Positions 1-64,000 of a DNA stretch of 64,000 nt are shown one piece after another. Where the stretch lies: contig NC_010794.1 in assembly GCF_000019665.1 (NCBI RefSeq), forward strand, positions 930,001 through 994,000, read 5' to 3'. The stretch is from Methylacidiphilum infernorum V4 (GTDB lineage: Bacteria; Verrucomicrobiota; Verrucomicrobiia; Methylacidiphilales; Methylacidiphilaceae). The translations under genes were made by a program, and so were the position numbers. Numbering within the stretch: the first letter of the stretch is position 1; each line of letters begins with the position of its first letter. The notes beneath the pieces are model-generated. The model saw only the letters and a list, made by a program, of their open reading frames with translations, had not been told where the DNA came from and did no database searches.

Positions 1-444
1 ATTGTTTATAAGCTCTTCAATCCATCTTTCAAGGTCCATGCTTTCCTTGAGTCCTAAAGTTACCAAAGAAGGACCGCTTTCCCCGTGCCCTCGTAGGTCT
101 ATGGCTAGAACAGGAAATCCTAATTCGTGTGCAAGTTGGATATAACTCATCATAAATTGCTTGTTTGCTCCCAGTCCGTGGATGACAATGAGTGGGGTTT
201 TAACCTTTTCGGAACCTGGTTTCGAGTAAACAAGCCATCCGGCCAGTTCTATGTTATCGTAAGAAAGGATCTTTACGGTTTGGTAATCCAAGCCTATAAG
301 ACTAGGATTGAGATTAGGACTTGCCGAAGGAGGAACGCTTACGGCAAGATTAGACAGAACCTTGCCAAAAAAAAACAGCCCTAAGCCGAGAAGGGTACTC
401 GGTAAAATAACGACTGCTAAGATAAAAAAGCAAAGCAAAAGCAT
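1..444 (-). CDS. Alpha/beta hydrolase, membrane-anchored, partial (C-terminus beyond the left edge)
   Basis: An open frame on the minus strand runs off position 1. It begins with a hydrophobic segment (MLLLCFFILAVVILPS...), probably a signal anchor, followed by a short linker. The core then shows the oxyanion-type motif LIVIHGLGAN and later LAIDLRGHGESG, typical of the alpha/beta hydrolase fold. The nucleophile elbow would be just beyond the edge, so the catalytic residues cannot be checked. The ATG at 444 is the simplest start; an in-frame GTG at 462 would add six residues. The substrate cannot be told. The family covers esterases, lipases and peptidases, so the call stays at fold level. Confidence 0.72.
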   Translation of the reverse strand, partial: MLLLCFFILAVVILPSTLLGLGLFFFGKVLSNLAVSVPPSASPNLNPSLIGLDYQTVKILSYDNIELAGWLVYSKPGSEKVKTPLIVIHGLGANKQFMMSYIQLAHELGFPVLAIDLRGHGESGPSLVTLGLKESMDLERWIEELINN

Positions 445-628
445 AAAATTAATGAACCTCACCGTCTCGAGGATTTTTCATTGTCAAAAGAATGGTAATT
501 GAACAATTCAATGATTTGCTTTGTTTTGAAAACTCTAAAGGGCTTTGCATGGACTTCCTTTTTTCATGACTACGGACCGTAGCTTTCCCTAGAGTTTAAT
601 GGAACAAAATCTTCTCATTTTTTTAAAT

Positions 629-1273
629 TTATTCTTCCTTGGATAGGACTACTTCTACAGTGATCAGCCCTCTAAAATCACCCTGTTTGTAGCCAGTGGC
701 TTCGTCAAGGGGATATCTTTTCTTCAAGGCTTCTTTAAGCTCTGGGCTCATTTGGCTGGGTGAACCGTGACAATTAAGACAGAGATTACCGGTAAAAATA
801 GGTTTATAGTACCTGTATTTTACGGTCCAGTCTTGTTCCACTTTTTGAATATAATTTGCCGGTAAAGGCTCACGGCTGCGCTGGGCTTCCAAGAATATCT
901 CCAAGGCCTCTTTTTCGGCATAATCGGGTTTGTTGAGTGGATTTCTTACTTTATCCGAAGTTCTTTTGAGAAGAGTTATCTTTTCGCCCTGTTTTTGCTT
1001 AATTTTTTCGGTTAGGGCTAATGCATTGAGGCTACAATATTCCAAGGCTCCAGTAGGTCCAAGCTCTTTAATTTTTGTTTCCAAGATATTTTTAAGCGAT
1101 GCCTGTAGCTCTTGCGCAACGGGTTCAGCAATTTTTTCTATAGACTGACGTTTTTCCAAAGAGGCTATGCTTGTAACGGGTTCCTGCTGAGAACGCGCAG
1201 CAAAAAAGGGAATAAAGACCATGATCAAAAACAAGAAAGCACCTCCATGAATCGTGGCCTGGATCCTTTTCAT
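629..1273 (-). CDS. DUF3365 (Tll0287-like) c-type heme protein
   Basis: This 214-residue protein has an N-terminal signal or anchor segment (about residues 10-28) and one c-type heme motif, CLNCH, near the C-terminus (in NLCLNCHGSP), followed by QMSPELKEALKKRYPLDEA and GDFRGLITVEV. That layout matches the DUF3365 family of periplasmic or membrane-tethered heme proteins, some of which act as redox sensors. Its start overlaps the stop of the upstream DUF308 gene by 4 bases, so the two are probably co-transcribed and translationally coupled. No kinase or cyclase domain is attached, so a stand-alone electron carrier or heme sensor is more likely than a signalling receptor. Its function is not established. 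Confidence 0.8.
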   Translation of the reverse strand: MKRIQATIHGGAFLFLIMVFIPFFAARSQQEPVTSIASLEKRQSIEKIAEPVAQELQASLKNILETKIKELGPTGALEYCSLNALALTEKIKQKQGEKITLLKRTSDKVRNPLNKPDYAEKEALEIFLEAQRSREPLPANYIQKVEQDWTVKYRYYKPIFTGNLCLNCHGSPSQMSPELKEALKKRYPLDEATGYKQGDFRGLITVEVVLSKEE

Positions 1274-1704
1274 ATCATGAATCTTCCTTTCTGTTGAAAA
1301 AAAAGGGCTAAGAGACTACCCATGCCGCTCACAACCAGGTAAGAAGCAATAAGATAAGCAATGGAATCGGGGAAAACGAAGAGCAAAATGGCTATGATTA
1401 CAGGGAAAATGCTAAAAAAGGAAGGGCCTATAGCCATTAGACTTAAGATTCCAAAGAAGATGAAATGGAAGGCGACGAGGTAGGGAATCAGGTTAGGAAA
1501 TAAAAGGATTAAGAGGCCACTTAGGGCTGTCAGGAGGCAAAATATGAGGTTAAAATGAAAAAAAAATCCGAGAATAGAGAAAAAAAGAAGATAAGAGGCG
1601 ATGAGGAAATAAAGAAGATGGGGCTTGATGAAAAGAATCAATCCAAAGAGCAATGAAAAAGCAGCCTGAATAATAATCCTTAGGTTGGCGTCAATCATGA
1701 TCAA
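1270..1704 (-). CDS. DUF308/HdeD-like small membrane protein
   Basis: The protein has 144 residues and is almost wholly hydrophobic, with about five to six predicted membrane helices and few charged loops. Pairs of helices joined by short turns (FLIASYLLFFSILGFFFHF, YLIASYLVVSGMGSLLALF) resemble the repeats of the HdeD/DUF308 family, which is linked to acid resistance in enterobacteria. Its stop overlaps the start of the DUF3365 heme gene by 4 bases. An acid-stress role would suit an acidophile but is only inference; the sequence supports no more than a polytopic inner-membrane protein. Confidence 0.65.
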   Translation of the reverse strand: MIMIDANLRIIIQAAFSLLFGLILFIKPHLLYFLIASYLLFFSILGFFFHFNLIFCLLTALSGLLILLFPNLIPYLVAFHFIFFGILSLMAIGPSFFSIFPVIIAILLFVFPDSIAYLIASYLVVSGMGSLLALFFQQKGRFMI

Positions 1705-1761
1705 AATCTTCCTTTACATAAGGGTATGTTTCTCCGGTTCTTGGTCTGTTGGATAGGATAA

Positions 1762-2316
1762 CTAGGGATTTTGAGGAGTATTCTCTTTGAGTTTTTTCAG
1801 TTCTTCTAACACTTCCTGGACATGATTATCAGGGTTGACTTTCAAATTGCGCCATACGATTTTGCCATCTTTGGCCAAGAAAGACTGTCTTGAAGCATGT
1901 CCATTTCTTTTGGTTACACCGAATTGATCAACGATTTTCCCTTCGGGATCGGCTAGGAGGGGAAAAGGAAGGTGGTATTTTTCTTTGAACCTTTTTTGAG
2001 CTTCTTGGTTATCCATGCTTATGCCGAATATTTTTATACCATGGTTGATTAACATCTGATAATGATCTCTAAAGTTACAGGCTTCCCTGGTACATCCGGG
2101 AGTATCTGCCTTGGGATAAAAATAAAATAAAACAATGCCTTTTTGGCCGATCTCTTTAAGTTGAACGCTCTGGCCATCTTGGTCTACCCCGGAGACATCT
2201 GGAATGGGAGCTCCTACTTCCAAAGGAGAGAGGGGTTTCATACCATTACCATATAAATGGATGGAGAAAAAAGAAAATGAAAAAAGGAAAATTCGTAAAA
2301 GTCTAAAAAACTCCAT
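1762..2316 (-). CDS. Exported PrxQ/BCP-type peroxiredoxin
   Basis: A thiol peroxidase that would reduce hydrogen peroxide or organic peroxides. It shows the peroxiredoxin core FYPKADTPGCTREACNFRD, with the peroxidatic cysteine at residue 75 and a second cysteine at 80. The five-residue spacing is typical of PrxQ (bacterioferritin comigratory protein). An N-terminal hydrophobic stretch (residues 5-20) suggests export, so it may act in the periplasm, unlike cytosolic BCP. At 184 residues it is PrxQ-sized plus a leader. It is transcribed away from the coiled-coil gene starting at 2359, with 42 bases between them. Confidence 0.88.
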   Translation of the reverse strand: MEFFRLLRIFLFSFSFFSIHLYGNGMKPLSPLEVGAPIPDVSGVDQDGQSVQLKEIGQKGIVLFYFYPKADTPGCTREACNFRDHYQMLINHGIKIFGISMDNQEAQKRFKEKYHLPFPLLADPEGKIVDQFGVTKRNGHASRQSFLAKDGKIVWRNLKVNPDNHVQEVLEELKKLKENTPQNP

Positions 2317-2358
2317 TTTTTATTTTATCCCTTTGCGACAAACTTTAATCTTTCATTC

Positions 2359-2763
2359 ATGATGAAAATAAATTTATTTCCGTTCGCTTTGTTTTTTCTT
2401 GGAGCTTGTTTTGCTTTCCCCTTTGAATCATGGGCCGGTAAAGATAAACCGACCGATTCATTTACTCAAAAGAACACGGCTCAGAATAAAAATGGCTTAA
2501 AAGATCAAAAAGTTGCAGAATTAAAGAAAAAGCATAACAGGATTGTAAAAATCTTTGAGGATTGGCAGCAGGCTGTGGCTAAAGAAAACCAAAAAACCGC
2601 TGCGGCCCTTCATCAGGAATATCTCAAGGAGCAGCAGGAGTTCCAAAAAAAGTGGAAGAGTTGGGAAAAAGAAATGCAAGCCCACTTAAAAAAAGCTGAA
2701 AAGGCGATAGGGGACGAGGCGGGAAAAATCCAAGGAGAGATGAACAAAGCGGCTGAACAGTAA
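2359..2763 (+). CDS. Small exported coiled-coil protein of unknown function
   Basis: A 134-residue protein with an N-terminal signal sequence. It could be cleaved by signal peptidase I after SWA, or be a lipoprotein through LGAC near residue 17. The mature part is very rich in Lys, Gln and Glu and should form a long helix or coiled coil (QKVAELKKKHNRIVKIFEDW onward). No family is recognised. The gene converges on the His/Gly-rich gene at 2786-4375, with only 22 bases between the two stop codons. Either ATG of a tandem pair (2359, 2362) could be the start. Confidence 0.6.
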   Translation: MMKINLFPFALFFLGACFAFPFESWAGKDKPTDSFTQKNTAQNKNGLKDQKVAELKKKHNRIVKIFEDWQQAVAKENQKTAAALHQEYLKEQQEFQKKWKSWEKEMQAHLKKAEKAIGDEAGKIQGEMNKAAEQ

Positions 2764-2785
2764 CGATAAAGCACAAAATGGTTTG

Positions 2786-4375
2786 TTAGTGGTGGAACCC
2801 ACCTCCGTGGAATCCTCCCATCATCCCTCCATGGAATCCTCCAAAGCCACCATGGAATCCTCCAAAGCCACCATGGAATCCTCCCATGCCCCCGTGAAAG
2901 CCTCTCATCCCTCCATAAAAACCTCCAGGATGACCTATGAAACCCTGGTGTCCAATAAAGCCTTGATGTCCGTAAAATCCTCCATGACCTAGGCCGGTTG
3001 CGCCATGAAAAATAAATCCGTGAGAAAATCCGCTACTGCCGTGAAAGACATTACCCGAAAAAGAATGCAAGGCAGGGTTTCCCATAATATGCCCTGAAAA
3101 GTGAGAAGCTGAATTTCCTCCGCTGAAATGAGAGGCAAGATGACCGGTGGCGGGAGAACTGAGGGAGCGCCCGGCGATGTCGTGAATGCCATGAAAAGTG
3201 AGATGCTGGGGATGAACAGGAGAAAGAGAACCTGCGGTGTGGGCCTGAGCTAGGTTGGCTTGATGCAGAGAAGCAAGATTTTGATGGTCCTGGTGGAGAA
3301 GGTTGTGAAAGTCGTTATGGAGAGATCCTTGGGCTAGGGAGTGCGTAGCATGGGATGGGGACATGGTATGGGCAAGGGAATGTTGAGTTGCGTGGAAAGA
3401 CCCGGGGTGATTAAAAGGATGTCCAGCAGCAAGACCATGGGGATTCATGCCTCCGCCTCCATGGTGGGCTATCCCCTGTTGATGAGTGGGAGTGGTTTTC
3501 GTAATAAAGACGTTTTTTTCAATGACGAAGGGGAAAAATCCAAAAGGACCCCATAGAAACGGCCACCACAAACCCCATCCAAAGCCAAAACCAAAACCCC
3601 ACCCCCACCACCACCATGGCCATCCCCATCCCCAACCATAGCCGTAGCCTCCCCAAGGGTTGCCCGAGTAAGTCAGTTGAGTATTGTTTTCTTCGCTGCC
3701 TACGAAAGTTTGGGCAGAAGGAGCAATAACGTTGGATAGGGTGGAGGCAGTTGTTGTCGAGTAGGCTGCGGCCTTGGAAGCGGCTAAATCCTCTTGTCTT
3801 TTTTCCTCCTCTTTCTTTTGGGTTTCCGCCGCAAGGAGTTCATTGCGTCTTTGGTAAGCAAGCTGGAGATCTGTTTGAAGCAAACGAAGGGAGGAAGAAA
3901 AATTATCCGCTTGCGTATTTAAATTTACCCACCTGTTTAATAGGGTGGCATCCAAAAGATCGGATTGCGAAGAAAGGCCCCATTGGGCAACACGAGAAGC
4001 AATATCGGATTGGATCTTGGAAATTTTTGTTGTGAGCTCGTCAAGAAGGGATTGGTAATTAAAAAGGGAAGATTCCATCAAGGAAACAGGGACTTGATAG
4101 GGGAAGGAGCTCATCAAGGCTTTTTGGTAAAGACTCTCAAATTGTTTTTTTTCTTGGTCAAGCCTATCAATGATCGGGGTTAAGCTCTCCATCTGTCGGG
4201 CTAACTCGGAACGAAACTGGGTTAGTCCATCCTTGGGAGGATGCGATCCTCCAAGCCACTGGCTCATTCCCCAGAAAAGGGAAAGAGAAAGCAAAGTTAA
4301 AAGAAGAATTAAAATTGTTTTCTTAAAAGCAAACATTTTCTGTTTTAAATATATCCAGGATTTTGGTCGCAACAA
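2786..4375 (-). CDS. Unusual exported protein with coiled coil, Trp/Gly-rich patch and His/Gly-rich tail
   Basis: No family is recognised for this 529-residue protein. In order it has a hydrophobic anchor or signal (about residues 18-37), a helical coiled-coil region (about 48-205), a low-complexity linker, and an extreme aromatic patch (about 240-285) made almost entirely of Trp, Gly, Phe and Tyr with some Pro. A tail from about 298 to the end is rich in His and Gly and finishes with tandem GGFHGGFG-like units. The tail could bind transition metals and the aromatic patch could sit in or on a membrane or pack into fibrils; both are inference. The repeats are visible in the DNA at 2800-2960. 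The start may instead be the Met at residue 14. Confidence 0.7.
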   Translation of the reverse strand: MLRPKSWIYLKQKMFAFKKTILILLLTLLSLSLFWGMSQWLGGSHPPKDGLTQFRSELARQMESLTPIIDRLDQEKKQFESLYQKALMSSFPYQVPVSLMESSLFNYQSLLDELTTKISKIQSDIASRVAQWGLSSQSDLLDATLLNRWVNLNTQADNFSSSLRLLQTDLQLAYQRRNELLAAETQKKEEEKRQEDLAASKAAAYSTTTASTLSNVIAPSAQTFVGSEENNTQLTYSGNPWGGYGYGWGWGWPWWWWGWGFGFGFGWGLWWPFLWGPFGFFPFVIEKNVFITKTTPTHQQGIAHHGGGGMNPHGLAAGHPFNHPGSFHATQHSLAHTMSPSHATHSLAQGSLHNDFHNLLHQDHQNLASLHQANLAQAHTAGSLSPVHPQHLTFHGIHDIAGRSLSSPATGHLASHFSGGNSASHFSGHIMGNPALHSFSGNVFHGSSGFSHGFIFHGATGLGHGGFYGHQGFIGHQGFIGHPGGFYGGMRGFHGGMGGFHGGFGGFHGGFGGFHGGMMGGFHGGGFHH

Positions 4376-4599
4376 TGCTTGGCTGTAAAGCTCGCTGTAT
4401 TTTTCCTCCCTATTTTTATGAATTTCTCATTTTTTTTCCCCATCCAACGAAACCAGGTCCAACGAAAAAATAAACGGTGAGCAATGCCCAAGGTTTTGAG
4501 ACGATCAAAAAAATCTGAATTTATTAAAAAAATGTTCCTTTTTTGAGCCCAAGTTTCTTATTGGATTGCGATAGCTATTTAGCTTCGGGGGGTTATCGT
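4376..4599. other. Intergenic stretch left of the IS607 element
   Basis: This AT-rich stretch with A and T runs lies between the start of the His/Gly-rich gene and the IS607-type element. It should hold the promoter of the minus-strand gene at 2786-4375. The left end of the insertion element must lie between here and 4683, because similarity to the relic near 28130 begins by about 4640. No protein-coding signal stands out. Confidence 0.4.
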
Positions 4600-4682
4600 T
4601 TGAGCAACGGGTAGCAATGAGGAGCCCGGAGGAGCTAAACTCTAGTATTGCAAATAGTGCGTAATGGTGTATTATGTAGGGC

Positions 4683-5315
4683 ATGGAAAGCACCATGAGC
4701 ACGGGCCGGGCGGCCAAGCTGCTGGGGGTCTCGGTCAAGACCATGCAGCGATGGGAGCGTGAAGGCCGACTAATTCCTGCGGTGCGGACCGACAGCAACC
4801 GAAGGCTTTACACCGAATCACAGCTTCGTGATTTTCTCGGCCTGCGCCATGCGGTGTCCGAGCCGACGCGGCTCATCGCGTACTGCCGCGTCTCCAGCGC
4901 CGCACAGAAGCCCGATCTTGTTAATCAGCGCAAGGTGCTGGAAGAGTTCGTGGTGGCAAAGGGACTGGCGAACGTCGAGTTCATCGAAGAGGTCGGTGGC
5001 GGACTGAACTTCAAGCGCAAGCGCTTTTTGGAACTCATGGACGCCATTGGACGGCGAGAGGTCAAAACCCTGATCCTTGCCCACCGCGACCGGCTCACCC
5101 GGTTTGGCTTCGAGTGGTTCGAGCATTTCGCCAGTAGGAATGGGTGCGAACTTCTCGTGCTCAACCAGGAGCGGCTGTCGCCCGAACAGGAAATGGTGCA
5201 GGACCTGATGACCATCGTGAATTGCTTCTCGTCCAGGCTCTACGGTTTGCGCAACTACCGAAAAAAGCTCAACGAAGCGCTGAAGCTGGACGCGACCAAC
5301 GCGACACAGGTGTGA
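4683..5315 (+). CDS. tnpA: IS607-type serine recombinase TnpA
   Basis: The transposase of IS607 elements cuts and joins DNA through a serine-recombinase domain. Residues 1-50 form a MerR-like helix-turn-helix (STGRAAKLLGVSVKTMQRWE, then the wing with RRLYTESQL). The catalytic domain follows, with the active-site serine in AYCRVSS and later LILAHRDRLTRFGFEW. The order (DNA-binding domain first, resolvase domain second) is the IS607 layout. At 210 residues it has the usual length and no defect is visible. The start may be ATG 4683 or ATG 4695. The tnpB reading frame begins five bases after the stop. Confidence 0.93.
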   Translation: MESTMSTGRAAKLLGVSVKTMQRWEREGRLIPAVRTDSNRRLYTESQLRDFLGLRHAVSEPTRLIAYCRVSSAAQKPDLVNQRKVLEEFVVAKGLANVEFIEEVGGGLNFKRKRFLELMDAIGRREVKTLILAHRDRLTRFGFEWFEHFASRNGCELLVLNQERLSPEQEMVQDLMTIVNCFSSRLYGLRNYRKKLNEALKLDATNATQV

Positions 5316-6416
5316 AGCCGTGCAACTGACCCACAAAATCGCCCTTCGTCCGACGCCCGAGCAGGCAGACTACTTTGCCCGCGCCTGCGTCACCGCGCGG
5401 CGCGTCTGGAACTGGGCGCTGGACGAGTGGAAGCGCCAGTATGCCGCCGGGTGTAAACCCAACGCGATGGCGCTCAAAAAGCAGTTGGGCGCCATCAAGT
5501 ACCGCGACCCGCAGTGGCTCGACGAGGACGGGCAGCCGTGGCTCAAGACCATCCATCGGGACGCCCACGCGCAGCCCTTTGCGTACCTGGGAAAAGCCTG
5601 GAAGCGCTACTTTGCCGACCGCAAAGCGGGCAAACCGGCGTTTGAACCGCAATTCAAGAAGAAAGGCCGCTGCCGCGACAGCTTCGCCTGAGCCAACGAC
5701 AAGTTTCGGGTCAGCGGTAAGACGATTTGCCTGCCCAAAGTGGGCGAAGTCGCCATGGCCGAGGCGCTGCGCTTTGAGGGCAAGATTCTCGGCACCACCG
5801 TCTCTCGCACGGCGGATCGCTGGTTTGTGGCGAGCCGTCGTCGAAGTGCCAGACCGCATATTCCATCGCCGCCGCTTAAGCCGCAAGATCGAAGCCGCCA
5901 AGGTTGCCGCCGGATTTGCTCCTCAAGCTCGTCTGCCCAAAGGCACCAAACTTCCCGTCTCCAACAACCGCAGGAAGTCTGCTGCGACATTGGCAAGGCT
6001 GCACGCCCGCGTTGCCAATGTCAGAGCGGATTTCACCCACAAGCTCACGACCCGGCTCTGCCGTAAAAACCAAGCGGTGGTGATCGAGGATTTGCGCGTC
6101 AAAGGCATGTTGGCAAACGACCGACTGGCCCGTGCCATCAACGACGTGGGCTTGGGGATGTTTCGCGCGCAGATCGAGTACAAGGCGAGGCGCTACGGCA
6201 CGCGGCTCATCATCGCCGATCGCTGGTATCCGAGCAGTCGCCTGTGTTCGGTTTGCGGGAGGAAGAACGAGGCGCTGACGCTCAAGGATCGGAGCTGGAC
6301 GTGTCCCGAGTGCGGCACGCGCCACGACCGCGACTTCAACGCGGCGCTCAACCTCAAACGGCTGGCAACCGCAACTGCCCTACCCGTGGCGAGTCCGTCT
6401 GGTAACAGCGGCGCTG

Positions 6417-6483
6417 CGGCAGAGATGGTCTCTGCCGTAGTCGGGAAAGTTACGCCTGTCAGAGACGATTCCGTTGAGGAATC
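6417..6483 (+). ncRNA. Two hairpins in the tnpB 3' region (candidate omega-RNA scaffold)
   Basis: The 3' part of tnpB holds two clean hairpins: CGGCAGAGA/TCTCTGCCG (6417-6425 with 6429-6437) and GATTCC/GGAATC (6467-6472 with 6478-6483, 5-base loop). In IS605/IS607 elements the guide (omega) RNA is transcribed from this region. Both hairpins recur in the relic at 28478-28543, the second with a compensatory change. The RNA itself is inferred, and its limits are unknown. Confidence 0.45.
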
Positions 6484-6500
6484 GGGGCAGGAAGAGAACA

Positions 6501-6524
6501 GTGCGCACCTTTGCGCACGTTTTT
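6501..6524 (+). terminator. Hairpin with T-run at the right end of the IS607 element
   Basis: GTGCGCA (6501-6507) pairs with TGCGCAC (6512-6518) across a CCTT loop and is followed by GTTTTT. This has the form of an intrinsic terminator at the end of the element, and would also stop transcripts before they run antisense into fdhD. In the relic near 28570 this hairpin is not preserved. Confidence 0.6.
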
Positions 6525-6536
6525 GATAGCAGAATC

Positions 6537-7382
6537 TTAGGCGATTCTCTCGATGCCGTGGTAAACATTAAATCTTTTTTGGCGTAGGAAACCAACGAGG
6601 GTAATAGAAAATTTTTGAGCCACAAGAAGGGCAAGACTACTTGGGGCGGACACCGAGCAAAAAAATCTCAGGCCGGCCATATAGGCTTTTTGGAGAAGTT
6701 CATAGCTTGCTCTGCCACTGACCATGACGATATGCTGATCTAAGGGAAGAAGACCTTCCCGTAAAGCATAACCTACGATTTTATCCATGGCGTTGTGCCT
6801 GCCCACATCTTCCTTGATCTCGATAAGGTTTCCCTTGAGATCAAAAATGGCTGCAGCATGTAACCCCCCGGTAATTTTAAACAACCTTTGTTTGGCTTGG
6901 AATTCCTCGGGGAGCTTATAAAGTATGTCCAAGGGAATTTTCCAATTAAAGGGAAAACTTCTGTTTTCCTTTTTCTTTGCTACCCATAGGTCGACGGCGA
7001 CTCGGCCGCACACCCCGCAAGCGCTGGATGTCATAAAATGCCTTTCAAACATTCCGATTTCAGGCAATTGAGATTGGTTGAGGATGACTAGAAGACTATT
7101 GTAGCGTTGTTCTTCTCCTAGGTCTTTGCGAATGCAATAAGAAATGGAGCGCACGGTACTGAGGTCTGAAATTATACCTTCGCAAAAGAGAAAGCCCAGG
7201 GTCAAATCAAAGTCAGCACCAGGAGTTCTCATCGTCAGGGCCAGGATTTTTTCTTCGTTTCCAGCCCTAAGACGGATCTCCAAGGGCTCTTCGGCAACTA
7301 CATAGTCGGTTTGGTTTTTCTTATCCCTGCCACTAAATTCCCACACGGGTAGGGCAACTTTAGATTTAGCTCTGTGCTCCAT
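6537..7382 (-). CDS. fdhD: Formate dehydrogenase accessory sulfurtransferase FdhD
   Basis: FdhD transfers sulfur from a cysteine desulfurase to the molybdenum cofactor of formate dehydrogenase, which is needed for activity. Diagnostic segments are SACGVCGR (the conserved cysteine pair), GGLHAAAIFD, EDVGRHNAMDKIVG, SGRASYELLQKA and the C-terminal TLVGFLRQKRFNVYHG. The protein has 281 residues and is complete; the IS607 element ends within a few bases of its stop codon without disrupting it. It diverges from modABC, which would supply the molybdate, and implies that a Mo-dependent formate dehydrogenase is encoded elsewhere in this genome. Confidence 0.95.
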   Translation of the reverse strand: MEHRAKSKVALPVWEFSGRDKKNQTDYVVAEEPLEIRLRAGNEEKILALTMRTPGADFDLTLGFLFCEGIISDLSTVRSISYCIRKDLGEEQRYNSLLVILNQSQLPEIGMFERHFMTSSACGVCGRVAVDLWVAKKKENRSFPFNWKIPLDILYKLPEEFQAKQRLFKITGGLHAAAIFDLKGNLIEIKEDVGRHNAMDKIVGYALREGLLPLDQHIVMVSGRASYELLQKAYMAGLRFFCSVSAPSSLALLVAQKFSITLVGFLRQKRFNVYHGIERIA

Positions 7383-7567
7383 TTTTAATTCTTGAATTTC
7401 TCTAAGACATTTTTAGCAACAGACAAATGAGTAAAGAATAAGAAAATTCAAAAAACCATCTTTTTAACTCATTCCCTAAGAAAAGCATGTCTTAAATATA
7501 GAGGAAAGGAAACTAAAGATTTTAAGAGTTGTGCAAAAGAGTGCATCAAAAGGAGCTGTAAAGGGAA

Positions 7568-7601
7568 TTGACAAAGACTTTTGAGTTACTTAAAAGTAGC
7601 T
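7568..7601 (+). promoter_or_regulatory. Candidate promoter directly in front of modA
   Basis: TTGACA (7568-7573) is followed after 17 bases by TAAAAG (7591-7596, four of six matches to a -10 box). Transcription from it would start at about 7602-7604, on the likely modA ATG, giving a leaderless or near-leaderless mRNA. No convincing ModE operator or molybdenum-cofactor riboswitch was seen between fdhD and modA. Confidence 0.35.
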
Positions 7602-8393
7602 ATGCGTTTATTATATTTTACATTTCTTTCTTTTTTGCTCTTAGCTCCGTCCTCTTTTGTCCGGGGCAAGGATGAACGGTCCAATAAACAAACAACTACT
7701 CTAACCGTAGCGGCGGCAGCGGACTTGAGATTTGTAATGCCCGAACTCGTTAAGATCTTCCAAAAGAAAAATCTCGGTATTAAAATAGGTGTCATTTATG
7801 GCGCTTCGGGTAAATTTTATGAGCAGGTTATCCGAGGAGCTCCTTTTGATCTTTTTCTTTCCGCGGATAAAGAATATCCTTCGTTGCTTTTTTCAAAAGG
7901 TTATTCCCTGGGTGAACCATTCAAGTATGCCGAGGGCAAATTGGTGCTTTGGATGCGTAAGGGATTGTTTACAGAAGAAAAGCGAGCCCAGTGGAAAGAG
8001 TTATTGTTAGAGGATAAGGTTTTGAAAATAGCCTTAGCCAATCCTGAAAGGGCTCCTTATGGGAAAGCGGCTAAGAGTGCCTTGGTTAAAGCGCTTTTAT
8101 GGGACAGGTTAAAAGAAAAGTTCGTCTTTGGCGAAAATGTCATTCAAGCCTTTCAATTTGCCGAAGAAAAAAATGCCGAAGTCGCTTTTATACCGATGTC
8201 ATTGGCCCTGTCTGCCAAGGCTAAAAATGAAGGAGACTTTGTAGAAGTTCCTCAATCGTTCTATTCAAAAATCGAGCAATACGGAATCATTTTGAAGAAA
8301 ACGCTCAATCCCGTCATAGCACAGAAATTTAAAGATTTTCTTGTATCCGAAGAAAGCAGGGTTGAGTTGAAAAAATATGGGCTTTATCCATAA
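7602..8393 (+). CDS. modA: Molybdate ABC transporter, substrate-binding protein
   Basis: A periplasmic protein that captures molybdate or tungstate for the ModBC importer. After a signal peptide (RLLYFTFLSFLLLAPSSFVRG) come the ModA hallmarks TVAAAADLRFVMPELVK, GASGKFYEQVIRGAPFDLFLSAD and IALANPERAPYGKAAKSAL. ATG 7602 is chosen because it gives a standard signal peptide; the frame also allows TTG at 7581. The modB start lies 17 bases inside the modA end, which points to translational coupling. With modBC and the divergent fdhD it forms a molybdenum-supply module. Confidence 0.93.
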   Translation: MRLLYFTFLSFLLLAPSSFVRGKDERSNKQTTTLTVAAAADLRFVMPELVKIFQKKNLGIKIGVIYGASGKFYEQVIRGAPFDLFLSADKEYPSLLFSKGYSLGEPFKYAEGKLVLWMRKGLFTEEKRAQWKELLLEDKVLKIALANPERAPYGKAAKSALVKALLWDRLKEKFVFGENVIQAFQFAEEKNAEVAFIPMSLALSAKAKNEGDFVEVPQSFYSKIEQYGIILKKTLNPVIAQKFKDFLVSEESRVELKKYGLYP

Positions 8394-9093
8394 GAGGATA
8401 TTGAACTTGGATTGGACAGCATTTTTCCTCAGTTTTAAACTATCGTTTTGGACAACGCTATTTTTGTATTTTATTTCCTTTCCCCTTGCTTATTGGCTTT
8501 CCTTTGGGAAAAAAAGCCGCATACATGCGATTATTGATTCTCTTGTCAGTCTTCCATTGGTGTTACCCCCCACCGTCTTAGGTTTCTATCTGCTTATCGT
8601 TCTTGGTAATTCTGGCCCTCTTGGAGCCATTTATACAAAAGTTTTTGGAAAATCCCTCGTATTTTCTTTCGAGGGGTTGCTTATCGCTTCCATCCTTTAT
8701 AGCTTGCCTTTTATGGTCCAGAACATGGCCGCCTCTTTTAGTCTTGTTGACAGCAAGCTTATTGAAGCTTCGTTATGTTGTGGAGAAAACAGGTTGACTA
8801 CTTTTTTTAAGATTATAGTGCCCCTTTCCCTCCAGGGGATTTTGCGGGGAACGGTTTTGAGTTTTACTCATACTTTAGGAGAATTTGGCATCGTGCTCAT
8901 GGTAGGAGGAGATTTGCCTGGAAAAACAAGAACGCTTTCCATAGCCTTGTATGATCAAGTTGAGGGGCTTGATTATGAAGCCGCAAATCAAACTGCGCTT
9001 GTGCTTCTTCTGTTTTCTTTTTTTGTTCTTTTTATCGTATATTCGACAGCCGATAGCCGATGGACCAGGAAAGGAAATTTTATCTCAAAATAG
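8377..9093 (+). CDS. modB: Molybdate ABC transporter permease
   Basis: The inner-membrane channel subunit of molybdate uptake. It has about five to six membrane helices in 238 residues and the cytoplasmic EAA-type loop that docks on ModC (EASLCCGENRLTTFFKIIVPLSLQGILRG), followed by FTHTLGEFGIVLMVGG, a typical ModB stretch. It overlaps modA by 17 bases and modC by 34 bases, so all three are surely one operon. Confidence 0.93.
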   Translation: MGFIHKRILNLDWTAFFLSFKLSFWTTLFLYFISFPLAYWLSFGKKSRIHAIIDSLVSLPLVLPPTVLGFYLLIVLGNSGPLGAIYTKVFGKSLVFSFEGLLIASILYSLPFMVQNMAASFSLVDSKLIEASLCCGENRLTTFFKIIVPLSLQGILRGTVLSFTHTLGEFGIVLMVGGDLPGKTRTLSIALYDQVEGLDYEAANQTALVLLLFSFFVLFIVYSTADSRWTRKGNFISK

Positions 9094-10211
9094 AAAAAAA
9101 AATTTCAGAGGAGCTCCAAATCCAAGCTGAATTTTCTATTCCGCTTTTTCCCTCTTCTTTAACGGCATTTTATGGTCCTTCAGGCAGTGGAAAAACAACA
9201 CTCCTTCGTTGCATTTCAGGGTTAGATTTCCCGGATAGCGGGATGATCTCCATGGGGGAAGAAATATGGGTGGACACCCAAAGAAAACTCAACCTTCCTC
9301 CCTACCGGCGAAATATTGGCTACGTTGTTCAAGAAGATGCGCTTTTCCCCCATCTTAGAGTAGAGGAAAACGTGGCGTATGCTCTGAAAAAAAAATTAGG
9401 GATAAGTCGAAGAGAGATAAAGACGAGGATTAGCCATGTTCTTCAAAAAACGGGCATAGAAAAGCTGGCTTCAAGGTGGCCGGAAACACTTTCAGGGGGG
9501 GAAAAAAGAAGGGTGGCTTTGGCTAGGGCCATAGCAAGGCAACCTCGGTTGCTTTTGCTGGATGAACCTTTAAATGGTTTAGACTTTAAGGCGAAAGAGG
9601 AAATAAGGCAACTCATAGAAGAGATCGCTTATGAAGGCAGCTGTTTAACGATCATGATTAGCCATGAGAAGGCTGAAGTCATCCAGATGGCCCGATATGT
9701 AGGGATCATCAGTTGCGGCAAACTTCTCCAGTTCGGTGAAACCAGCCACGTTCTTTCTGCGCCGGAAACACTCGAGGTAGCCCAGATTATCGGCTTGGAA
9801 AACATTATCCCTGGAGAAATTCTTTGCATAGAAGGAGGGAAAGTCTTGGTCCAAACGCCCTTGGGGGTAATGGAAACGGTGCTGAAAGACAACAAGAATG
9901 AATTTTCCCAAGGAAAAAAGATATTTTGTCTTTTTCGAGCAGAAGATATCGCTATCTCTAGGGATGGAAACCTTTTAGACAATAATGAGGGGGCAAAAAA
10001 GGGTATCCTCAGCATAAGAAATCGCTACGGGGGCATTGTAAGAAAAGTAAAAGGTAGCGGAGGGGTCGCCCAACTTTCCATCGACTGTGGAGTCATTCTT
10101 AACGCTCTCATTAGTCAAAGCTCTCTTGCCGAAATGAACATTAGGGAAGGGGATTTCCTCTATTTAATGATCAAAGCGGGAGCTATTCATATGATGGAAA
10201 GAGACTTTTGA
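9060..10211 (+). CDS. modC: Molybdate ABC transporter ATP-binding protein
   Basis: The ATPase that powers molybdate import. Walker A is GPSGSGKTT (about residues 40-48), the Q-loop is in YVVQEDALFPHL, the signature is LSGGEKRRVALARA and Walker B is LLLLDEP. The C-terminal 100 residues hold a TOBE/MOP-type domain that binds oxyanions in ModC proteins. The start lies inside modB. The length of 383 residues is normal. The RNase P RNA gene lies downstream on the other strand, so its 3' end faces the modC stop. Confidence 0.93.
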   Translation: MDQERKFYLKIEKKISEELQIQAEFSIPLFPSSLTAFYGPSGSGKTTLLRCISGLDFPDSGMISMGEEIWVDTQRKLNLPPYRRNIGYVVQEDALFPHLRVEENVAYALKKKLGISRREIKTRISHVLQKTGIEKLASRWPETLSGGEKRRVALARAIARQPRLLLLDEPLNGLDFKAKEEIRQLIEEIAYEGSCLTIMISHEKAEVIQMARYVGIISCGKLLQFGETSHVLSAPETLEVAQIIGLENIIPGEILCIEGGKVLVQTPLGVMETVLKDNKNEFSQGKKIFCLFRAEDIAISRDGNLLDNNEGAKKGILSIRNRYGGIVRKVKGSGGVAQLSIDCGVILNALISQSSLAEMNIREGDFLYLMIKAGAIHMMERDF

Positions 10212-10243
10212 GGGTATTTCATTCCTGGGGGCCTTTAAAAAAA

Positions 10244-10652
10244 GGCACCGAGGGGAATAAGCCGGATTCTGTGATCCAACATAGGACCTGCCGCCATCTG
10301 TCTATCTCTTTATATTCAGAGATCCGCTTAGGCAAGCGGTGCGGCCTACCTGGGACTTCTCAAGGCTATTTGAGATGGGTAAGGCGACCCTTGTCCCCGC
10401 TTGGCCTTGCTCTGCGATGGGTTTTTCCTGCCATGAATGTTACCATTCATGCGGTGGGCTTTTACCCCGCCTTTTCACCCTTACTCAACAAAGATTGTTG
10501 AGCGGTATATTTTCTGTGACACTCTCCGTCTTGAAAGGCTTGCGCCTATTCAAGCCCACTGTTTCCAGTGGATCGCTGCCTTAAAGAGTCCGGACTTTCC
10601 TCTCGACTTCGATAAGAATAGGGAGTCGAGCGGCGGCATACCCCTCGGTGCG
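10244..10652 (-). ncRNA. rnpB: RNase P RNA (bacterial)
   Basis: The RNA that cleaves tRNA 5' leaders. On the minus strand the 5' side reads GCACCGAGGGG and pairs with CCCCTCGGTGC at the 3' end (helix P1, ends near 10652 and 10244). Just inside are the near-universal GAGGAAAGTCCGGACT on the 5' side and CAGAATCCGGCTTA on the 3' side. The length of about 410 nt fits the common bacterial class. A run of T follows the 3' end of the RNA on the minus strand, so P1 plus this run may act as terminator. The small open frames across this region are not genes. Confidence 0.95.
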
Positions 10653-10797
10653 TATTTAAAAATACTTGATTTTAGTTTCTTGTAAACGAAAGCCGATATT
10701 TTTTCATAGATCTGAATAGTCATTCTTTTCTTTTGCTCAACGGGACAAAAATGGAAATGGAGTGCTCAGGACCGGCAGCCGGCTTTGCGGATAGGGG

Positions 10798-11415
10798 TTA
10801 GGGGACCAGCCCGTAAGAAATCAAGGCTGCCTTTGTTTTTTCGTAACATTCATGCCTTATAGCTTCAATGCCAAGACTTCGAGCTATGTCCACGAACATG
10901 GGCCTGTCCTCGATGTAGAGAACTGAATTGGGTGGAGATTGGGCTACATCAAGGGCTAATTGAAAAATGTCTACATCGGGTTTTCTTAAGTGGACAAATG
11001 AAGAAACGATAAAGTAGTCAATGAAGCTGTGAAGATTGAAAGATTGAATCCTATGAATCTGCAGTTCTCTGCCTTCGTTACTGAGAACAGCAATTCTTAA
11101 GTTGTATTTTTTTTTCAACGTTTTGATCAGTTCAATCATTTCAGGAATGGGACGGGAAAGGCTAAACATAAATTGTCTGAAATCATCCATGCTAAAAGCT
11201 CGATTTTGGTAAAAGACCGTCCTTTTTAAATATTCATGAAGGGTAAGTTTTCCTTGCTCATACGTGTCGAAGGTCAAGTGATGCCTATCTTCAAATTCTC
11301 TAGGATCCAAACCAAAAACCTCGGCGGCTTTTTTCCTTCCTTCCGTATCCCACCCGTTGGTTAAAAGGACTCCTCCAACATCAAGGAACAAGGTATTTAT
11401 TTGAAGAGTGGACAT
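10798..11415 (-). CDS. HAD-superfamily hydrolase (subfamily IA)
   Basis: A phosphatase-like enzyme. It shows motif I as FLDVGGVLL, where the second aspartate of DxD is replaced by Gly, as in several HAD-IA branches that include haloacid dehalogenase relatives and FMN phosphatase-like YihX. Motif II is AVLSNEG, and late motifs are KPDVDIFQLAL and VLYIEDRPMFVDIARSLG. The ATG at 11415 (MSTLQINTLFLD) is preferred, because a longer frame to 11487 adds 24 residues with no domain. Its substrate is unknown. It follows the MFS gene on the same strand and may be co-transcribed with it. Confidence 0.8.
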   Translation of the reverse strand: MSTLQINTLFLDVGGVLLTNGWDTEGRKKAAEVFGLDPREFEDRHHLTFDTYEQGKLTLHEYLKRTVFYQNRAFSMDDFRQFMFSLSRPIPEMIELIKTLKKKYNLRIAVLSNEGRELQIHRIQSFNLHSFIDYFIVSSFVHLRKPDVDIFQLALDVAQSPPNSVLYIEDRPMFVDIARSLGIEAIRHECYEKTKAALISYGLVP

Positions 11416-11496
11416 AACAAAATGAAAGTCGCTAAAAGTAAAAAGTAAAGTGAACTGAAAAGGTTGTGGTCTTGTTTTGGAAGGCAAAGAGCGATT

Positions 11497-12690
11497 TTAG
11501 GGTTTAGGTTGGGTGCTTAAAAAAATAAAGGCCATCGCACAACTGATCACCCCTATCACCAGGCTCAATCTTACACCTACAAATTGAGCCAATGTTCCCA
11601 TAAAGAGATTTCCCAATGCAAAAAAACCTTGGAAAAAAAAAGTACTCAGGCCAAAAGCCATTCCTCTTGACTCCCCGGGGATTCTTTCCTGGAGAATCAT
11701 CGTTGTAGCCGACACAAAAAGACTAAGGCCAAAGCCTAACAAGGCGATCAAAAAGAGGGCGATCAAAAAGGGGGGAAAAAAAGAAAAAAGAAAGAGAGAG
11801 GAGCAGAAAATAATCAAGGAGAGTTGCCTTAATGTTAAAGAGCTAAACATATTGGGGAAAAAACTGATAATCAGGGTAGATACAACGGCTCCGAGTCCGC
11901 TTGCGCTGTAAAACATGGATAGCCCTTGCGATCCTTTGTTATAAACATGAGAAGAGATATAAGGAAGGAGGATGGCATACGACCAGCCACAAAGGGTAAC
12001 AACACCAAGCAGGAGGGCAGGATAAGAGATGCAGGGATTAGAAATAAGGGAAAGAAAGCTTTTTTTTAAAGATGTTTTTGAAGAGGAGGGCTCAATCTTC
12101 CGATTTTTTGAACAAGCCATAATGAAAGAGAGGATAGAAACGAGGTAAGAAAGGCTGTTGATAAAAAAGCATGAGGATAAGCCGTAAAGAGGTATAAGCA
12201 TAGCGGCGGCCGCCGGACCGATCATTTTTGCCAAATTAAATTGCAATCCGTTTATCGCGATGGCCCTTTTGATTTCGGTATTGGGGAGAAAGGAAAGAAA
12301 GAGAGCCTGTCTTGAAGGAAGTTCTATATTGCTGAAAATACCCATTGCCATGGAAAGAATAAGCAGTTCATAGAGATTGACCATTTTTAGAGAGCTGAGC
12401 AATCCCAGCAATAAAGAGAGGAGGCAATTTGCAAATTGGCTTGCGACGACGATCTTAAGCCTTGGAAATTTATCCGCGGTTAGCCCTGAGAAAAAAGAAA
12501 AGAATAAAGAGGGAAGAGTGGATGAAAAACCGACCAAACCCAGGCCAAAGGGAGAACGGGTAATCTGGAAAGCAAGCCAACTCAGTCCCACCAGGTAAAT
12601 CCAACTGCCGATAAAAGAAACGGATTGGCCCCAAAAGGCGATTTTAAAGGAAGGATAATTAAATAAGCCTGTTCGAAAAAAAAGCTTCAT
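11497..12690 (-). CDS. MFS transporter (EntS/MFS_3-like exporter)
   Basis: A 397-residue membrane protein with about 12 predicted helices. Motifs are FNYPSFKIAFWGQSVSFIGSW at the start, the loop FSGLTADKFPRLK between helices 2 and 3 (the MFS motif-A region), and SRQALFLSFLPNTEIKRAIA. This pattern is typical of the group that includes enterobactin exporter EntS and many putative drug exporters. The substrate cannot be inferred, and no siderophore genes are nearby. It is divergent from xoxF, with 182 bases between the two starts. Confidence 0.82.
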   Translation of the reverse strand: MKLFFRTGLFNYPSFKIAFWGQSVSFIGSWIYLVGLSWLAFQITRSPFGLGLVGFSSTLPSLFFSFFSGLTADKFPRLKIVVASQFANCLLSLLLGLLSSLKMVNLYELLILSMAMGIFSNIELPSRQALFLSFLPNTEIKRAIAINGLQFNLAKMIGPAAAAMLIPLYGLSSCFFINSLSYLVSILSFIMACSKNRKIEPSSSKTSLKKSFLSLISNPCISYPALLLGVVTLCGWSYAILLPYISSHVYNKGSQGLSMFYSASGLGAVVSTLIISFFPNMFSSLTLRQLSLIIFCSSLFLFSFFPPFLIALFLIALLGFGLSLFVSATTMILQERIPGESRGMAFGLSTFFFQGFFALGNLFMGTLAQFVGVRLSLVIGVISCAMAFIFLSTQPKP

Positions 12691-12762
12691 TTTAAGACAA
12701 AAATTATATAAGTGATAATGCTAACAAAAACACTCAAGTGAATAAGAGCAATGGAAACGGCT

Positions 12763-12785
12763 AGACAATCTTTTTTTTGTTGTCT
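12763..12785 (+). repeat. Inverted repeat AGACAA...TTGTCT upstream of xoxF
   Basis: AGACAA (12763-12768) and TTGTCT (12780-12785) flank a T-rich loop between the MFS gene and xoxF. It could be an operator or a weak terminator for one side. It lies 26 bases before the candidate -35 box of xoxF. Confidence 0.3.
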
Positions 12786-12810
12786 GTCAATGAAAATCTT
12801 ACATTTGTTA

Positions 12811-12867
12811 TTGACTTAGATCACAAGAGTGGTAAATGGAAGGCACCATAGAATAATTAACAGGAGG
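12811..12867 (+). promoter_or_regulatory. Candidate xoxF promoter and strong ribosome binding site
   Basis: TTGACT (12811-12816) with TAAATG (12833-12838) after 16 bases is a possible but poor promoter. The ribosome binding site is clear: AGGAGG at 12862-12867, five bases before the ATG at 12873, the most consensus-like one noticed in the window. It suits a highly expressed enzyme. Confidence 0.4.
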
Positions 12868-12872
12868 AAGCG

Positions 12873-14708
12873 ATGACAATGAAATTAAAAAAGCCTAAAA
12901 AATATACGGTAGCCAAGAAAGCTACCGTGTTGGCGGCATTCGGTTTAATGGGTTCCTTACCCCTTGCAAAAGCGAATGATGAATTAATTAAACTCGAAAA
13001 AGATCCTGCCCAATGGGTCATGCAAAACAAAAATTACGCCAATACGCGTTTTAGTGAGCTGACCCAGATTAATACCAAGAATGTATCTCGGCTGCGTCTT
13101 GCTTGGAGCTTTTCAACGGGGGCCTTGCGTGGGCATGAAGGAGGACCCCTGGTTGTGGGTTCGACGATGTATGTTCATTCGGCTTATCCCAACCATGTTT
13201 ATGCCCTGGATTTAACCCAGAAACCTTATGCGATTAAATGGCAATATACACCTGTTCAGAACAGCCAGGCGGTAGCGGTAGCCTGTTGCGACGTGGTGAA
13301 CAGGGGACTTGCCTATGCCAACGGAAAGCTGTTTTTAGCTACCTTGGATGGACAGATTATCGCTCTTGATGCGAATACGGGCAAGGAGCTTTGGAAAGCC
13401 AAGCATGCGGATGTGACTAAAGGAGAGACCATTACAGGGGCTCCTTTGGTAGTAAAAGACAAGGTGCTCGTTGGGGTATCTGGAGGGGAATTCGGGGTCA
13501 GGGGAAGAGTGGGAGCCTACGATATCAATACGGGCAACAGGGTGTGGTTGGCTTACAGCCAAGGGCCGGATGAAGAAGTATTGTTGGATTCCGATTTCAA
13601 CAAGGAATTTCCCCAGCATGGGGGACCCGGGGATGGAACGAAGACTTGGCCCGGAGAACAGTGGAAACTTGGAGGAGGAACCACTTGGGGATGGTATAGC
13701 TATGATCCTGCCCTTGATCTTTTCTATTATGGTACGGGAAACCCGGGTACGTGGAATGCGGAGCAGAGAAAAGGAGGGGATAACAAGTGGTCCTGTTCTA
13801 TTATTGCAAGAAGACCTGACACGGGGAAAGCGCGCTGGGCCTACCAGATGACTCCATGGGATGCTTGGGACTATGATGGAATCAACGAGATGATCCTGCC
13901 CGATTTGACGGTCAAGGGAAAGAAGACTCCCTGCCTTGTCCATTTCGATCGTAATGGCTTTGGCTACGTGTTGGATAGAAGAACGGGACAGTTAATAGAA
14001 GCCCATCCCTTTGTCTATGAGAATTGGGCAAAGGAGATTAGCAAGGAAAATGACAGGCCTGTTGAAATTCCTGAAAAAAGGACCAAGCAGGGGGTGGATA
14101 CCAAGGGCATTTGTCCCAATTCCATGGGGGGTAAAGACCAACAGCCTGCAGCTTATAATCCTCAGACCGGGTTGTTTTATGTTCCCACCAATAATATGTG
14201 CATGAATTATGAAGGGGTAGAAGCCACCTATACTGCTGGAGCTCCCTATGTCGGTGCCAACGTGCTGATGTATTCGGGTCATGAAGGCAAAGACGATTAT
14301 TACGGAGCATTCATTTGCTACGATGCCCTTAAAGGGAAAAGAGTATGGGAAATCCATGAGCATTTCCCTGTTTGGAGTGGTCCAGTGGTAACGGCTGGAG
14401 GACTTGCTTTTTACGGGACAATGGACGGATGGTTTAAGGCTGTGGATATCAAAACAGGAAAAGTGCTGTGGCAACAAAAGTTAGGATCGGGAATTATCGG
14501 CAATCCTATAACCTTTTTAGGTCCGGATAAAAAACAGTATGTTGCCGTCTATTCGGGCGTGGGTGGATGGTTTGGTATCGCCGTGGCTCAAAACCTGCCT
14601 CCTGACGATCCCTATGCAGGTCTTGGGGCTGTGGGTGTTGCTTATCAAGCCGGTCTTCCTAAAGCCACGACCATTGGCGGTGAACTTTACGTGTTTTCCT
14701 TGGAATAA
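12873..14708 (+). CDS. xoxF: Lanthanide-dependent PQQ methanol dehydrogenase XoxF
   Basis: Oxidises methanol in the periplasm with PQQ and a lanthanide ion and passes electrons to a cytochrome c. The 611-residue precursor has a signal peptide ending at LAKA (residue 34). PQQ-propeller tryptophan-docking repeats fill the mature part. ACCD holds the adjacent-cysteine disulfide. Lanthanide ligands and catalytic residues are Glu206, Asn290, Asp333 and Asp335 of the precursor (WDYDG), which become 172, 256, 299 and 301 after cleavage; the extra Asp301 separates XoxF from calcium-type MxaF. A perfect AGGAGG site precedes the start. xoxJ and xoxGJ follow on the same strand. Confidence 0.97.
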   Translation: MTMKLKKPKKYTVAKKATVLAAFGLMGSLPLAKANDELIKLEKDPAQWVMQNKNYANTRFSELTQINTKNVSRLRLAWSFSTGALRGHEGGPLVVGSTMYVHSAYPNHVYALDLTQKPYAIKWQYTPVQNSQAVAVACCDVVNRGLAYANGKLFLATLDGQIIALDANTGKELWKAKHADVTKGETITGAPLVVKDKVLVGVSGGEFGVRGRVGAYDINTGNRVWLAYSQGPDEEVLLDSDFNKEFPQHGGPGDGTKTWPGEQWKLGGGTTWGWYSYDPALDLFYYGTGNPGTWNAEQRKGGDNKWSCSIIARRPDTGKARWAYQMTPWDAWDYDGINEMILPDLTVKGKKTPCLVHFDRNGFGYVLDRRTGQLIEAHPFVYENWAKEISKENDRPVEIPEKRTKQGVDTKGICPNSMGGKDQQPAAYNPQTGLFYVPTNNMCMNYEGVEATYTAGAPYVGANVLMYSGHEGKDDYYGAFICYDALKGKRVWEIHEHFPVWSGPVVTAGGLAFYGTMDGWFKAVDIKTGKVLWQQKLGSGIIGNPITFLGPDKKQYVAVYSGVGGWFGIAVAQNLPPDDPYAGLGAVGVAYQAGLPKATTIGGELYVFSLE

Positions 14709-14731
14709 GTTTGCCCTCTTATTGAAAACTC

Positions 14732-14770
14732 TAGCCGCTACCCCGCCCGAATTCAGTTGGGTAGCGGCTA
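14732..14770 (+). terminator. Perfect 12-bp hairpin after xoxF
   Basis: TAGCCGCTACCC (14732-14743) pairs perfectly with GGGTAGCGGCTA (14759-14770) around a 15-base loop, 23 bases after the xoxF stop. There is no T-run, so it may slow transcription or protect the xoxF mRNA 3' end rather than terminate fully. That would give more xoxF than xoxJ/xoxGJ. Confidence 0.6.
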
Positions 14771-14974
14771 ACGAGCTTATAGGCGTTCTAGAAAGAAATT
14801 AGCGGAGTGGTGATGGATATGATGAAATAAAATAAGGAAGATGTGGTGAAAGGCAAACCGGCTTCTTCTCCCAAAGAGAATGTTAGGCTCTTGGGTATGG
14901 TTTTTGTTATTCACCGAATAATCCTCCTCATGGGTTGGCGGGTATAAAATTTTCTTAGAAGGGAAAACAACATC

Positions 14975-15841
14975 ATGCATGGCTCGATACTTGGACTCCT
15001 TGGGGGTTTACCCAAGAAAAGATGGAAAATCCTTTTGTCTGGACTTTTTTTTCTTTCTTTCATGGGAATGCAGTCCAGGGCCGAAGATATCTGTTCTTGT
15101 GCGGATCCGGGAAACCTCCCGTTTTCAAACCAGAAATTAGAGGGGTTTGAAAATAAAATTGCACAGCTTGTTGCCGATACTCTTCATCTGCCCCTGTCTT
15201 ACTATTGGTTTGCCCATCAAAGGGGACTGGTAAGAAACACCTTAAAAATGGATAAATGCAACGTGATCATAGGAGTTCCCTCAAATTGGGGGCAGGTCCT
15301 TACGACCAAACCCTATTATAGGACTTCTTATGTCATGGTTTACAAGAAGGATAAAGCCTTGTCTATTCAATCGCTCGATGATCCCCTTTTAAAAACCCTC
15401 AAAATCGGGGTGTTGATCAATAGTCCTCCCCATCAACTGCTTGCAGGGAGGGGAATTATTGAGAATGTAGTGGGTTATTCACCGTTTTTTGATCCTGTTT
15501 TTCATCCTGAAGAATCTCCGGGAAGAGTCGTGGAAGATGTTTTGAGTGGAAAAATTGATGTTGCCCTGGTATGGGGCCCGGTGGCCGGGTATTACATTAA
15601 AAAGAAAAACTCTCCCTTGGTCATGATCCCCCTAACAAGCGATAATCCAAGAATTCCCGTCGTTTTTGATATTTCCATGGGGGTAAAGAAAGGAAATCAA
15701 GAACTCAAAAGCAAGCTTGATCAAGTCATCGATATGAAACATGGAGAAATCCTCCAGATCCTTGAAGAGTATGGTGTTCCCCTACTGAAAACCACGGTTG
15801 GCCAAGGAAAAGAGCTCCATACTGTCCAGGAAGATCGTTAG
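14975..15841 (+). CDS. xoxJ: XoxJ, periplasmic solute-binding-like protein
   Basis: XoxJ proteins are encoded with XoxF and are thought to help activate or assemble methanol dehydrogenase. The 288-residue precursor has a signal segment (ILLSGLFFLSFMGMQSRAE). The mature start is DICSCADPGNLPFSNQKLEGFENKIA, the standard opening of MxaJ/XoxJ. Two-lobed binding-protein features follow (CNVIIGVPSNWG, DVLSGKIDVALVWGPVAGYY). The ATG at 14975 gives a long N-region; a later start is possible. It lies 266 bases after xoxF and 62 bases before xoxGJ. Confidence 0.9.
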   Translation: MHGSILGLLGGLPKKRWKILLSGLFFLSFMGMQSRAEDICSCADPGNLPFSNQKLEGFENKIAQLVADTLHLPLSYYWFAHQRGLVRNTLKMDKCNVIIGVPSNWGQVLTTKPYYRTSYVMVYKKDKALSIQSLDDPLLKTLKIGVLINSPPHQLLAGRGIIENVVGYSPFFDPVFHPEESPGRVVEDVLSGKIDVALVWGPVAGYYIKKKNSPLVMIPLTSDNPRIPVVFDISMGVKKGNQELKSKLDQVIDMKHGEILQILEEYGVPLLKTTVGQGKELHTVQEDR

Positions 15842-15903
15842 TCTCCATGGATAAACAATAACAAATAATAAACCACTAACATTGGACTTTACTTCAACAA
15901 AAA

Positions 15904-16782
15904 ATGAAAAAAATCACCGTTCTTACTTTAGCATTGTCTATAATGTCATGGGGTAGTGTTTTTGCCCAACAAAATAATCCCTATTCTCCCTCGGACAAAC
16001 AGGTTGTTTCCCAAGGTAAAGAGCTTTATTTCAAGATGGGTTGCAACGGTTGTCATGGAGCCGGAGGAGGAGGGGGAATGTGTCCTTCTTTTATTGATGA
16101 TGTCTGGGTATTTGGAAGTGATGATCAGACCCTTTTTAAACTCATAAAAGGGCAAATACCCCAGCAGACCATGCCTCGGATGTTTGGAGGGGTGCTGACC
16201 GACGACGAAATATGGAAATTGATCACTTTTGTGAGATATTGTAAAGTTGCAGCCGCCGGGCAAGGAGGGACGGCTGCAGGGCAAATCAGTATTGACAAAA
16301 AAAGCTGTGCAATCGTTGAAGCCGACCCGCATTGGTTAAAAGCTGTTTTACCCCGGCTGAGCGGTTATCAAGCCCAGTATGTTTTGGTTTTCGACGGGTC
16401 TGCAAAAAATTTCTCCTCTGCTGAAGACGCCAAGCTTTCGGGGTTAACCATTGCCGTGTTGGACAACAGTGCCGGCAAGGAAATTGCCCTTTCCGTGCAT
16501 GCCAAACCCAAAGTCTATCCTGATCATGAAAGGGAATTGGGAAAGCCCCTGGAAGATCTTTTAGCCGGTAAAGTAGAAGCGGCGATTTTATGGAGTCCTC
16601 TTGCCGCTTTTTATGCCATGGAGTTGGATTCATCCCGAAAGCTAAAAATGCTTCCTTTTACCAAGTCTTATTCCGTTCCTAAGGGATTTGAAGGCCAAGA
16701 GCAGAGTTCCATGGTCTACGTGACGAAATGTGCAGATGCTTTGCTCAATGTGCTTAAAGTCTATAATGTAGCTCCTAAATAA
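15904..16782 (+). CDS. xoxGJ: XoxGJ, c-type cytochrome fused to a J-like domain
   Basis: The electron acceptor of XoxF. After a signal peptide (about residues 1-21, ending VFA) comes a cytochrome c domain with heme motif CNGCH at 47-51 and likely axial Met in QQTMPRM (90 or 93), to about residue 115. A glycine-rich linker leads to a second domain, 130-292, that resembles the C-terminal half of XoxJ (GKPLEDLLAGKVEAAILWSPLAAFYA). In most methylotrophs G and J are separate; the fused cytochrome cGJ is known from Methylacidiphilum. Here a full XoxJ is also present just upstream. Confidence 0.92.
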   Translation: MKKITVLTLALSIMSWGSVFAQQNNPYSPSDKQVVSQGKELYFKMGCNGCHGAGGGGGMCPSFIDDVWVFGSDDQTLFKLIKGQIPQQTMPRMFGGVLTDDEIWKLITFVRYCKVAAAGQGGTAAGQISIDKKSCAIVEADPHWLKAVLPRLSGYQAQYVLVFDGSAKNFSSAEDAKLSGLTIAVLDNSAGKEIALSVHAKPKVYPDHERELGKPLEDLLAGKVEAAILWSPLAAFYAMELDSSRKLKMLPFTKSYSVPKGFEGQEQSSMVYVTKCADALLNVLKVYNVAPK

Positions 16783-16897
16783 GTCTATGTGGAATTGTTG
16801 TTAGGATGAGCTCCGTTCTTTGCCTCTCTCTAAAGGGTATCCTTTCGGAATCATTCAATAAAGTTGCGCCCTCTTCGCCATTGGATATTTTTTGGAT

Positions 16898-17269
16898 ATG
16901 ACAGAAAATAGTCTTGTAGAAGAGAAGTGTGTAGCTTGCCGAGGAGATGCCCCCAGGGTCAGCCCCCAAGAAAAGGAAGAACTCATCAAGCAGATCCCCC
17001 AGTGGCGAATTGTCGAAAAAGAGGGAGTGGAGATGCTCGAAAGAAAGTACGATTTTCCTGATTTTGCTTCGGCTTTGATCTTTACCGATAAAGTGGGAAG
17101 GCTGGCGGAACAGGAAAAACATCATCCTTCCCTTTTAGTGGAATGGGGTAAAGTAACGGTTTGGTGGTGGACGCATAAAATTAAGGGACTTCATCGTAAT
17201 GATTTTATAATGGCAGCAAAAACAGACAGTTTATATACCCCCATTTTAAAAGATTACGTTGAGTCTTAA
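16898..17269 (+). CDS. phhB: Pterin-4a-carbinolamine dehydratase
   Basis: Dehydrates 4a-hydroxytetrahydropterin, the cofactor product of aromatic amino-acid hydroxylases. The family signature is present: WRIVEKEGVEMLERKYDFPDF, then AEQEKHHPSLLVEWGKVTVWWWTH with the catalytic histidines, then GLHRNDFIMA. The N-terminal CVACRG segment is common in bacterial members. ATG 16898 is preferred to an upstream TTG at 16892. A strong terminator follows. No phenylalanine hydroxylase is in the window, so its partner is unknown. Confidence 0.9.
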   Translation: MTENSLVEEKCVACRGDAPRVSPQEKEELIKQIPQWRIVEKEGVEMLERKYDFPDFASALIFTDKVGRLAEQEKHHPSLLVEWGKVTVWWWTHKIKGLHRNDFIMAAKTDSLYTPILKDYVES

Positions 17270-17303
17270 GATCCTTGGATCTTGAAACTCGGTACTATCC
17301 CAT

Positions 17304-17341
17304 AAAAAAAGGGAAGGAAATTTTTTCCTTCCCTTTTTTTT
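17304..17341. terminator. Bidirectional intrinsic terminator
   Basis: AAAGGGAAGGAAA pairs with TTTCCTTCCCTTT, with an A-run on the left and a T-run on the right, between two convergent genes. Both strands therefore read as stem plus T-run. It should stop the phhB transcript and the minus-strand dehydrogenase transcript. Confidence 0.85.
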
Positions 17342-17358
17342 TAGAAAGGAACGGTTAT

Positions 17359-18255
17359 TTAGTCTTTATCCAACCCGTGACGGTCGGGGAAAGTTAATTC
17401 GGAAATTGCGGACTTATCTAGCTGACCAAACCCTTTTTTGACGAGTCTTTGGTATTGATTGTAGGTCGCTTGAGCAAGAGGAAGATTGAGTCCCGTTGCT
17501 TTTGCCAAATTCAGAGCTATGCCGCTATCTTTTAGGGCATGTTCAGCAGAGAAAAAGCAACTATGTTCTCTGTTTTGCATATCTTCTCCATCGGTATGGA
17601 GTACCCTTGAATCGGCTCCTGTCTGGGAAAAAACCTCCCTTATCATGTTTAAGTCCAAGTTCAAAGCTTTTGCAAGTCCAAGTCCCTCGGCTAGGGCCGC
17701 GGTGTTGATATTCATCACCATATTGACTAGAGCTTTTACCTTTGCCGCCGAACCCAGTTCCCCGCAATATCTTCTGGATGAGGACATGTCTTTGAGAATG
17801 GGTTCAACTTCATCAACGACCTGTTTTTTGCCTCCAAGCATAAAATAAAGGGTGCCGTTTCTGGCCTGGGGAATACTGGAGGCCATGCAAGCTTCTATGG
17901 CTTCGGCTCCGACTTCTTCACAGAGTTTGCCCACTTCAATATGGGTTTGAGGTGAAATCGTGGCGGTATTGATAAATATTTTACCCTTCGCATTGATCAA
18001 AAGGCTGTCCCCATTTTTTGCAAATATTTTATGCATGGCAGCATCATCGGAAACCACGGTGAAAATCACATCGGAGAGCTCGGTTACCCTTGCCAGTTTA
18101 TTCGTGGCTTCAGCTCCTATTTCTTTGGCTAACTCCTGAGCTGCTTTTTCATTAATGTCATAGACAACGGTCACCGGATATTTTAAATCATGAAGACGGC
18201 GCGCCATGTTTGCACCCATTCTTCCTACGCCTACAAATCCGATTCTTTTGCTCAT
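17359..18255 (-). CDS. NAD(P)-binding beta-hydroxyacid dehydrogenase
   Basis: A member of the 3-hydroxyisobutyrate/tartronate semialdehyde/glyoxylate reductase family. It shows the dinucleotide motif GFVGVGRMGANMARRL at the N-terminus, substrate-binding FINTATISPQTHIEV, then GSAAKVKALVNMVMNINTAALAEGL with the catalytic lysine, and ALKDSGIALNLAKATGLNLP near the end. At 298 residues it has normal length. A glyoxylate or succinic-semialdehyde reductase role would suit a C1 organism, but the substrate cannot be read from sequence. It has no partner on its strand and ends at the shared terminator. Confidence 0.85.
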   Translation of the reverse strand: MSKRIGFVGVGRMGANMARRLHDLKYPVTVVYDINEKAAQELAKEIGAEATNKLARVTELSDVIFTVVSDDAAMHKIFAKNGDSLLINAKGKIFINTATISPQTHIEVGKLCEEVGAEAIEACMASSIPQARNGTLYFMLGGKKQVVDEVEPILKDMSSSRRYCGELGSAAKVKALVNMVMNINTAALAEGLGLAKALNLDLNMIREVFSQTGADSRVLHTDGEDMQNREHSCFFSAEHALKDSGIALNLAKATGLNLPLAQATYNQYQRLVKKGFGQLDKSAISELTFPDRHGLDKD

Positions 18256-18619
18256 ATCTTTGCTCCTTTTTTTATTCCTATTTAAAGATAATTATTATCT
18301 ATTCTTACCAAGAATCTCTCTTTTTCTTAGTAAAAAGAATTTTTTAGTTTGAAGTCAAGAGGATTTCTCAAGGGTATCTTTGAGCGTAAAGCTCTTGCTT
18401 TGCTGTTTTAAGTTGCCGGAACTTGGTATTAAACGGGTTGAAAAAACAACAAAAGGGCGACTTTAGCTTTGGGCCCTTGTTCCAGGCAGCTGGTTTTAAA
18501 CCGTTTGAGCCCCCCTTAAGCCGCGTGGAGAACAGGGGGAAGAAAGAAAAGCACTGTTGTTCCTTTTATCTTAGTGAGCAGGGAGGCAAGACGATTACCC
18601 AATAGAGAAACGGTAAAGA
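18256..18619. other. Intergenic stretch, no gene recognised
   Basis: It lies between the beta-hydroxyacid dehydrogenase start and the lpdA stop (both minus strand). It should hold the promoter of the dehydrogenase and the terminator of the E2-lpdA unit. A 60-codon open frame at 18423-18605 has no protein-like features and is not called. A GGGC...GCCC inverted repeat near 18455-18478 is weak. Confidence 0.4.
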
Positions 18620-20005
18620 TTATAAATGAAGTCCGATTCCTTCAACTTGGAGGGCTACTTCACCGATCATTTCAGACAGAGTGGGATGAGGATGAATAGC
18701 AAGGTGCAATTCTAGGGCGGTGCTCTCCAAGGTTTTTGCCAGAGAAAACTCTCCGATCAGTTCGCTTGCATCCTGCCCAATAATGTGCGCTCCGAGGATT
18801 TCTCCATCAAGGCTACTGACGATCAACTTTACGAAACCGTCAATCTCTCCTGACGCCACGGCTTTCCCATTGGCATTGTAAGGGTATTTGGCGCTCTTAT
18901 AAGGAATGTTTTCTTTTTTAGCTTCTTCTTCTGTTATTCCCACCATAGCGACTTGAGGTTGGCAATAAACACAGCTGGGTACAAAATGGGGTCTTGTGGA
19001 TTTTTTCCCCAGGAACATGCATTCAACCGCTTCCCATCCTTCCCTAAAAGCAGCATGAGCAAGTAGGGGTGGACCAATGACGTCTCCTGCTGCGTAGACT
19101 CCTTCTATAGAGGTTTGGTATCGATTATCTACAGCAATGAAACCATTTATAGTTTTAAGATCTAATCCGGCCTCCAGTATTTCATTGGGTTGTGCTGCCA
19201 CGCCAATGGCTATAAGCATGGCATCGGATTCTATCGAGTCGTTTACAGCTCCCTTGAGTCGGACATGGAGTTTATCCTTGATAACCCAGCATTTTTCCAC
19301 CGAGGTGGAGTTCAACAGGGTAATTCCTTTCTTGGTTAAGCTTTTATGCAAGGCCATGGAAATTTCGCTATCCGTTCCGGGAAGAATGGTGGGAGTCATT
19401 TCGACCACAACGACATCCGATCCCATGCATTTATAGAAGTAAGCAAATTCAATGCCTATAGCTCCCCCACCAACGATAATAATTTTTTTGGGTAACCTTG
19501 TAGATTCCAGGGCCTCCCTGCTGGTCAATATCATCTTGCCATCAACCTTGATTGAAGGGATGGTTTTAGGTCTACAACCCGTGCAGATAAGGATATAAGG
19601 GGATCCTAATTCCTCTGTTTTTTCGTCCGGGTAAAAGACCTTTATTTGTTTGTTCTTGCCGATCTTGGCCCTGGCCTTAATCCACCTCACTCCCCTGGAT
19701 TTCAAGAGATATTCTACTCCCGCCGACATTCGATTTGCCGACTGCCGACTTCGAGCAATCACTTTAGCATAATCGAATTTTAACCCTGAAATTTCTATTC
19801 CAAAAAAGTCCGCTTTTCGGCATGTTTCTAGAAGCTCCGCTGTCTTCAGCAGGGCTTTAGTCGGAATACATCCCCAGTTAGAACATACGCCTCCTAGTTT
19901 GTTTTCCTCGATGAGAGCTACTTTTTTCCCCAATTGGGCGGCCCGTAAAGCGGCGACATACCCGGCGGGGCCTCCGCCGATAACAATGAGATCCAAATCA
20001 TTCAT
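18620..20005 (-). CDS. lpdA: Dihydrolipoyl dehydrogenase (E3)
   Basis: Re-oxidises the dihydrolipoyl arm of the pyruvate dehydrogenase complex with NAD. It has the FAD motif VIGGGPAGYVAALRAAQLG at the N-terminus, the redox disulfide GGVCSNWGCIPTK (Cys41, Cys46), the NAD motif IIVGGGAIGIEFAYFY, FAD motif VYAAGDVIG, and the C-terminal HAIHPHPTLSE-like stretch (LHLAIHPHPTLSEMIGE) with the catalytic His-Glu pair. At 461 residues it has normal length. It starts 11 bases after the E2 stop, so it shares the E2 transcript. Confidence 0.96.
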   Translation of the reverse strand: MNDLDLIVIGGGPAGYVAALRAAQLGKKVALIEENKLGGVCSNWGCIPTKALLKTAELLETCRKADFFGIEISGLKFDYAKVIARSRQSANRMSAGVEYLLKSRGVRWIKARAKIGKNKQIKVFYPDEKTEELGSPYILICTGCRPKTIPSIKVDGKMILTSREALESTRLPKKIIIVGGGAIGIEFAYFYKCMGSDVVVVEMTPTILPGTDSEISMALHKSLTKKGITLLNSTSVEKCWVIKDKLHVRLKGAVNDSIESDAMLIAIGVAAQPNEILEAGLDLKTINGFIAVDNRYQTSIEGVYAAGDVIGPPLLAHAAFREGWEAVECMFLGKKSTRPHFVPSCVYCQPQVAMVGITEEEAKKENIPYKSAKYPYNANGKAVASGEIDGFVKLIVSSLDGEILGAHIIGQDASELIGEFSLAKTLESTALELHLAIHPHPTLSEMIGEVALQVEGIGLHL

Positions 20006-20016
20006 AAGGTTGGTTT

Positions 20017-21258
20017 TTATACGAGCATGGAAAGGGGATTCTCCATGATCTGTTTAAATTCTTTTAAAAACTTCGCCCCTGTTGCACCGTCAATCACTCT
20101 ATGGTCACAAGAAGCGTTGACTTTCATCACTTCTCCGATGACGATGTTGTTTTGACCATCGACGAGGGGTTTTTTCATGATGGATCCTATAGCCAGTATC
20201 ATGTCTTGGGGGGGATCAATAATGGCATAAAAACTTTCTATCCCAAACATTCCTAAATTGGAAACGGTAATTGTTCCTCCGGAATACTCTTCAGGGGATA
20301 ACTTTCTTTCCTGAGCCTTTTGGATAAGCTCCTTGGCTTCCTTCGATAAAACCATCAAGGATTTATTTTGAGCATCTTTTATGACGGGAGTAATAAGGCC
20401 ATCTTCAATAGCGACCGCAAAAGCAAGGTGAATAGCATCGTGATGTAATATGGAGTCTCCATTCCATGAAGCATTCACCGCGGGGACTCTTTTTATAGCC
20501 TCTATCGTTGCTTTTAAAATGAAATCATTATAGGTAAATTTCCACGGTTGTTCGTGTTGAGAATAGTATTGGTTGAGTTCGTTTCTGAGCTGAGAGAGTG
20601 CAGTAACGACTATTTCGGTTTCAAGATAAAAATGGGGAATGGTGGTTTTGCTTTCTAAGAGCCGCTTGGCAATTTTTTCCCGCATTAAAGACAAGGGGAT
20701 TTTTGTCACTCCTGGAGAAGGACGGGGAGAAATGACACCAGGCTCTTGAACCGGGAGCATTTTTTTCTTTTGTTCTACTTTTTCCAAGACATCCCTTTTC
20801 ACAATGCGTCCTCCCGGACCTGTTCCTTGGACAGCGGAAAGGTCAATTCCTTCTTCGCCGGCAATTTTTCTAGCCAGTGGAGAAGACTTGATTCTTTGCG
20901 GCTTTTCTTCAACCGGGCCTTGTTTAAGCTGTACCGAAGGCTTAGGTAGAGACGGTGTCTCGGACTTTTCCTTGGCTTCCATTACAGGTTCATGGGCAGT
21001 TGAAAGCTGCCCTGTTTCCTCGGATTCGGTTTCAATTAAGGCGATGGGAGTATTTACAGGGGCCCTGCTTCCTTCGGGAAGTAGAATCTGCTTTAAAATA
21101 CCCGATTCGAAAGCCTCGAGATCCATTACCGCCTTATCCGTTTCTACTTCAGCGATCACTTCTCCTTCTTGAATAGGTTCTCCTTCTTTTTTCAACCACC
21201 TGACAATCTGTCCTTCCGTCATTGATGGACTTAACAAAGGCATTGTAATCTGTTTCAT
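20017..21258 (-). CDS. pdhC: Pyruvate dehydrogenase E2 (dihydrolipoamide acetyltransferase)
   Basis: The core of the pyruvate dehydrogenase complex, moving the acetyl group to CoA. It has one lipoyl domain with Lys42 in VETDKAVMDLEAF, a Pro/Glu/Lys linker, a peripheral-subunit-binding domain (SSPLARKIAGEEGIDLSAVQ, about 124-145), and the acyltransferase domain ending with the active site DHRVIDGATGAKFL. Its 413 residues match the single-lipoyl form. It is separated from the E1 genes by the antiparallel TPR gene and so needs its own promoter in 21259-21540. Confidence 0.95.
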   Translation of the reverse strand: MKQITMPLLSPSMTEGQIVRWLKKEGEPIQEGEVIAEVETDKAVMDLEAFESGILKQILLPEGSRAPVNTPIALIETESEETGQLSTAHEPVMEAKEKSETPSLPKPSVQLKQGPVEEKPQRIKSSPLARKIAGEEGIDLSAVQGTGPGGRIVKRDVLEKVEQKKKMLPVQEPGVISPRPSPGVTKIPLSLMREKIAKRLLESKTTIPHFYLETEIVVTALSQLRNELNQYYSQHEQPWKFTYNDFILKATIEAIKRVPAVNASWNGDSILHHDAIHLAFAVAIEDGLITPVIKDAQNKSLMVLSKEAKELIQKAQERKLSPEEYSGGTITVSNLGMFGIESFYAIIDPPQDMILAIGSIMKKPLVDGQNNIVIGEVMKVNASCDHRVIDGATGAKFLKEFKQIMENPLSMLV

Positions 21259-21540
21259 TGAAAGTTGGGTCAGTTTATAAGATTCTTTTCAAAATAGCAT
21301 CATTTATTTTTATTAAAAGATTAAAATAATAATTTAATCTCATAAAAAAGCAACCTATCGATAATAAGTCATTGAATGTTGTATACCCGAATGAAACCAA
21401 GTCAACCGTAAGTTGTTCCATTTTGTTGCAAAGGAAGAGAATTGCGGGAGAAACTTTCGGTTTTAAGAAGAAATGAGCTTGAGGCTTTTTCTTTTTCTAA
21501 AGATATTTTATTACCGACTCGGGTTTGGGTTATAACAAAA

Positions 21541-23268
21541 ATGCCAGATCATAATAAAAAGCTTAAAGCCTTGTGGCTTAAGATCGAATTTTTTTTTCAT
21601 CTTGTTGCTATTCTTTGGGTTGGGATTTTTCTCTTTTTTCCCTTTTGCATAGATAAGGGTCAATGCAGGACAAAAAGCATCCATTCCGGACAACAAAAAA
21701 GGGCAGAGGGAGTATCAACCCCCCAGGACTGGTTTTTAGAAGCTTACGTGTTGACTAGAGAAGGGGATGGTTTTTTTGTTTCAAAAAATTACCCGGAAGC
21801 CGAGAAAAAGTATAAAATTGCTTACAGTCTTCTCGGGAGCATAAAAAGTAATTATCCTGACTGGGAATCGGCCATAGTTCGTTACCGGACTAAATATGTC
21901 AAGGAAAAGCTGGATCATCTCATGCGTTTAAGTGCTCAGAATAACGGTGTAAAAAAAAAGTATCCAGAGGAGGATTCCCTAGAGAACGACACCTTGGCTC
22001 CCCTCATAAGTCCCCAACAATCGGTGGATCTTCAAGAATTGCAAGCTCTCAAAAACAAAATAGCGGAATTGTCCGTTCAACTAGAGGCGCTAAGAAAAGA
22101 AAAAGAGGCTCTATTGCAAACTCTCCCGTACAATCAGCCCAGGTCGAAAATGGAAGCATCAAAAATGGGACCGGCCGAAAACCATCCCTTCCGAGGGATG
22201 ACCACCAAGGAAATCTCCCAACTGCCCGAAGTCAAGGATCAAAACAAAAATAAGCAGAATCTGACTCATCAATTGGAAAAGGCGCTTACCGAAGCAAAGA
22301 AAACAGCACAACTCCTCAGAGAAGAAAATGATCGCCTGAAGAAAGAACTTCAAGAAATTCAAAGTACATTTCAAAATCCCAGGGAACGCACGCCAAAGGC
22401 TGAATACGGACAGCTGGCCATACTGGCTAGGGAAAATGAAGTGCTAAAAAAGACGGTTTCTGAGCTCCTTGACAAACAAAAACGGATTTTACAAGAAAAG
22501 GAGGCTTTGAGTCAACAATTGACAAAAGCCAACGACTTGTTGGCTTTTGTTGGAGAGAAAGAACAGCCAGGGCTTGATAATACGGCTCAAAAGGCTTCTC
22601 CTTTAACCCAACATAGAGAGCACCATTCGTTTTCTTTTCAGCATGAGAAATCTTCCCCAAGCCAGCTCACAACGGCCGTGCGAAAAGGATCTATTCTTGA
22701 TGAAATGCACGAACTCTTTGATCGGGGAGCCAGACTTTACAGCGAAAGAAGGTACGACGAGGCTTACGAGATTTACAAGAAGGTCTTGGAGCTTGATCCA
22801 TCGAATGGAATAGGTTGGCTTAATTTAGGTCTTGTAGCGATGGCAAAAGAAAGAAATTCTGAAGCTTCTATTTATTTAAAAAAAGCTGTTGAATATCTTC
22901 CCAGGGATCCCATGCCTTATGCTCTTTTAGGTCAGCTCTATTTTCAGAGCGGGGCCTATACAGCGGCAACGGATGTTGTAGAAAAAGCCGTTAAATTAGA
23001 TCCTCAAAATGCCAAGTTAAGAAAGGAATTGGGAGAAATATATAAGGCAAGAGGATTAGAGATACTTGCTGCAAGAGAGTTAAAAAAAGCTATAGAATTA
23101 AATCCTTATGATGGAATGGCTCATTTTGATCTAGCCCTGGTTTACATTTCTTGTAAACCTCCCCTGTTAGCCCAGGCTAAACAGCATTATAAAAATGCCC
23201 TTTCTTTAGGTATTCCTAAAGATGAACGCCTCGAGCAAAAAATGGGTTATTCCTCTTCTCAAAGATGA
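21541..23268 (+). CDS. TPR-repeat protein with central coiled coil
   Basis: An anchored protein of about 575 residues. After a short basic N-terminus comes one membrane segment (FFFHLVAILWVGIFLFFPF), then a pre-TPR helical region, a long Glu/Lys-rich coiled coil, and at least three tetratricopeptide repeats near the C-terminus (RRYDEAYEIYKKVLELDPSN, SEASIYLKKAVEYLPRDPMP, YTAATDVVEKAVKLDPQNAK). These build a scaffold for protein binding, probably in the periplasm. The frame is also open to a TTG at 21442 with a good AAGGAAGAG site, so the N-terminus may be 33 residues longer. It lies antiparallel between the E1 and E2 genes. Function unknown. Confidence 0.8.
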   Translation: MPDHNKKLKALWLKIEFFFHLVAILWVGIFLFFPFCIDKGQCRTKSIHSGQQKRAEGVSTPQDWFLEAYVLTREGDGFFVSKNYPEAEKKYKIAYSLLGSIKSNYPDWESAIVRYRTKYVKEKLDHLMRLSAQNNGVKKKYPEEDSLENDTLAPLISPQQSVDLQELQALKNKIAELSVQLEALRKEKEALLQTLPYNQPRSKMEASKMGPAENHPFRGMTTKEISQLPEVKDQNKNKQNLTHQLEKALTEAKKTAQLLREENDRLKKELQEIQSTFQNPRERTPKAEYGQLAILARENEVLKKTVSELLDKQKRILQEKEALSQQLTKANDLLAFVGEKEQPGLDNTAQKASPLTQHREHHSFSFQHEKSSPSQLTTAVRKGSILDEMHELFDRGARLYSERRYDEAYEIYKKVLELDPSNGIGWLNLGLVAMAKERNSEASIYLKKAVEYLPRDPMPYALLGQLYFQSGAYTAATDVVEKAVKLDPQNAKLRKELGEIYKARGLEILAARELKKAIELNPYDGMAHFDLALVYISCKPPLLAQAKQHYKNALSLGIPKDERLEQKMGYSSSQR

Positions 23269-23297
23269 TTTTGAATTGCTTGCTAATTCCTTCCCTT

Positions 23298-24275
23298 TTA
23301 GCGCAAGACTTCTTTTACGGCTTTAACAACCCGGGTGGGATTCGGAAGAACCTCTTGTTCAAGTTTCCCATTATAGGGATTGGGAAGATCTAAATTCGAT
23401 ACTCTATAAATCGGGGCATCAAGCTCGTCAAAGAGCAGCCTTTGGACGTCATAAGCTATTTGAGCCCCCCATCCGGCAAATGGTTTTCCCTCTTCAACGA
23501 TGACAAGCCTGTTCGTCTTTTTTAATGAAGAAGCCAAAAGATCGAAATCATAGGGTTTTATTGTCCGTAGATCAACGAGTTCCACAGAAATGTTCTCCTT
23601 GGAAAGTTCTTCAATGGCTTTGAGCGCAACATGGGTTGAAAATCCACTTGTAACAATGGTAACATCGTTACCCTCCGTGACTAACCGAGCTTTCCCAATG
23701 GGGAGAAGAAAATCTTTTTCTTCGGGGACTTCCCCTTGGATTCCATAGAGTCTTTCCCCTTCAAAGAAACAAACCGGGTTATTGGATCGGATTGCGCTCT
23801 TTAACAATCCTTTTGCATCCGCCGGGAAGGCGGGGTTGATAACCGTAAAAGTGGGAACATGAGCGAGCCAGCTTTCCAAAGAATGAGAGTGGGTGGCTCC
23901 AATTTGAGTTCCACCACCCGAAGGCCCTCGAAATACAATGGGCAAAGAAAATTGTCCGCCGGACATGAACCTAATGGAACCTGCATTGTTTACAATTTGA
24001 TCAAAAGCAACCAATGCGAAGCTCCAATTCATGAATTCAACAATAGGCCTCAGGCCATACATTGCCGCTCCTACGGCGAGTCCTACAAATCCCGCCTCTG
24101 ATATGGGGGTATCAATTACCCGCTCGGCTCCGAATTTTTTTAAAAGCCCCTGGGAAACTTTAAAGGCTCCTTCGTATTCTCCTACTTCTTCTCCAATGAG
24201 AAATACCGAGTTATCCCTTTCAAGTTCCTCAGCCAATGCTTCGTTAAGAGCTTGTCTATAAGTAAGGGTAGCCAT
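23298..24275 (-). CDS. pdhB: Pyruvate dehydrogenase E1 beta subunit
   Basis: Forms the thiamine-diphosphate decarboxylase with E1 alpha. It starts LTYRQALNEALAEELERDNSVFLIGEEVGEYEGAFKVSQGL, with the conserved Glu-Glu pair near the cofactor. It continues with PISEAGFVGLAVGAAMYGLRP and RGPSGGGTQIGATHSHS, and the transketolase C-terminal domain ends in KPYDFDLLASSLKKTNRLVIVEEG. At 325 residues it is normal. It lies 71 bases after pdhA on the same strand. Confidence 0.95.
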   Translation of the reverse strand: MATLTYRQALNEALAEELERDNSVFLIGEEVGEYEGAFKVSQGLLKKFGAERVIDTPISEAGFVGLAVGAAMYGLRPIVEFMNWSFALVAFDQIVNNAGSIRFMSGGQFSLPIVFRGPSGGGTQIGATHSHSLESWLAHVPTFTVINPAFPADAKGLLKSAIRSNNPVCFFEGERLYGIQGEVPEEKDFLLPIGKARLVTEGNDVTIVTSGFSTHVALKAIEELSKENISVELVDLRTIKPYDFDLLASSLKKTNRLVIVEEGKPFAGWGAQIAYDVQRLLFDELDAPIYRVSNLDLPNPYNGKLEQEVLPNPTRVVKAVKEVLR

Positions 24276-24346
24276 TTTTCACCTTCGTTTTTCGAGTTTT
24301 GTCTTACAAGGAATCAAGCTTTAAACTGAATGAGACACCCCCTGGG

Positions 24347-25423
24347 CTAATTATAAAACCCATAAAAAGGTCTTTCTATAGGTTCAATCTGATCTTCTTT
24401 TGCAAAACAAGCTTCCCTGGCAAGAGAAAGATCGGGTTCGGGACTAGACTCTGCAAATTGGACGGCTTCTTGAATGATTTTCTTTACTTCTTTATCTATG
24501 CGGGCTATGAGATCAGGATTCAGAATGCCGAGTTGCTGAAGCTTTTGGCTGTAAAGAAGTAGAGGATCTCTTCTTTTGGCTTCTGCAATTTCCTCTTTTG
24601 TCCGATAAGTATCAGGATCTGACATCGAATGCCCTCTGAATCGGTAAGTTCTCGCTTCAATTAAAACGGGACAATTTTCATTTCGGGCAAGGTTGACCGC
24701 TTCAAGGACCTTGCTTCTGACTTCTTCTAAATCCATTCCATCGGTAACCATTCCTGCCATATCATAAGCAGCGGATTTCTTTACCAGGGGCAGGCCCGCA
24801 GTTGACCTATGAATTTCCGTACCCATGGCATATTCATTATTTTCAATGACGTATACTACGGGAAGTTTCCATAGGGAAACAAGATTCAAAGATTCATGAA
24901 ACACCCCTTGATTGACCGCTCCATCTCCAAGAAGACAAAGGGTTACATTTTTTTCTTTTCGATACTTTTGAGCGAAGGCTATGCCTGCGGCTAGAGGGCA
25001 TTGGGCAGCAACGATCGCATGTCCACCGAAAAACCTTTTTTCTTTGTCAAAAAGATGCATGGAACCACCCAATCCCTTGGACGTTCCCGTAGCTTTTCCA
25101 TAAAGTTCCGCCATGCATTTTTTGGGGGACAGCCCTCGCGCTAAGGCTATGCCGTGATCCCTATAGGCTGTAATCACCACGTCCTCAGGTTTTAACGAAG
25201 AACAGATCCCTACCGCTAAAGCTTCTTGACCAATATAAAGATGACAGAATCCTTTGATTTTCGCTTGCATAAAAGATTGGGCGGATTTCTCTTCAAAGCG
25301 CCTAATCAAGACCATTTTCTTATAAAGCTCCAGCCTTGTTTCAGAAGATAATTCAAGCTGTCCGCTTTCAGAGATTTCTTCATCAAGTAATGCCGTCGAT
25401 AGGGATCTGTTTGCTTCTACCAT
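24347..25423 (-). CDS. pdhA: Pyruvate dehydrogenase E1 alpha subunit
   Basis: Binds thiamine diphosphate and decarboxylates pyruvate. The TPP motif is LLGDGAVNQGVFHESLNLVSLWKLPVVYVIENNEYAMGTE; other hallmarks are YRDHGIALARGLSP, GKATGTSKGLGGSMHLFDKE and YRFRGHSMSDPDTYRTKEE with the phosphorylation-loop residues. A 30-residue N-terminal extension rich in Glu and Ser precedes the conserved start. It is divergent from the aminotransferase at 25543, the gap of 119 bases being the likely promoter for the E1 genes. Confidence 0.95.
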   Translation of the reverse strand: MVEANRSLSTALLDEEISESGQLELSSETRLELYKKMVLIRRFEEKSAQSFMQAKIKGFCHLYIGQEALAVGICSSLKPEDVVITAYRDHGIALARGLSPKKCMAELYGKATGTSKGLGGSMHLFDKEKRFFGGHAIVAAQCPLAAGIAFAQKYRKEKNVTLCLLGDGAVNQGVFHESLNLVSLWKLPVVYVIENNEYAMGTEIHRSTAGLPLVKKSAAYDMAGMVTDGMDLEEVRSKVLEAVNLARNENCPVLIEARTYRFRGHSMSDPDTYRTKEEIAEAKRRDPLLLYSQKLQQLGILNPDLIARIDKEVKKIIQEAVQFAESSPEPDLSLAREACFAKEDQIEPIERPFYGFYN

Positions 25424-25542
25424 AAAGATTCCTTTTTTTAAATTATTATACTATAAAAATTTTAAATAATAAATGTTTCTATTAGCTTGAAAGCAGTATC
25501 TATTCCACTCCATTTTTATCGATTTTTTATAAATTTTCATCA

Positions 25543-26898
25543 ATGAGAAAAGAAAAACCGCGATCAAAAAAACAATCTCAAGTTCTTTCTCATGAACTCG
25601 CTCAATACGAATGTCATAACATTACTCCTCTTTCTGCACAGACCTCCATTTTCTTGAGTAAAGCAAAGGGGACATATTTATGGGATGTTGATGGCAATAA
25701 ATATCTAGATTTAACAGCCGGGTTTGGAGTGGCCGCCTTGGGGCATAGGCCTTCCCGGGTGTATCGCTCCGTTTTAAAGCAACTCAAAGAACTTTGGCAT
25801 GTTTTAGGGGATGTCTATCCTTCAAGGGAGAAAGTTGATCTTTGCCGACTTCTTTCAGAGATTACTTTTGAGAACTGGGAAAATCAAAGAGGAAAAGTGA
25901 TCTTGGGTTGCACGGGAGCTGATGCTATAGAAGCAGCCTTAAAGACCGCTTTTTTTTATACTCGAAAGAAGAAATTTATCGCTTTTAGCGGGGCTTACCA
26001 TGGCCTTTCCCTGGGAGCTATCGGAGTGAGCGGGCTCTCTTATTTCCAAACGCCTTATGAAGGATTGTATAGCCAGTTGGCGACATTTATTCCCTATCCT
26101 CATTGTTTCCGTTGTCCTTGGAAAAATAAAGGTGGAGCTCAAGGCTGTTCCCGTTGCAAGGCTCTTTTTTTAGAGTTGTTAAACAATGCAATTGGAAAGG
26201 ATTGCGCGGCTATTCTCTTTGAACCCATTCAAGGCAGGGGAGGTATGATAGAACCTCCGGAGTGGTTTATTCCCCTTTTGAGAAAAGTAAGCCAAGAAAG
26301 AGGGGTTTTGCTCATAGCGGACGAGATCTTCACGGGGCTTTATCGAACAGCCAAAAGGTTTGGATGTGATTGGGCTCAAGTTGTTCCCGATATTGTCTGC
26401 TTGGGGAAGTCGATGGCGGGTGGATTCCCTATATCCGCCTGTATAGCAAAAGAAGAGGTCATGGATAGCTGGCCGGAGAATCGAGGAGAGGCTATCCATA
26501 CATCCACTTTTTTAGGTAATCCCATAGGCTGTTGTATGGCCCTCGAACAAATTAAAGAATTGGAGGAAACAAACGAGCAATTATGCATTGGGCAAAAAGG
26601 GGAATTTTTGTTATCCCTACTTCAGAAGTTGGCTGATCGATGGGGTTGCCTCAGGAACCCTCGCGGCAAAGGGTTGTTTTTGGGAATTGAAGTGGTAGAT
26701 GAATTAGGCCAACCTGCCCCTGCACTGGCTTCAAGAATAATGGCTTTGATGCTTGAAAAAGGAATTATTATTCTTACAGAAGGCCCAGAGAGAAATGTTT
26801 TATGTTTTACTCCCCCTTTAACCATTACTTTTAAACAGATAGCCTGGGTTGGTCAAACCCTGGAACAGGTAATGGAAAAAGCATTGAAGAAAAACTAA
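25543..26898 (+). CDS. Class III PLP-dependent aminotransferase
   Basis: Related to GABA and ornithine aminotransferases. It shows YLWDVDGNKYLDLTAGFGVAALGH at the N-terminus, FSGAYHGLSLGA, the PLP-Asp region LLIADEIFTGLYRTAKRF, and the Schiff-base lysine Lys289 in CLGKSMAGGFPIS. An insert near residues 188-205 has two CxxC pairs (CFRC, then CSRC after ten residues), which could hold a metal. At 451 residues it has normal length. The amino donor cannot be inferred. Its stop overlaps the convergent Dabb gene by 4 bases. Confidence 0.9.
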   Translation: MRKEKPRSKKQSQVLSHELAQYECHNITPLSAQTSIFLSKAKGTYLWDVDGNKYLDLTAGFGVAALGHRPSRVYRSVLKQLKELWHVLGDVYPSREKVDLCRLLSEITFENWENQRGKVILGCTGADAIEAALKTAFFYTRKKKFIAFSGAYHGLSLGAIGVSGLSYFQTPYEGLYSQLATFIPYPHCFRCPWKNKGGAQGCSRCKALFLELLNNAIGKDCAAILFEPIQGRGGMIEPPEWFIPLLRKVSQERGVLLIADEIFTGLYRTAKRFGCDWAQVVPDIVCLGKSMAGGFPISACIAKEEVMDSWPENRGEAIHTSTFLGNPIGCCMALEQIKELEETNEQLCIGQKGEFLLSLLQKLADRWGCLRNPRGKGLFLGIEVVDELGQPAPALASRIMALMLEKGIIILTEGPERNVLCFTPPLTITFKQIAWVGQTLEQVMEKALKKN

Positions 26899-27206
26899 TC
26901 GGTCTCTTTCTTGGGTTCCATTTCAAAATCATATTCTGTCTTGAGAGCAGAAAGAGAAGAGAGGACTTGCTTTTCAAATTGATAGTAGTAAGCGGTTTGT
27001 TTAACCAATTCCAATTTTTCTAAAGAATCGACATCAAATGAAAAAAAGAAAAAATAGGAGTTATTCGAATTGACGCTTTTCCCAACCCTTAAATTCATCA
27101 CTTCGGGTATCTTTAAAAGCCTGAGCCGAGTTTCAATCATAAGGTTATCGATTTGTTCGGGTGAAGCCGCTTTCGGAGAAGACAAAAGACAGATGTGATG
27201 GATCAT
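26895..27206 (-). CDS. Dabb (stress-responsive alpha/beta barrel) domain protein
   Basis: A 103-residue protein opening MIHHICLLSSPKAASPEQIDNL and containing IPEVMNLRVGKSVNS, YFFFFSFDVDSLEKLELVKQT and a distal YQFEKQVLSSL helix. This fits the small dimeric alpha/beta barrel family (Dabb). Some members are stress proteins or cyclases, but none of those functions can be assigned here. It ends within the aminotransferase stop and converges with it. Confidence 0.7.
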   Translation of the reverse strand: MIHHICLLSSPKAASPEQIDNLMIETRLRLLKIPEVMNLRVGKSVNSNNSYFFFFSFDVDSLEKLELVKQTAYYYQFEKQVLSSLSALKTEYDFEMEPKKETD

Positions 27207-27331
27207 AAAGGGTGCATTTTATTTATCTTGGTGTATATAATAAAGTCAAAAAACTCTCTTTTAAAAAGAGAAAAAAGTTGGCAAAGGCTTTTAAGTTCTT
27301 TATTTTCTTTAGAAGCAAAGGAAAGTTGTCT

Positions 27332-27886
27332 ATGATCGGAAATTTTCTCAGGAAAAGCGATTCCAATAAACCCCAGCAAACTAAAATTATCCCTCCTGAG
27401 CCTTTGGGAACTCCTCCTCCTCCTCCTCCTCCAACTCCATCGATGGAAAAAGCTCTTTTTGAAAAAGAAGAAGATAAACAAAAAGAGAAGCCTATTTTAA
27501 CTCAAAAAACAGCTTTATTGAACGAACAAAAAAAAGATTCTCAAGCTGAACAGCCAGCGGATAAACAGGGGAATATTCTGGCGTATGAAACCCGACTTTC
27601 CGGCCTGTTAGCGTTTCAAAAGCAATTAGTTCTAAACGGTGTTTTCGAAGGGGAAATCTATTCAAAAGAGGGTACGCTTATTATTGGACAAAAAGCCGTG
27701 GTTCGCGCCAAAGTCGAGGTAGACAATATTCTTATTTATGGGCAGTTTTCCGGTAATATTTGTGTTTCGAATTTGACTGAACTGAAAGTCGGTTCGGAAG
27801 TCGTAGGAGATGTTAAAACAAAAAAGCTAAGGGTGGAGGAGGGCGCTACCCTTGTAGGCAAATGTGAATGTATCGCTCGACCCTAA
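27332..27886 (+). CDS. Bactofilin
   Basis: A cytoskeletal protein that polymerises into filaments and often positions cell-wall or stalk machinery. The C-terminal half has the bactofilin beta-helix pattern: TRLSGLLAFQKQLVLNGVFEGEI, EGTLIIGQKAVVRAKVEVDN, ILIYGQFSGNICV, LKVGSEVVGDVKTKKLRVEEG. A disordered N-terminus contains a Pro7-8 run and Lys/Glu-rich stretches. ATG 27332 (MIGNFLRKS) is chosen because AAGGAAAG lies six bases upstream; the frame is open to 27212, but the extra part is just Lys/Phe-rich. Predicted length is 184 residues. Confidence 0.88.
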   Translation: MIGNFLRKSDSNKPQQTKIIPPEPLGTPPPPPPPTPSMEKALFEKEEDKQKEKPILTQKTALLNEQKKDSQAEQPADKQGNILAYETRLSGLLAFQKQLVLNGVFEGEIYSKEGTLIIGQKAVVRAKVEVDNILIYGQFSGNICVSNLTELKVGSEVVGDVKTKKLRVEEGATLVGKCECIARP

Positions 27887-27925
27887 TTATTGATTTAACA
27901 TTATTTCTCTACTCCCCGCTGTTCT

Positions 27926-28130
27926 TCAATAAGATCCCTTGGCCATTCGAGGGAGTTTTTCATTATCGCCTATTTCAAAGGATAAATCGTTGGCTTGGAT
28001 TGGAATGAGACTTTCCTGATCTGGGATAGAAGGGTGAACCAGCTCAATAACCCGTTTTTCTCTGTTAGCGGAAAAATTTTTGCAAGCAATAGCCAATCGC
28101 CATCCATGGGGATGGACAAGACTGTTTGTG
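27926..28130 (-). pseudogene. Truncated, frameshifted gene remnant left of the IS607 relic
   Basis: Two minus-strand frames look protein-like and seem to join by a frameshift: KLPQTVLSIPMDGDWLLLAK in one, then REKRVIELVHPSIPDQESLI and SFEIGDNEKLPRM in the other, ending at 27926. The upstream side meets the left end of the IS607 relic, so this may be the 3' end of a gene cut by the insertion. No family is recognised, and the evidence is only composition. Confidence 0.3.
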
Positions 28131-28592
28131 GAAGCTTGGCCCTGGCATTGCAAAACAGGCGCATTGATGTATTATTGCCTGATTGAAAGCACCGTGAGCA
28201 CAGCCAATGCGGCTGAGCCGCTTATCGGGCAAGAGCAGGCTATAGCGTTGGGAGTGCCGAAAACCGGCCGTTGCTGATCGCCGGTAACCAAGCAGCCTTC
28301 CTGAGCCCGTTCCGTGGTCGTGAAAACGACTCTCTCCCTCTCAAGGATTGGCGGTGTCTGAGCCCGGCATGGGGGGATACAGCAGGACCTTGATCCGGCT
28401 GCGGCGAAGATTTTCAAACGGCTGGCAACCCCAACTGCTCTATCCGTGGCAAGTACGGCCAGTAGCGGCGGCACTGCGGCAGGGAGAGTCTCTGCCCTAG
28501 CCGGGAAAGTCACACCTGCCTGGGATGATTGTATCAAGCAATCGGGACAGCAAAGAAAAAGCACCTACCTAATGCCACTGTTCTGATGGCGG
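28130..28592 (+). mobile_element. Decayed IS607-type relic (internally deleted)
   Basis: The left part (to about 28215) matches the left end and first codons of tnpA at 4660-4720: TTGCAAA, then GTATTATT, then GAAAGCACC(G/A)TGAGCAC. The right part (about 28270-28592) matches the tnpB 3' region from the zinc ribbon onward, including AAACGGCTGGCAACC and CGGGAAAGT. The middle, with most of tnpA and tnpB, is gone, and the remainder has stops and shifts. Shared end sequences mean it could once have moved with help from an intact TnpA, like a MITE. It shows no coding capacity. Confidence 0.75.
28478..28543 (+). ncRNA. Orphan copy of the tnpB 3' hairpins (candidate omega-RNA relic)
   Basis: GGCAGGGA/TCTCTGCC (28478-28485 with 28489-28496) and GATTGT/GCAATC (28527-28532 with 28538-28543) occupy the same places as the hairpins at 6417-6483. 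In the second stem a C-G pair has become G-C and another has become U-G, so pairing survives sequence change. This suggests selection on RNA (or DNA) structure, at least before decay. Transcription is not shown. Confidence 0.4.
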
Positions 28593-29006
28593 AAAGATAG
28601 GTTTCAGATCGGGATCAAACGAGGCGGATGGGAGCTACCGTGGAGCACCTCCTGGGGTAAATGAAGGAATGTCCGCAAAAGAATGTCCGCTGTCAACCTC
28701 TCAAATTTACGACGGTTAACCGGAAGGAGAAGGAGATGGGATTGACCGCACCCTGGTGCCTTCTTGGTGTAAGAGCTGGCAGAAAAGAGAATGCTCCATT
28801 AGCCTATAGCCGTTTTAAGCAGGTGCTTAGCAAGAGACTGGATGAACAACCCCACCTGTTATAAAGCGAAACGAAGGTTGCGGAAGTGAATTGCAGGGGC
28901 TCAAGGCCAAAACCAAGCTTGTGGTGTCGCAAGAAATAGGAAGGAAGAGAGTCTTTTAGGCCTTTTATAAAAAAACAGAAGAATCCGCAACGGTTTTAGA
29001 TTTCAA
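28593..29006. other. Unassigned stretch after the IS607 relic
   Basis: No recognised gene. It has a direct repeat AATGTCCGC (two copies five bases apart near 28665-28690). A possible short frame starts at ATG 28735 after GGAGAAGGAG and encodes about 42 residues (MGLTAPWCLLGVRAGRKENA...). Composition is closer to the relic than to the surrounding DNA, so it may be further mobile-element debris. Confidence 0.35.
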
Positions 29007-29924
29007 TTAGAAGGATTCAGAACTAACGAGTTTTTTGTTCAGAGCGGTCTCAAGAAGCTTTAGTGGCGATTTCTCCGGGTGCTTCAAGGCATTTACTTTA
29101 AGGTGAAAAGTTTGTTCCAGGAGGAATTGTCCTTTATCCACAGCATGAAGGACCTGGTCTGTGAAAACAATCCATGTACTTCCTGCCGGGAAATCAAAAG
29201 CAACCTGAGGAGAATTCTTCTGGTATTCCAGGTCAAGCTTGCCTTTATCGTGCAACTCAAGCATGTAATGATCGTATAGGCTTCTGTAGCCTTTTGTAAT
29301 TCCAAAAAGATAGAGCAAAAAACGCTTTCCCGGTGCAGGAGGAGACAACTGGGGAAGGAGATGGTTGAGATAGTTTTGGAAAGGTTCCCCTATTCTCCAG
29401 CTTCTTGGTTTACCTTGGGGGTTTATGTTAGAAAAAACCCTTAAAATTCTTTCTCCACCCGTAGGGCTTGAAGGGAAAGCATCGACATGGAGTCTTGTAT
29501 CATCTTTTCGAGCTGATGTCGCACGACCTGATATTTCCACGGGCCGGAAGCTCGTTCGGGCTATCTTTAAAGAAGAACCGTAAAAAGGAAAGAGCAGATG
29601 GAGAAAAGCAGCCGTTTTCTCGGCGTAACGTTTCAACAGGCCGCTGAGCAACCTGAGATCTTCAGACTTTCCTTCTACACCTTTAAGGGTGGCGCTCCTT
29701 GGATCATAGCTGATGTTCTTTGCTCCACTTACCCAGGTGGGATCAAGAAACTTCAATTCCTCAGTAAGCAGGGGAAAATTCAGTTTTGGGAAAAAGAGAA
29801 CGGAACCGCTTTCGAGCCCTTCAATCGCTTTATCCTGGATTTCCTGGGTAAACTCAGCCTCCCAACTTTCTGCGTCAAATTGAATGATAGGTTGCTCGTT
29901 GGTTTTAGTATCCATAGGAAACAA
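29007..29924 (-). CDS. kdoO: Kdo hydroxylase (Fe/2-oxoglutarate-type, KdoO-like)
   Basis: Would hydroxylate the outer Kdo sugar of lipopolysaccharide at C3, giving Ko. The family-specific core is ARKDDTRLHVDAFPSSPTGGERILRVFSNINPQGKPRSWRIGEPF, with iron ligands His146 and Asp148 and a distal His in VFTDQVLHAVDKGQ near the C-terminus. At 305 residues it has the usual size. MFPMDTKTNE may start at the first or second Met. It sits 12 bases after the 67-residue gene and may be read with the rpmB group. Ko in the inner core is thought to resist acid cleavage better than Kdo, which would fit an acidophile (inference). Confidence 0.82.
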   Translation of the reverse strand: MFPMDTKTNEQPIIQFDAESWEAEFTQEIQDKAIEGLESGSVLFFPKLNFPLLTEELKFLDPTWVSGAKNISYDPRSATLKGVEGKSEDLRLLSGLLKRYAEKTAAFLHLLFPFYGSSLKIARTSFRPVEISGRATSARKDDTRLHVDAFPSSPTGGERILRVFSNINPQGKPRSWRIGEPFQNYLNHLLPQLSPPAPGKRFLLYLFGITKGYRSLYDHYMLELHDKGKLDLEYQKNSPQVAFDFPAGSTWIVFTDQVLHAVDKGQFLLEQTFHLKVNALKHPEKSPLKLLETALNKKLVSSESF

Positions 29925-29936
29925 GAGATAAAATCT

Positions 29937-30140
29937 TTACCTTTTTTTCTTTAGAATGGGAAGGCCCGTACGTTCGCTTTCGGTAACCACGTAACCATTG
30001 GGTAAAGCATCAAGAGCCCCATCTCCAATTTGAGTAGAAAAATAGTATAATGTTACCTTATGCCCATTTCTCAGGACCTGTTCCCTGGAATGGAGATAAT
30101 AGGTTTTACCCGACTTTTTACTGACAACTTGATAGGCCAT
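29937..30140 (-). CDS. Small conserved protein of unknown function
   Basis: A basic 67-residue protein (KKSGKTYYLHSREQVLRNGHKVTLYYFS, then GALDALPNGYVVTESERTGLPILKKK). The pattern looks like a widespread small family seen in several phyla without assigned function. It sits between the Kdo hydroxylase and rpmB on the same strand and could be co-transcribed with the ribosomal protein genes. Confidence 0.65.
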   Translation of the reverse strand: MAYQVVSKKSGKTYYLHSREQVLRNGHKVTLYYFSTQIGDGALDALPNGYVVTESERTGLPILKKKR

Positions 30141-30168
30141 AAATGCACCTTCTCTTTAAATGGTTGGG

Positions 30169-30432
30169 TTAAATCAGACCTTTTTCTTTTAGAATAGTAT
30201 AAGTCCCTTTTTTCATCAAGGTTTTTAAAGCCCTTGCAGAAATCCTTAAACTGACCTTTTTAGCTAATTCGGGAACATACACTTTTTTGTTTCTCAAGTT
30301 AGGCAGAAAGAGCCGAGGAGTGTTTCCCGTTGTATGTAAGCCGATGCCCCCCTTTTTCTTGGCCTTACCTTTTCTAATTATTTTTCTGCCTCGAGTAGGA
30401 CGCTTATCGAGAATGGGACAGATTCTAGGCAT
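30169..30432 (-). CDS. rpmB: 50S ribosomal protein bL28
   Basis: A structural protein of the large ribosomal subunit. It has PRICPILDKRPTRGRKIIRKGKAKKKGGIGLHTTGNTPRLFLPNLRNKKVYVPE, then VSLRISARALKTLMKKGTY, both typical of bL28. The usual first Cys-containing motif is reduced to one Cys, so it is probably a zinc-free form. Its 87 residues are slightly long, with a C-terminal extension. rpsR is 10 bases upstream on the same strand. Confidence 0.92.
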   Translation of the reverse strand: MPRICPILDKRPTRGRKIIRKGKAKKKGGIGLHTTGNTPRLFLPNLRNKKVYVPELAKKVSLRISARALKTLMKKGTYTILKEKGLI

Positions 30433-30442
30433 AAGCCCTCCT

Positions 30443-30694
30443 TTATTTCATCAGTAAAACATTTCTTGCTTTTTTAATTTCTTTACTCAAAAGCCGGTGG
30501 AGTTTTGCAGGCAGCCCCGTTATCCTTCTCGGAAGAATTCTTCCATTTTCCGTAACGTATCTTTTTAAAAGTTCAACATTCCGAAAATCGATGGCTTCTG
30601 CATCTATATCCACTCTTTTCTTAACGGTTTTTGGAGGAGACAAAAATCTTTTTTTCCTTTTTTTTTCCTTAAGATTACTCTTATTTCTTCCCAT
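30443..30694 (-). CDS. rpsR: 30S ribosomal protein bS18
   Basis: A structural protein of the small subunit. The conserved part is [47 protein letters not shown], preceded by a Lys/Arg-rich tail. At 83 residues it has normal length. It lies in a run DksA-like, rpsR, rpmB, not with rpsF-ssb-rplI as in many bacteria. Confidence 0.93.
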
Positions 30695-30717
30695 ATACTA
30701 ACCTTTTGTCGTTGAGT

Positions 30718-31467
30718 TTATTCGCTTTTTTCTTTTTTTTCCTCTTCCTCTTCTCCATGTTCTTCTTCGAGGAGTTCCTCGCTGTCTGCGAATTGAGGAA
30801 TTGACTCCCATCTTTTCCGTAGCTGATACATCTTTTCTTTCTCCAACTGCCTTTGGCAATCTACGGTGAAACGGGCATAGGGAATAGCTTGAAGACGGAT
30901 AATCGGGATAGGTTTACCACACATTTGACAAATGCCATAGGTATTATCCTCGATTCTTTTTAGGCTGTCGTCGATTTCTATCAGGGAGTCGTTTTCCTGG
31001 GAAAGCAAGCTAAGAGCAAAGTCTCGATCATAAACATCGGTTCCCGCATCGGCCTGATGAACACCGAAGCCGGTAGATTCACCCCCTTCGGGCCGAGATT
31101 TTAATACGTCGGAAGAAACTCCTTCCATCTGTTCTATGATCTGCTCACGTAGGTCTAACAGTCTTTCTTTTTGAACCCTTAAAAACTCTTTTCTCTCTTC
31201 TTCGGGAAGATCCATAATTGTAAGGTTAGGATTAGACATGTCAATCTTTTCGCTAACCTTATTGTTAGCCTTATCCTTCTCTATGGGCTCGCTTGAATGA
31301 GTCATGGGAGCTGAATTTAAAACAGGTTCCTTTTTTTCCTCTGTTTTTTTCCCTTCAACCGGTCCTTTTGTTTTTTTCTTTTTAATGCTCATCTTCTTTT
31401 TTTGGTTATTCCACGATAGACGCAGATTTTTTAGATTAAAGATTATTTTCTTTTTTTTCTTAGGCAA
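30718..31467 (-). CDS. TraR/DksA-family zinc-finger protein with a missing cysteine
   Basis: DksA-like proteins bind the RNA polymerase secondary channel and help control rRNA and stress transcription. Here a Lys-rich disordered N-terminus (1-75) precedes a coiled-coil region (about 85-175) and the finger YGICQMCGKPIPIIRLQAIPYARFTVDCQRQLEKEKM. Cys180, Cys183 and Cys204 are present, but the third ligand position is Thr201 instead of Cys. The C-terminus is Glu-rich. The missing ligand suggests weaker or no zinc binding. It leads the rpsR-rpmB group, consistent with a link to ribosome synthesis. Confidence 0.82.
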   Translation of the reverse strand: MPKKKKKIIFNLKNLRLSWNNQKKKMSIKKKKTKGPVEGKKTEEKKEPVLNSAPMTHSSEPIEKDKANNKVSEKIDMSNPNLTIMDLPEEERKEFLRVQKERLLDLREQIIEQMEGVSSDVLKSRPEGGESTGFGVHQADAGTDVYDRDFALSLLSQENDSLIEIDDSLKRIEDNTYGICQMCGKPIPIIRLQAIPYARFTVDCQRQLEKEKMYQLRKRWESIPQFADSEELLEEEHGEEEEEKKEKSE

Positions 31468-31497
31468 CTGATAAAAATTTGGATGTGATTAATTTTT

Positions 31498-33153
31498 TTA
31501 AAAATTTTGTCGGGCTTCTTTCATGTAATATTCGATTAAACCTTTTGTTGAACAGTCATGCTCGAAAAGCAAGGATCCCTGAGAAAGCTCTTTTTCTACC
31601 TTGACAGCCAGCTGCTTGCCCAGCTCAACTCCCCATTGATCAAACGAATTGATATTCCACAGTAACCCTTGGACAAAGATGCTGTGTTCGTAAAAAGCGA
31701 TCAATGAACCCAGGGTCCTGGGGGTAATTTTTTTAATGAGAAAGGAGTTGGATGGTCTATTGCCTGGAAATGTTTTGTGGGGTAAGAGCCTTGCGATCGT
31801 TTCGGGAGTCAAATTTTCTTTTTGCATTTCTTCCATTGCTTCTTGCTCTGTTTTCCCTTTCATCAAGGCTTCTGTTTGAGCAAAAAAGTTGGCAAGAAGG
31901 ATAAGATGATGATTTCCTATAGGGTTGTGCGTCTCAATGGGGGCGATAAAATCGGCGGGAACAAGGTGCGTGCCCTGGTGGAGAAGCTGGAAAAAGGAAT
32001 GTTGTCCATTTGTTCCGGGATTTCCCCATAAAATGGGACCGGTTTGGTAATTTACTGCTTTGCCTTCTTTATTTATCCTTTTCCCATTGCTTTCCATGTA
32101 GAGTTGTTGCAGGTAGTTGGGTAAAAGTTCCAGGTATTGATCGTAGGGAAAGATCCCGTAGGTTTCTGCTCCGAAATAGTTTCCGTACCAGAATCCCAGC
32201 AAAGCCATGATCACGGGGATATTTTTTTCATAAGGGGTGTTCCGGAAATGGGAATCGGCAAGATAGGCTCCGTATAAAAGCTCTTCAAAATTATCCATTC
32301 CAATGTAAAGAACGATAGACAGGCCAATTGCCGACCAAAGGGAAAATCTGCCCCCAACCCAATCCCAAAATTCGAACATGTTCTTCGGATCGATGCCGAA
32401 ATCCTTAACCGCTTTTTCATTTGTGGAAACAGCAACGAAATGTTTTTCGACGGCTTTGGTCTCTCCGCCAAAATAGTCAACCAATTTTTTTCTAGCGGTT
32501 TGGGCATTCGTCAGGGTTTCTTTGGTTGTAAATGTTTTGGAGGAAACGATAAATAGAGTCGAGTCTAGTTCTACCGCTTTTAATACTTCTTCTATGTCGG
32601 TGCCGTCAATATTCGAAACAAAATGCACTTTGATTTCTTTATTGCCGTAGGGTGTAAGGGCTCGGGTGACCATTCGCGGCCCAAGATCTGAACCTCCTAT
32701 CCCGATGTTTACGATGTGCTTTATGGGTTTACCGCTGTGTCCTCTCCACCTTTGGGATCTTATGTCCTCCGAAAAGGCTTTCATTTTTTCAAGAACTTTT
32801 TTGACATCCTCCATCACGTTGTGGCCATCTACATAAATTGGCTGCTCTGGTCTGTTCCTTAAGGCTATGTGAAGCACGGGCCTGTTTTCGGTGAAATTGA
32901 TTCTCTGCCCCATGAACATCTTTTCAATGTTTTCGGAAAGATTGACTTCCGTGGTTAGTTGCAAGAGCAACGAAATTGTTTCTTCGGTGATTCTGTTTTT
33001 CGAATAGTCAAAGAGAAACTCATTCCAACAAATTGAAAATTTTTCAAACCTATGGGGATCGGACTGAAAAAGAGTTCGTAAATGAACCGGGGAAAGGCTC
33101 TTGTAGTGTTCTTCCAAGGCGTTCGCTAAACGGGGACTTAAGGGGATATTCAT
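31498..33153 (-). CDS. pgi: Glucose-6-phosphate isomerase
   Basis: Interconverts glucose-6-phosphate and fructose-6-phosphate. Motifs are GHSGKPIKHIVNIGIGGSDLGPRMV, SKTFTTKETLTNA, the first PGI signature region, then GTHLVPADFIAPIETHNPIGNHH and FDQWGVELGKQLAVKVEKEL (second signature). At 551 residues it is normal. In this genome it would feed glucose-6-phosphate towards glycogen and trehalose genes nearby. It stops 30 bases before the DksA-like gene. Confidence 0.96.
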   Translation of the reverse strand: MNIPLSPRLANALEEHYKSLSPVHLRTLFQSDPHRFEKFSICWNEFLFDYSKNRITEETISLLLQLTTEVNLSENIEKMFMGQRINFTENRPVLHIALRNRPEQPIYVDGHNVMEDVKKVLEKMKAFSEDIRSQRWRGHSGKPIKHIVNIGIGGSDLGPRMVTRALTPYGNKEIKVHFVSNIDGTDIEEVLKAVELDSTLFIVSSKTFTTKETLTNAQTARKKLVDYFGGETKAVEKHFVAVSTNEKAVKDFGIDPKNMFEFWDWVGGRFSLWSAIGLSIVLYIGMDNFEELLYGAYLADSHFRNTPYEKNIPVIMALLGFWYGNYFGAETYGIFPYDQYLELLPNYLQQLYMESNGKRINKEGKAVNYQTGPILWGNPGTNGQHSFFQLLHQGTHLVPADFIAPIETHNPIGNHHLILLANFFAQTEALMKGKTEQEAMEEMQKENLTPETIARLLPHKTFPGNRPSNSFLIKKITPRTLGSLIAFYEHSIFVQGLLWNINSFDQWGVELGKQLAVKVEKELSQGSLLFEHDCSTKGLIEYYMKEARQNF

Positions 33154-33568
33154 AACAAATCCTTTTTTTTAAAGTTTCCTTTTTTAAAGCTAACAAGCTT
33201 TTTGTTTTTATTCGAAGAGAAGGCATGAGCCAGGTTGTTGATTGTTAGTTCCCATTCCCTTAAAACCCTTGGTAATGCTATCCTGGCCGACATGGTCTCT
33301 TTTGTTATTTAAAACTCCCCCTCAAGCGAGAAGTTTCTCATGGAAGGAGGACAAGAACGATCCGTCCGTGGATAAAGCCACCTGTTAAATTTTTTTTTTA
33401 AGACCTTGGGTGCAAAAGGAAAAAAAGCAACTCGATCAACCTTTAATACCTTTAGAATAATATCTTAAGTCCCCTTCATGAATCTCCGTTGTTTTTCCTC
33501 TTTTTAAAATGGAAGATAAACTATAATGTTTCTCTTTAAAATCATAGTTGAAAGGAAGAAAATCAACA
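33154..33568. other. Intergenic stretch between pgi and treY
   Basis: Divergent-promoter region of about 400 bases. A less AT-rich block (about 33308-33385) ends at an eight-T run (33391-33398) and could be a small RNA on the plus strand, but no known family was recognised. The ribosome binding site AAAGGAAG of treY is at its right end. Confidence 0.35.
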
Positions 33569-36373
33569 ATGAGAATTCCCCTTTCTACCTATAGAATTCA
33601 ATTGAACAGTGAATTTAACTTTCAAAAACTGCAGGCTATTATCGAGTATATCGCTCTTTTAGGAATCACCGATATTTATGCCTCTCCCATTACCAAGGCC
33701 AAGCCTGGCAGTACCCATGGTTATGATGTCGTTGACCATACCGTGATTAATCCCGATTTAGGGGGTTTCACAGCATTTGAAAGTCTTATCTCTGCGGTAA
33801 AAGAGAAGGCTATGGGGTGGATTCAAGACTTCGTCCCTAACCACATGGCCTACAGCAAGGAAAACAACCTGCTCATAGATATATTCGAACATGGCCCCCA
33901 TTCTCGTTATTACGAATTTTTTGATATTGAATGGAATCATCCTTATGAATCTTTAAAAGGGAGAGTCCTGGCTCCCTTTCTTGGCCCTCATTATGGAGAA
34001 GCTTTGCTCAAGGGTGAAATAAACCTGGTATTTGAATCGGGTTCTTTTTACGTCCGCTACTATGATATTCAATTTCCGCTCAAAATAGAAAGTTATGCCA
34101 CCATTCTTACTTCTGTCCTTGATGCGATCCGCAAGAGGGTAGAAACTAAAGATCCTGATTATCTCAAGCTTCTGGGTGTCGTCTATACCATTAAAAATAT
34201 CGGCTCCTCTGAATCGACGGAAGAACGCTTAGAACAGGTTTCTTTCATTAAGTACGTGTTGAACGAACTCTATACCAAGAATTCCCTTATTAGGGTTTGC
34301 ATGGATCGGACGATCGAGCTTTACAATTCTAAAGATAAAACAGAGCCCGAGCACTTTCTTCTCATGGACAAGCTGTTGAGCGAACAATACTTTCGCTTTT
34401 CTCACTGGAGGGTGGCTTCCGAAGAAATAAATTATAGAAGGTTTTTTACTATCAACGATCTTATTTCTCTGCGCATGGAGAAGGAGGAGGTTTTTGAAGA
34501 AGCGCACAGTCTTATATGCCGATTAATTGAAGGCGGTGAAATCACCGGATTGCGCATCGATCACATTGATGGATTGCTCGATCCTGAAAAATATTTAAGC
34601 AGGCTGCGCCGTAGAGTTCCTGGAACCTACACGGTTGTTGAAAAGATCCTTCGTCCCTTAAAAGAAACTCTTCCTATTGGATGGCAAGCAGAAGGAACAA
34701 CCGGATATGATTTTTTAGCTCTCCTGACCCAACTTTTTTGTAACCAGGAAAACGGCCCTGTTTTAGATAGGATATATTGTCAATTTACGGGAATTGACCA
34801 GGATTACGAGGCCCTCCTGCGAGAAAAGAAAAGATTTGTTATCGGCAGAAGACTTGCCGGTGATCTTGATCGTATAGCGCTTATACTCCATTCCCTTTGC
34901 TCTCGACTCTGGTTTGGTCCCGATGTAACCATTTATGGAATCCGTAGAGCCCTTGTAGAAGTTCTTTCCTGTTTCCCGGTGTATCGGACGTATATTTCGA
35001 ACGGACAGATGAGCAAACAGGACAAGATGTTTTTAGAGGAAGCGGTCGGCATTGCCAAACAAACATTACCTGAACTCTCTGTAGAATTGGATTTTATCCT
35101 TAAGTTTTTTTTGCGGGAGATCGAGCATTCTTTTTCTGAAAGCGAAGAGAGGGATAGGGAAAATTTCATTAAGCGTTTTCAACAACTCAGCTGTCCTCTC
35201 ATGGCTAAAGGGCTTGAAGATTGCCTTTTTTACGTTTACAATAGACTGCTTTCCCTTAACGAGGTAGGAAACGATCCCTCGATATTTGGCGTATCCTCCG
35301 AAACCTTTCATACTTTTTTGAATGAAAGGGCGACTTGGTGGCCGTTTACCTTTAATGCGACCGCTACCCATGATACAAAAAGGGGAGAGGATGCCCGGGC
35401 CAGGATAAACGTTCTTTCAGAAATTCCCCTGGAATGGGAAAGGGTCTTGTATCAATGGAGAACAATTAATAAGCAAGAAAAGTCCAGGCTGGGCAACATC
35501 CTTGTTCCCGATGCCAATGCCGAATACTTCATCTACCAATGTTTGATCGGGCATTTGCCTTTTGATTTGAGTCAAATCGATCAATTTTTGTCCCGATTTA
35601 AGGAGTATTTTATCAAAGCGAGCAGGGAAGCCACGAGCTTTTCTGGATGGCAAAATCCGAATACGGTCTATGAGGAAAAGTGTTGTCGGTTTATTGAATC
35701 TTTATTGAACCTTAATAATACTCCGTTTTGGGATTCCTTTCTTCCTTTCCAGAAGAAAGTTGCTCATTTTGGAATAATAAACTCCCTTTCCCAGCTTATT
35801 CTAAAGATTGCCTCTCCGGGAATTCCCGATTTTTATCAAGGATGTGAACTCTGGGACTTTTCTTTTGTTGATCCTGACAATCGCCGGCCTGTAGATTTCG
35901 ATCTCAGGAAGAAAGTCCTTGAACGCTTTTTAACCGTTAAAGATGAGCCTTTATTTGTTCAAGAATTGCTTCAAAATAGTGCTGATGGCCGAATTAAATT
36001 CTGGATTACTTACAAGGGTTTGCAGGCGAGGAAAAAATTTCCTGAGGTTTTCTGGTCCAAGTCTTATATTCCTTTAATTTTTCAAGGCATAAGATCGAGA
36101 AATGGATTTGCTTTTATCAGGCGGTTTGAAAACCGCTGGATCATGGCTATTGTGCCGAAATTTAGTACAGAACTTTGTAAAGAAGGAGAGTTTCCCTTGG
36201 GAACCGAGCCTTGGCAAGACACTTTTATCCTTTTACCCCAAGATGCTCCCCTGTATTGGGTTTCTTTGATTGGCGAGGAAGGGCAAAGAAAATGGGAAAG
36301 AAAGGTGAGCGTAGCAGAAGCCTTAAGCAGGTTGCCCGTAGGCTTATGGTACGGGGAAGGAAAAAAAATTTAA
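33569..36373 (+). CDS. treY: Maltooligosyl trehalose synthase
   Basis: Rearranges the reducing-end glucose of a maltodextrin to an alpha,alpha-1,1 link (GH13). It has the TreY opening PLSTYRIQLNSEFNFQKLQAIIEYIALLGITDIYASPITKAKPGSTHGYDVVDH, catalytic Asp in GLRIDHIDGLLDPEKYL, catalytic Glu in TVVEKIL, and NATATHDTKRGEDARARI. About 934 residues, longer than typical GH13 as expected for TreY. ATG 33569 (MRIPLST) follows AAAGGAAG at good distance; an upstream TTG at 33548 is less likely. treZ is convergent. Confidence 0.95.
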   Translation: MRIPLSTYRIQLNSEFNFQKLQAIIEYIALLGITDIYASPITKAKPGSTHGYDVVDHTVINPDLGGFTAFESLISAVKEKAMGWIQDFVPNHMAYSKENNLLIDIFEHGPHSRYYEFFDIEWNHPYESLKGRVLAPFLGPHYGEALLKGEINLVFESGSFYVRYYDIQFPLKIESYATILTSVLDAIRKRVETKDPDYLKLLGVVYTIKNIGSSESTEERLEQVSFIKYVLNELYTKNSLIRVCMDRTIELYNSKDKTEPEHFLLMDKLLSEQYFRFSHWRVASEEINYRRFFTINDLISLRMEKEEVFEEAHSLICRLIEGGEITGLRIDHIDGLLDPEKYLSRLRRRVPGTYTVVEKILRPLKETLPIGWQAEGTTGYDFLALLTQLFCNQENGPVLDRIYCQFTGIDQDYEALLREKKRFVIGRRLAGDLDRIALILHSLCSRLWFGPDVTIYGIRRALVEVLSCFPVYRTYISNGQMSKQDKMFLEEAVGIAKQTLPELSVELDFILKFFLREIEHSFSESEERDRENFIKRFQQLSCPLMAKGLEDCLFYVYNRLLSLNEVGNDPSIFGVSSETFHTFLNERATWWPFTFNATATHDTKRGEDARARINVLSEIPLEWERVLYQWRTINKQEKSRLGNILVPDANAEYFIYQCLIGHLPFDLSQIDQFLSRFKEYFIKASREATSFSGWQNPNTVYEEKCCRFIESLLNLNNTPFWDSFLPFQKKVAHFGIINSLSQLILKIASPGIPDFYQGCELWDFSFVDPDNRRPVDFDLRKKVLERFLTVKDEPLFVQELLQNSADGRIKFWITYKGLQARKKFPEVFWSKSYIPLIFQGIRSRNGFAFIRRFENRWIMAIVPKFSTELCKEGEFPLGTEPWQDTFILLPQDAPLYWVSLIGEEGQRKWERKVSVAEALSRLPVGLWYGEGKKI

Positions 36374-36395
36374 AGCTCGGCTTTAGGCTTAGCCT

Positions 36396-38255
36396 TTAGT
36401 TGGGATTGCGGTAAAGCACGAAATTCTTGGGATTGATCGCAAAAGACAAGCTTTCCTCAGCCAGTCGAATAGGTGAAAGAGAGCCAGGGCCATGCCATCT
36501 TTCTTCGGCAAGATCGAGGATTTTTTCCAGTGGACCTGTCCCTTTTTCTAAGAAAAAAGTCCTCTGCTCGGAGTCGAAATTGGTTATACCGACAACCTTT
36601 TCCATGGAGTTTTCGAAGAGGAAGGAGAACAGTTTAGTTTTTTCATCGAAATAAACCTTTGGAGAACTATTTGACGAGGGTTTGAGGGATTGAAGCTGTT
36701 TGCGCAAGCCAAGGCATTCTTTGTAGAGTTTCCAGAGTACTCCATGTTTTCCCGTATTACGGAGATCCCATTGCAATATGCATTTTTGCCATGCTTCCTC
36801 TGTGGTGGGATCGTATCCTTCTCTACCACCATGAAAGGCTTGGAACTCCCTTTTTCTCCCTTCGCGGACCGCTTCGAGCAGGGCAGGATCCCCATGGTCC
36901 ACAAAATAGTAGAAAGGATTTTTTTCCCCATACTCTTCACCCATGAAAAGAAGGACCACGAAGCCCGAGAGAAGGGTCAAGGCGGCGATGATCTTCAGTT
37001 CTTCAAAACCGACAAGAGTAGAAAGCCTTTCTCCCATGAACCTGTTCCCAACCTGGTCGTGATTTTGAGAAAAAACAATCAGTTGGGTTCTGTTAGCTTG
37101 CAAGGGTTTTCGCCCGTGCTTGCGCTTCCGAAAAGAGGAATAGCAGCCGTCGATGACGTAGCCTTGTTGCAATGCCTTTGCGAGTTGTTCAAGAGAACCG
37201 AAATCAGCGTAATAACCCTTGTTTTCCCCTGTAACATAAGCATGAAGGGCATGGTGAAAGTCGTCGCACCATTGGGCATGAAGGGCATACCCTCCGACCG
37301 ATTTAGGATAAATGAACCGAGGATCGTTTCTATCGCTTTCAATAATCAAAAAATGGGTTTTTTGGAATTTATTGCAGTATTCCGTTGTTTTGTCTGCCAA
37401 TTCCTCGAGGAAGGGATAAGCGCTTTCATCGTATATGGCATGAACGGCATCTAGCCTCAAAGCATCTATGTCGTACTCGGAAAACCAGAAAAGAGCATTG
37501 TATATGAAGTAATTCCTGACTGCATCGCAAAAAGCATCATCGAAATTAATCGCTTCCCCCCAGGGTGTTTTATACTTGGAGGTGAAATAGGGACCAAACT
37601 TCGATAGATAATTTCCTTCGGGCCCAAGATGGTTGTAAACAACATCAAGTATTACCGCCATGCCCAGTTGATGACAACTATCCACAAGTTTTCTCAATCC
37701 CCATGGACCTCCATAACTATTTTGGACAGCAAAAGGATAAACTCCATCATAGCCCCAGTTTCTTTTTCCCGGAAACTGGGCTACGGGCATGATTTCTATA
37801 CAGTTTATTCCTAGTTGTTTTAATTCAGGTAATCTTGGGATTATCGCCTCGAATGTCCCCTGCGGAGTAAATGTCCCTACATGGAGCTCATAAATAACAT
37901 AATCTGCGAGTATAGGTCTTGGCTCAAGGGTACCCTGGATTGACCGTTCATCGAAGTGGACGACCGCGGAACGGCCGTGGACTCCGAAAGGTTGGTATCT
38001 GGAAGCGGGATCAGGATATTCTTCCTTCTCATTAATCAAGTACTTGTACGTTACTACCTTGCTTTTATTACTCCCTTTAAAAAAAGCGCGCCAATAGCCC
38101 GCCTTGTCTTTTTCCATGGGGATAACTAAATCTTCAGGCTCATAAACATGAACCTTGCAATCCTCAAGGAAGGGTCCCCATGCGGTGAAAAGAACGCTGT
38201 CGGAAGTGGGAATCGCTCCAACAGGAATGACTGATTGAAGGAGAGAAGCATACAT
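36396..38255 (-). CDS. treZ: Malto-oligosyltrehalose trehalohydrolase
   Basis: Releases trehalose from the TreY product (GH13). An N-terminal E-set domain precedes the barrel, with YVIYELHVGTFTPQGTFEAI, LDVVYNHLGPEGNY, catalytic Asp in DALRLDAVHAIYDESAYPF, catalytic Glu in LIIESDRNDPRF and FSQNHDQVGNR. At 619 residues it has normal length. It converges on treY with 22 bases between stops, so the two are regulated separately although they work in sequence. Confidence 0.95.
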   Translation of the reverse strand: MYASLLQSVIPVGAIPTSDSVLFTAWGPFLEDCKVHVYEPEDLVIPMEKDKAGYWRAFFKGSNKSKVVTYKYLINEKEEYPDPASRYQPFGVHGRSAVVHFDERSIQGTLEPRPILADYVIYELHVGTFTPQGTFEAIIPRLPELKQLGINCIEIMPVAQFPGKRNWGYDGVYPFAVQNSYGGPWGLRKLVDSCHQLGMAVILDVVYNHLGPEGNYLSKFGPYFTSKYKTPWGEAINFDDAFCDAVRNYFIYNALFWFSEYDIDALRLDAVHAIYDESAYPFLEELADKTTEYCNKFQKTHFLIIESDRNDPRFIYPKSVGGYALHAQWCDDFHHALHAYVTGENKGYYADFGSLEQLAKALQQGYVIDGCYSSFRKRKHGRKPLQANRTQLIVFSQNHDQVGNRFMGERLSTLVGFEELKIIAALTLLSGFVVLLFMGEEYGEKNPFYYFVDHGDPALLEAVREGRKREFQAFHGGREGYDPTTEEAWQKCILQWDLRNTGKHGVLWKLYKECLGLRKQLQSLKPSSNSSPKVYFDEKTKLFSFLFENSMEKVVGITNFDSEQRTFFLEKGTGPLEKILDLAEERWHGPGSLSPIRLAEESLSFAINPKNFVLYRNPN

Positions 38256-38391
38256 AAGAAAAAAAGCATAAAATTAAGGATTAGCCATGAAAGAATCGCT
38301 TCAAAAAGGTAGTTTTAATGAGTCCTGTTTCCATCCACTTTTCGGAGACATTGTCTTTTCTACGGATCATTTTTCGTTAGGCTTTCCCCTT

Positions 38392-41300
38392 TTATCCCAT
38401 AAGGTTGAAGGGATAATTCATAAAGGAAAGAATGGCTTTGCACAAGGTCGCAACTTCTTTGCTCAAAGATCTTTTCAGGGAATATTCTATCTCGTAAAGA
38501 ACTCTTTCCAGCAGGCAAAAATAAAGCAAGCGTTGTTTGCCTTCCATTTCAAGGGGTAATAGATGAGGATCTATCACTTCTAGGTAACGGTTTATAAAAA
38601 CCAAGGAAGCGTACCGATGCCAGCAAAGAGCGACTTCTTCAAGCCACAGCCTATCTTGAGAAACCAGCATGGAGTTGTCGAGAGCAATAAAAGCGGCAAG
38701 ATAAAGAGAAAATATCATGCTGGCGACATCCTTAAACGGTGTTTTCTTGAGTTTTCTTTGGCTTGAGGGAAGTTCGGTTTCTCCCTCAAAGTCGATAATA
38801 ATGAAATCCTTTCCTGTATAAAGGAGTTGTTGCAAATGAAAGTCTCCATGAATACGGATTTTTAAACCGTAATTTCCGGGAATGAGGACCTGGTACAGTT
38901 GGGATTCGATCTGGCTTAATTTTTCGAAAAGCTGAGTTACTTCCCCGTTATTCATTTCCTTATCGGTTTTTGACAACCGTCTTTGGATCCGCAGGAGGTA
39001 TTCCATCGCTGATTGAAAGAGACTCCGTTGGTACCAAAGAGTAATGGGTTCGGGGCAGAAGTCGGGATTATCGGTTTGAGTTGAAAGACAATTATGCATT
39101 AAGGCCGTTTTTTCAGCTATAAGTCTGAGTTTCTCAAAGTATGTTCCTTCCAAGATTTCCTTGCATTCGGCCGGCCAACGCAAGGGACTTTGTTTAAGCA
39201 ACTCCCTTGGAGAGAAAAACATAGCTTTAGCTTCCACTACTCTTTCAAAAAAACGGATTAGAGAATCGATCGAAAGTTGCCATCCATCTCCTTGGTTCGG
39301 CACGTATTCCTGGACAAGGCAAAAAGAGTAGGTCGTTTTATCCTTGGAAAGAAATTCCGCCCTTCCTAGGTATCGGGGAAAGAAAGAAGTCGAACTTGTT
39401 TTCTCCAGGTATTCTAGGACTTCAATTTCCGGGTTTATCCCTTCATTCAAGGGTCTGTAAAATTTACAGATTATTTTATTTTCAAAGTTAATCAAAAAAT
39501 TCCTTTGTATTTCGGGAAAGACCAGGGATTGGATAGGCAATTCTCCTTTTCTAGAGATTTCCTCGAGCCTGGGAGAGGGTTTGGCTATGAGTTTTCCGTC
39601 GGTTAAATTGATCTCTCTGGCCGATGCTATCCAGTCAAGGATCCAGGACCTAAAAGTGGATTCATGCATCGCATCGATAAGGATTCCCTCCCGATCATGT
39701 TCCTTGAACTTACAAAAGATCCATTCGGGTTTTTTCTTTTCTAAAGCTTCGGCTTCCCCTTCATGAACTAATTTCAAGAAGAGGATAAAAGGTTCGGGGT
39801 TGCCCGTGTCATAATAAAAACTAAAGAGCACACATTGAATATCTTCGCCTAAAAACCGGAGAGTCTTGAGTTCGATTGTGTCCTTGATTTCAACCCTAAG
39901 AAGCGTTTTGCCGAGGTAATTGAACCACTTAAAGAAAGAGAGATAAAAAGGGATGATTTGGGATGCAACCTTTTCGCCTTCAGCACTTAACCAGAACGAG
40001 GCAGAAGGAATATTCTCCAACGATAGAGTCGAGAGCCGTTGAAGCCGGTTTTGAGAAGATTCATGGGAAGGATCGAGGGAAAACCAGAAATAAGCATAGG
40101 GAGAGAGTACAAACAAAAGAGGATTTTCTGATATTTTAGGCAGAGTGGCCTTACCGAATATTTCCGTGGGAATATATCCAAGATAGCCTCCAAGTGTAAT
40201 TTCTGTTACCTGGGTAAAACGGGAAAGGTTGATAACCACAAGGATGATCTCCTGCCTGTATTTTCGGATAAAAGCGAGCACCTTCGGATTATTTTGATTA
40301 AGGATCTCAATGGTTCCTCGACTAAAGGCCAGGTATTTTTTACGCATGGCGATTACACGCCTGATCCACCAAAGAAATGAAGAGAGGTTGTTTTGCTGTA
40401 ACTCCACGTTGACAGCAGCGTAGTGGTATTCTGGATCGATGACGAGCGGAAGATAAAGCTGTTGAGGGTTCGCCTTTGAAAACCCCCCGTTTTTTTCCTC
40501 CGACCATTGCATGGGAGTCCTTACCCCATTACGGTCTCCAAGGTAAATGTTGTCTCCCATGCCTATCTCATCCCCGTAATAAATGATTGGAGAACCCATC
40601 AGGGAGAAGAGAATCATAAAAATGAGCTCCCTTTTTTTTCTGTTATTGTCGAGAAGGGGAGCAAGCCTTCTGCGAATCCCCAGGTTAAGGCGCGCTCGGG
40701 ACTCTTTCGCATAGACCCTATACATGTAATCTCTTTCCTCGTCGGTGACCATTTCCAGGGTCAACTCATCATGGTTGCGTAAAAAGGTCGCCCATTGGCA
40801 ATTATCGGGTATGGGGGGAGTAAGGTCGAGGATATCCACAATGGGATAATTATCTTCCATTCTCATCGCCATGAATATTCTTGGCATCAAGGGGAAGTGG
40901 AAAGCCATGTGGCATTCATCTCCATTGCCAAAATAAGCAACAGCATCTTCAGGCCATTGGTTGGCTTCGGCAAGAAGCATTCGATTTTCATAATGCCTAT
41001 CGATGTAAGCGCGTAGTTCTTTGAGAAAGTTGTGGGTTTCAGGAAGGTTTTCACAACTTGTCCCCTCTCTTTCGAAAAGATAGGGAACGGCATCTAATCT
41101 TAATCCATCAACACCCATTCCGAGCCAAAAATCGATAATTTTAAAAATCTCTTTCTTTACTTCCGGGTTGTCGAAGTTTAAGTCAGGTTGATGAGAATAA
41201 AACCGGTGCCAAAAGTAAGCCTTAGCTACAGGGTCCCAAGTCCAGTTTGAAGACTCGAAATCTTTGAAGATGATCCGAGCTTCCTTGTATTTTTGAGGAG

Positions 41301-41757
41301 TGTCGCTCCATACGTAATAGTTTCTGTATAGGCTGCCAGGGGGGGACACCCTTGCTCTTTGGAACCAGGGATGTTGATCAGAAGTATGGTTGATCACCAG
41401 TTCGGTGATCACCCTTAAACCCCGTTTATGGGCCTCCTTTAAAAAGGTCTTAAAATCTTGAAGATCTCCATAGTCCGGATGAATAGAACAATAGTCGGCG
41501 ATATCATATCCATCATCCTTTAGGGGGGAGGGATAAAAAGGCAATAACCAGATTGCATTGACTCCAAGGGCCTTGATGTAATCCAGTTTTTGAGTAATTC
41601 CTACAAAGTCCCCTATACCGTCATTATTTCCATCAAAAAAAGATTTTACGTGTACTTCATAAATGATCGCTTCTTTCCACCATAGTGGGGGTGGGGCGTA
41701 TTTTGTTTTTTCCTGAAGCTGGGTTTTCTTTTTTTCTTCCACCGGTTGATTATCCAT
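38392..41757 (-). CDS. treS: Trehalose synthase fused to maltokinase (TreS-Pep2)
   Basis: Residues 1 to about 560 are trehalose synthase (GH13): WWKEAIIYEVHVKSFFDGNNDGIGDF, VITELVINHTSDQHPWFQRAR, GVDGLRLDAVPYLFEREGTSCENLPETH, LLAEANQWPED and FLRNHDELTLEM. From about 620 to 1121 a maltokinase domain follows, with the kinase core RIHGDFHLQQLLYTGKDFIIIDFEGE. It would convert trehalose to maltose and then to maltose-1-phosphate, substrate of GlgE. GlgE is not in this window but glgB is. The first Met at 41757 is used. The gene ends near a tRNA-free gap before treZ. Confidence 0.95.
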   Translation of the reverse strand: MDNQPVEEKKKTQLQEKTKYAPPPLWWKEAIIYEVHVKSFFDGNNDGIGDFVGITQKLDYIKALGVNAIWLLPFYPSPLKDDGYDIADYCSIHPDYGDLQDFKTFLKEAHKRGLRVITELVINHTSDQHPWFQRARVSPPGSLYRNYYVWSDTPQKYKEARIIFKDFESSNWTWDPVAKAYFWHRFYSHQPDLNFDNPEVKKEIFKIIDFWLGMGVDGLRLDAVPYLFEREGTSCENLPETHNFLKELRAYIDRHYENRMLLAEANQWPEDAVAYFGNGDECHMAFHFPLMPRIFMAMRMEDNYPIVDILDLTPPIPDNCQWATFLRNHDELTLEMVTDEERDYMYRVYAKESRARLNLGIRRRLAPLLDNNRKKRELIFMILFSLMGSPIIYYGDEIGMGDNIYLGDRNGVRTPMQWSEEKNGGFSKANPQQLYLPLVIDPEYHYAAVNVELQQNNLSSFLWWIRRVIAMRKKYLAFSRGTIEILNQNNPKVLAFIRKYRQEIILVVINLSRFTQVTEITLGGYLGYIPTEIFGKATLPKISENPLLFVLSPYAYFWFSLDPSHESSQNRLQRLSTLSLENIPSASFWLSAEGEKVASQIIPFYLSFFKWFNYLGKTLLRVEIKDTIELKTLRFLGEDIQCVLFSFYYDTGNPEPFILFLKLVHEGEAEALEKKKPEWIFCKFKEHDREGILIDAMHESTFRSWILDWIASAREINLTDGKLIAKPSPRLEEISRKGELPIQSLVFPEIQRNFLINFENKIICKFYRPLNEGINPEIEVLEYLEKTSSTSFFPRYLGRAEFLSKDKTTYSFCLVQEYVPNQGDGWQLSIDSLIRFFERVVEAKAMFFSPRELLKQSPLRWPAECKEILEGTYFEKLRLIAEKTALMHNCLSTQTDNPDFCPEPITLWYQRSLFQSAMEYLLRIQRRLSKTDKEMNNGEVTQLFEKLSQIESQLYQVLIPGNYGLKIRIHGDFHLQQLLYTGKDFIIIDFEGETELPSSQRKLKKTPFKDVASMIFSLYLAAFIALDNSMLVSQDRLWLEEVALCWHRYASLVFINRYLEVIDPHLLPLEMEGKQRLLYFCLLERVLYEIEYSLKRSLSKEVATLCKAILSFMNYPFNLMG

Positions 41758-41833
41758 GGGGATTTATGAGAAGAAGAGAACCCTGGAAAAGGGAAAAAGG
41801 AAGCCCAATAGAATGAAAGGGAGAAATAAAAAG

Positions 41834-41915
41834 TGCACTCGGGGAGACTCGAACTCCCACGGGTAAACCCACAAGCACCTCAAGCTTGCGCGTCTGCCTA
41901 TTCCGCCACGAGTGC
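41834..41915 (-). tRNA. tRNA-Leu (anticodon GAG)
   Basis: On the minus strand the acceptor stem GCACTCG pairs with CGAGTGC, plus discriminator A (41834). The anticodon stem CAAGC/GCTTG closes loop TTGAGGT, anticodon GAG. A variable arm and the T-arm with GTTCGAGTC follow. At 82 nt it is a class II leucine tRNA without encoded CCA. It would read CUC and CUU. Confidence 0.95.
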
Positions 41916-42088
41916 ATACATGAATCTTCTTTCTTTTGAAAATGTTTTCTCTGAAAAATTTCTTCTTTAAATAAAAATAGACTTTTCTTTAAAGATTAAA
42001 AGGCTAACAAGGTCTAAATTTGCATTTTTTAGCAGATCCTAATTATTGTAAAAAATGGAGGGTAAAAGCAAGTCAAAAAAGGACTTTT

Positions 42089-43480
42089 TTAAACATCGTG
42101 CCTATTCTTTTCCATCCTATATCTCAACCAATCCCGCGTCACCCCCAAGAGTTTTGCAGCCTGGGAAAGATTGCCCCTGGTCTTTTCAAGAGTTTTTTGT
42201 ATGAGTTCAGCTTCAAGTTCTTTTAAAGAAATTGAGGATTGGAGCAGTTGTTCTACAAGCACTCCTTTATCCAAGGCCAGTTGCCTTTCGAGGGTGTTTT
42301 CTTTAAAGTCGTTTTTTATACCTGAGCGAATATGTTTGAGGTCGATTGTATCGCCCTCGCACCATAAAACAGCCTGCTCGATTTCGTGAGCGAGCTCACG
42401 GATGTTCCCAGGCCAACTGTAACGAAGAAAAATAGCGATCACCTCTTCTTTAATTCCTTGAATGGTTCTTCCGTAATGCAGGGAAAATTTTTTGGTAAAG
42501 TGATGGCAAAGATCGGGTATATCCTCTTTTCTTTCGCGGAGAGGAGGAAGATAAATGGAAAAGACGTTGAGCCGATAAAGAAGATCTTGACGGAAGCTCC
42601 CCTGGTTTACTTTTTCGAAAAGATTTCTATTTGTTGCCGCAATGATCCAAGGGTCCGTTTTGCGATCTTTGATACTTCCAAGCCGACGAATTTTTTTGGT
42701 TTCTATAGCTGTTAATAATTTACCTTGCAAATTATAGGGAAGATCTCCTATCTCATCGAGAAATAGAGTACCTCCATCCGCTGCCTCCATTAAGCCGGGT
42801 TTGGCGGTTTTTGCTCCTGTAAAAGCGCCTTGATCATGTCCAAAAAGCTCATCTTCAACGAGATTTTCAGGCAATGAAATACAATTGATGTGGATAAAAG
42901 GCTTGTTGCAGCGTGAACTATTCCGGTGGAGCAAGCGGGCAACCACGTCTTTGCCGGTGCCTGTTTCTCCCATGATCAAAACCGTGGGTGGGGTTTTATC
43001 GATAGACACAGAAACCAGTTTTTGGATCGACTCTCTGACTTGAACAATGGCCGGCGAGGAGCCTATAAGGACGGTTTGTTCTCTGTTCCTATAGTAATCA
43101 ATTTCTCTTTTTAGCCTTATGTTTTCTTCGATTTTCGAGATGAGTTGCCCTAGTCTCTGCAGATCGATCGGTTTTTGGATGTAATCAAAAGAACCCAATT
43201 TCATTACTTCTACGGCATCTTCAATGGATCCAAAAGCGGTGAAAACAATAGAATAAAGATCGGGATTATGGGCTTTGGCTTTTTTTAGCAGTTCAACGCC
43301 TCCTATTCCAGGAAGGCGACAATCCACGAGAAGGACCTCTGGATTTGTTGATAAACATTGATCGAGGCCTTGGTATCCATCAAAGCAGACATAGGCTTCG
43401 TGACCTTTGCTTTCCAAAAAACGCTTCAAGGAAAGAGCAAGATTTTTTTCGTCTTCAACAAGAAGTATGGAAAGACCCAT
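42089..43480 (-). CDS. Sigma-54-dependent response regulator (NtrC family)
   Basis: A two-component output protein that drives sigma-54 promoters. Its receiver domain has phospho-acceptor Asp53 in LLVDCRLPGIGG. The AAA+ domain has Walker A GETGTGKD (171-178), the sigma-54 contact motif GAFTGA (218-223), Walker B TLFLDEIG and arginine-finger region RLNVFSIYLPPLRERKEDIP. A Fis-type helix-turn-helix ends the protein (NLSQAAKLLGVTRDWLRYRM). It lies 15 bases after its histidine kinase. Target genes are unknown. Confidence 0.94.
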   Translation of the reverse strand: MGLSILLVEDEKNLALSLKRFLESKGHEAYVCFDGYQGLDQCLSTNPEVLLVDCRLPGIGGVELLKKAKAHNPDLYSIVFTAFGSIEDAVEVMKLGSFDYIQKPIDLQRLGQLISKIEENIRLKREIDYYRNREQTVLIGSSPAIVQVRESIQKLVSVSIDKTPPTVLIMGETGTGKDVVARLLHRNSSRCNKPFIHINCISLPENLVEDELFGHDQGAFTGAKTAKPGLMEAADGGTLFLDEIGDLPYNLQGKLLTAIETKKIRRLGSIKDRKTDPWIIAATNRNLFEKVNQGSFRQDLLYRLNVFSIYLPPLRERKEDIPDLCHHFTKKFSLHYGRTIQGIKEEVIAIFLRYSWPGNIRELAHEIEQAVLWCEGDTIDLKHIRSGIKNDFKENTLERQLALDKGVLVEQLLQSSISLKELEAELIQKTLEKTRGNLSQAAKLLGVTRDWLRYRMEKNRHDV

Positions 43481-43495
43481 AAGCTTTGCTTTCTG

Positions 43496-44944
43496 TTAGC
43501 TTCCGGCTACTCTAAATTCAATTCTTGCCGTTGTGCCTTTACCCTCCTGGCTTTCTAACGTTAACGTTCCCCCATTTTGCTCCGTATACCTTTTGGCTAT
43601 CGCCAGTCCCAGCCCTGTACCTTGAACCGAGGTGGTAAAAAAAGGTTGAAAGAGCTTGCCAAAGGCATAAGAAGGAATGCCCCTGCCTTGATCGGTGATT
43701 TCCAGGACGACCTTTTCAGAAGGAGAAGGAAAGTACCGGGTGGATACTTCTATGGGTCCACCCTGTTCCGAAGCCTGAATCGCATTGGAAATGAGCTCTA
43801 GGACCACCTGTTCAATTTGTGAAGGGTCAACAGAAATCATTGGGATGGAGGGATCTAGACAGGCTTTGAGGCGTATGATCTTTGGTAAAGTGCGAGCGAT
43901 GCTAGGGAGAAGAGAATTTAAAAGCTCGTTAAGATTTGTAGGAGAGCTATAGGGTACAGAAGGCTTGGTATAAGAAAGAAGATGATTTATCCTTTTATTG
44001 AGAATATCGGTCTCTATAAGGATTTCTTTAAAGGTCGCCCTTGTGGATTGCTCGAGGTTTTCTTCAAGCAGGGAAACTTCTGCAAGAGCCCTGATGCTTG
44101 AAAGAGGGTTTTTTATGCCGTGGGCAACCGCGGCGGCTGTTGCTTCAATGGAAGCCGTTTTTTCAGATTCTATAAGCTTTGCTTGAAAGGAGTCAATTTT
44201 TTCAAAAAGATGGGAAAAAGCTTCCGAGAGTTTTCCGATTTCACCAGGAAAAGAGGGCAGAAGAATTTTTTTGGGATCTGTCTTTGCTTGCTCTATGCTT
44301 TTGATCAGTTTTTGTAAAGGCAGAGAAATGCCCTGGTTTTGCCACTTGTACACAAGCCATAGTGCAGCAGCGCTGAAAAAAAAACTCAGGGGAATCAATA
44401 TCCGCGTAAATTGGACTAACTGTCCCTCTTTAGTTTCTATGGTTTCTATGGCCTTGAGATAGACCTTGTTTTGAAAATCTCCAATGGTTTTGTCGAAATT
44501 GAAGTAAGCTACTTTTTCTAGCTCTTCCTTTTTAGCTTTTAAGCTTTCTCTATTTTTTTCTTCATCAAAGGATTGCAACAAGACCAAGCTGGATTCTTCT
44601 AATTTTGCCCATTGGTTTTTAACCGCAAGAAATGAATCCTTTTCCTCTTTGTCAGAAAATAAAGGCGATGTAGAGTAAAGTTTGTTTTCAACCTGGTGGT
44701 GAATTTGAAAAAAATCCGCCTTGTCATAAGGATTCTGCCCATCGATATAATCGGCAATTTCCTTGAGCAGCTTATAGCCGAGAAGCTTGACTTCGTTGAG
44801 GCGGTGAATTTTTTCCCAATGCATCTGTATTTGCCGGATGTTGTTTAAAGAAAAGGTGGCTATCCAGGCCATTTCAAGCCCTAAAATGACCACTATGATA
44901 AATAGGAAAAAGGTGGCTATTTTAATTCTCAGGCTGATCTTCAT
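43496..44944 (-). CDS. Membrane sensor histidine kinase
   Basis: The partner of the NtrC-type regulator. Two membrane helices (about 8-30 and 181-200) bracket a 150-residue periplasmic helical region with no recognised ligand motif. A HAMP-like segment precedes the H-box VAHGIKNPLSSIR (His275). The ATPase has N-box ELISNAIQA, G1 DQGRGIP and G2 GTGLGLAIAKRY. Its start overlaps the glgB end by 23 bases, so it follows glgB on one transcript. The signal sensed is not known. Confidence 0.92.
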   Translation of the reverse strand: MKISLRIKIATFFLFIIVVILGLEMAWIATFSLNNIRQIQMHWEKIHRLNEVKLLGYKLLKEIADYIDGQNPYDKADFFQIHHQVENKLYSTSPLFSDKEEKDSFLAVKNQWAKLEESSLVLLQSFDEEKNRESLKAKKEELEKVAYFNFDKTIGDFQNKVYLKAIETIETKEGQLVQFTRILIPLSFFFSAAALWLVYKWQNQGISLPLQKLIKSIEQAKTDPKKILLPSFPGEIGKLSEAFSHLFEKIDSFQAKLIESEKTASIEATAAAVAHGIKNPLSSIRALAEVSLLEENLEQSTRATFKEILIETDILNKRINHLLSYTKPSVPYSSPTNLNELLNSLLPSIARTLPKIIRLKACLDPSIPMISVDPSQIEQVVLELISNAIQASEQGGPIEVSTRYFPSPSEKVVLEITDQGRGIPSYAFGKLFQPFFTTSVQGTGLGLAIAKRYTEQNGGTLTLESQEGKGTTARIEFRVAGS

Positions 44945-46949
44945 GGATTTTCTTAAATGCCAAACAAGCTAAAGGAGGAAGAGTTAAAGAAAGAGAATAG
45001 GGTTGCCCTTGCCATGCAAGGCTAACCGCTTCTTTTCCTAAGCTATTTCCTATACCGCTACCGCCGTATTCGGGAGCATCGCTGTTGAAAATCATTTTCC
45101 AATACCCTTTAAAGGGAGCACCTACGATGTAGTTTTCCCTGGGAACAGGAGTAAAATTAAAAACGCAGAGGATGTGTTCCTTGCCATCGGCAGAGCGGCG
45201 CATAAAGCTGATGATGCTTTTCTCGTAGTCCGAAAAATCGATCCAGCAAAAGCCTTTAGGGGAAAAATTGTTTCCGTAAAGAGCTTTTTCCGATTTGTAG
45301 AGAAAGTTAAGGTATTTTACCATGGAACAAAGTTGACCGTGGAGCCCTTCTGAAGCCAAATGCCAGTCAAGACTCTTTTCGTGGTACCATTCATCCCATT
45401 GGCCGAATTCCCCCCCCATGAAAAGGAGCTTATGGCCGGGGAAAAAGAATTGATAGGAGAAAAGGGCTCTTAAGTTTGCAAATTTTTGCCAGTTGTCTCC
45501 CGGCATTTTCCTTAGCAGAGAACCTTTGCCGTAGACCACTTCATCATGAGAAAGAGACAAAATGAAGTTTTCCTGGAACGCGTACCAGGCACTAAAAGTA
45601 AGCCGGTTTTGGTGGTATTTCCTAAAAATGGGATCCAGAGAGAAGTAAAAAAGACTATCATGCATCCATCCCATGTTCCATTTGAATCCAAAGCCTAGTC
45701 CTCCAACATATGTAGGTCGGGTAACCATGGGGTAGGCCGTCGATTCTTCGGCAATAAGCTGTATTCCACGAAATTCTTTATACAGGGTTTCATTGAGCGT
45801 CCGCAAAAAGTCGATAGCTTCCAGGTTTTCATTACCCCCATATTTATTGGGTATCCATTCCCCGGGTTTTCTTGAATAATCGAGGTAAAGCATCGAAGCA
45901 ACGGCGTCTATTCTCAATCCATCAACGTGATATTTTTCAAACCAGAATCGAGCGCTGCTGATCAGAAACTCTTTTACTTCATACCGACCGTAGTTGAAAA
46001 TGTAACTCCCCCAATCGGGATGATAACCTTGCCTAGGATCAGCGTGTTCGTAAAGGTGTGTGCCGTCAAAAACCCCTAGTCCATGCCCATCGGTTGCAAA
46101 ATGGGAGGGCACCCAATCGAGGATGACTCCAATACCATTACGGTGTAAATAATCGATTAAAAACATGAAATCTTGGGGAAAGCCGTAACGGCTTGTCGGA
46201 GCAAAATATCCTAGGGTTTGGTAACCCCATGAACCGTAATAGGGATGTTCCATAACGGGGAGAAACTCGACATGAGTATATCCCATCTCCTTTACGTAGC
46301 TGGCTAAGAGTAGTGCGATTTCCCTGTAATTAAGAAACCGGTTATTTTCTTCGAGCTTTCTTTTCCACGATCCCAGGTGTACTTCGTAGATGTTCCAAGG
46401 AGAATTTAAACCGTTGCGTTTTGTTTTGTTGTCCATCCATTCTTTGTCGAGCCAAGTGTATTCCAAGTTCCACACCATTGAAGCACTTTTGGGTGGTACT
46501 TCCCATAAAAAGGCAAAGGGATCGCCTTTAACATGAACACCGCCATCGGCTTTTGACACGATATGGTATTTGTAGAGATCTCCCTTCGCCACCCCGGGAA
46601 TAAATGTTTCCCAGATGCCGCTCTGATCTTCCCTAAGCGACATGGGGTTTGTCTTGGGATTCCAGCCGTTAAAGCTTCCTATGACGGAAACAGATTGAGC
46701 ATTAGGAGCCCATACGGCAAAATAGGCCCCCTTTTTGCCTTTCCACTTGAGAAGATGGCATCCTAACTTGTCATAAAGGTTGTAATGGGTTCCTTTTTTA
46801 AAAAGATAAATATCGTAATCGCTAAAAAGGCTAATGGGAGTTGCTTTATAAGGAGCCAAAAGGGGTGTTGTTAATTTTTTCATCATTGTTTTTTTTGAAC
46901 CTTGGGCTTGAAGATTGACCGTGTTATCCTCGTTGGAGGCTAAATCCAT
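44922..46949 (-). CDS. glgB: 1,4-alpha-glucan branching enzyme
   Basis: Makes alpha-1,6 branches in glycogen (GH13). An N-terminal carbohydrate-binding E-set domain (FAVWAPNAQSVSVIGSFNGWNPKTNPM) precedes the barrel: LDWVPSHFATDGHGLGVFDGTHLYEH, catalytic Asp in GLRIDAVASMLYLDYSRKPGEW, catalytic Glu in LIAEESTAYP, and LSLSHDEVVYGKGSL. At 675 residues it is normal. A long N-terminal tail may mean a start at the Met in residue 22 or 23. It sits 11 bases after mntH, apparently in the same operon, and 3 kb from treS, so synthesis of branched glucan through maltose-1-phosphate is plausible. Confidence 0.95.
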   Translation of the reverse strand: MDLASNEDNTVNLQAQGSKKTMMKKLTTPLLAPYKATPISLFSDYDIYLFKKGTHYNLYDKLGCHLLKWKGKKGAYFAVWAPNAQSVSVIGSFNGWNPKTNPMSLREDQSGIWETFIPGVAKGDLYKYHIVSKADGGVHVKGDPFAFLWEVPPKSASMVWNLEYTWLDKEWMDNKTKRNGLNSPWNIYEVHLGSWKRKLEENNRFLNYREIALLLASYVKEMGYTHVEFLPVMEHPYYGSWGYQTLGYFAPTSRYGFPQDFMFLIDYLHRNGIGVILDWVPSHFATDGHGLGVFDGTHLYEHADPRQGYHPDWGSYIFNYGRYEVKEFLISSARFWFEKYHVDGLRIDAVASMLYLDYSRKPGEWIPNKYGGNENLEAIDFLRTLNETLYKEFRGIQLIAEESTAYPMVTRPTYVGGLGFGFKWNMGWMHDSLFYFSLDPIFRKYHQNRLTFSAWYAFQENFILSLSHDEVVYGKGSLLRKMPGDNWQKFANLRALFSYQFFFPGHKLLFMGGEFGQWDEWYHEKSLDWHLASEGLHGQLCSMVKYLNFLYKSEKALYGNNFSPKGFCWIDFSDYEKSIISFMRRSADGKEHILCVFNFTPVPRENYIVGAPFKGYWKMIFNSDAPEYGGSGIGNSLGKEAVSLAWQGQPYSLSLTLPPLACLAFKKIHEDQPEN

Positions 46950-46960
46950 AGATGGCTATT

Positions 46961-48274
46961 TTAGGAAATTTTCAAAACTGAATCTACTAAAAGAAATAAG
47001 TTAAGAAGAATGATGCTCAAGGCGATAGTCCAACCAAGAACAGAACTGAGAGGACCTATGGCAAAACCGCCCATGGCTTCCTTACTTTGGCTTAGGAGAA
47101 GGAGAGGGATTAAGGCAAATCCGATTCCAAAACTCAAAACTACTTGGGAAAATATCATCAGCTTTGTGCAATCTATGCCCAAGAGGATTGCAACGATAGC
47201 CGGCAACATTGTAAAAAGTCTACGAAACCATAAAGGAAAACTAAAATGGATAAATCCTTGCATAATGATCTGTCCGGCGAGCGTGCCCACGGCCGATGAA
47301 GAGATTCCAGAGGCTAACAAAGAAAGTCCAAAAACCGCTGAAGCAAACTGTCCCAGGATCGGGATCAGGGTACGGTAAGCCGTTTCTAACCCGTTGGGGC
47401 TGACGTTTCCTTGATGAAAGGTTGCTGCGGAGACGATCAGCATGGCCATGTTGATCATCCCTGCAATGCTCATGGCTAAAAAAACGTCAATGAGGGAATA
47501 TTGGAGTAATTTTTTTTTGCTTAAGGAGTCTGTTATAACTATTCTATCCTGGGTTAAAGCGGAGTGAAGATATATGGCATGGGGCATAACAGTAGCACCC
47601 AGAATGCCGGCTGCAAGGTAGACGCTATCTCCAGATTTAAACTGAGGAATAAAAATTCCTTGAAGAATGGCCGTGGTATCGGGATGGGCAATGAAGATTT
47701 CCAAGAGATAACATAAGGCTACGATACCGACAAAGGAGCCTACGGTGATTTCCAGCAACCGGAATCCCTGTTTTTGAAGATAAAGAATAAGGGAAGTCAG
47801 AACGGCTGTAAGTAGAGCTCCACCAATTAAAGGAAAACCAAAAAGAATTTTAAAACCGATAACCGCTCCTATGAACTCTGCAAGATCTGTAGCCATGGCC
47901 ATGACTTCGGCTTGAATCCAATAAAAATAACGGAATAGAGGGGAAGGGGCCCAGTCTCTGATCCATTCGGGTAGATTTTTCCCCGTGATCATGCCGAGCC
48001 TGGCGGAAAGCCACTGGATAAACATGGCCATCAGGTTTGATAATAAGACTACCCAAAGGAGGTTGTATCCAAATTTCGATCCGCTCTCAATGTTTGTCGC
48101 GTAATTGCCCGGATCAATATAGGCTATGGCCGCTATGAAGGCAGGCCCGATAAAAGGGAAAAGCCTGTTTATGATTTTTGGCTCTTTACCTTCGAGGATT
48201 TCTTTTGCTCTTTGAATGACCCAAGAATCGATTGTGGAACGTTTAACGGGTAGTCCTCTTTGGGTGGTTTTCAT
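46961..48274 (-). CDS. mntH: Nramp-family divalent metal transporter (MntH-like)
   Basis: A proton-coupled importer for Mn2+ and related metals with about 11 helices in 437 residues. The family motifs are IDPGNYATNIESGSKFGYNLLWVVLLSNLMAMFIQ (helix 1 metal site DPGN) and GATVMPHAIYLHSAL (helix 6 metal site with MPHA). ATSLAEFIGA-like TDLAEFIGAVIGF is also typical. The mntR-type regulator ends 45 bases upstream, with a DtxR-type operator before it. This supports manganese as main substrate, though iron or other metals cannot be excluded. Confidence 0.92.
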   Translation of the reverse strand: MKTTQRGLPVKRSTIDSWVIQRAKEILEGKEPKIINRLFPFIGPAFIAAIAYIDPGNYATNIESGSKFGYNLLWVVLLSNLMAMFIQWLSARLGMITGKNLPEWIRDWAPSPLFRYFYWIQAEVMAMATDLAEFIGAVIGFKILFGFPLIGGALLTAVLTSLILYLQKQGFRLLEITVGSFVGIVALCYLLEIFIAHPDTTAILQGIFIPQFKSGDSVYLAAGILGATVMPHAIYLHSALTQDRIVITDSLSKKKLLQYSLIDVFLAMSIAGMINMAMLIVSAATFHQGNVSPNGLETAYRTLIPILGQFASAVFGLSLLASGISSSAVGTLAGQIIMQGFIHFSFPLWFRRLFTMLPAIVAILLGIDCTKLMIFSQVVLSFGIGFALIPLLLLSQSKEAMGGFAIGPLSSVLGWTIALSIILLNLFLLVDSVLKIS

Positions 48275-48319
48275 ATTTCTCTTAAAAAGAAAAACGTAGG
48301 GAAGAGTCGATGAGAACTC

Positions 48320-49036
48320 TTATGGAGAATCCCTACGGGACAGCTGCAAAAGAGGGACGACTTTGATTTTCCCCCCTGTTGCAAAGGGGATGACTACTTT
48401 TTTATGGCCTTTTGCCGGAATATCCAAGGTGATTTCTTCCGTAGAAATTTCCAACACTTCGACAAGGGTTCCGGGAACGAGTCCAATAATGTAAAACTGC
48501 CTTAGAGATTGTTTATCCTGGGCTATGATCCTTCTGATTTCCGCCTTATCTCCCTTATTCAAGCTAAAAAGCTCTTTTTCATTTTCGTCAATCGGCATAA
48601 CCAGGTCCTGGGAAGGAATGGGATCCCCATGCGGGTCCCTAAGGGGGTGACCGAGAAGCTTGGCGATTGCTTCTTCAAACTGCTCGCTGATGACATGTTC
48701 GAGTTGCTCAGCCTCTCCATGCACTTCATCCCACCGGTAACCCAGTTGTTTGGCTAGGAAAGTTTCCAGGAGCCGATGATGCCTCAAAATTTCCATGGCG
48801 ATCCGCAACCCAGTTTCGGTAAGGGAAATGTCATGGTAGGGCTTTCTTTGAACCAGTCCCAGTTTTACGAGTTTTTTTATCATTTCCGTGACAGAGGCGG
48901 ATTTTACCCCGATTTTCTGTGCAAGAGACAGGGTGGTTACAGGTTGACCTTGCTCGGTTAAGAGAAAGATTTCTTTTATGTAATCTTCTTGAGATGCACT
49001 GAGTTCGATGGATTCATATTGATTTGTTTTCTTCAT
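48320..49036 (-). CDS. mntR: DtxR/MntR-family metal-dependent repressor
   Basis: A metal-sensing repressor of metal uptake. Residues 10-75 form the winged helix (SASQEDYIKEIFLLTEQGQPVTTLSLAQKIGVKSASVTEMIKKLVKLGLV). A dimerisation and metal-binding domain follows (HRLLETFLAKQLGYRWDEVHGEAEQLEHVISEQFEEAI), then a C-terminal FeoA/SH3-like domain (KGDKAEIRRI...GLVPGTLVEVLEI). The three-domain form is closer to IdeR/DtxR than to short MntR. It immediately precedes mntH on the same strand. A TTAG-N6-CTAA dyad 21 bases before its start suggests autoregulation. Confidence 0.92.
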   Translation of the reverse strand: MKKTNQYESIELSASQEDYIKEIFLLTEQGQPVTTLSLAQKIGVKSASVTEMIKKLVKLGLVQRKPYHDISLTETGLRIAMEILRHHRLLETFLAKQLGYRWDEVHGEAEQLEHVISEQFEEAIAKLLGHPLRDPHGDPIPSQDLVMPIDENEKELFSLNKGDKAEIRRIIAQDKQSLRQFYIIGLVPGTLVEVLEISTEEITLDIPAKGHKKVVIPFATGGKIKVVPLLQLSRRDSP

Positions 49037-49056
49037 GCATGAACTTTGCGTATAAT

Positions 49057-49070
49057 TTAGACTATCCTAA
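49057..49070. promoter_or_regulatory. DtxR/IdeR-type operator before mntR-mntH
   Basis: TTAG-ACTATC-CTAA is a dyad. Its complement reads TTAGGATAGTCTAA, close to the core of the DtxR/IdeR consensus (TTAGGTTAGGCTAA). It lies 21 bases upstream of the mntR ATG, next to a possible -10 element, where a bound repressor would block transcription of mntR, mntH and perhaps glgB. It also faces acnA, which starts 83 bases away on the other side. Confidence 0.6.
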
Positions 49071-49152
49071 TTTTGAAAAATAAAAATGATTTTCTTGAAA
49101 AAAGTTATAAATTGAGCATTAACCCTATACCATTGAATATATTTATAAATCT

Positions 49153-51903
49153 ATGAATTCTTTTTTTAATCTTTCTTCAGTTTTAAAAACTTTTTCTCTT
49201 CCCGGATCCAGAACCTCTTTTTCCTATGTTAGTCTTCCCGAGTTTGGAAAACTTTTTTTCCCTCAATTGGAGAGGCTGCCTATTTCGTTGCGGATTATTT
49301 TTGAATCCGTTTTGCGTAATTACTTTGAAAAAAAAGCGAGCAAAGAAGATGTTGAAAAGTTTTTTTCCTGGCCACGGGTTTCCAAAGAAGAGATTCCTTT
49401 TTATGTAGGAAGAATATTGCTTCAAGATTTTACCGGTGTACCTCTTTTAGTGGATTTGGCGGCACTCCGGGATGCGGTCCATAAGGGAGGAAAAGATCCC
49501 AAACAGGTGGAACCGCTTATTCCTGTCGATCTTGTTGTTGATCATTCTGTCCAAGTCGATGTCTTTGGGTTAGACAAAGCCCTTGAGTATAATTTAAAAA
49601 AGGAACTCGAAAGAAATATCCAAAGATATTCTTTTTTAAAATGGGCGCAATCGGCTTTTTCTCGTCTAAGAATTTTCCCTCCCGGAGTAGGGATATGTCA
49701 TCAAGTAAACCTTGAATATTTAGCGCAGGGAATATTAAGCCAACAAAGGGATAACTCCCTCTTGCTTTATCCTGATTCTGTCCTTGGCACAGACTCTCAT
49801 ACGACAATGATCAATGGTCTTGGAATCGTGGGTTGGGGAGTAGGGGGCATAGAAGCCGAGGCGGCCATGCTTGGAGAGGCCTATTATATGTCCATACCTG
49901 AAGTGGTCGGGGTGAGGTTGCTCGGATCCCTTCGGGAAGGGGTAATGGCTACAGATTTGGTTCTTACGTTGACAGAGAAATTAAGAAAAGAAGGAGTAGT
50001 GGGCAAGATCGTCGAGTTTTTTGGACCAGCGGTCCGTTCATTGTCCGTTCCCGATAGAGCCACCGTAGCAAACATGGCTCCGGAGTATGGGGCAACAATG
50101 GGCTTTTTCCCAGTAGATGATCAGGTGCTTTTATACTTTCAACAAACGGGAAGGGAAAAAAATTTAGTTTCCTTAGTTGAACATTTTTATAAAGCTCAGC
50201 ATCTTTTTGGGTTTTCAACAGAACTTGACGATAGACTCTATTCGCAGGTAGTTGAACTTCACTTGGATACTATCGAACCTTCTGTGGCTGGTCCCAGAAG
50301 ACCCCAAGATCGGCTTTCCCTGCCAGAACTACCGCAAAAATTTGTCTCCTTGCTTACTCAACCCCCTTCTGAACAGGGATATGGGAGAGAACCGGAAAAA
50401 ATTGAAAAAAGATATCGAGTGAGTCCTTATCCCTTTTTAAAAGAGCCAAAAGGCCGATGGGAAGAAATTGGAGACGGCTCCGTGGTCATAGCGGCTATTA
50501 CGAGTTGCACGAATACATCCAATCCGTTGGCTATGATTGGAGCCGGCTTATTGGCCAAAAAAGCCGTGCTTAGGGGATTAAAAGTCCCCGGATACGTGAA
50601 GACCTCCCTGGCCCCGGGTTCTAGGGTTGTAGAAGATTATCTGTTAAAAAGCGGACTTCAAGAATATCTTGATCGGTTGGGCTTCCAAATCGTTGGTTTT
50701 GGATGTACAACTTGCATTGGTAATAGCGGTCCACTCTCGGAAGAGATTGAACAACTGATCAAGGATAAAGAGCTTGTTGTTGCCAGTGTTCTTTCAGGAA
50801 ATAGAAATTTTGAAGCCCGGATTCATCCGTTTGTCAAGGCGAACTTCCTTATGTCTCCCCCGCTCGTTGTTGCTTTTGCCCTTGCTGGAACAGTGCTTAA
50901 AAACCTTTGGGCAGAACCGTTGGGTATAGATCGGGAAGGGAAAGAGGTTTTCTTAAAAGATATTTGGCCTTCATCCGAGGAGATACGCGAGGTTTTGGCC
51001 TGTGCGGTTAGTCCTGAAGCTTTCAAAAGGCTATACTCCGAATTTATCGAAAAGAACCTGTTCTGGGAGGCCATAGATTATCAAACAGCCGTTCTCTACG
51101 CTTGGGATCCTTCTAATACCTATATCCAGTATCCCCCCTTTTTCGAGGAAAGCCTCAAGGGCGACCTTCGCCAGCCTGTCCCTATATTAGGGGCTAGAGC
51201 TTTGTGTATTTTAGGTGATTCCATCACCACCGATCATATTTCGCCAGCCGGGACAATACCTCTAAAATCTCCTGCGGGGAGTTATCTTTCCAGCTTGGGG
51301 GTTCCCTTTAAGGACTTCAACAGTTACGGTTCCCGTAGAGGCAACCACCACGTTATGATTAGGGGAACTTTTGGTAATGTACGGCTGAAAAACTTGATGG
51401 TTAAAGGTAAAGAAGGGGGCTATACCCGACATATGCCCGATGGGAAAGAGATGTCTATCTATGATGCCGCTATGCTTTATCAAGAAGAGAAAGTCCCGTT
51501 GATCGTGCTTGCCGGCAAGGAGTATGGTTCGGGAAGTTCCAGAGATTGGGCGGCTAAAGGAACAAGGCTTTTGGGAGTAAGGGCGGTTATTGCGGAGAGC
51601 TTTGAAAGGATTCATAGAAGTAATTTGATTGGGATGGGAGTGTTGCCCCTTGAGTTTGAAAAAGGGCAAAATGTTGCCACCTTGCGAATAGACGGAACGG
51701 AGCTATTTTCAATACCGCAGACGACGGATTGGATTAGACCTGGACAGAGAGTATCGCTGGAGATAAAAAGAACGGATGGTTCAGTTGAGAAGGTTTTCTT
51801 GCTATGCCGGATAGATAATGAAGCTGAATATAATTATTACGTTCATGGCGGTATTTTACCTTACATATTGGACCGGTTCTTACACAATCTCCCTGAGCAC
51901 TGA
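49153..51903 (+). CDS. acnA: Aconitate hydratase (AcnA/IRP type)
   Basis: A TCA-cycle enzyme interconverting citrate and isocitrate, with a 4Fe-4S cluster. At 916 residues it has the length and domain order of the AcnA/IRP1 family: GVPLLVDLAALRDA, VPVDLVVDHSVQVD-like IPVDLVVDHSVQVD, GTDSHTTMINGLGIVGWGVGG, cluster cysteines in AITSCTNTSNPLAM and GFGCTTCIGNSGPL, and the swivelling C-terminal domain with LAGKEYGSGSSRDWAAKGTRLLG. The divergent mntR promoter lies upstream. Confidence 0.96.
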   Translation: MNSFFNLSSVLKTFSLPGSRTSFSYVSLPEFGKLFFPQLERLPISLRIIFESVLRNYFEKKASKEDVEKFFSWPRVSKEEIPFYVGRILLQDFTGVPLLVDLAALRDAVHKGGKDPKQVEPLIPVDLVVDHSVQVDVFGLDKALEYNLKKELERNIQRYSFLKWAQSAFSRLRIFPPGVGICHQVNLEYLAQGILSQQRDNSLLLYPDSVLGTDSHTTMINGLGIVGWGVGGIEAEAAMLGEAYYMSIPEVVGVRLLGSLREGVMATDLVLTLTEKLRKEGVVGKIVEFFGPAVRSLSVPDRATVANMAPEYGATMGFFPVDDQVLLYFQQTGREKNLVSLVEHFYKAQHLFGFSTELDDRLYSQVVELHLDTIEPSVAGPRRPQDRLSLPELPQKFVSLLTQPPSEQGYGREPEKIEKRYRVSPYPFLKEPKGRWEEIGDGSVVIAAITSCTNTSNPLAMIGAGLLAKKAVLRGLKVPGYVKTSLAPGSRVVEDYLLKSGLQEYLDRLGFQIVGFGCTTCIGNSGPLSEEIEQLIKDKELVVASVLSGNRNFEARIHPFVKANFLMSPPLVVAFALAGTVLKNLWAEPLGIDREGKEVFLKDIWPSSEEIREVLACAVSPEAFKRLYSEFIEKNLFWEAIDYQTAVLYAWDPSNTYIQYPPFFEESLKGDLRQPVPILGARALCILGDSITTDHISPAGTIPLKSPAGSYLSSLGVPFKDFNSYGSRRGNHHVMIRGTFGNVRLKNLMVKGKEGGYTRHMPDGKEMSIYDAAMLYQEEKVPLIVLAGKEYGSGSSRDWAAKGTRLLGVRAVIAESFERIHRSNLIGMGVLPLEFEKGQNVATLRIDGTELFSIPQTTDWIRPGQRVSLEIKRTDGSVEKVFLLCRIDNEAEYNYYVHGGILPYILDRFLHNLPEH

Positions 51904-52422
51904 AAGGAGAGGGATTGTGGCCTCAAAAAAAGAATAATAAACCATGTCTTCATGCAATGCCGGTCGGGAATTTTTAAGTAAGTTGACTTGTTCTGTAATA
52001 AAGCGATTTGCCTGGTGGGTATTTGTGAAGACATATTTTGCAATACCCTTACCAAATCGACCGAAAAGAATTGGGGTTCTTGCTCCGTTCCTTTGGAAAC
52101 AAGCAAAGCCTTGTTCTACATTACTTGGAATCCGAAGCAGCTGCCCATAATAAGAGATTGGATCTATGAGGTAAAGAAAACGAATTTTAATTTGTCTCTG
52201 TAAAAGTATTCTACATAGCCTCAGTGCGGCAATAGCCCCTCGGCTATAGCCAAATACAACAAGCGGATTGTTCCTTTTTTCAATGCTACGGGCAATAGAA
52301 AAAAGACCAAGTAAAGATACCGGAGGAAAGACGGCAGCCAGCTTGAAGTCATTTAACTGAACAAGGCTATAATTGACATAGGGAAAAGAGGCTGGCCCAA
52401 GTCCATAAAAACCGATTTTCAT
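51880..52422 (-). CDS. Small protein with alpha/beta-hydrolase-like nucleophile elbow
   Basis: A 180-residue protein of unknown function. VVFGYSRGAIAALRL has the GxSxG form of an alpha/beta-hydrolase elbow following a beta strand, and FLYLIDPISYYGQLL fits the next strand with a possible acid. No oxyanion motif or catalytic His is clear, so activity is uncertain. Its 3' end overlaps acnA by 24 bases and its start overlaps the oppA stop by 4 bases, which couples it to the gap-pgk-tpi-secG-oppA run. Confidence 0.6.
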   Translation of the reverse strand: MKIGFYGLGPASFPYVNYSLVQLNDFKLAAVFPPVSLLGLFSIARSIEKRNNPLVVFGYSRGAIAALRLCRILLQRQIKIRFLYLIDPISYYGQLLRIPSNVEQGFACFQRNGARTPILFGRFGKGIAKYVFTNTHQANRFITEQVNLLKNSRPALHEDMVYYSFFEATIPLLSVLREIV

Positions 52423-54080
52423 GGGGTGGGGTGATTTTTAAGAAATAACTTTGAAAGGGGATGTTCATCAAGAAGATTAGGCTCTATCCCTCCGATCTTG
52501 TCTGGATCGTAGAGGAGAATACCTGAATAAAAGTAGATAGGAATGATAGGAAGTTCCTCTTCGACCAGGATTGTTTCCCCTTCATGGAGGACTTGGAATC
52601 GCACCACCGGATCGACTGTTTCCTCGGCTTTATGCAGAAGAGCTTCGTAGCGATCATTAGACCATCCCGTCTCGTTATTTGGGGAAGATTTTGTAAAAAG
52701 ATTAAGAAAAGTTGTCGGATCAGCATAGTCACCTACCCAACTCGATCGGGCAATATCAAAATCTAGCGAAGCAAGGGAGTTAAGATAGACCTTCCATTCT
52801 TGGTTTCTCAAGCCCACCTGGATCCCTAAATTTTGCCGCCACATGGCTTGAATTTCCGTGGCGATCTGTTCATTTAATTCACCTGAATTATAGAGGATCG
52901 AAAGGGGAGGGAACCCTTTACCGCCAGGATATCCTGCTTCGGAAAAAAGGCTACGGGCCTGATCGGGATTGTAAGGTAGTCCAGGAGGGGATATGTAACC
53001 GGCAATCCCGGGAGGAGTAATAGATCCGGCGGGAAGCTCTCCTCCCCGGGTAATGATTTTTACAATCCGAGATTTATCAATGGCCATGGCTAGGGCACGA
53101 CGGATGCGGCTGTCATTGAGAGGTTTTCGCTGGGTGTTAATTCTATAGAAATAGGTAGCCAAAATAGGGGAACTGTGAAAATAGGGCTTATGGCTGATCG
53201 TATCGATGAAAAAAGTGGGAACAAGGCCCTTGTCAAGGATGATATCGGCAATGCCGCAAAAGAAAAGGTTGAAAGCTGTCGAGGCTTTCGAGGTGGTCAG
53301 CAAAACCAACTCCTTGGTTTTGATCGTGGCTTGGCTCCAGTAGTTGGGGTTTTTTTTCAGGATGATCCGGTCATTGATTTTCCATTCTTCGAGAAGATAG
53401 GGCCCATTGCAAACCATGTTGCCGGCCTTTATCCAATTTTCTCCATGGATTTTGATAGTATCTATGGGTAAGGGAAAGAAGACCGGCTGGGCAACCAGCT
53501 GGGGAAAAAAGGGGATTGGGCAGTTGAGTTTTATTTCCAATATAGAATCTCCAGCGGCCTTGATGCCCACGGAAGAAAAATCTTTGATTTTTCCCTCGTT
53601 GTACTCTTTAGCTCCCCTGATCCAAAACAATAGATCGGCATATCTTGATCCCTGCATAGGATCAAGGGCTCTTTTCCAGGAAAGGACAAAGTCATCGGCT
53701 ACTACCGGTTTGCCGTTACTCCAAAAAGTCTTTCTTAAATAAAACCGGTACAAGGTGCCATTTTCCAAACAGTCCCACTTTTCTGCGACTCCGGGGATGA
53801 TCTCTCCTTTGGCATTCCACGCCGTCAGTCCCTCAAACAGGGCTTTGACTATTCTTCCCTCCAGTTGGCCGGTAATGACTTGGGGATCCAATGATTCGGG
53901 CTCAGGCCCGTTGACGATAACTATGCGGGAGGCCGAGGATTGAGATCGGCAACCCGGAAGAAAAGGAAAACTGATCAACGCTACTATTGAAAGAAAAAAA
54001 AACAGATGCTTTTTGCCATTTAAGAAAGAATCGCCTTCAGGTTCACTTTCGTGCCGGAGGCAGTTGTTTTTGCTCCACAT
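52419..54080 (-). CDS. oppA: Oligopeptide-type ABC transporter substrate-binding lipoprotein
   Basis: A SBP_bac_5 family protein that captures peptides (or related ligands) outside the inner membrane. A hydrophobic segment ends in the lipobox LPGC. The mature part has VNGPEPESLDPQVITGQLEGRIVKALFEGL, KTFWSNGKPVVADDFVLSWKRALDP, RIRRALAMAIDKSRIV and SWVGDYADPTTFLNLF. The ATG at 54080 lies 38 bases inside secG; no better in-frame ATG exists before the signal sequence. No permease or ATPase genes are adjacent. The last gene starts within its stop (4-base overlap). Confidence 0.88.
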   Translation of the reverse strand: MWSKNNCLRHESEPEGDSFLNGKKHLFFFLSIVALISFPFLPGCRSQSSASRIVIVNGPEPESLDPQVITGQLEGRIVKALFEGLTAWNAKGEIIPGVAEKWDCLENGTLYRFYLRKTFWSNGKPVVADDFVLSWKRALDPMQGSRYADLLFWIRGAKEYNEGKIKDFSSVGIKAAGDSILEIKLNCPIPFFPQLVAQPVFFPLPIDTIKIHGENWIKAGNMVCNGPYLLEEWKINDRIILKKNPNYWSQATIKTKELVLLTTSKASTAFNLFFCGIADIILDKGLVPTFFIDTISHKPYFHSSPILATYFYRINTQRKPLNDSRIRRALAMAIDKSRIVKIITRGGELPAGSITPPGIAGYISPPGLPYNPDQARSLFSEAGYPGGKGFPPLSILYNSGELNEQIATEIQAMWRQNLGIQVGLRNQEWKVYLNSLASLDFDIARSSWVGDYADPTTFLNLFTKSSPNNETGWSNDRYEALLHKAEETVDPVVRFQVLHEGETILVEEELPIIPIYFYSGILLYDPDKIGGIEPNLLDEHPLSKLFLKNHPTP

Positions 54081-54408
54081 CAGCCTTATGCAGCTTTTGT
54101 TGGATGAGGGTTTGCTTATTGACCCGGTGTGCGTTTAAAAAATCAAGCAAAAGAGAAAGGAAAAAGAATAAGGCTGCAAGCCACACCGTTATTTTGATCA
54201 ATATGGAAGAAGTATGAGCTCCAAAGAGAGTATCGGTTACCGCACTGCCAAAAGCTGCCCCCAAGCCTTCCTGCTTGCTCCTTTGCATCAGGATAACAAA
54301 AACAAGTAAGATGCAGACTAGAATATAAAAGAAAAGAAAAAAGCCTATAATGAAATTAAGCATAGAATAATCAACTTTTAAAACTTGCTGTTTAATATTA
54401 TTGAACAA
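54043..54408 (-). CDS. secG: Preprotein translocase subunit SecG
   Basis: A small partner of SecYE in protein export. Two membrane helices flank MQRSKQEGLGAAFGSAVTDTLFGA, the SecG signature loop. The second helix is followed by a charged tail. The start may be the first Met or the Met in VDYSMLNFIIG at residue 16. It follows tpiA, overlapping it by 31 bases in the long form, a gene order (tpiA-secG) common in bacteria. Confidence 0.92.
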   Translation of the reverse strand: MFNNIKQQVLKVDYSMLNFIIGFFLFFYILVCILLVFVILMQRSKQEGLGAAFGSAVTDTLFGAHTSSILIKITVWLAALFFFLSLLLDFLNAHRVNKQTLIQQKLHKADVEQKQLPPARK

Positions 54409-55157
54409 AAAGAACGAACGTCAAGACTTGCTCCTCCAATAAGCAACCCATCAACATCAGGACAGAGAAGAAGATCTTGGGCATTTTCGGCCGTTACACT
54501 TCCGCCATATTGAATGCGTACTTTCTGGGCGGATTGAAAAGAAAAAAGCCTCGTTATTTCTTCCCTAATAAAATGATGAACTTCCTGGGCCTGTTCCGGT
54601 GTAGCATTTTTACCTGTGCCGATAGCCCAGATAGGTTCATAGGCAATGATACAATCGGCAAGTTTCTGTTCTTCTACTTCTTTTAATCCGAGCTGGAGCT
54701 GGGTGCTTATCTTTTCTTTCCATAGTCCCTGTTGGCGTTCATCAAAATTTTCTCCAATACAAAGGATAGGATGAAGTGAAGCAGAGAGGGCGGCTTTGAC
54801 TTTCTTGTTGATGAATATATCGGTTTCTCCAAGATGGATCCTTCTTTCGGAGTGACCGACGATAACATAATGACAAAAAAATTCTCTCAGCATCCAAGGG
54901 GATATTTCTCCTGTATAGGCACCATGAGAAGCCGGGAAGAGATTTTGGGCCCCTAATCGAACCTGGGAGGCGGATTGGTTAAGCAGATCACTTACCGATT
55001 GAAGAGCCGTAAAAGGAGGACAAACGACAACATCTGAAGCAGAATATTCCTCTAACTCTTTTAAGAGGACCTGCATAAAAGCTTTTGCCTCGGAAACCGT
55101 TTTGTTCATTTTCCAGTTTCCGGCTATTATCTTTTTGCGGATGTTCACGGGTCTCAT
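54378..55157 (-). CDS. tpiA: Triosephosphate isomerase
   Basis: Interconverts dihydroxyacetone phosphate and glyceraldehyde-3-phosphate. It shows GNWKMNKT (catalytic Lys), VIVGHSERR (catalytic His), AYEPIWAIGTGKNATPEQAQEVH (catalytic Glu and loop 6) and the phosphate site IQYGGSVTAEN and GLLIGGASL. At 259 residues it has normal length. It starts at the pgk stop (one-base overlap), so the two are coupled. Confidence 0.96.
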   Translation of the reverse strand: MRPVNIRKKIIAGNWKMNKTVSEAKAFMQVLLKELEEYSASDVVVCPPFTALQSVSDLLNQSASQVRLGAQNLFPASHGAYTGEISPWMLREFFCHYVIVGHSERRIHLGETDIFINKKVKAALSASLHPILCIGENFDERQQGLWKEKISTQLQLGLKEVEEQKLADCIIAYEPIWAIGTGKNATPEQAQEVHHFIREEITRLFSFQSAQKVRIQYGGSVTAENAQDLLLCPDVDGLLIGGASLDVRSFCSIILNSKF

Positions 55158-56371
55158 TACTTGTCGGGAATTGAATCTATTCCGGGAAGAACTTTCCCTT
55201 TAAGGAAATCAAGAGTGGCCCCACCTCCAGTGGATATAAAACTGACCTTTTCAGCCAGGCCGCTACGGTGCAAGGCTTTAATGGAATCCCCCCCTGCAAC
55301 AATGCTTACAGCCGAGGGATTTTCGGCAATGCTTTGAGCTATAGAAAAAGTACCTTTTTCGCATCCTGGAATTTCGAATACACCCATCGGACCGTTCCAT
55401 AAGATAGTGCGAGCGGCCTTGATTTCTTCTGCATAAAGGGCCATGGTTTTGGGACCGATATCCACCCCGAGCTTTTCTTCAGGAATATCGATCCCGGGGG
55501 TTTGTTCGACCCCTTGGACAATTCTCTTCTCAAAGTCGATGGACTGGGCGACGAGGTGATCGACAGGCAGCAAAAACTTGACCTTTTCTTCTTTGGCTTT
55601 CTCTAAAGCTTTTTGGGCAACATCCGTTTTATCGGGCTCGATGAGAGATTTTCCCACTTTACATCCTTTGGTCAATAGAAAGGTATAGGCCATCGCTCCC
55701 CCGATAAGCAGGGCATCAGCTTTTTCGAGAAGCCTATTTATCACTTCAATCTTATCTGAAACCTTGGCTCCCCCTAGAATGACTACAAAAGGCCTTTTTG
55801 GATCTTTCAATTCTTCTCCCAAGTATTTCAGCTCTTTTTCCATCAAAAAACCGATTGCTTTTTGTTGTATAAAATGACAAACCCCTTCCGTTGAAGCATG
55901 AGCCCTGTGGGCTGAGCCGAAAGCATCATTAATGTACACATCAATATGGGAAGCCAAGGCCTTGGCAAACTCAGGATCATTTTTTTCTTCTCCAGGATAA
56001 AACCTCGTATTTTCTAAAAGCAGCACTTCTCCTTCCTGGAGATTTTCTTTTTCTTTGTCAACCTCAGGTCCAATACAATCCCCGACAAATTTTACTTTTG
56101 TTCCTAGAAGCTCGCTCAGAATGGGGGCAACCGAAGCCAAGCTTTCTTTAGGGTTTCTTTTACCTTTTGGTCTGCCAAGATGGCTTATCAAGACGATCTT
56201 TGCTTTTTGATCGATCAAATATTTTAAGGTATCAAGAGTTTCAAGAATGCGGGTACGGTCGGTGATCACATAGCTGTTTGTAGAGGTGTCCAATTCCATC
56301 GGGACGTTGTAATCGACCCTGACCAACACTCTTTTGCCTTTTAAGGGTATGTCACGAAGGGTAATTTTCAC
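55157..56371 (-). CDS. pgk: Phosphoglycerate kinase
   Basis: Transfers phosphate between 1,3-bisphosphoglycerate and ADP. It shows GKRVLVRVDYNVPM (signature), LISHLGRPKGKRNPKESLASVAPIL, LLLENTRFYPGEEKNDPEFAKALA, FVVILGGAKVSDKIEVI and the C-terminal ATP loop VSIVAGGDSIKALHRSGL. At 404 residues it has normal length. It stands between gap and tpiA in an unbroken glycolytic run. Confidence 0.97.
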   Translation of the reverse strand: MKITLRDIPLKGKRVLVRVDYNVPMELDTSTNSYVITDRTRILETLDTLKYLIDQKAKIVLISHLGRPKGKRNPKESLASVAPILSELLGTKVKFVGDCIGPEVDKEKENLQEGEVLLLENTRFYPGEEKNDPEFAKALASHIDVYINDAFGSAHRAHASTEGVCHFIQQKAIGFLMEKELKYLGEELKDPKRPFVVILGGAKVSDKIEVINRLLEKADALLIGGAMAYTFLLTKGCKVGKSLIEPDKTDVAQKALEKAKEEKVKFLLPVDHLVAQSIDFEKRIVQGVEQTPGIDIPEEKLGVDIGPKTMALYAEEIKAARTILWNGPMGVFEIPGCEKGTFSIAQSIAENPSAVSIVAGGDSIKALHRSGLAEKVSFISTGGGATLDFLKGKVLPGIDSIPDK

Positions 56372-56440
56372 AATGAATCCTTTCCTTCCTTGTGCATAGA
56401 AAGACCGCTGTTTTCTTTCGTCAAAGACTGCTGATATTAT

Positions 56441-57484
56441 TTAGAGCCTACTAGCCACATAGCGGGCAAGATCGACGCACCTGCAGGAATATCCCCATTC
56501 GTTATCGTACCATGCAATGAGCTTGTAAAAACGGCTGTTTAAACCGATGCCTGACGAAGCATCGAAAATGCTTGAATGGGAATCCTTGAGAAAATCTCTA
56601 GAAACGACCTGTTCATCAGTGTATCCAAGGATTCCGCTAAGATAGCTTTCACTGGCTTTCTTCATCAAACCGCAAATTTCTGAATAGCTTGTTTCCTTCT
56701 CCGTTCTCACGGTGAGGTCAACCACAGAAACGGTGGGAGTTGGCACTCTGAAAGACATGCCTGTGAGCTTCCCTTTAAGTTCAGGAATAACTAAGGCCGT
56801 TGCTTTGGCTGCACCCGTTGTGGCGGGAATGATGTTGCCTTCGGCAGCCCTACCGCCTTTCCAATCTTTTTTTGAAGGTCCATCTTGAAGCCTTTGGGAT
56901 GCGGTATAACTATGAACGGTCGTCATTAATCCTTCTTCGATTCCTAATCCTTCTTTTAAAAGCACATGGACTAGGGGGGTAAGACAGTTGGTTGTACAGC
57001 TGGCATTAGAAATAATAGAATGCTTGGCTAAGTCGAGCTCGGTGTGATTGACTCCCATGACGACGGTTATGTCCGCGTCTTTTCCTGGGGCCGTGATGAT
57101 GACTTTTTTAGCACCGGATTTAATATGGCCAAGGGCCTTATTTGCCGCTGTAAAGAGGCCGGTTGATTCAAAAACGATGTCCACCCCAAGTTCTTTCCAG
57201 GGCATTGCAGCCGGTCCTTCTTTTATGGCCAAGCATTGGATCGTTTGCCCATCGACGATAAGAAGGTCGTCTTCTTCTAAAGAATCTTTCGATTTTGCGC
57301 TTTTAACTTCGACGGGAATTCGCCCGTAGTTTGTGTCATATTTTAAAAGGTAAGCAAGGTTGTCCGCTGAAACGATGTCATTAACCGCAACTACAGGCAA
57401 TTCCTTAAGCAAACCTTGCTCAGCCATTGCTCTTAAAATTAACCGGCCGATTCTTCCAAATCCATTGATTGCGACTTTTGGCAT
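56441..57484 (-). CDS. gap: Glyceraldehyde-3-phosphate dehydrogenase
   Basis: Oxidises glyceraldehyde-3-phosphate with NAD(P) and phosphate. It shows the dinucleotide motif [14 protein letters not shown] at the N-terminus, active site [36 protein letters not shown], and [16 protein letters not shown]. At 347 residues it is slightly long. It leads the gap-pgk-tpiA-secG-oppA group, and its promoter should lie in 57485-57624, shared with the divergent msrBA gene. Confidence 0.97.
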
Positions 57485-57564
57485 TTTATGACCTCCATTT
57501 GCCTTAATAGGATATAGATATAAATAATGGCTATCATCGTCAACGTAAAAAATAGAAACTGTTA

Positions 57565-57598
57565 CATGTATCCACCTTGTGTATGTTATTTATACATG
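57565..57598. repeat. Inverted repeat CATGTAT/ATACATG between gap and msrBA
   Basis: CATGTAT (57565-57571) and ATACATG (57592-57598) are a perfect 7-base inverted repeat separated by 20 bases in the divergent promoter region. It could be an operator for either gene. It is short and AT-rich, so chance is a real alternative. Confidence 0.25.
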
Positions 57599-57624
57599 GA
57601 TAGGAATGAAAAATTTTAAATAAA

Positions 57625-58698
57625 ATGTTTTTAATGAATTCTTTTCAATACGGGAAAATGGGAAAAAGTCTATTGATTTTTTTAATTTTTTTAGGGGGAA
57701 CAGTTTTTGGCTTTAAGGTATTTTTGAAAGATAAAAAGGAGCAAAAAGTGCAACTTTATTTTATTGATGTCGATGGGAAGCTTGTAGGTCCTTTGCCATC
57801 CCAAAGAATCCAGATTGATGACATGCGCTGGAGGTATTTACTGGGAGCGGAAACCTTCCGTATTACAAGGAGGGCGGGCACAGAAGCTCCCTTTTGTGGA
57901 GATTTAGTCGATCATAAGCAAAAGGGTATTTATAAATGTTCTTCTTGCGGCCTTCCCCTTTTTTCTTCCTCCACCAAGTTTCATTCGGGTACGGGCTGGC
58001 CGAGTTTTTTTGCTCCCCTTGCAAAAGAAAATATTACCCAAAGAGTCGATCTCTCTTTTGGAATGATTCGTACTGAAATACTCTGCACACGATGCGGGGC
58101 TCATCTTGGCCATCTTTTTGAAGATGGGCCTAGACCTACTGGGCTCCGTTATTGCGTAAATTCGGCTTCCTTAGTTTTTGTTCCGCAATGGGTTTTCGAT
58201 AAAACCACTCCCGATGGTCGAAAACTTCAGAGGGCAGCCTTTGCTGGAGGATGTTTTTGGGGAATTCAGGATTTTTTCAAAAAAGTGGAGGGAGTGGTGT
58301 GGACGGTTTCGGGTTATGCCGGGGGAACGGTCCCGTTTCCTACTTATGAAGAGGTTTGTAGCGGAAAAACGGGTCATGCTGAGACCGTTTACCTTCTCTA
58401 CGATCCCACCGTGGTGAGTTACAGCAAGCTTCTATCTCTTTTTTGGCAGGTACATGACCCGACCAGTGCTGACAGGCAAGGACCGGATGTTGGCCCCCAA
58501 TACCGGCCGATCATATTTTATTACGATGAAGAACAGCATAAAGAGGCTCTTCGATCTAAAGAGAGCTTAGAAAAAGAACTCAAGGGGAGAAAAGTGCTTA
58601 CGGCTATTTTGCCGGCAGCTCCTTTTTATCCTGCTGAAGAATACCATCAAGATTATTTGGAGAAACACCATTTGCCGAACAGCTGCCTGAGAAGGTAA
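57625..58698 (+). CDS. msrBA: Exported fused methionine sulfoxide reductase MsrB-MsrA
   Basis: Repairs oxidised methionine of both stereochemistries. A signal or anchor segment (about residues 13-33) leads to an MsrB domain (about 70-188) with zinc cysteines 105, 108, 154 and 157 and catalytic Cys177 in LRYCVNSASL. The MsrA domain (about 203-355) has catalytic Cys210 in AGGCFWGIQD and GYAGGTVPFPTYEEVCSGKTGHAE. The B-then-A order is less common than A-then-B. Export suggests repair of periplasmic proteins. Confidence 0.93.
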   Translation: MFLMNSFQYGKMGKSLLIFLIFLGGTVFGFKVFLKDKKEQKVQLYFIDVDGKLVGPLPSQRIQIDDMRWRYLLGAETFRITRRAGTEAPFCGDLVDHKQKGIYKCSSCGLPLFSSSTKFHSGTGWPSFFAPLAKENITQRVDLSFGMIRTEILCTRCGAHLGHLFEDGPRPTGLRYCVNSASLVFVPQWVFDKTTPDGRKLQRAAFAGGCFWGIQDFFKKVEGVVWTVSGYAGGTVPFPTYEEVCSGKTGHAETVYLLYDPTVVSYSKLLSLFWQVHDPTSADRQGPDVGPQYRPIIFYYDEEQHKEALRSKESLEKELKGRKVLTAILPAAPFYPAEEYHQDYLEKHHLPNSCLRR

Positions 58699-58722
58699 CC
58701 GTGGAAAAGGGTCTTTAAATCC

Positions 58723-59382
58723 ATGTTCAAGTTATTGTTAAACCTTTATTGGATGATTTTGTTGTTTATTCCCTTTGAATTGAAGGGCAACGAGCCTGCC
58801 GATGTCGAATACATTACCGGCCCTTTTGAATTCGGTTCCAAAATTTGGCATGTCCTGTTTGATAATAAACCGGTTGCCCTGCTTCAAAAACAGAAGGCAG
58901 CAGACGGTTCACTTTATTACATCTTGGAAAAATTTGAGGATCCCAAGGATCCCCACTCCGCGGTAAGCTATTATTTAAAGCGGGTGCAGGACAAAATCTA
59001 TCTTCTTTACAAGGAAGATACCCATGCAGAACAGCCTCCTCCTCCCTTAATCAACATGGGAATACCTTGGGATACAGCGGTGAAGATAGAAAAAGTCAAT
59101 CTCCTCCATAAAGTCAATGCCATGGGCATGAGGAATACTTCAAAATGGGTCATGGAGAATATAACCAAGCATAGGAATATCTATTTTTATACTCCGGAAT
59201 TCATCGAAGCGGCAAAGAAGCTCAAGCTCCTTCCCAAGAATTACAAGCCTCCTCCGCTGCTTCCCAAAGACGAGGTTGAACTAGAAAGATACCTATCTAC
59301 CAAGGTCACTCCAAAACTTATCGATCCCCAATTGCTTGGAGAAGAAGATCCAGGGATGGAAATTAAATCCAAGGACAAGTAG
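58723..59382 (+). CDS. Exported protein of unknown function
   Basis: A 219-residue protein with a signal peptide (LLLNLYWMILLFIPFELKGNE) and a mixed, charged mature part (FEFGSKIWHVLFDNKPVALLQKQK, YILEKFEDPKDPHSAVSYYLKRVQDKIYLLYKED). Pro-rich stretches occur near 106 and 187 (KNYKPPPLLPKDEVELERYL). No family is recognised. It follows msrBA by 24 bases, so it may be co-transcribed and could be a periplasmic partner, which is only inferred from position. Confidence 0.6.
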   Translation: MFKLLLNLYWMILLFIPFELKGNEPADVEYITGPFEFGSKIWHVLFDNKPVALLQKQKAADGSLYYILEKFEDPKDPHSAVSYYLKRVQDKIYLLYKEDTHAEQPPPPLINMGIPWDTAVKIEKVNLLHKVNAMGMRNTSKWVMENITKHRNIYFYTPEFIEAAKKLKLLPKNYKPPPLLPKDEVELERYLSTKVTPKLIDPQLLGEEDPGMEIKSKDK

Positions 59383-59421
59383 AGCCCCTTGAAAGATGTT
59401 GAACACGCAAAAGCCCTTTTC

Positions 59422-59736
59422 TTACTTGAGTTCGTTTTGCCACCATGCCAAGTAGGGAGGAAAAACATGGGAAGGATCCAGGCTGATTATTTCTGGGCAT
59501 TGATAGCTGTGGCTTTCTTTTATGACCGTTACGAGTTGATCCCATTTTTCTTTAGAAGATTTTACGAGCAGCAGTGCTTCTTGAGCTTGTTCTAGATTAC
59601 CTTCCCACCAATAGAAGGAATGGACCTGGGGAATGATATTTATGCAACTGGCAACTCTATTCTGGAGCAGTTTTTTGGCTATTTTTTCTCCTTCCTCTCT
59701 ATTCGAACAGCTAATGAGAACTATTTGAGGTTCCAT
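59422..59736 (-). CDS. cutA: CutA1 divalent-ion tolerance family protein
   Basis: A small trimeric protein of uncertain role in metal tolerance and signalling. Family features are VLISCSNREEGEKIAKKLLQNRVASCINIIPQVHSFYWWEGNLEQAQEALLLVKSSKEKWDQL, ESHSYQCPEIISLD and a C-terminal YLAWWQNEL. At 104 residues it has the usual size. The gene converges on the exported-protein gene at 58723-59382. Confidence 0.92.
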   Translation of the reverse strand: MEPQIVLISCSNREEGEKIAKKLLQNRVASCINIIPQVHSFYWWEGNLEQAQEALLLVKSSKEKWDQLVTVIKESHSYQCPEIISLDPSHVFPPYLAWWQNELK

Positions 59737-59791
59737 GAAAAATTTTTCTTTGGAATGATTAAGGGGTTCCGTCTGACTTACTCATTACCGC

Positions 59792-59926
59792 TCAAAGAGG
59801 AACAAAGCTGACAGACTTACTCGTCGAGGCGGATGCAGCCGGAGTATTACAACTCCAGCCAGAGCCCTCCTCTCCACAGGCCTGCCTTCCGGTGGAACTC
59901 ACCTTAGGGCCGTTCAAGACGGCCAA
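59792..59926 (-). pseudogene. Fragment of a second tnpB type (3' end only)
   Basis: The frame on the minus strand reads LAVLNGPKVSSTGRQACGEEGSGWSC..., close to the C-terminal tail of IS200/IS605-type TnpB (ACGEEGSG is typical). It stops at 59792 and has no upstream domain; the mnmA stop codon lies 55 bases away. It has GC-richer composition than mnmA. A GGAGT/ACTCC hairpin lies inside. It is a different type from the IS607 copy at 5320-6526. Confidence 0.5.
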
Positions 59927-59981
59927 CTCAAGGCAAAATATAAAAGAAAGTCTGGAAAAGATCAACTCATTAATCAACTGT

Positions 59982-61085
59982 TCAAGCCCTTTCTCTTTCT
60001 ATCCATCCTCCTCCCAGAACGATATCTCCATCATAACAGACAGCGGCTTGTCCCGGAGAAATACCCATTTGTGGACTACTAAAATCCAACCGAAAACGGT
60101 CCTTTCCCAAAAGGGTGAGGAGAGCTTCGACTTCGGGGTAATTATAACGAAGTTTGACTGTGACGGGCCGAGGACTTTCGATGTCCTTTTCAATCCAATG
60201 AGCCTGGGAAGCATAACAATGGGTTTTAAAAAGACTTTTCAAGCTACCGGCTCGAATTGTTTTTGATTCGGGGTCGATATCGACAACATACAAAGGGCGG
60301 CCTTGGCCACCAGGAAGGCCTTTTCTTTGCCCCACCGTGTAACCTTCAATTCCTTGGTGTTCGCCTATGACCTTTCCTTCTTCATCGATGATAAAACCGC
60401 TGTGGGTATTTGAAGGAGTTTTTTTTCCTTGAATGAACTCCTTGTAGTTTTTACCGGGGACAAAACAAATATCTCGGCTTTCTTCCTTGTTCCAGACGTT
60501 TAATCCTGCTTCCTTGGCAATGGCTCGCACTTCCTTTTTTTCAAGGTTGCCAAGAGGAGTGATCATTCGCGATAGCTGGCCGGCGGATAGAGAAAAAAGA
60601 AAGTAGGATTGATCCCTCCTTTTATCTTTAGCTTTTTTAAGTCTTGGGATATGGTCTTGGTTTTCGACGAGAGCATAATGGCCTGTGGCCAGATATTCGA
60701 CACCCCAAGATTGGACCCTTGTCCAGAGCCTGCCGAATTTTATTTTTTCGTTGCACTTTACACAGGGATTAGGCGTTCGTCCCAAGCTATATTCCCTGAG
60801 AAAGTAACTAATTACCTCCTTTTCAAAACAATCCGCTTCGTCGAGAACATAATGGGGTATGCCGATCTGAGCGGCCATATTTCGAGCGTCATTGATGGCA
60901 TCGGGACCGCAGCATTTTTCTGAAGAAATATGCATACAGCGATCCGTCCAAATTTTTAGAGTAATGCCTACGACATCAAAGCCTTCCCTTTTTAAAAGGT
61001 AAGCGGCGACGGTGGAATCTACCCCACCACTCATTCCCACGACAATGCGGGTATTCTTTTTTATGGGTGCAACATTCATCGGCAA
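59982..61085 (-). CDS. mnmA: tRNA-specific 2-thiouridylase MnmA
   Basis: Thiolates U34 of Lys, Glu and Gln tRNAs. It has the PP-loop VGMSGGVDSTVAAYLL, catalytic cysteines in RTPNPCVKCNEKIKF and ESRDICFVPG, plus GYTVGQRKGLPGG. At 367 residues it has normal length; the C-terminus (GQAAVCYDGDIVLGGGWIERE) is complete. It ends next to the tnpB fragment. clpX ends 55 bases upstream on the same strand. Confidence 0.96.
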   Translation of the reverse strand: MPMNVAPIKKNTRIVVGMSGGVDSTVAAYLLKREGFDVVGITLKIWTDRCMHISSEKCCGPDAINDARNMAAQIGIPHYVLDEADCFEKEVISYFLREYSLGRTPNPCVKCNEKIKFGRLWTRVQSWGVEYLATGHYALVENQDHIPRLKKAKDKRRDQSYFLFSLSAGQLSRMITPLGNLEKKEVRAIAKEAGLNVWNKEESRDICFVPGKNYKEFIQGKKTPSNTHSGFIIDEEGKVIGEHQGIEGYTVGQRKGLPGGQGRPLYVVDIDPESKTIRAGSLKSLFKTHCYASQAHWIEKDIESPRPVTVKLRYNYPEVEALLTLLGKDRFRLDFSSPQMGISPGQAAVCYDGDIVLGGGWIERERA

Positions 61086-61140
61086 ATGGGAAAAAGGTCT
61101 TTTTATTTAAAAAATCCTATCCCGAGGCGGGAAGGCGGTT

Positions 61141-62403
61141 TTAAGCCGCTTCTTTTTCTTGTCTTCTTTTCAAGATGGGGGCTTTTTTCCCTTCGGCAAC
61201 GGGTCGCGAAATGATCACTTCTTCGATGTCTGTTCGAGAGGGGAGATCGAACATGACCTCCAGCATGACTTTTTCTATCATGTTTTTTAGTGCCCGTGCT
61301 CCCGTTTTTTTCTTTTTTGCCTCCTGGGCAAAAAAGCGTATGGCCTCTTTTGCAAAATTAAGCTTGATATGATCTAGTGCAAAGAGCTTGACGTACTGTT
61401 TTATAATAGCATTTTTCGGTTCGGTAAGAATCTTTACCAGCTCCTCTTCGGATAGTTCAGAAAGGGAAGTGATCACGGGAAACCTCCCTACGAATTCCGG
61501 TATCATCCCGTAGGCGATAAGATCTTCTGGCTCAATTTCAGTGAATTCTTCGCTGGCAGCATCTTCTCCTTCCAAACTTTGTTTAAATCCAAGGACCTGT
61601 TTACCTCTCCGTCGAGCAATAATTTTATCAAGACCTATAAATGCCCCGCCACAAATAAAGAGAATGTTTTCGGTGTTAATCCTTATGAACTCCTGGTGCG
61701 GATGCTTTCTTCCTCCTTGTGGGGGAACATTGCAAACCGAGCCTTCAAGCATCTTAAGAAGGGCTTGTTGTACTCCTTCGCCGGAAACATCCCTTGTAAT
61801 GGATGGGCTATCCGATTTCCGGGAGATTTTATCGATTTCATCGATGTAAACGATTCCCATTTCCGCTTTTTTGACATCAAAATTCGCATTTTGGAGAAGA
61901 CGAAGAAGAATGCTTTCCACATCCTCTCCAACATATCCTGCCTCGGTGAGAGAAGTAGCATCAGCAATACAAAATGGAACATCCAGGAGCCGGGCGATGG
62001 TTTTTGCCAGAAGCGTCTTGCCCGATCCCGTGGGCCCGACAAGCAGGATATTGGTTTTTTCGATCTCGACATCTTTTAGCTGATTCAAAGAGGAAAGATC
62101 GGTCAATTCACTGCTGAAAATTCTTTTGTAATGATTGTGAACGGCGACGGATAAGACCTTTTTAGCCTTGTTTTGCCCTATGACGTAATCTTCAAGTTGT
62201 GCAAAAATTTCAGCGGGCTTGGGGATCTTGGGCTTTACTCGATTTTTGACCGGTTCTTCCCGCAGTTCTCTTTCAAGGATGCTATGGCAAACTTCGACGC
62301 AAGCATCGCATATGTAAACCCCGGGGCCAGATATAAGTTTGCGTACCTCAGCTTGGCTCCTTCCGCAAAACGAGCACATGGTAATGTGGACAGACCTAGC
62401 CAT
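61141..62403 (-). CDS. clpX: ATP-dependent protease ATPase subunit ClpX
   Basis: Unfolds substrates for ClpP. An N-terminal zinc finger (CSFCGRS...CDACVEVC) precedes an AAA+ core with [18 protein letters not shown], pore loop GYVG in [10 protein letters not shown], Walker B YIDEIDKI and sensor region [11 protein letters not shown]. At 420 residues it has normal length. clpP ends 12 bases upstream, and trigger factor overlaps clpP, giving the classic tig-clpP-clpX order. Confidence 0.97.
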
Positions 62404-62415
62404 AATTCATTGTCT

Positions 62416-63075
62416 TTAATTGCCGTTGCCCATAATAATCTGTGGTTGGGGTACGGGACGAAGCATAATTTTCGTTTTCACCACTTCATCAATGATTCCG
62501 TAGGCCTTTGCATCTTCTGCGGACATAAAGAAGTCCCTATCGGTATCTTTTTCTATCCTCTCTAAGGGTTGCTTGGTGTGATAGGATAGAATTTCATTCA
62601 AGAGTCTCTTTGTCCTTAAGATCTCTTGGGCCTGTATACTAATATCGGAAGCTTGACCTTGGGCACCACCAAGGGGCTGATGAATCATGATGCGAGCGTT
62701 GGGTAAAGCAAACCGCTTGCCTTTTGTTCCTGCGGCAAGGAGAACTGCGGCCATGCTTGCAGCTTGTCCAATGCAGTAGGTGTTGACATCACAGCTTAAA
62801 AACTGCATCGTGTCGTAAATCGCCATTCCTGCCGTGACATAACCTCCCGGAGAATGGATATAGAGGTTGATGTCTTTTTTGGGATCTTCCATTTGAAGAA
62901 ATAGCAACTGGGCGATGACAAGGTTGGCCATGTTGTCGTCGATGGGAGTACCGATAAAAACGATCCTGTCCTTCAGCAGCCTTGAGAATATATCGTAACC
63001 TCTTTCCCCACGTCCTGTTTGTTCGACAACCATGGGGATAACCTGTGAAATAATCGGGCTATTCATAATCTTCAA
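62416..63075 (-). CDS. clpP: ATP-dependent Clp protease proteolytic subunit ClpP
   Basis: A serine protease forming a 14-mer chamber. It has catalytic Ser107 in [16 protein letters not shown], His132 in [11 protein letters not shown] and Asp in the [20 protein letters not shown] region. An N-terminal start of [32 protein letters not shown] is typical. At 219 residues it has normal length. It overlaps the trigger factor stop by 17 bases. Confidence 0.97.
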
Positions 63076-64000
63076 TTTTCGCTTTTTCTAAAAGAAAATC
63101 CAAAATTTTCTGAAAAAAAACTTGATTCATGAGATTGTTGATATCTTCGGAAGAAAGTTTTTTTAATAACTTCCGAGGCTCCATTCTCTCTCTGAGTGCC
63201 ATTTTGTTGATTTCCACGGATAAATCTTCTTTTGTTACCGAAATGTTTTCTTTTTTAGCTATTTCTTCAAGAATAAAATGCAACTTGGTTTTTTTCCTCG
63301 CCTGGATCAGGGATTTTTCATAAATCTCTTCTTTTTTCTCTTCAAGTATGGCTATGGGAGTTCCTTTTTCTTGGCTTTCAACTACCGCTTTTCTGAAAAT
63401 CCATTCGGCTTCTTTTTCCACTTCGGATTCTGGAAGGGGAAAATCAACAGAGGCAAGTAAATAGTCTATGATTTTAAGTTTTTGGATATTACGGGCGTGG
63501 GCCTCTTTGTTTTCTTTCAGTGATTTTTCCACTGCTTCCATGAACTGCTGTTTATCGAGACCGGAAATTTCCTTCGTCAGCTCGTCGGTGATTACGGGCA
63601 GGATTTTAGATTTTATAGCTTGAAGGCTTACCGTGTAACTGACTTCTTTCCCTCTCAAGGGCTCTAAAAACCAGTTTTGTGGGAAAACAACAGTGAATGT
63701 TTTGCTTTGACCGGCTTCCATCCCTATGAGTTGGTCTATAAAACCGGGCAAGAAAACCCCCTCTTTGATGAGGATCCATTGGTTTTCTCCTTTAGCCATG
63801 ACCCCAGCCGTAGGAACCAGTTCTAAAAGAGGCTTGTTTTCGAGGCTGCCCGAATAGCTCACTACGACGAAATCCCCGTAAGCTACGGTTCTTCCTTTTA
63901 CATCCACAAAAGAAGCCTTCGATTCCAGGATCGATTCTATAGTTTGATTGATCTCTTCAGGCTTTATCGCCACATCTCCCTTGGGGACGGGGATTGCTGT
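63059..64000 (-). CDS. tig: Trigger factor, partial (N-terminus beyond the right edge)
   Basis: A ribosome-bound chaperone with a peptidyl-prolyl isomerase domain. The FKBP-like part is [44 protein letters not shown], followed by the C-terminal helical domain. The frame is still open at position 64000 ([19 protein letters not shown]...), so the GTG at 63973 is not the true start; the N-terminal ribosome-binding domain, usually about 110 residues, lies outside. It is the first gene of the tig-clpP-clpX run. Confidence 0.85.

Follow-up and report, generated by a model that had tools for sequence, protein, structure and literature searches.

A short IS607-type relic in Methylacidiphilum infernorum V4, lying within the 64,000-nucleotide stretch of DNA analysed here (the window), retains two stem-loops from the 3' region of a former tnpB gene, one of them with a compensatory base-pair change. 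Does the survival of these stems mean that the relic still specifies a structured RNA or folds as single-stranded DNA at transposition, or is it a trace of something its ancestors once possessed? A preliminary description favoured the first two possibilities. We find that the stems very probably belong to a TnpB guide-RNA scaffold located at the 3' end of an IS607 element, of which the relic is an old, decayed and non-autonomous copy. The features concerned are listed in Table 1.

Table 1. Features of the relic and of the near-full IS607 copy in the window
Feature	Positions	Strand	Basis
Near-full IS607 copy, 1902 bp (full length, 2030 bp, in L051)	4631..6532	+	
tnpA, open; MerR-type HTH and serine resolvase	4683..5315	+	Pfam PF00376, PF00239
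tnpB, broken by an in-frame TGA and a 128-bp deletion	5320..6526	+	
Putative reRNA-type scaffold in the full copy, made up of hairpin 6399-6408, P2 6415-6439, P3 6455-6491, P4 6494-6524	6399..6532	+	40/40 pairs, fold z -6.0
Relic, 463 bp: decayed non-autonomous derivative of IS607 (class C) with an internal deletion	28130..28592	+	Both ends align to IS607 copies; internal deletion same as in second copy 1752366-1752827
Promoter-like site at relic left end, TTGCAA-16-TATTAT, kept	28148..28175	+	Consensus scan only; hexamers and spacing equal to 4648-4675 in the full copy
Degraded putative reRNA (omegaRNA)-type scaffold of the relic	28459..28592	+	Held-out match to model R1, 59.1 bits, 30/40 pairs kept
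Relic helix P2 (contains stem 28478-28496)	28475..28499	+	10/11 pairs
Relic helix P3; apical stem 28526-28544 has the G-C and G.U pairs	28515..28551	+	
Relic terminal helix P4, position only; inner stem lost	28554..28584	+	2/7 pairs

The relic begins with GGAAGCTT at 28130 and stops with GATGGCGG at 28592, while the near-full copy, both ends intact, begins with GGAGCTAA at 4631 and finishes with GATAGCAG at 6532; the claim that the two share both ends holds to the base. In blast the shared ends emerge as two blocks, one at 79% over 145 nt (E 5e-30) and one at 68% over 114 nt (E 4e-06), which rules out chance resemblance. The second copy, hereafter the sibling, has the same internal deletion of about 1.58 kb between unrelated flanks, and together they constitute a 462-463-bp class. 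Genes flanking the relic are about 1.15 kb apart here but only 95-165 bp apart in G002, G003 and G004, three further Methylacidiphilum genomes, which therefore carry no relic-sized insert at this site; in the fourth other genome compared, the left flank was unmatched.

The parent element encodes a serine recombinase TnpA with a MerR-like HTH and has its tnpB downstream of tnpA, as expected of IS607. The sole intact tnpB copy of the genome is located at 1425171-1426502; its product possesses OrfB, TNB and HTH domains (PF12323, PF01385, PF07282), including the RuvC and zinc-finger parts, and matches solved TnpB structures. GGAG is found at nearly all left junctions of the IS607 copies and CAG at the right, between flanks that vary.

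Both stems lie in the relic where they had been placed, with the base changes reported. The stem at 28527-28543 reads GATTGT-ATCAA-GCAATC, and its counterpart at 6467-6483 reads GATTCC-GTTGA-GGAATC; the fifth pair is C6471-G6479 in the IS607 copy and G28531-C28539 in the relic, and the sixth is C-G in the former and T-G in the latter. The other stem, GGCAGGGA-GAG-TCTCTGCC at 28478-28496, differs from 6418-6436 by the change of a single A-T pair to G-T. The preliminary description was silent on the damage in the same region: directly below the latter stem a C-G pair has become C.C, the GNRA-type hairpin at 28459-28468 is closed by A.C, the outer stem at 28515-28551 has lost two of its six pairs, and the last hairpin at 28554-28584 is gone. 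It had also regarded the two copies as covariation evidence for a structured RNA. When substitutions were randomised over the 15 named pairs, all 15 were kept in 11% of the trials (P=0.11), so covariation between two copies is not significant by itself.

The structure is nevertheless real, as the larger alignments demonstrate. Alignment of the IS607 ends across the genus, which the preliminary description had proposed, yielded a five-helix scaffold in 16 copies with 81% of cells paired and 53 double-change cells against 21.8 after shuffling; the covariation score was 0.290 compared with 0.181 in shuffles (0/500). A covariance model (R1) built from the genus copies with the relic and its sibling left out assigns the relic 59.1 bits, as against 50.7 bits without structure, a gain of 8 bits from structure, with 30 of 40 pairs kept. 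In a structure-blind alignment of the tnpB 3' sequences of 15 relatives, 92.5% of cells pair and 23 pairs show double changes, compared with 7.9 in shuffles (0/500). On relatives, the structured model exceeds a sequence-only model by about 15-48 bits. The conserved structure lies at the 3' end of tnpB and reaches the right end of the element: it is a true RNA-type structure attached to IS607 tnpB. A scan of the region against Rfam gave no family match, even at E up to 1 for the full copy, and counts of G.U versus A.C do not favour either strand. A CTGC-GCAG pseudoknot between the scaffold start and the right end, proposed by eye, was rejected, its pairs being broken in many copies without compensation.

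The scaffold is not confined to the genus. TnpB relatives 75-82% identical in other phyla bear it at their 3' ends, and when the intact TnpB of this genome was used to collect relatives, the held-out model matched the tnpB 3' end in the majority of the closer ones. The hosts include Tepidiphilus, Thermomonas, Rhodocyclales, Giesbergeria, Chloroflexus, Nitrospirae, Phycisphaerae, Roseiflexus and Bacillota, thus covering Proteobacteria, Chloroflexota, Nitrospirota, Phycisphaerae and Bacillota. Recent transfer of this IS607 element across phyla is suggested by TnpB relatives (L119-L127) that are 70-82% identical and come from Proteobacteria of hot springs and groundwater and from Chloroflexus and Nitrospirae. 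Thermomonas hydrothermalis has a further scaffold copy, accompanied by a fragment of the tnpB tail (L126:2567-2706), just upstream of a tnpB locus of the same family.

By analogy with known systems, the structure is best read as the scaffold of a reRNA (omegaRNA) belonging to an IS607 TnpB. The final ~175 nt of tnpB would serve also as the guide-RNA scaffold, which comprises in order a hairpin of GNRA type, helices P2 and P3, the latter with an outer stem and a variable apical stem, and the terminal hairpin P4; the flank adjoining P4 would supply the guide. Most likely the source transcript, either the tnpB mRNA or one from the retained promoter-like site at the left end, would be processed to scaffold plus flank-encoded guide, which would direct TnpB to the emptied donor site. 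We infer transcription, TnpB binding and use in cleavage from characterised IS607 TnpBs. The reRNA of the ISXfa1 TnpB (PMC10711439), likewise partnered by a serine-recombinase TnpA, is similar in that it is an RNA of about 150 nt with three stem-loops that starts in the 3' end of tnpB and extends past the right end; the likeness is one of description, and the ISXfa1 pseudoknot was not identified here. The RAGATH-18-type reRNA of the ISFba1 IS607 TnpB is also a structured scaffold at the tnpB 3' end, and the ISFba1 TAM, 5'-AGGAG, resembles the GGAG at the left junctions (PMC11061315); unlike RAGATH-18, our scaffold matches no curated Rfam covariance model, whether at the gathering threshold or with E relaxed to 1. 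The omegaRNA of IS200/IS605 elements such as ISDra2 also overlaps the tnpB 3' end and takes its guide from the flank, but there a Y1 transposase acts by a single-stranded mechanism. At 6501-6523 of the window, the terminal hairpin and the GTTTTT that follows it at the right end have the form of an intrinsic terminator, past which transcription of a guide RNA would need to continue.

The genome contains many such right ends. The right-end probe found 26 places and the covariance model 27 scaffold copies; about 20 are non-autonomous derivatives, the relic among them. Twelve right-end copies hardly differ from one another. Among them are five full or near-full elements: L051, whose tnpA and tnpB are both intact, two interrupted by a TGA in tnpB, a frameshifted copy, and the one in the window. 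The other seven are 568-bp copies of one derivative, which arose by deletion across an 11-12-nt repeat and is found at unrelated flanks; copies of equal length differ by 1-10 bases, and the form has been amplified recently. Its scaffold is fully paired because the class is young. These copies (L054-L057 and L059-L061) have right ends at approximately 1432679, 1063203, 614631, 347455, 1838781, 575808 and 51080, and their open frame fuses the HTH domain of TnpA to the zinc-finger domain and tail of TnpB, possibly a regulator that binds the ends. The diverged copies consist of L013, which is older and near full size, and three short classes of ~250-262 bp, ~343-349 bp and 462-463 bp. Since junctions are shared at unlinked sites, the short derivatives were mobile after deletion, presumably by TnpA in trans. 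They resemble other non-autonomous IS derivatives and MITEs in their internal deletions, common junctions and kept ends. They differ from these in that IS607 is expected to have no terminal inverted repeats and an internal RNA scaffold is retained besides the ends.

How much of the structure in the relic reflects its own history? Relic and sibling group together (99/95), with the full copy next to them, and the apical stem of the sibling, CGATTGC-GCAA-GCAATCG, already has the G-C pair; hence the compensatory change is older than the decay of the relic itself. The other changes in this stem of the relic, relative to its sibling, are two C-to-T substitutions opposite G, which give G.U pairs and are of a common neutral kind. 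The sibling's counterpart of the stem at 28478-28496 is partly broken, and the terminal hairpin has been lost in both. The fold z is -0.73 for the relic, no better than shuffled sequence, -1.29 for the sibling and -6.0 for the full copy; its mean is -2.8 for autonomous copies and -1.0 for old non-autonomous ones (P=0.0002). Old non-autonomous copies, including the relic, retain 65-85% of pairs, and their mutual covariation is weak, with 10 pairs showing double changes compared with 7.6 after shuffling (68/500). Randomisation over the whole scaffold from the full copy gave P=0.0016 for the relic, whose history was clearly one of structural constraint, some of which may postdate the deletion. 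A sibling-to-relic randomisation was set aside as inflated by restoring changes on one branch. With a P4 inner stem of two pairs out of seven, the relic does not have a complete scaffold. Survival of its stems thus does not support function, contrary to what had been supposed; they are the remains of a once functional scaffold rather than evidence of present function, and the double change informs on the element lineage and not on the relic. The relic is most likely an old copy of a non-autonomous derivative that TnpA presumably mobilised in trans and that later decayed at both of its sites; the compensatory pair arose in the element lineage.

Could the stems have another origin altogether? 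In full copies the region codes up to a TGA at the right end, and the stems might be by-products of conserved TnpB coding sequence, or chance. This is extremely improbable: coding constraint does not produce base-pair covariation, sliding the partners by one column in the 15-sequence alignment reduces pairing from 92% to 35-36%, and three distant tnpBs (L128, L129 and L138) have the P3 apical stem swapped for a wholly different, perfect stem. The proximity of the hairpins to the element end would suit folded single-stranded DNA acting at transposition as in IS200/IS605, the second possibility raised by the preliminary description, but this is very improbable given that TnpA here is a MerR-HTH serine recombinase and that IS607 moves through double-stranded circles, with a serine recombinase acting on double-stranded DNA (PMC6188088; PMC10711439). 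Moreover, P2 and P3 sit ~40-115 nt inside the end, farther in than the reported TnpA sites at the right end of the IS607-family element IS1535, and the scaffold tracks tnpB across phyla.

A different matter is whether non-autonomous copies are working carriers of guide RNA, such that the intact TnpB uses their RNA in trans, cuts emptied donor sites and so retains the copies, the relic being a living member. All four deletion classes here retain at least ~172 nt of the right end, of which TnpA of IS1535 binds just about bp 10-28 (PMC6188088); the recently amplified class is fully paired, and the genome has one intact TnpB. Against this stand the low pairing, near-background folding and weak covariation of the old copies, the relic included, and a short element of G004 (L029/L077) whose deletion extends into the scaffold and removes its 5' part, which shows that scaffold retention is not universal. 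There are also few independent deletion events, and retention can therefore be chance. We consider this reading unlikely. It is likewise doubtful, if conceivable, that Methylacidiphilum hosts guide-RNA-carrying non-autonomous IS607 elements with both ends and a complete scaffold, moved by TnpA and kept by the intact TnpB in trans with a separate guide for each copy, of which the relic would be an extinct member. In the literature searched we found no description of scaffold-bearing non-autonomous IS607 elements, which may still exist.

The preferred reading, a TnpB guide-RNA scaffold that has decayed in the relic, adds a covariation-supported scaffold, unmatched in Rfam, that is common to thermophile-associated and other bacteria of several phyla. 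It also indicates that a compensatory change between two copies in a relic should not be taken as present function. This genome, in which a single intact TnpB coexists with seven short copies of recent origin, is suited to testing whether TnpB retains non-autonomous elements in trans. Elsewhere in the window, a bacterial RNase P class A RNA gene is located at 10243-10649 on the minus strand.
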